This document shows positions 1 through 8,653 of a DNA stretch of 8,653 nucleotides, piece by piece; positions within the stretch are counted from its first letter, which is position 1; each line of letters begins with the position of its first letter. The position numbers were made by a program, and so were the translations under genes. The stretch comes from an uncultured Asticcacaulis sp. GTDB lineage: Bacteria > Pseudomonadota > Alphaproteobacteria > Caulobacterales > Caulobacteraceae. Location: the NCBI GenBank assembly GCA_946480525.1, contig CAMLLA010000166.1, positions 1 through 8,653 of the forward strand. The letters are read 5' to 3'. The notes below the pieces were generated by a model that saw nothing but the letters and a program-made list of their open reading frames with translations, was not told the DNA's origin and did no database searches.

Positions 1-28
1 AACCGCTTACACTTTTCGCCATATCGCT

Positions 29-3000
29 CTAGGTAAAGAACACATCGTCCTTCGTTACCGTTGCTCCGCCGTCGATCAGGGCAAGATCAACTGCAAGTCC
101 GGCCCCCGAGCCATCGGCGTCCCAATAGAGATGGCCAGTTGTGGCGTCCCAGACGAACTGGGCGGAACTGCCAACAGCTGCGCTTCCGGCGGTGAACTGC
201 GCCGTGGTCAACCTGTGTCCGGCCGCGAACCCGTAGTCCGCGCCACTGAACACCAGCCGGTCAATGGTATGGAGGAAGTCCGTGATGTGGTCGCTGCCGT
301 TGTCCGCCGCCGCGGCAAAGACAAAATCGTCCCGGCCGGTTCCACCGTTCAGACTGTCATTGCCCACTCCGCCGGCAAGAGTGTCGTTGCCGTGACCGCC
401 CGACAGCACATTGGCATTGGCATTCCCGGTGATGCGGTTGCCAAGCCCGTTGCCCGTGCCGGACACGGCCGTCCCGGCCAGGGTAAGGTGCTCGACGTCG
501 GCCCATAAGGCAAAGTCAATCGAGGCATAGACGCGGTCAGTCCCTTCATTTGCGTTTTCCAGCACGCGATCGCCGACATGATCGACATAGTAGGTATCGT
601 TACCCGCACCGCCCGACATGCGATCGTTTTCGGTGCCGCCGTCAAGCAGGTCGTCACCATCGCCACCGCTCAGTGTATCCCAGCGCTGGCCGCCGAGCAC
701 AGTGTCATTACCGGCGCCGCCGTCCAGCACGTCGCTGTCCAGGCCGCCATCAAGGCTATCGTCGCCGTCACCGCCGTTAATTGTGTCGTGGCCTGTGCCG
801 CCGGTGACAACATTGTTGCCGGCATTGCCAGTAATGGCGTTGTGGATGCCGTTGCCTGTCGCCGTCAGGTCGGCTGTCCCGCTCAGGACAAGCCCTTCGA
901 TATTGGCCACCATCGCCCAGCTGATCGACGATATGACCGTGTCGTTACCTTCACCGGCATTTTCGAGCACGCGGTCGCCAATGTGGTCGACGGAGTAAAG
1001 ATCGTTGCCCTTGCCGCCCGTCATCCGGTCGTTGTCGAGCCCTCCGTCGAGTGTGTCATTGCCGTCACCGCCAGAAAGCGTATCCCAGCGTGAACCTCCC
1101 AGCAGCGAGTCGTCATGCATGCCGCCAGTCAGGGAATCCGACCCGTCGCCGCCGTCCAGGGTATGATCGCCCAGGTCGCCGGAAAGGGTGTCGTGGCCCG
1201 CCCCGCCAATCAGCGAGTGGTCGCCGCGCCCAGCCCACACGATGTCGTTGCCGTCGCCGCCGTCGACCGTTGCCGTGTAATAGGTTTCGACAGACAGGGT
1301 GTCGTTCCCCGCACCGCCATCGGCTTCGACGCCGATACCGCTGTCGGGCAGGGCCGCGTCACCAATGGCAAGGATGCTGTCATTGCCGTCCCCGCCTGTC
1401 AGGGTCGCGTCGTCGCCCCCCACCAGGGTATCATCGCCCGCGCCGCCATTCAGGCTGTTGCCGGTCGCCAGCGCGCCGCTGATCGAGTCATCGCCGTCGC
1501 CGCCAAAGGCTGAACTGCCGGTGATGTCGACGGAAATCACGTCATCGTCTGCGCCGCCGTCAATTAGGCCTGCCCCCGATATGCTGTCGTCGCCTGGCCC
1601 GCCATTCAGCACATTGTCCGGGTGCCAGCCCGAGATCGTATCGTTGCCGTCGCCGCCTTCCGCCCTGCCCGGTCCGAACGGCGTGTTCACCGCAATAACG
1701 TCGTTTCCGCCATCGCCGTAGGCAGTGCCCGATGCTTCCAGTGTCAGGACATCGTTTCCAGCGCCACCCGACATGTCGCTCTGGCTGCGTATGGAATCGT
1801 CACCATCGCCGCCGGACAGGGTCTGCGGCCCCGGGTCGTAGCCTATCGGGCTGAGATAGGTGATCGTATCGTTGCCGATACCGCCGTCCACGACATTGCC
1901 ATGACCAAGGAACCAGATGTCGTCATCGCCGTCACCGCCCATGAGGGTGCCGACGCCTTCGATATGGTCATTACCGGCGCCACCGGACAGGCTGTCCGTT
2001 CCCCAGAAATCCATAATCGTGTCGTTGCCGTCGCCGCCTTCGACTGTGTCGCCGCCTTCGCCGCCGTCCAGGCTGTCGTCACCGCCATAGCCATAGACCG
2101 AATCGTTGGCCGCTCCGCCGGTCAGGGTGTCGGCTTCCTCGGTGCCTTCGATTATGTTGGATCCGATGGGCACGGTCTGGTCGTCAAAGACAAGCGCTTC
2201 GATGCCTGAAACCGTCGCTTCGTCGCCGTAGTAGCTGACTACGAATTCATCGAGGCCGGTTTGCGTGATGCCATAGTCCGTGCTGTCGCCGGAGAAGCGG
2301 ACCGCATCCGTGCCTTCCCCTCCGAGAATGAAGGCTCCGTTGATGGACGTTCCATCAAACGTAACCGTGTCATCGCCGTCGCCGCCACTGACCGTAACCT
2401 GGCTCGCCGAAGCCCATGCCAGGATGATGAAGCTGCCGTTCCCCTCGTCCCCCATCACGCTGCCTTCGCTTGTGATCAGGGTATCATCGCCTGCGCCACC
2501 GGACAGATTCCCCGGACCGGTCAGGATATCGTTGCCGTCACCGCCCGATATATTGAGCGTCGTGGGCACAGCGCCGAAGACGGATTGATAGGATATGGTG
2601 TCGTCGCCCGCGCCGCCATCGACGGAAACCCTTTCGCCCCACATCCATATTTCGTCGTTGTCGTCGCCGCCCAGAAGCGTCGCGTCGTCACCGCCATAGA
2701 TCGTATCGCTGCCTGCGCCACCCGAAACACTGTTCGTACCGGAATAGTCCGCCAGAGTATCGTTGCCCTCACCGCCGTCGAGCGTGTCATTGCCTTCGCC
2801 GCCGTCCAGGGTATCGTCACCGCCCAGGCCGTTGATGATCTCAGCCCCGGCGCCACCGGTCAGGCTATCCCCACCCTCGGTTCCCGTTATGATACCGGCC
2901 TCAACGAGCGCGACGGTCTGGTCGTCGAAGGCAAGATATTCAACGCCCGACAGGGTCAGGGTACTGCCGTTGTCAAATCCAATCGTAAAAGCATCGCTAC

Positions 3001-4363
3001 CGGTTCGTTCGATGCCGACACTGCCACTGTCACCCGACAGCCGGACTGTGTCGTCACCCAGGCCAGCGACGACGGTGGACTCTTCGGCGGTATAGGAACC
3101 ATTAAAGATGACCAGGTCGTCGTCCGCGCCGGCATCGATGAAATAGCCGTAACCGGAAAGGACCTCGATGACGTCATCGCCATCGCCGCCCGAAACCGTA
3201 TAGCCATCCACCTGGATGCTGTCATTGCCCGCGCCTCCGGACATATCGCCATCGCCCGACAAAGTGTCGTCGCCATCCCCACCCAGCAGCGTCACGGTGA
3301 CGAACGTATCTCTTCCGCGCTGATGGTGGATCAGGTCATTGCCCGCTCCGCCGTCAAGCACGCTGGCGACCAGATCGTGAGCATCGATCGTATCATTACC
3401 GTCGCCACCACCGGCATGGCCAGGACCGGGATTGTAATAGCCGTCCAGGCCGATGCTGTCGTCACCCGCCTCGCCCAGCAGGATATTGCTGCCTGCGTAG
3501 TCGTAGAGCTCATCGTTGCCGTCGCCGCCCAGGATGGTCGTGTCGCCAGTTCCGCCGACAAGCAGGTCATCGCCGCCCTTGCCGTCGATCCTGTCGTGGT
3601 CGTATCCCCCTATCAGGGTATCGTCGTCTTCGCTGCCTTCGTTGACGTAGAACAGGCTGCCGTCCAGTGCGATGGTGCGATCCGCGAAGACCAGGGTCTC
3701 CACGCCGGAAACGGGGATGACACGGTCGCGGAACTGGACCGCGTAGTCATCGCCGTCGTTCTGCATCGTGACTTCCGAACTGTCGATCCACAGGAACTGA
3801 AGCGTATCGTTGCCAAGTCCGCCGTAAACCGTCGCCGGCGCGGCGAACGGGTCGTTTTCCGGGACGTAAACAATGAGATCGTCATCATTGCCGGCATCGA
3901 CCGCGGCAGGCGCCTGCGAGTCGATATAGATGAGGTCGCGGCCATCGCCGCCCTCGACAGTCCCATCGCCGGCATAGATGGTATCGTTCCCGCTATCACC
4001 GAGCAGCAGGCCGCGGCCGTCGATCCGGTCGTCCCCATCGCCGCCTTCGATGGTGCCTCCCAGGCCGTGATTGTCCAACCAGTCATTGCCGGAGCCGCCA
4101 TTCAGGCTGGCGTCATAGACGACGCCACCGACAGTGATGAAATCATTGCCTTCGCCGCCCAGCAGGGTCACGCCCGTGACAGGCGTCAACAGGCTCTTGC
4201 CCTCAAGCTTGAGACGGTCGTTCCCGTCGCCGCCATCAAGCACGTCACCGCTTACGCTGCCCGTAATGCTGTCGTCCCCCTCCAGACCGAAATAGCTGTC
4301 GCCGATCGTGTCGCCATCGCTCGTCAGCGTGTCATTGCCGGTCGTTCCGTAGATGTCAGCCAT
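29..4363 (-). CDS. Giant RTX repeat protein, predicted type I secreted calcium-binding protein
   Basis: A 1444-residue acidic Gly/Asp-rich protein built from RTX nonapeptides (GGxGxDxUx), which in known families form calcium-loaded parallel beta-rolls after export. Repeats begin at about residue 8 with no signal peptide, as expected for type I substrates. Three non-RTX hinge segments (about 185-235, 438-488 and 686-735) each end in G-(V/I)-E-x-L-x-F-x-D-x-T. Residues 1086-1340 hold two copies of a module with a GDRVLEN core. From about 1345 there is no repeat: a GSDHITDF motif, then a DATTGHLYWDADGSGAG stretch, and a hydrophobic end (VFFT), typical of type I secretion regions. The ATG at 4363 follows GAGGAGGGA (4375-4367); the stop is TAG. 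I see no protease, lipase or other catalytic domain, so a surface or matrix role (adhesion, biofilm, S-layer-like) is inference. No secretion genes are in the window. Family assignment is firm; function is not. Confidence 0.95.
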   Translation of the reverse strand: MADIYGTTGNDTLTSDGDTIGDSYFGLEGDDSITGSVSGDVLDGGDGNDRLKLEGKSLLTPVTGVTLLGGEGNDFITVGGVVYDASLNGGSGNDWLDNHGLGGTIEGGDGDDRIDGRGLLLGDSGNDTIYAGDGTVEGGDGRDLIYIDSQAPAAVDAGNDDDLIVYVPENDPFAAPATVYGGLGNDTLQFLWIDSSEVTMQNDGDDYAVQFRDRVIPVSGVETLVFADRTIALDGSLFYVNEGSEDDDTLIGGYDHDRIDGKGGDDLLVGGTGDTTILGGDGNDELYDYAGSNILLGEAGDDSIGLDGYYNPGPGHAGGGDGNDTIDAHDLVASVLDGGAGNDLIHHQRGRDTFVTVTLLGGDGDDTLSGDGDMSGGAGNDSIQVDGYTVSGGDGDDVIEVLSGYGYFIDAGADDDLVIFNGSYTAEESTVVAGLGDDTVRLSGDSGSVGIERTGSDAFTIGFDNGSTLTLSGVEYLAFDDQTVALVEAGIITGTEGGDSLTGGAGAEIINGLGGDDTLDGGEGNDTLDGGEGNDTLADYSGTNSVSGGAGSDTIYGGDDATLLGGDDNDEIWMWGERVSVDGGAGDDTISYQSVFGAVPTTLNISGGDGNDILTGPGNLSGGAGDDTLITSEGSVMGDEGNGSFIILAWASASQVTVSGGDGDDTVTFDGTSINGAFILGGEGTDAVRFSGDSTDYGITQTGLDEFVVSYYGDEATVSGIEALVFDDQTVPIGSNIIEGTEEADTLTGGAANDSVYGYGGDDSLDGGEGGDTVEGGDGNDTIMDFWGTDSLSGGAGNDHIEGVGTLMGGDGDDDIWFLGHGNVVDGGIGNDTITYLSPIGYDPGPQTLSGGDGDDSIRSQSDMSGGAGNDVLTLEASGTAYGDGGNDVIAVNTPFGPGRAEGGDGNDTISGWHPDNVLNGGPGDDSISGAGLIDGGADDDVISVDITGSSAFGGDGDDSISGALATGNSLNGGAGDDTLVGGDDATLTGGDGNDSILAIGDAALPDSGIGVEADGGAGNDTLSVETYYTATVDGGDGNDIVWAGRGDHSLIGGAGHDTLSGDLGDHTLDGGDGSDSLTGGMHDDSLLGGSRWDTLSGGDGNDTLDGGLDNDRMTGGKGNDLYSVDHIGDRVLENAGEGNDTVISSISWAMVANIEGLVLSGTADLTATGNGIHNAITGNAGNNVVTGGTGHDTINGGDGDDSLDGGLDSDVLDGGAGNDTVLGGQRWDTLSGGDGDDLLDGGTENDRMSGGAGNDTYYVDHVGDRVLENANEGTDRVYASIDFALWADVEHLTLAGTAVSGTGNGLGNRITGNANANVLSGGHGNDTLAGGVGNDSLNGGTGRDDFVFAAAADNGSDHITDFLHTIDRLVFSGADYGFAAGHRLTTAQFTAGSAAVGSSAQFVWDATTGHLYWDADGSGAGLAVDLALIDGGATVTKDDVFFT
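344..703 (-). repeat. 135-residue tandem duplication, copy 2 (residues 1221-1340)
   Basis: Second copy of the C-proximal duplication: QRWDTLSGGDG, NDRM, YYVDHVGDRVLENANEG, then NGLGNRITGNANAN. It aligns with copy 1 at a constant 135-residue offset up to about residue 1299 and then has a one-residue deletion. It leads straight into the C-terminal secretion region. Confidence 0.85.
704..1108 (-). repeat. 135-residue tandem duplication, copy 1 (residues 1086-1220)
   Basis: First copy of a 405-bp direct repeat inside the RTX gene. It begins at the RWDTLSGGDG motif and includes NDRM, YSVDHIGDRVLENAGEG and the NGIHNAITGNAGNN stretch. The DNA string tatcccagcg on the plus strand at 1081-1090 recurs exactly 405 bp away at 676-685, which gives the offset directly. 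Confidence 0.85.
2159..2308 (-). other. RTX hinge segment 3 (residues 686-735)
   Basis: Third copy of the hinge: TDAVRFSGDSTDYGI, a TGLDEFVVSYYGDE stretch, then GIEALVFDDQTVPI. It lies 247 residues after copy two. No fourth copy is found at the next expected position near residue 970, where plain RTX repeats continue. Confidence 0.7.
2900..3052 (-). other. RTX hinge segment 2 (residues 438-488)
   Basis: Second copy of the hinge: DDTVRLSGDSGSVGI followed by a TGSDAFTIGFDNG stretch and GVEYLAFDDQTVAL. It lies 253 residues after the first copy and is closer in sequence to the third copy (shared RxSGDS and FDDQTV) than to the first. Confidence 0.7.
3659..3811 (-). other. RTX hinge segment 1 (residues 185-235)
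   Basis: First of three related non-RTX segments within the large RTX protein. It starts from a GNDT motif, passes through a beta-rich stretch with few glycines (QNDGDDYAVQFRDR) and ends in GVETLVFADRTIAL. It closes the first super-repeat unit. It looks like a small beta-sandwich or capping element between beta-rolls; that structural role is inference. Confidence 0.7.
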
Positions 4364-4366
4364 GGG

Positions 4367-4375
4367 TCCCTCCTC
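4367..4375 (-). promoter_or_regulatory. Ribosome binding site of the RTX gene
   Basis: Read on the minus strand this is GAGGAGGGA, three bases before the ATG at 4363 if measured from its last base, or about six from the GGAGG core. It fixes the start of the RTX protein at the residue just before the first repeats. Confidence 0.75.
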
Positions 4376-4383
4376 GAATCCGC

Positions 4384-4400
4384 CGCGCCACTCCGGCGCG
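4384..4400 (-). other. GC-rich hairpin in the RTX gene 5' leader
   Basis: CGCGCC (4384-4389), a five-base loop and GGCGCG (4395-4400) form a 6-bp all-GC stem. It lies about 20 bases upstream of the start codon and just before the ribosome binding site in the leader of the RTX gene. It might modulate mRNA folding. There is no U-tract, so it is not a terminator. Confidence 0.3.
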
Positions 4401-4451
4401 AATCCCTTGCGCCCTCAAGTATCGCTACGATTGTGGAGGATTTGTTAACCA

Positions 4452-4468
4452 TACCGGGGAAAGCGGTA
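4452..4468. promoter_or_regulatory. Candidate operator: inverted repeat TACCG-N7-CGGTA
   Basis: Perfect 5-bp arms (TACCG at 4452-4456, CGGTA at 4464-4468) flank seven bases, near the centre of the divergent intergenic region and between the weak -35 and -10 candidates of the membrane-protein gene. The dyad form would suit a dimeric regulator. The arms are short, so chance occurrence is quite possible. Confidence 0.25.
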
Positions 4469-4537
4469 ACATTTTGGTGGACAGCAGGCAGGCCAATGTC
4501 CTTGCCAAACAGTCTGCCGGATGCCACCGCTAGGCTT

Positions 4538-4545
4538 GGGGAGGA
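4538..4545 (+). promoter_or_regulatory. Ribosome binding site of the membrane-protein gene
   Basis: GGGGAGGA ends nine bases before the ATG at 4555. This is a strong Shine-Dalgarno match. It is one of the main reasons for accepting the short plus-strand gene as real although a minus-strand frame overlaps it. Confidence 0.75.
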
Positions 4546-4554
4546 TTAACCGTC

Positions 4555-4980
4555 ATGCTGACCGAAAAACGCCTGGCCGCCGCATTCGCCATTCTGTTGG
4601 GCGCCTTCGTCTGCCGCGTCGTGATGCAGGCCGTGCAGGCCGTGGGTTCCGTCCCGTGGCTGCCTGCGTTCGAACGCTGGCAGTCAGGCCTCCTGCCCTA
4701 CCCCGTCCTTTTGCTCTCCCAGGTCGCGATCATCGCCGGAAGCCTGTCGTTTCTTGCCAAGGCTGGCAAGGGCACGCTGACCCGCCGGCGGAAGTTCGGC
4801 CAGGTTCTTGCCTGTCTTGGCGGGCTTTATCTTGCCTTCGACATCTTCCGCCTCGTCCTCGGCGCCACCCTCCTCAGCGGGCACAGGTTCTTCGACAATC
4901 CCATCCCGGCCAGCTTTCACGTCGTACTGGCCCTGATGGTGCTGATCTGGGCCGGCTTTCATCTCAAACGCCAGGCCTGA
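4555..4980 (+). CDS. Small four-helix inner-membrane protein, unknown function
   Basis: A 141-residue protein with four likely membrane helices: about residues 7-29, 47-68, 82-105 and 119-136. Positive charges cluster in the loop between helices 2 and 3 (TRRRK, 76-80) and at the very end (HLKRQ), which suggests both termini and that loop are cytoplasmic. Histidines at 110, 122 and 136 and an Asp-Ile-Phe-Arg motif at 96-99 inside helix 3 are the notable polar residues. I do not recognise the family and assign no function. It starts at ATG with a strong GGGGAGGA nine bases upstream and diverges from the RTX gene across 191 bp. Its 3' end lies antisense to the tail of the enolase-superfamily gene, which stays open over 297 bp of it. 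The clear hydrophobic pattern and the ribosome binding site support it as a true gene. Confidence 0.75.
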   Translation: MLTEKRLAAAFAILLGAFVCRVVMQAVQAVGSVPWLPAFERWQSGLLPYPVLLLSQVAIIAGSLSFLAKAGKGTLTRRRKFGQVLACLGGLYLAFDIFRLVLGATLLSGHRFFDNPIPASFHVVLALMVLIWAGFHLKRQA

Positions 4981-6057
4981 AGGTTCAAGCCCAAGGCCCG
5001 GCGCGTCCGTCGGAAAATCGGCAAGCGCCAGAACACCGTGCCGATCGAACGTCAGGGACGGCGTAAAGGCGTCGCGCCGCAGCAGATGGCGGCCGTAGCC
5101 GGCTTCGAAGCCAAAAATCGGCGCGGCCTCGAGCGCCAATACCAGGCTGGCCCGCGCCAGGCAGCTGGTTTCTCCCACCTGGGCTCCGATGATCCGGCCC
5201 AGGCCCCTGGCGCGCAGCCGGCGCGTCAGATCCAGCGTACGCAGCAAACCACCCATCTTAGAGATCCGGAGGTTGACAACGAACGCACCCGGATGCGGAT
5301 CCAGCGCCAGAAAGGTTTCAAGGTCGTGTCGGTTGATCAGGCTTTCATCGAGGATGATGCTCAGCCCCGTTTCTTTTTGAATACGGATCATGGCAGCGAA
5401 GTCGCGCGCCTTGACCGGCTCCTCGACCGCCCAGACCCTGTCCGTCAGCGGCATCAGACCCGCGACGGCGGACTCCGCGTCCGGCCACAGATTGTTGCCG
5501 TCCAGCCGGACCGATGCGAAGCGCGACAACAGCTTCACACGTCTGAGATTACGCGCGGCATCCCCGGATAATTTGAGTTTGACCGCCGTCATGCCGGCGG
5601 TCCAGAAGCGCCAGGCCTGCAAATGAAAGGTCAATGGATTGTCGCTGCCGGACACCGCCGTGACCGCCTGCGGCCGGCTCAGCCCCTTCAGCCCCAGGAA
5701 GGCCTCGACCGACACGCCGTCCCGCCGCGCCAGATAGTCCAGCATGGCCAGTTCAAACGCGCAGAAGGCGCTGGGGTTGCGATCGATTTCGGCTTCGTGG
5801 GTTTCGACCAGGCCACGCAGGTCGTCAAGGGTACGCACCCGTCGGCTCCACGGCCCGATGCGGTCCTTAAGCCAGGCCACGGCGCTTTCCACCGTCTCAC
5901 CGGTCACATAGTCGCGCGGGCAGCCTTCGCCGTAACCGCACCGCCCGTCGCCATCACGCACCCGAACGATAACCGCTGCCGACGTTTTGCGCACCGCACT
6001 GGCGTGAGCGAAGGCCGCCCGGAAGGGAATTTCAACCGGGATAAGGTCTGCGTCCAT
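4684..6057 (-). CDS. Enolase-superfamily enzyme, MLE subgroup (epimerase/racemase-like)
   Basis: The frame gives 457 residues, against roughly 320-370 usual for the family. An N-terminal capping region (about 1-125) precedes a TIM-like barrel with a full MLE-subgroup active site: KxK at 160/162, metal ligands D186 (RLDGNN), E212 (VEEP) and D237 (ILDES), catalytic lysine K267 (RISKMGG) and E296 in GAQVGETS. These enzymes take an alpha-proton from a carboxylate with Mg2+ bound; relatives include dipeptide epimerases, o-succinylbenzoate synthase and N-acylamino acid racemase. The DxD motif that binds the dipeptide amino group in Ala-Glu epimerases is not seen after E296, so that specificity is doubtful. 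The family-like end is PGLGLE near residue 358. The following ~97 residues are hydrophilic, low in complexity and antisense to a membrane-protein gene, so they may be spurious. The ATG at 6057 is chosen because it follows the GH3 stop by one base and has GAGG six bases upstream. Confidence 0.85.
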   Translation of the reverse strand: MDADLIPVEIPFRAAFAHASAVRKTSAAVIVRVRDGDGRCGYGEGCPRDYVTGETVESAVAWLKDRIGPWSRRVRTLDDLRGLVETHEAEIDRNPSAFCAFELAMLDYLARRDGVSVEAFLGLKGLSRPQAVTAVSGSDNPLTFHLQAWRFWTAGMTAVKLKLSGDAARNLRRVKLLSRFASVRLDGNNLWPDAESAVAGLMPLTDRVWAVEEPVKARDFAAMIRIQKETGLSIILDESLINRHDLETFLALDPHPGAFVVNLRISKMGGLLRTLDLTRRLRARGLGRIIGAQVGETSCLARASLVLALEAAPIFGFEAGYGRHLLRRDAFTPSLTFDRHGVLALADFPTDAPGLGLEPSGLAFEMKAGPDQHHQGQYDVKAGRDGIVEEPVPAEEGGAEDEAEDVEGKIKPAKTGKNLAELPPAGQRALASLGKKRQASGDDRDLGEQKDGVGQEA

Positions 6058-6058
6058 G

Positions 6059-7726
6059 TCAGGCCTCGACAAACGGAGCGAAGTCGAACGGACATTCGCG
6101 GCGGTACTGTAGCGTAAGAACCTTAAACTGCGCTTCTCGTTGACCACGCGCAATATGGAAATCACGGTAATTGTGCGCTGCGGCGATATTAAGACGATAA
6201 ACGCTCAGGGGCTTCAGCCGGCCGGTTTCGCGCTTGGCGGCGTATTCGATATTCAGGTCGCGGAGAATGTGGTCGAGACGACGGCCGAGTTCGACTGTGC
6301 TTGCGGGCGGGCCGCTTTCATCCGGGTGTATATGGATGTAGGCCGAATATTGCGCGGACTCCTCATCGGCGAGCACGACGTAGAAGCGGATTTCGCCGGC
6401 GAGGTCCGCGCCTAATCGCGACATGGCTTCGTTGACCTGCTGCTCGCTCAGCTTTTCTCCGGTGATGCTGGTAAAGCCCCTGCCCTTCTGCTTGAAGCTC
6501 AGCGAATGGGTGCGGCCGATCATGGGCCCGGCGCGCAGGATATCGTTCATGACGTAGCGATAGAGGCCGTTCAGCGTGGTGACGATCACCTGATAGTCCC
6601 GGCCTTCGACAAGTTCGTCAACGCGCAGGGTATCACGTCGCCCTTCGTCCCAGTCGTCCGCCGGGATGAATTCAAAGAAGACATCCTCCAGCAGAGGCGC
6701 TGCCAGGTTGCGGTCGGCGTCCAATACCGCCGTTCCGCGCAGTTCACTGGCGACATAGCCGGCTTCGATAAGCCGCGTATCGGCATGGATGGCGCGACGC
6801 ACGGCCTGGGCCGCGATGGTGCAACTGCCGCCGGTCCAGGTGACAACGGCCTTCAGGTTCGGCCACAGGTCGTGGATCGTCGTCCGGTCGATGGCCGACA
6901 GGCGATCGAGATGCGCGGCACGCTCGGGATCGGCGGAAATGGCCGCCTTGACCGCGCGAAACGTATCCGATGGCAAGAGCTCTATGCCGTCGATATGACC
7001 GCGCCGGACGTCTTCGATCAAGCGGAGCCAGTTTTGCTGAAAATAATCGCGCAGGCGAAGGAAGGTCGACGGATTGGCGGTGGAGACTGCCGTCAGGTCC
7101 TCGTGCTTGAGCGCCAGATGGGCGACAATGGCGTATTTCAGACCGGCGTCCTCGATCGAGAAGACCTCGGCGGGGACGACGTATTTGCGACGGATAGGCT
7201 TTGGCAGGGTCTCATAAATCAGGCCGGTAACCGAGCCGATGGGCGTGCCGTCGTCGAGGACATCCTCACGCGTGGCGCCGCTGAGAAGCAGAATTTTGCC
7301 GGAATAGAGGTCGCAACTGCGCAGGAAGGCATAGGCCATGGCGGCCTGGACCTGGGTAACGCGCTTGAGCGCGGCCGGCGTAACGGGGATCAGTTTGGGC
7401 GCCGACAATGTGCCGCTGGTCCGGGCGTACATCAGCGGCTTTTCGCTGACTATGGCGTGCTCTCCCGCGATCTGGCGGTCGATATAGGGACGCAGGTCCT
7501 CATAGGTCGCCAACGGCACGCGCGCACGGAAGTCGTCGACGGTGCGGATGCCGGCAAACCCGTGATCGGCCGCAAAGGCGGTATTGCGGTTGGTCTCCAA
7601 TATCCGTTTCAACGCGTGCACCTGCGCCGCTTCCGGTGATTGCGTCGCCCTCAGCAAGGCCCGGTATGCCCTGCCACCGCGAAAAGACAGGCCGATCCTG
7701 AACAGGGCGTCCGATATCCAGTCCAT
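6059..7726 (-). CDS. GH3-family acyl-acid amido synthetase (ANL-like adenylating enzyme)
   Basis: A 555-residue cytosolic protein of the GH3 family, best known from plant enzymes such as JAR1 that adenylate a carboxylic acid with ATP and transfer the acyl group to an amino acid. The three nucleotide-binding motifs are present in order: a phosphate loop at 101-114 (ARTSGTLSAPKLIP, with T103, S104, G105, K111), the YxxSE motif at 324-328 (YVASE), and motif 3 at 388-396 (LYRYVMNDI; Y389, R390, Y391, D395). A C-terminal domain follows the FTSITGEKLSE stretch (418-428), where the lid lysine and hinge of ANL enzymes would lie. Plant motif 3 usually reads YRYRxGD, so the Val-Met-Asn here is a variant. 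Length is close to plant GH3 enzymes. The ATG shares its A with the TGA of the upstream hydroxylase gene (TGATG), with GAGG 11 bases upstream, which indicates translational coupling. The acyl and amino substrates cannot be read from sequence. Confidence 0.92.
   Translation of the reverse strand: MDWISDALFRIGLSFRGGRAYRALLRATQSPEAAQVHALKRILETNRNTAFAADHGFAGIRTVDDFRARVPLATYEDLRPYIDRQIAGEHAIVSEKPLMYARTSGTLSAPKLIPVTPAALKRVTQVQAAMAYAFLRSCDLYSGKILLLSGATREDVLDDGTPIGSVTGLIYETLPKPIRRKYVVPAEVFSIEDAGLKYAIVAHLALKHEDLTAVSTANPSTFLRLRDYFQQNWLRLIEDVRRGHIDGIELLPSDTFRAVKAAISADPERAAHLDRLSAIDRTTIHDLWPNLKAVVTWTGGSCTIAAQAVRRAIHADTRLIEAGYVASELRGTAVLDADRNLAAPLLEDVFFEFIPADDWDEGRRDTLRVDELVEGRDYQVIVTTLNGLYRYVMNDILRAGPMIGRTHSLSFKQKGRGFTSITGEKLSEQQVNEAMSRLGADLAGEIRFYVVLADEESAQYSAYIHIHPDESGPPASTVELGRRLDHILRDLNIEYAAKRETGRLKPLSVYRLNIAAAHNYRDFHIARGQREAQFKVLTLQYRRECPFDFAPFVEA
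6064..6067 (-). promoter_or_regulatory. Ribosome binding site deciding the MLE-type gene start
   Basis: Minus-strand GAGG lies six bases before the ATG at 6057, inside the last codons of the GH3 gene. The same frame is open further upstream, to an ATG at 6165, but that would overlap GH3 by about 100 bases. The coupled start at 6057 also fits the family's N-terminus. Confidence 0.6.
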
Positions 7727-8595
7727 CAGGGTTTACGCCTCAGCGGCGCCCACAGCTGTGCCCAGAAACCCTGCGGATAGGCGTAGCCGAGGCCCAATCG
7801 TCCTACAGCCTGATCCTTGGGTCGGTGGTAGGTGCCGAAGATCAGGTCCCAGACGATGAAGGTGTGGGCGAAATTGTGCGCCGACTCCTTCCAGTCCTCG
7901 TCGTGGTGCCAGCGATGCACCTCCGGACCGCTGAGGACATAGTTGAAGACACCGAGGCGCAGGTCGATATTGGCATGCTGCAACAGGCCGCTGGTCGCAT
8001 AGACGACGAAATAGAGCGCCAGGACGTCGGGGCCGATACCGAGCACCAGAAAAAGTAGCGTGTCGAGGACGTATTGCAGCGCCTTGTCGCCCGGATGGAA
8101 GCGAAAGACGTTGATAGCGTACAGTTTTGAAGGTGCATGATGGACCTCGTGCAGCCGCCACAGCCACGGCACGGTGTGCGACCAGCGATGCAGCCAATAG
8201 CGCAGGAAATCGCCGATCCCGATTTTCAGCAGGATTTGCGCCCATATCGGCCAGGCCTGCGGCCAGAGATCGAAACTGAGGCCCGCCTTTTGCACGATAT
8301 TCAGCAGGGCATAAGCGCTGAGCCAGCCCAGGCCCAAAGGCAGGAGGACCTGCACAAAGATCATGAAAATCAGGTCGGTTATGGTGTCGCGCGCCTCGGG
8401 CTTCCAATCCGAACGATGAGGGATCAGCCATTCGAACAGGCTGATCAGAAGGAAAGCCGCGATCACGGCGGCATAGGGCGCCACACCCAAGGGGACACCG
8501 GCGGCCCGCAAGGCGTAGTATGTCGCGATTCCCACGGCCAGGCAGACGGGATAGGCGATAATTTTCAACAGATATATCAGCGATCCCCGGCGCAC
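7726..8595 (-). CDS. Fatty acid hydroxylase / sterol desaturase family membrane protein
   Basis: A 289-residue integral membrane protein with likely helices near residues 8-30, 38-58, 71-100, 115-133 and 175-205. The family's eight-histidine di-iron signature is complete: HRWSH (H136, H140), HEVHH (H149, H152, H153) and HRWHH (H227, H230, H231). Extra histidines lie at 167, 207, 240 and 244. Such enzymes use O2 and electrons from a redox partner to hydroxylate or desaturate lipid chains, with the iron site on the cytoplasmic side. The substrate is unknown. The start is GTG at 8595: no ATG exists in this frame back to an in-frame stop at 8643-8641, and GGGGGA lies three bases upstream, a short spacing. 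An ATG at 8599 belongs to another frame that lacks the His boxes. The gene begins 13 bases after the stop of a partial upstream gene and overlaps GH3 by one base, so it is the second visible member of the operon. Confidence 0.92.
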   Translation of the reverse strand: MRRGSLIYLLKIIAYPVCLAVGIATYYALRAAGVPLGVAPYAAVIAAFLLISLFEWLIPHRSDWKPEARDTITDLIFMIFVQVLLPLGLGWLSAYALLNIVQKAGLSFDLWPQAWPIWAQILLKIGIGDFLRYWLHRWSHTVPWLWRLHEVHHAPSKLYAINVFRFHPGDKALQYVLDTLLFLVLGIGPDVLALYFVVYATSGLLQHANIDLRLGVFNYVLSGPEVHRWHHDEDWKESAHNFAHTFIVWDLIFGTYHRPKDQAVGRLGLGYAYPQGFWAQLWAPLRRKP

Positions 8596-8608
8596 GCATC
8601 CCCCGCAG

Positions 8609-8653
8609 TCACTTGAGCATATCGTGCTTGCCGGTTTCGATCATCTGTTGTTT
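8609..8653 (-). CDS. 3' end of an upstream operon gene (partial)
   Basis: The last 14 codons and the TGA stop of a frame entering from the right edge, reading KQQMIETGKHDMLK. The stop lies 13 bases before the GTG of the hydroxylase gene, a normal intra-operon distance. The fragment is too short to identify. It is proposed because the spacing suits an operon and the residues look like an ordinary soluble protein end, but it could be a chance open frame. Confidence 0.45.
   Translation of the reverse strand, partial: KQQMIETGKHDMLK

Follow-up and report, generated by a model that had tools for sequence, protein, structure and literature searches.

A conserved, sporadically distributed bacterial gene module linking a GH3 synthetase to an OlsE-like hydroxylase, an MLE-subgroup enzyme and a small membrane protein

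The window analyzed here is the whole 8,653-nucleotide stretch of contig CAMLLA010000166.1 from an uncultured Asticcacaulis sp. The following features lie between its positions 4,555 and 8,653.

7726-8595, minus strand: OlsE-like di-iron membrane hydroxylase of the FA_hydroxylase/sterol desaturase superfamily (289 aa, GTG start; PF04116)
6059-7726, minus strand: GH3-type ATP-dependent acyl-amino acid amide synthetase (555 aa; PF03321/GH3_M/GH3_C)
4684-6057, minus strand: MLE-subgroup enolase-superfamily protein (457-aa ORF; PF13378 enolase C-terminal)
4555-4980, plus strand: small hydrophobic four-helix protein, named SMP (small membrane protein) here (141 aa; probable gene, by homology)
8609-8653, minus strand: end of an upstream frame, putatively coding (translation KQQMIETGKHDMLK*), which exits at the window edge

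The hydroxylase stop codon (7728-7726) and the GH3 ATG (7726-7724) have one base in common (TGATG), and a single base separates the GH3 stop codon (6061-6059) from the MLE ATG (6057-6055; TGA-C-ATG). The three intact same-strand genes and the two junctions described in the first-pass annotation are thus confirmed in the sequence, all on the minus strand. The upstream minus-strand frame has its stop at 8609, only 13 bases ahead of the hydroxylase GTG, and the operon may therefore begin further upstream of the hydroxylase gene; promoter and terminator scans yielded nothing usable. The SMP gene is convergent with the hydroxylase, GH3 and MLE genes, and the MLE ORF runs antisense to it over 4684-4980. 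The MLE enzyme proper ends near 4950; its remaining tail, the last 85-90 codons past approximately residue 370, where most relatives stop, is antisense to the SMP gene. The gene caller dropped SMP in favor of the overlapping MLE ORF, and homology argues that the SMP gene in the window is real.

A single-sequence contig scan with the window GH3 returned no match, whereas an alignment-based scan across species succeeded; its patterns were taken from the clade's own alignment and bias it toward this clade. Linkage was counted over the best 80 of the 194 confirmed GH3 relatives. GH3 and MLE are adjacent on the same strand, with MLE following GH3, in 80/80 of these loci, at a distance of ≤120 bases in 79 of them and of 1.6 kb in L044. 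The order hydroxylase-GH3-MLE is found in 79/80 (the exception, L042, begins at a contig end), and an SMP homologue lies near the module in 57/80. Conserved adjacency across genomes, which the first-pass annotation had suggested looking for, is hence a property of both the pair and the ordered triplet in the best 80 of 194. The linkage it proposed is real, but its three-gene set was incomplete, having overlooked SMP as a fourth member as well as the accessory genes. By title, the 80 loci span 13 phyla, and 79 of them come from metagenome-assembled genomes (the exception is L047).

Several module genes are fused. Hydroxylase and GH3 share a single frame in 10 of the 80 loci, one of which (L072) also contains SMP; two further loci (L012, L051) carry an SMP-hydroxylase fusion, and in three SMP is fused to a CocE-type hydrolase. 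These fusions suggest which parts of the module touch. One genome harbors two complete four-gene copies. Pairwise identities correlate between GH3 and MLE (r = 0.92) and between GH3 and hydroxylase (r = 0.88), with a contribution from the common descent of the carriers. Among 55 GH3 loci outside the module, sampled in alphaproteobacterial and Bacteroidota genomes, none has a module partner in its short flanks (0/55), and the 20 of them re-read over 11-15 kb likewise have none (0/20). GH3 occurs in the short flank of 0/28 ordinary MLE relatives; these flanks are uninformative for hydroxylase and SMP, since even the two module-type loci in that comparison showed neither there. The linkage is far beyond chance, and SMP, the OlsE-like hydroxylase, GH3 and the MLE-subgroup enzyme form a conserved, sporadically distributed biosynthetic module.

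The window GH3 scores above the Pfam gathering score of 23.6 bits for PF03321 (204.5), GH3_M (56.5) and GH3_C (37.6). The three GH3 nucleotide-binding motifs, as defined in PMC12493201, are present (TSGT..K, Y..SE and GL.RY..ND), with their key columns conserved in 27/27 aligned close relatives; the invariant residues are S103-G104-T105...K110, Y323..S326-E327, G386-L387..R389-Y390..D394 and K424. All 10 PDB matches are amido synthetases from plants that act on hormones or benzoates, residues 26-536 aligning with GH3.8 (7dk8; E 6.7e-24). Plant GH3s such as JAR1 and GH3.8 share the domain layout and adenylation motifs of the window protein, whereas the module GH3 is from a bacterial clade whose partners are a hydroxylase and an MLE protein; in score, both the GH3 and the MLE proteins of the module stand far apart from their ordinary relatives. 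The only NCBIfam match of the window GH3 is OlsH (NF052613), at 121.5 bits against an equivalog cut-off of 620 (105.4 bits for the L072 fusion protein). Acyl-amino acid formation by this enzyme, as proposed earlier, is plausible given the intact adenylation motifs and OlsH as best named family, but the score falls far under the OlsH cut-off.

GH3 proteins had been considered mostly a subject of plant research, a picture that is now incomplete given the 2025 report of OlsH, a GH3 enzyme that uses ATP and Mg2+ to convert free fatty acid into N-acyl ornithine (PMC12493201). In the OlsH-OlsG-OlsI operon of Singulisphaera acidiphila it supports GH3-dependent ornithine lipid synthesis (PMC12493201). 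Like the module, this operon places a bacterial GH3 with the three nucleotide-binding motifs among lipid-modifying enzymes, and an alpha/beta-hydrolase is found near 10/80 module copies (best 80 of 194). The partners differ: an OlsE-like hydroxylase, an MLE-subgroup enzyme and SMP in the module, OlsG and OlsI beside OlsH in S. acidiphila, and the text of the OlsH paper contains neither 'racemase' nor 'enolase' (PMC12493201). Our search of the open-licence PMC literature returned no published description of the four-gene set, and no bacterial GH3 of demonstrated function other than OlsH. The module offers a specific, testable context for a bacterial GH3, with three constant partners as we count them, a frequent fourth and a diagnostic active-site change.

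The window hydroxylase contains an FA_hydroxylase domain (PF04116, 94.9 bits compared with a threshold of 31), and its histidine clusters (H136/H140, H149/H152/H153 and H227/H230/H231) are invariant in 30/30 aligned module members. Its only NCBIfam match is OlsE (NF052566), a PF04116 family with conserved His clusters of the same kind; the scores of 168.3 (window), 176.5 (L005) and 182.1 bits (L072) stay below the equivalog cut-off of 475. OlsE is described as a head-group hydroxylase in PMC3972451, which disfavors the earlier assignment of lipid-chain oxidation to the His-box protein, although that protein does not reach the OlsE cut-off. Unlike OlsE, the module hydroxylase lies beside GH3 in 79/80 loci and in frame with it in 10 (best 80 of 194).

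The MLE protein of the window has the MLE-subgroup fold, the KxK motif and the D/E/D metal ligands. Lys162 of the KxK motif is presumably the catalytic base. Comparison with relatives revealed a substitution at the beta-6 lysine position, which is Arg264 in the module: the column is arginine in 77/77 module members in which it is filled (81 rows; residue counts exclude gap rows, 1 to 4 of 81), whereas ordinary relatives have lysine in 27/28 and arginine in 0/28 (one all-gap row, the second piece of L196, was dropped). All five aligned PDB relatives have lysine here, and the column corresponds to Lys268 of Ala-Glu epimerase (1jpm), which we take to be the second catalytic base of that enzyme. 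Because arginine replaces the beta-6 lysine in every filled module row, the N-acylamino acid racemase suggested by the first-pass annotation is disfavored in its simple two-base form, as far as homology can argue for the two-lysine mechanism. Further invariant residues in the module proteins are R48, E118 and E318. Two module members score 425-429 bits compared with 113 for the best ordinary relative, and the scores for racemase and epimerase equivalogs are far below cut-off (DgcA, 62 versus 400; PRK15129, 36.7 versus 343; NF041118, a Thermotoga-type epimerase, 31.8 versus 500 bits), as is that for muconate/chloromuconate cycloisomerase (TIGR02534, 72.1 versus 334.95 bits). The module clade thus differs from known members of the MLE subgroup (dipeptide epimerases, N-succinyl-Arg/Lys racemase, chloromuconate cycloisomerase) by the beta-6 arginine and by the score gap; it marks out an enolase-superfamily clade whose reaction is not simply readable from its relatives.

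SMP of the window has no Pfam or NCBIfam family that we could find. Its AlphaFold2 model (pLDDT 94.2) predicts a four-helix bundle, and a PDB fold search returned no match at E ≤ 0.001, which is no proof of a new fold. In 23 carrier genomes SMP is missing from the surroundings of the module, and 21 of these have no SMP at all; two copies lie elsewhere in carrier genomes, one with an internal stop, and SMP is hence not essential everywhere. The module provides functional context for this family of small membrane proteins, which Pfam does not name.

Among the accessory neighbors, we take only a Pot-type ABC transporter and CocE-type hydrolases to be functionally tied to the module. The transporter is encoded directly upstream of the hydroxylase in seven gammaproteobacterial loci, five of which have SMP on the transporter's other side; its families were verified in L006. 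Pot-type systems import polyamines, and an amine substrate of the module is therefore possible. A CocE-type hydrolase is found near the module in 10/80 loci (best 80 of 194), and CocE/S15 domains were confirmed in the three examined. No O-acyltransferase is constant across the 80 loci, and clustering returned no further neighbor family recurring across phyla, most single neighbors being unannotated. In the acidimicrobial loci L059 and L075 a different ABC transporter lies upstream, the L059 ATPase being closest to the molybdate type. Apart from the four module genes, recurrent neighbors are lineage-bound. Genes named by eye include ribosomal-protein genes near the module in seven acidimicrobial loci and iron-sulfur assembly genes in one gammaproteobacterial clade. 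A Rieske oxygenase follows MLE in three Chloroflexota loci (domains verified in L020); in L069 a gene of this cluster lies at that place on the opposite strand. UbiE-like methyltransferases occur in four loci, in two directly after MLE. The L039 protein exceeds the MenG/UbiE subfamily cut-off (246 versus 158 bits), making quinone synthesis likelier there, and that in L036 is below every cut-off shown.

Few but very diverse bacteria carry the module, whose product is probably an undescribed amino-acid-containing lipid. We regard it as an even call that the module uses GH3 to build a hydroxylated N-acyl amino-acid lipid, with a one-lysine lyase or isomerase catalyzing the last step. GH3 at the inner membrane would adenylate a free fatty acid, or a similar acyl acid, and then couple the acyl group to an amino acid through its amine, so that an N-acyl amino acid results. 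Kept close by SMP or by direct fusion, the hydroxylase would hydroxylate this intermediate, by analogy with OlsE on the amino-acid head group. In the MLE-subgroup enzyme Lys162 would abstract the alpha-proton of the carboxylate with Arg264 as electrostatic or proton-donating partner, and the outcome would be elimination, cyclization or another one-base isomerization rather than ordinary two-lysine racemization. The end product may be a phosphorus-free amino lipid or lipid signal of undescribed type. As GH3 and hydroxylase fall well short of the cut-offs for OlsH and OlsE, a different pair of acyl acid and amine is possible.

At the MLE step the chemistry could instead be that of the earlier proposal: the protein would racemize or epimerize N-acyl amino acids, for which Arg264 would have to be the second acid/base, and the module would then make a D-configured N-acyl amino acid lipid. 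Arginine can serve as the base in certain other enzymes. We consider this proposal unlikely, with the Lys268 equivalent being arginine in 77/77 filled module rows and in 0/28 ordinary relatives, and with the DgcA, PRK15129 and NF041118 equivalog cut-offs all missed. The module could also encode a variant ornithine-lipid pathway in which GH3 works as OlsH and the hydroxylase as OlsE, and in which the MLE protein tunes the ornithine head group. OlsH and OlsE are indeed the best NCBIfam names for the two enzymes. PF13444, which presumably covers OlsB/OlsF-type acyltransferases, has no match in 24 of 34 searched module genomes (of 80; the metagenome-assembled genomes are incomplete), so that another way of making such lipids would be of use. 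The ornithine-lipid pathway nevertheless appears quite improbable: the scores amount to approximately a fifth (OlsH) and a third (OlsE) of the curated cut-offs, there is no constant OlsG-type gene, the alpha/beta-hydrolase of 10 loci belongs to the CocE/S15 type where its domains were examined (three loci), and non-planctomycete OlsH homologues may use other amino acids (PMC12493201).

The product need not be a membrane lipid: hydroxylase and SMP might act on a small hydrophobic acid, and the module make or modify a soluble signal or a detoxified acid. The plant hormone/benzoate amido synthetases among the GH3 structure matches (10/10) would fit, and a rare, patchy module is what is expected of an accessory function. 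The OlsE-like hydroxylase and the hydrophobic SMP with its predicted four-helix bundle speak against it, as does neighbor clustering, with no other family recurrent across phyla and most single neighbors unannotated; we judge it markedly improbable. That the genes are chance neighbors or an assembly artifact has nothing of weight in its favor, although most loci stem from metagenome-assembled genomes, and is virtually excluded by 80/80 adjacency (best 80 of 194), 13 phyla by title, the fusions, the two copies in one genome and controls of 0/55 and 0/20.

A stronger version of the GH3-dependent lipid reading appears rather unlikely, namely that the module is a self-contained pathway to a new bacterial amino-lipid class, in which the head group would be hydroxylated and then dehydrated or cyclized by the one-lysine (Arg264) enolase-superfamily enzyme, and that the unit has been exchanged between distant phyla. 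We know of no one-lysine (Arg264) dehydration or cyclization chemistry in GH3 pathways or in the MLE subgroup. Genome searches, approximate since few candidates per genome were scored, found the module to be rare and patchy; named isolates with at least GH3 and MLE are Asticcacaulis sp. MM231 and Brevundimonas sp. LM2. A GH3 tree of a quick kind with long branches requires 14 label changes, compared with a possible minimum of 12, which by itself is no proof of transfer. A plasmid search with GH3 returned 13 records, all below 60% identity (best 29.9%). In the sole record whose neighbors were inspected, H1 from Streptomyces, GH3 lies beside polyketide genes.

The window carries a compact set of three complete genes, all on the minus strand and in the order hydroxylase, GH3, MLE (a muconate-lactonizing-enzyme subgroup protein):

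7726-8595, minus strand, hydroxylase (Pfam PF04116)
6059-7726, minus strand, GH3 synthetase (Pfam PF03321 plus the GH3 middle and C-terminal domains)
4684-6057, minus strand, MLE-subgroup protein (Pfam PF13378)

The first-pass annotation had read the junctions as TGATG (hydroxylase/GH3) and TGA-C-ATG (GH3/MLE), and both are correct in the sequence. The end of a further frame (8609-8653, minus strand) lies 13 bases before the hydroxylase, and the operon may include an additional upstream gene outside the window. The best named protein match is Asticcacaulis sp. MM231 (GH3 79%, MLE 65%), making a similar caulobacterium the probable source, and Brevundimonas sp. LM2 has MLE and GH3 under adjoining locus tags (BZG35_14195 and BZG35_14200). 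Adjoining the module, positions 29-4363 (minus strand) encode a 1444-aa RTX protein with calcium-binding nonapeptide repeats and no other Pfam domain, whose best NCBIfam relative, the SMc04171 type, scores under cut-off. A 762-aa open frame antisense to it (2261-4549, plus strand) looks like a shadow of this repetitive, GC-rich gene.

We scanned one genome per GTDB species with profiles, using search patterns derived from this clade's own alignment, which confirmed 194 GH3 relatives; we retained the 80 best. The first-pass annotation had proposed a search for conserved adjacency of the three families, and this adjacency is found: among the best 80 of the 194 relatives, GH3 is immediately followed by a co-oriented MLE gene in 80/80 loci, and the hydroxylase precedes GH3 in 79/80, the exception (L042) beginning at a contig end. 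GH3 and MLE are at most 120 bases apart in 79/80 loci (1.6 kb in L044), with a median gap between their domains of 17.5 bases. By submitters' titles, the 80 loci belong to Pseudomonadota (46), Actinomycetota (12), Chloroflexota (5), Acidobacteriota (3), Bacteroidota, Nitrospinota and Poribacteria (2 each) and six further phyla (1 each); two titles name no group.

Clustering of neighbouring frames revealed a fourth member recurring across phyla, a small hydrophobic membrane protein of ∼150 aa (SMP), which lies near the module in 57/80 loci. It is found within 300 bases upstream in 27 loci and, co-oriented with the module, at most 300 bases downstream in 22; seven loci have it farther upstream (behind Pot-type genes in five, as a fusion with a hydrolase in two), and one has it downstream on the opposite strand. 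The window has this last arrangement: its SMP frame (4555-4980, plus strand) faces the operon in convergent orientation, and the antisense MLE tail overlaps this frame. Two of the 23 carrier genomes without SMP near the module have it elsewhere, one with an internal stop. SMP matched no Pfam family in the window, L056, L007 or L070; its predicted structure is a four-helix bundle (pLDDT 94.2), which returned no PDB match at E ≤ 0.001. The window's MLE frame lacks a stop at the usual end of most relatives and continues in antisense across a large part of the SMP gene (4684-4980). This tail differs in the relative P0123 but is closely similar in P0122 (88% identical), and the long convergent overlap may thus be kept in this lineage.

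Pairwise identities covary across the module proteins (GH3-MLE r 0.92, GH3-hydroxylase 0.88, GH3-SMP 0.82), and common descent of the carriers contributes to these correlations. One gammaproteobacterial genome contains two complete four-gene modules (L166 and L167), one with a Pot-type ABC transporter and solute-binding protein between SMP and hydroxylase, the other without. Hydroxylase and GH3 form a single open frame in 10 loci, which in L072 also includes SMP; L012 and L051 have SMP fused with the hydroxylase, and L043, L055 and L067 have it fused with an alpha/beta-hydrolase of the CocE/S15 type. Such fusions usually signify contact or consecutive reactions, which we infer for the fused module parts. 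The hydrolase occurs near the module in 10/80 loci (domains checked in L055, L067 and L007). Seven gammaproteobacterial loci have a Pot-type transporter immediately before the hydroxylase, and in five of these SMP lies beyond the transporter; the transporter's position is a hint that the acceptor may be of the amine type. Three closely related Chloroflexota loci (L013, L020, L027) carry a Rieske oxygenase gene behind MLE and co-oriented with it (PF00355 with LigXa_C, checked in L020).

The three GH3 nucleotide-binding motifs and a C-domain lysine, catalytic in plant GH3s, are invariant in 27/27 aligned sequences; the hydroxylase His clusters are invariant in 30/30. The motifs are as described in PMC12493201, which presents OlsH as a GH3 enzyme that uses free fatty acid, ATP and Mg2+ to form N-acyl ornithine. 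OlsH is the sole NCBIfam match of the window's GH3, which however scores far under that family's cut-off (121.5 versus 620 bits). Likewise, the window's hydroxylase matches only OlsE, which hydroxylates the ornithine head group (PMC3972451), but falls under its cut-off (168.3 versus 475 bits).

The best-supported reading of these sequences is that the module specifies a membrane pathway for an N-acyl amino acid (amino lipid) whose formation depends on GH3. The hydroxylase would act on the head group of the N-acyl amino acid lipid, and the last step would be an enolase-type reaction. PF13444, a family linked to OlsB/OlsF, was matched in just 10 of 34 carrier genomes searched, and the module therefore seems independent of the classical ornithine-lipid route. 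Our search of open-licence PMC papers on bacterial GH3 proteins and this gene set found nothing besides the OlsH paper (PMC12493201), and a term search of a 2024 aminolipid review (PMC11631085) found neither "GH3" nor "racemase".

GH3 matches occur in 34/289 alphaproteobacterial genomes, of which just four, two of them genomes of loci already in our set, score as module type, at 664-876 bits against 95 bits for the best non-module GH3. In the phylum of the Bacteroidetes locus, 50/148 genomes have a GH3 match, the module type being confined to the query genome (663 versus 121 bits). At E ≤ 1e-80, 274 gammaproteobacterial and 198 acidimicrobial genomes yielded no module-type GH3 beyond the query genome. 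From these low, approximate counts, the module is rare and patchy. GH3 and MLE occur together in every module-type locus seen. With short flanks, no MLE, hydroxylase or SMP gene lies beside any of 55 non-module GH3s, and MLE lies beside 5/5 module-type GH3s in the same check; the partners were again absent (0/20) when 20 of these 55 loci were examined over 11-15 kb. One non-module GH3 (L168, 30% identical), on a plasmid of Streptomyces sp. SGAir0924, has a type I polyketide synthase, a P450 and an F420-dependent oxidoreductase nearby, and perhaps forms an amide within a natural product cluster. In the alphaproteobacterial locus L180, Asp occupies the beta-6 position of an ordinary MLE relative (VVLLDPHEAGG), by sequence another departure from the two-lysine pattern.
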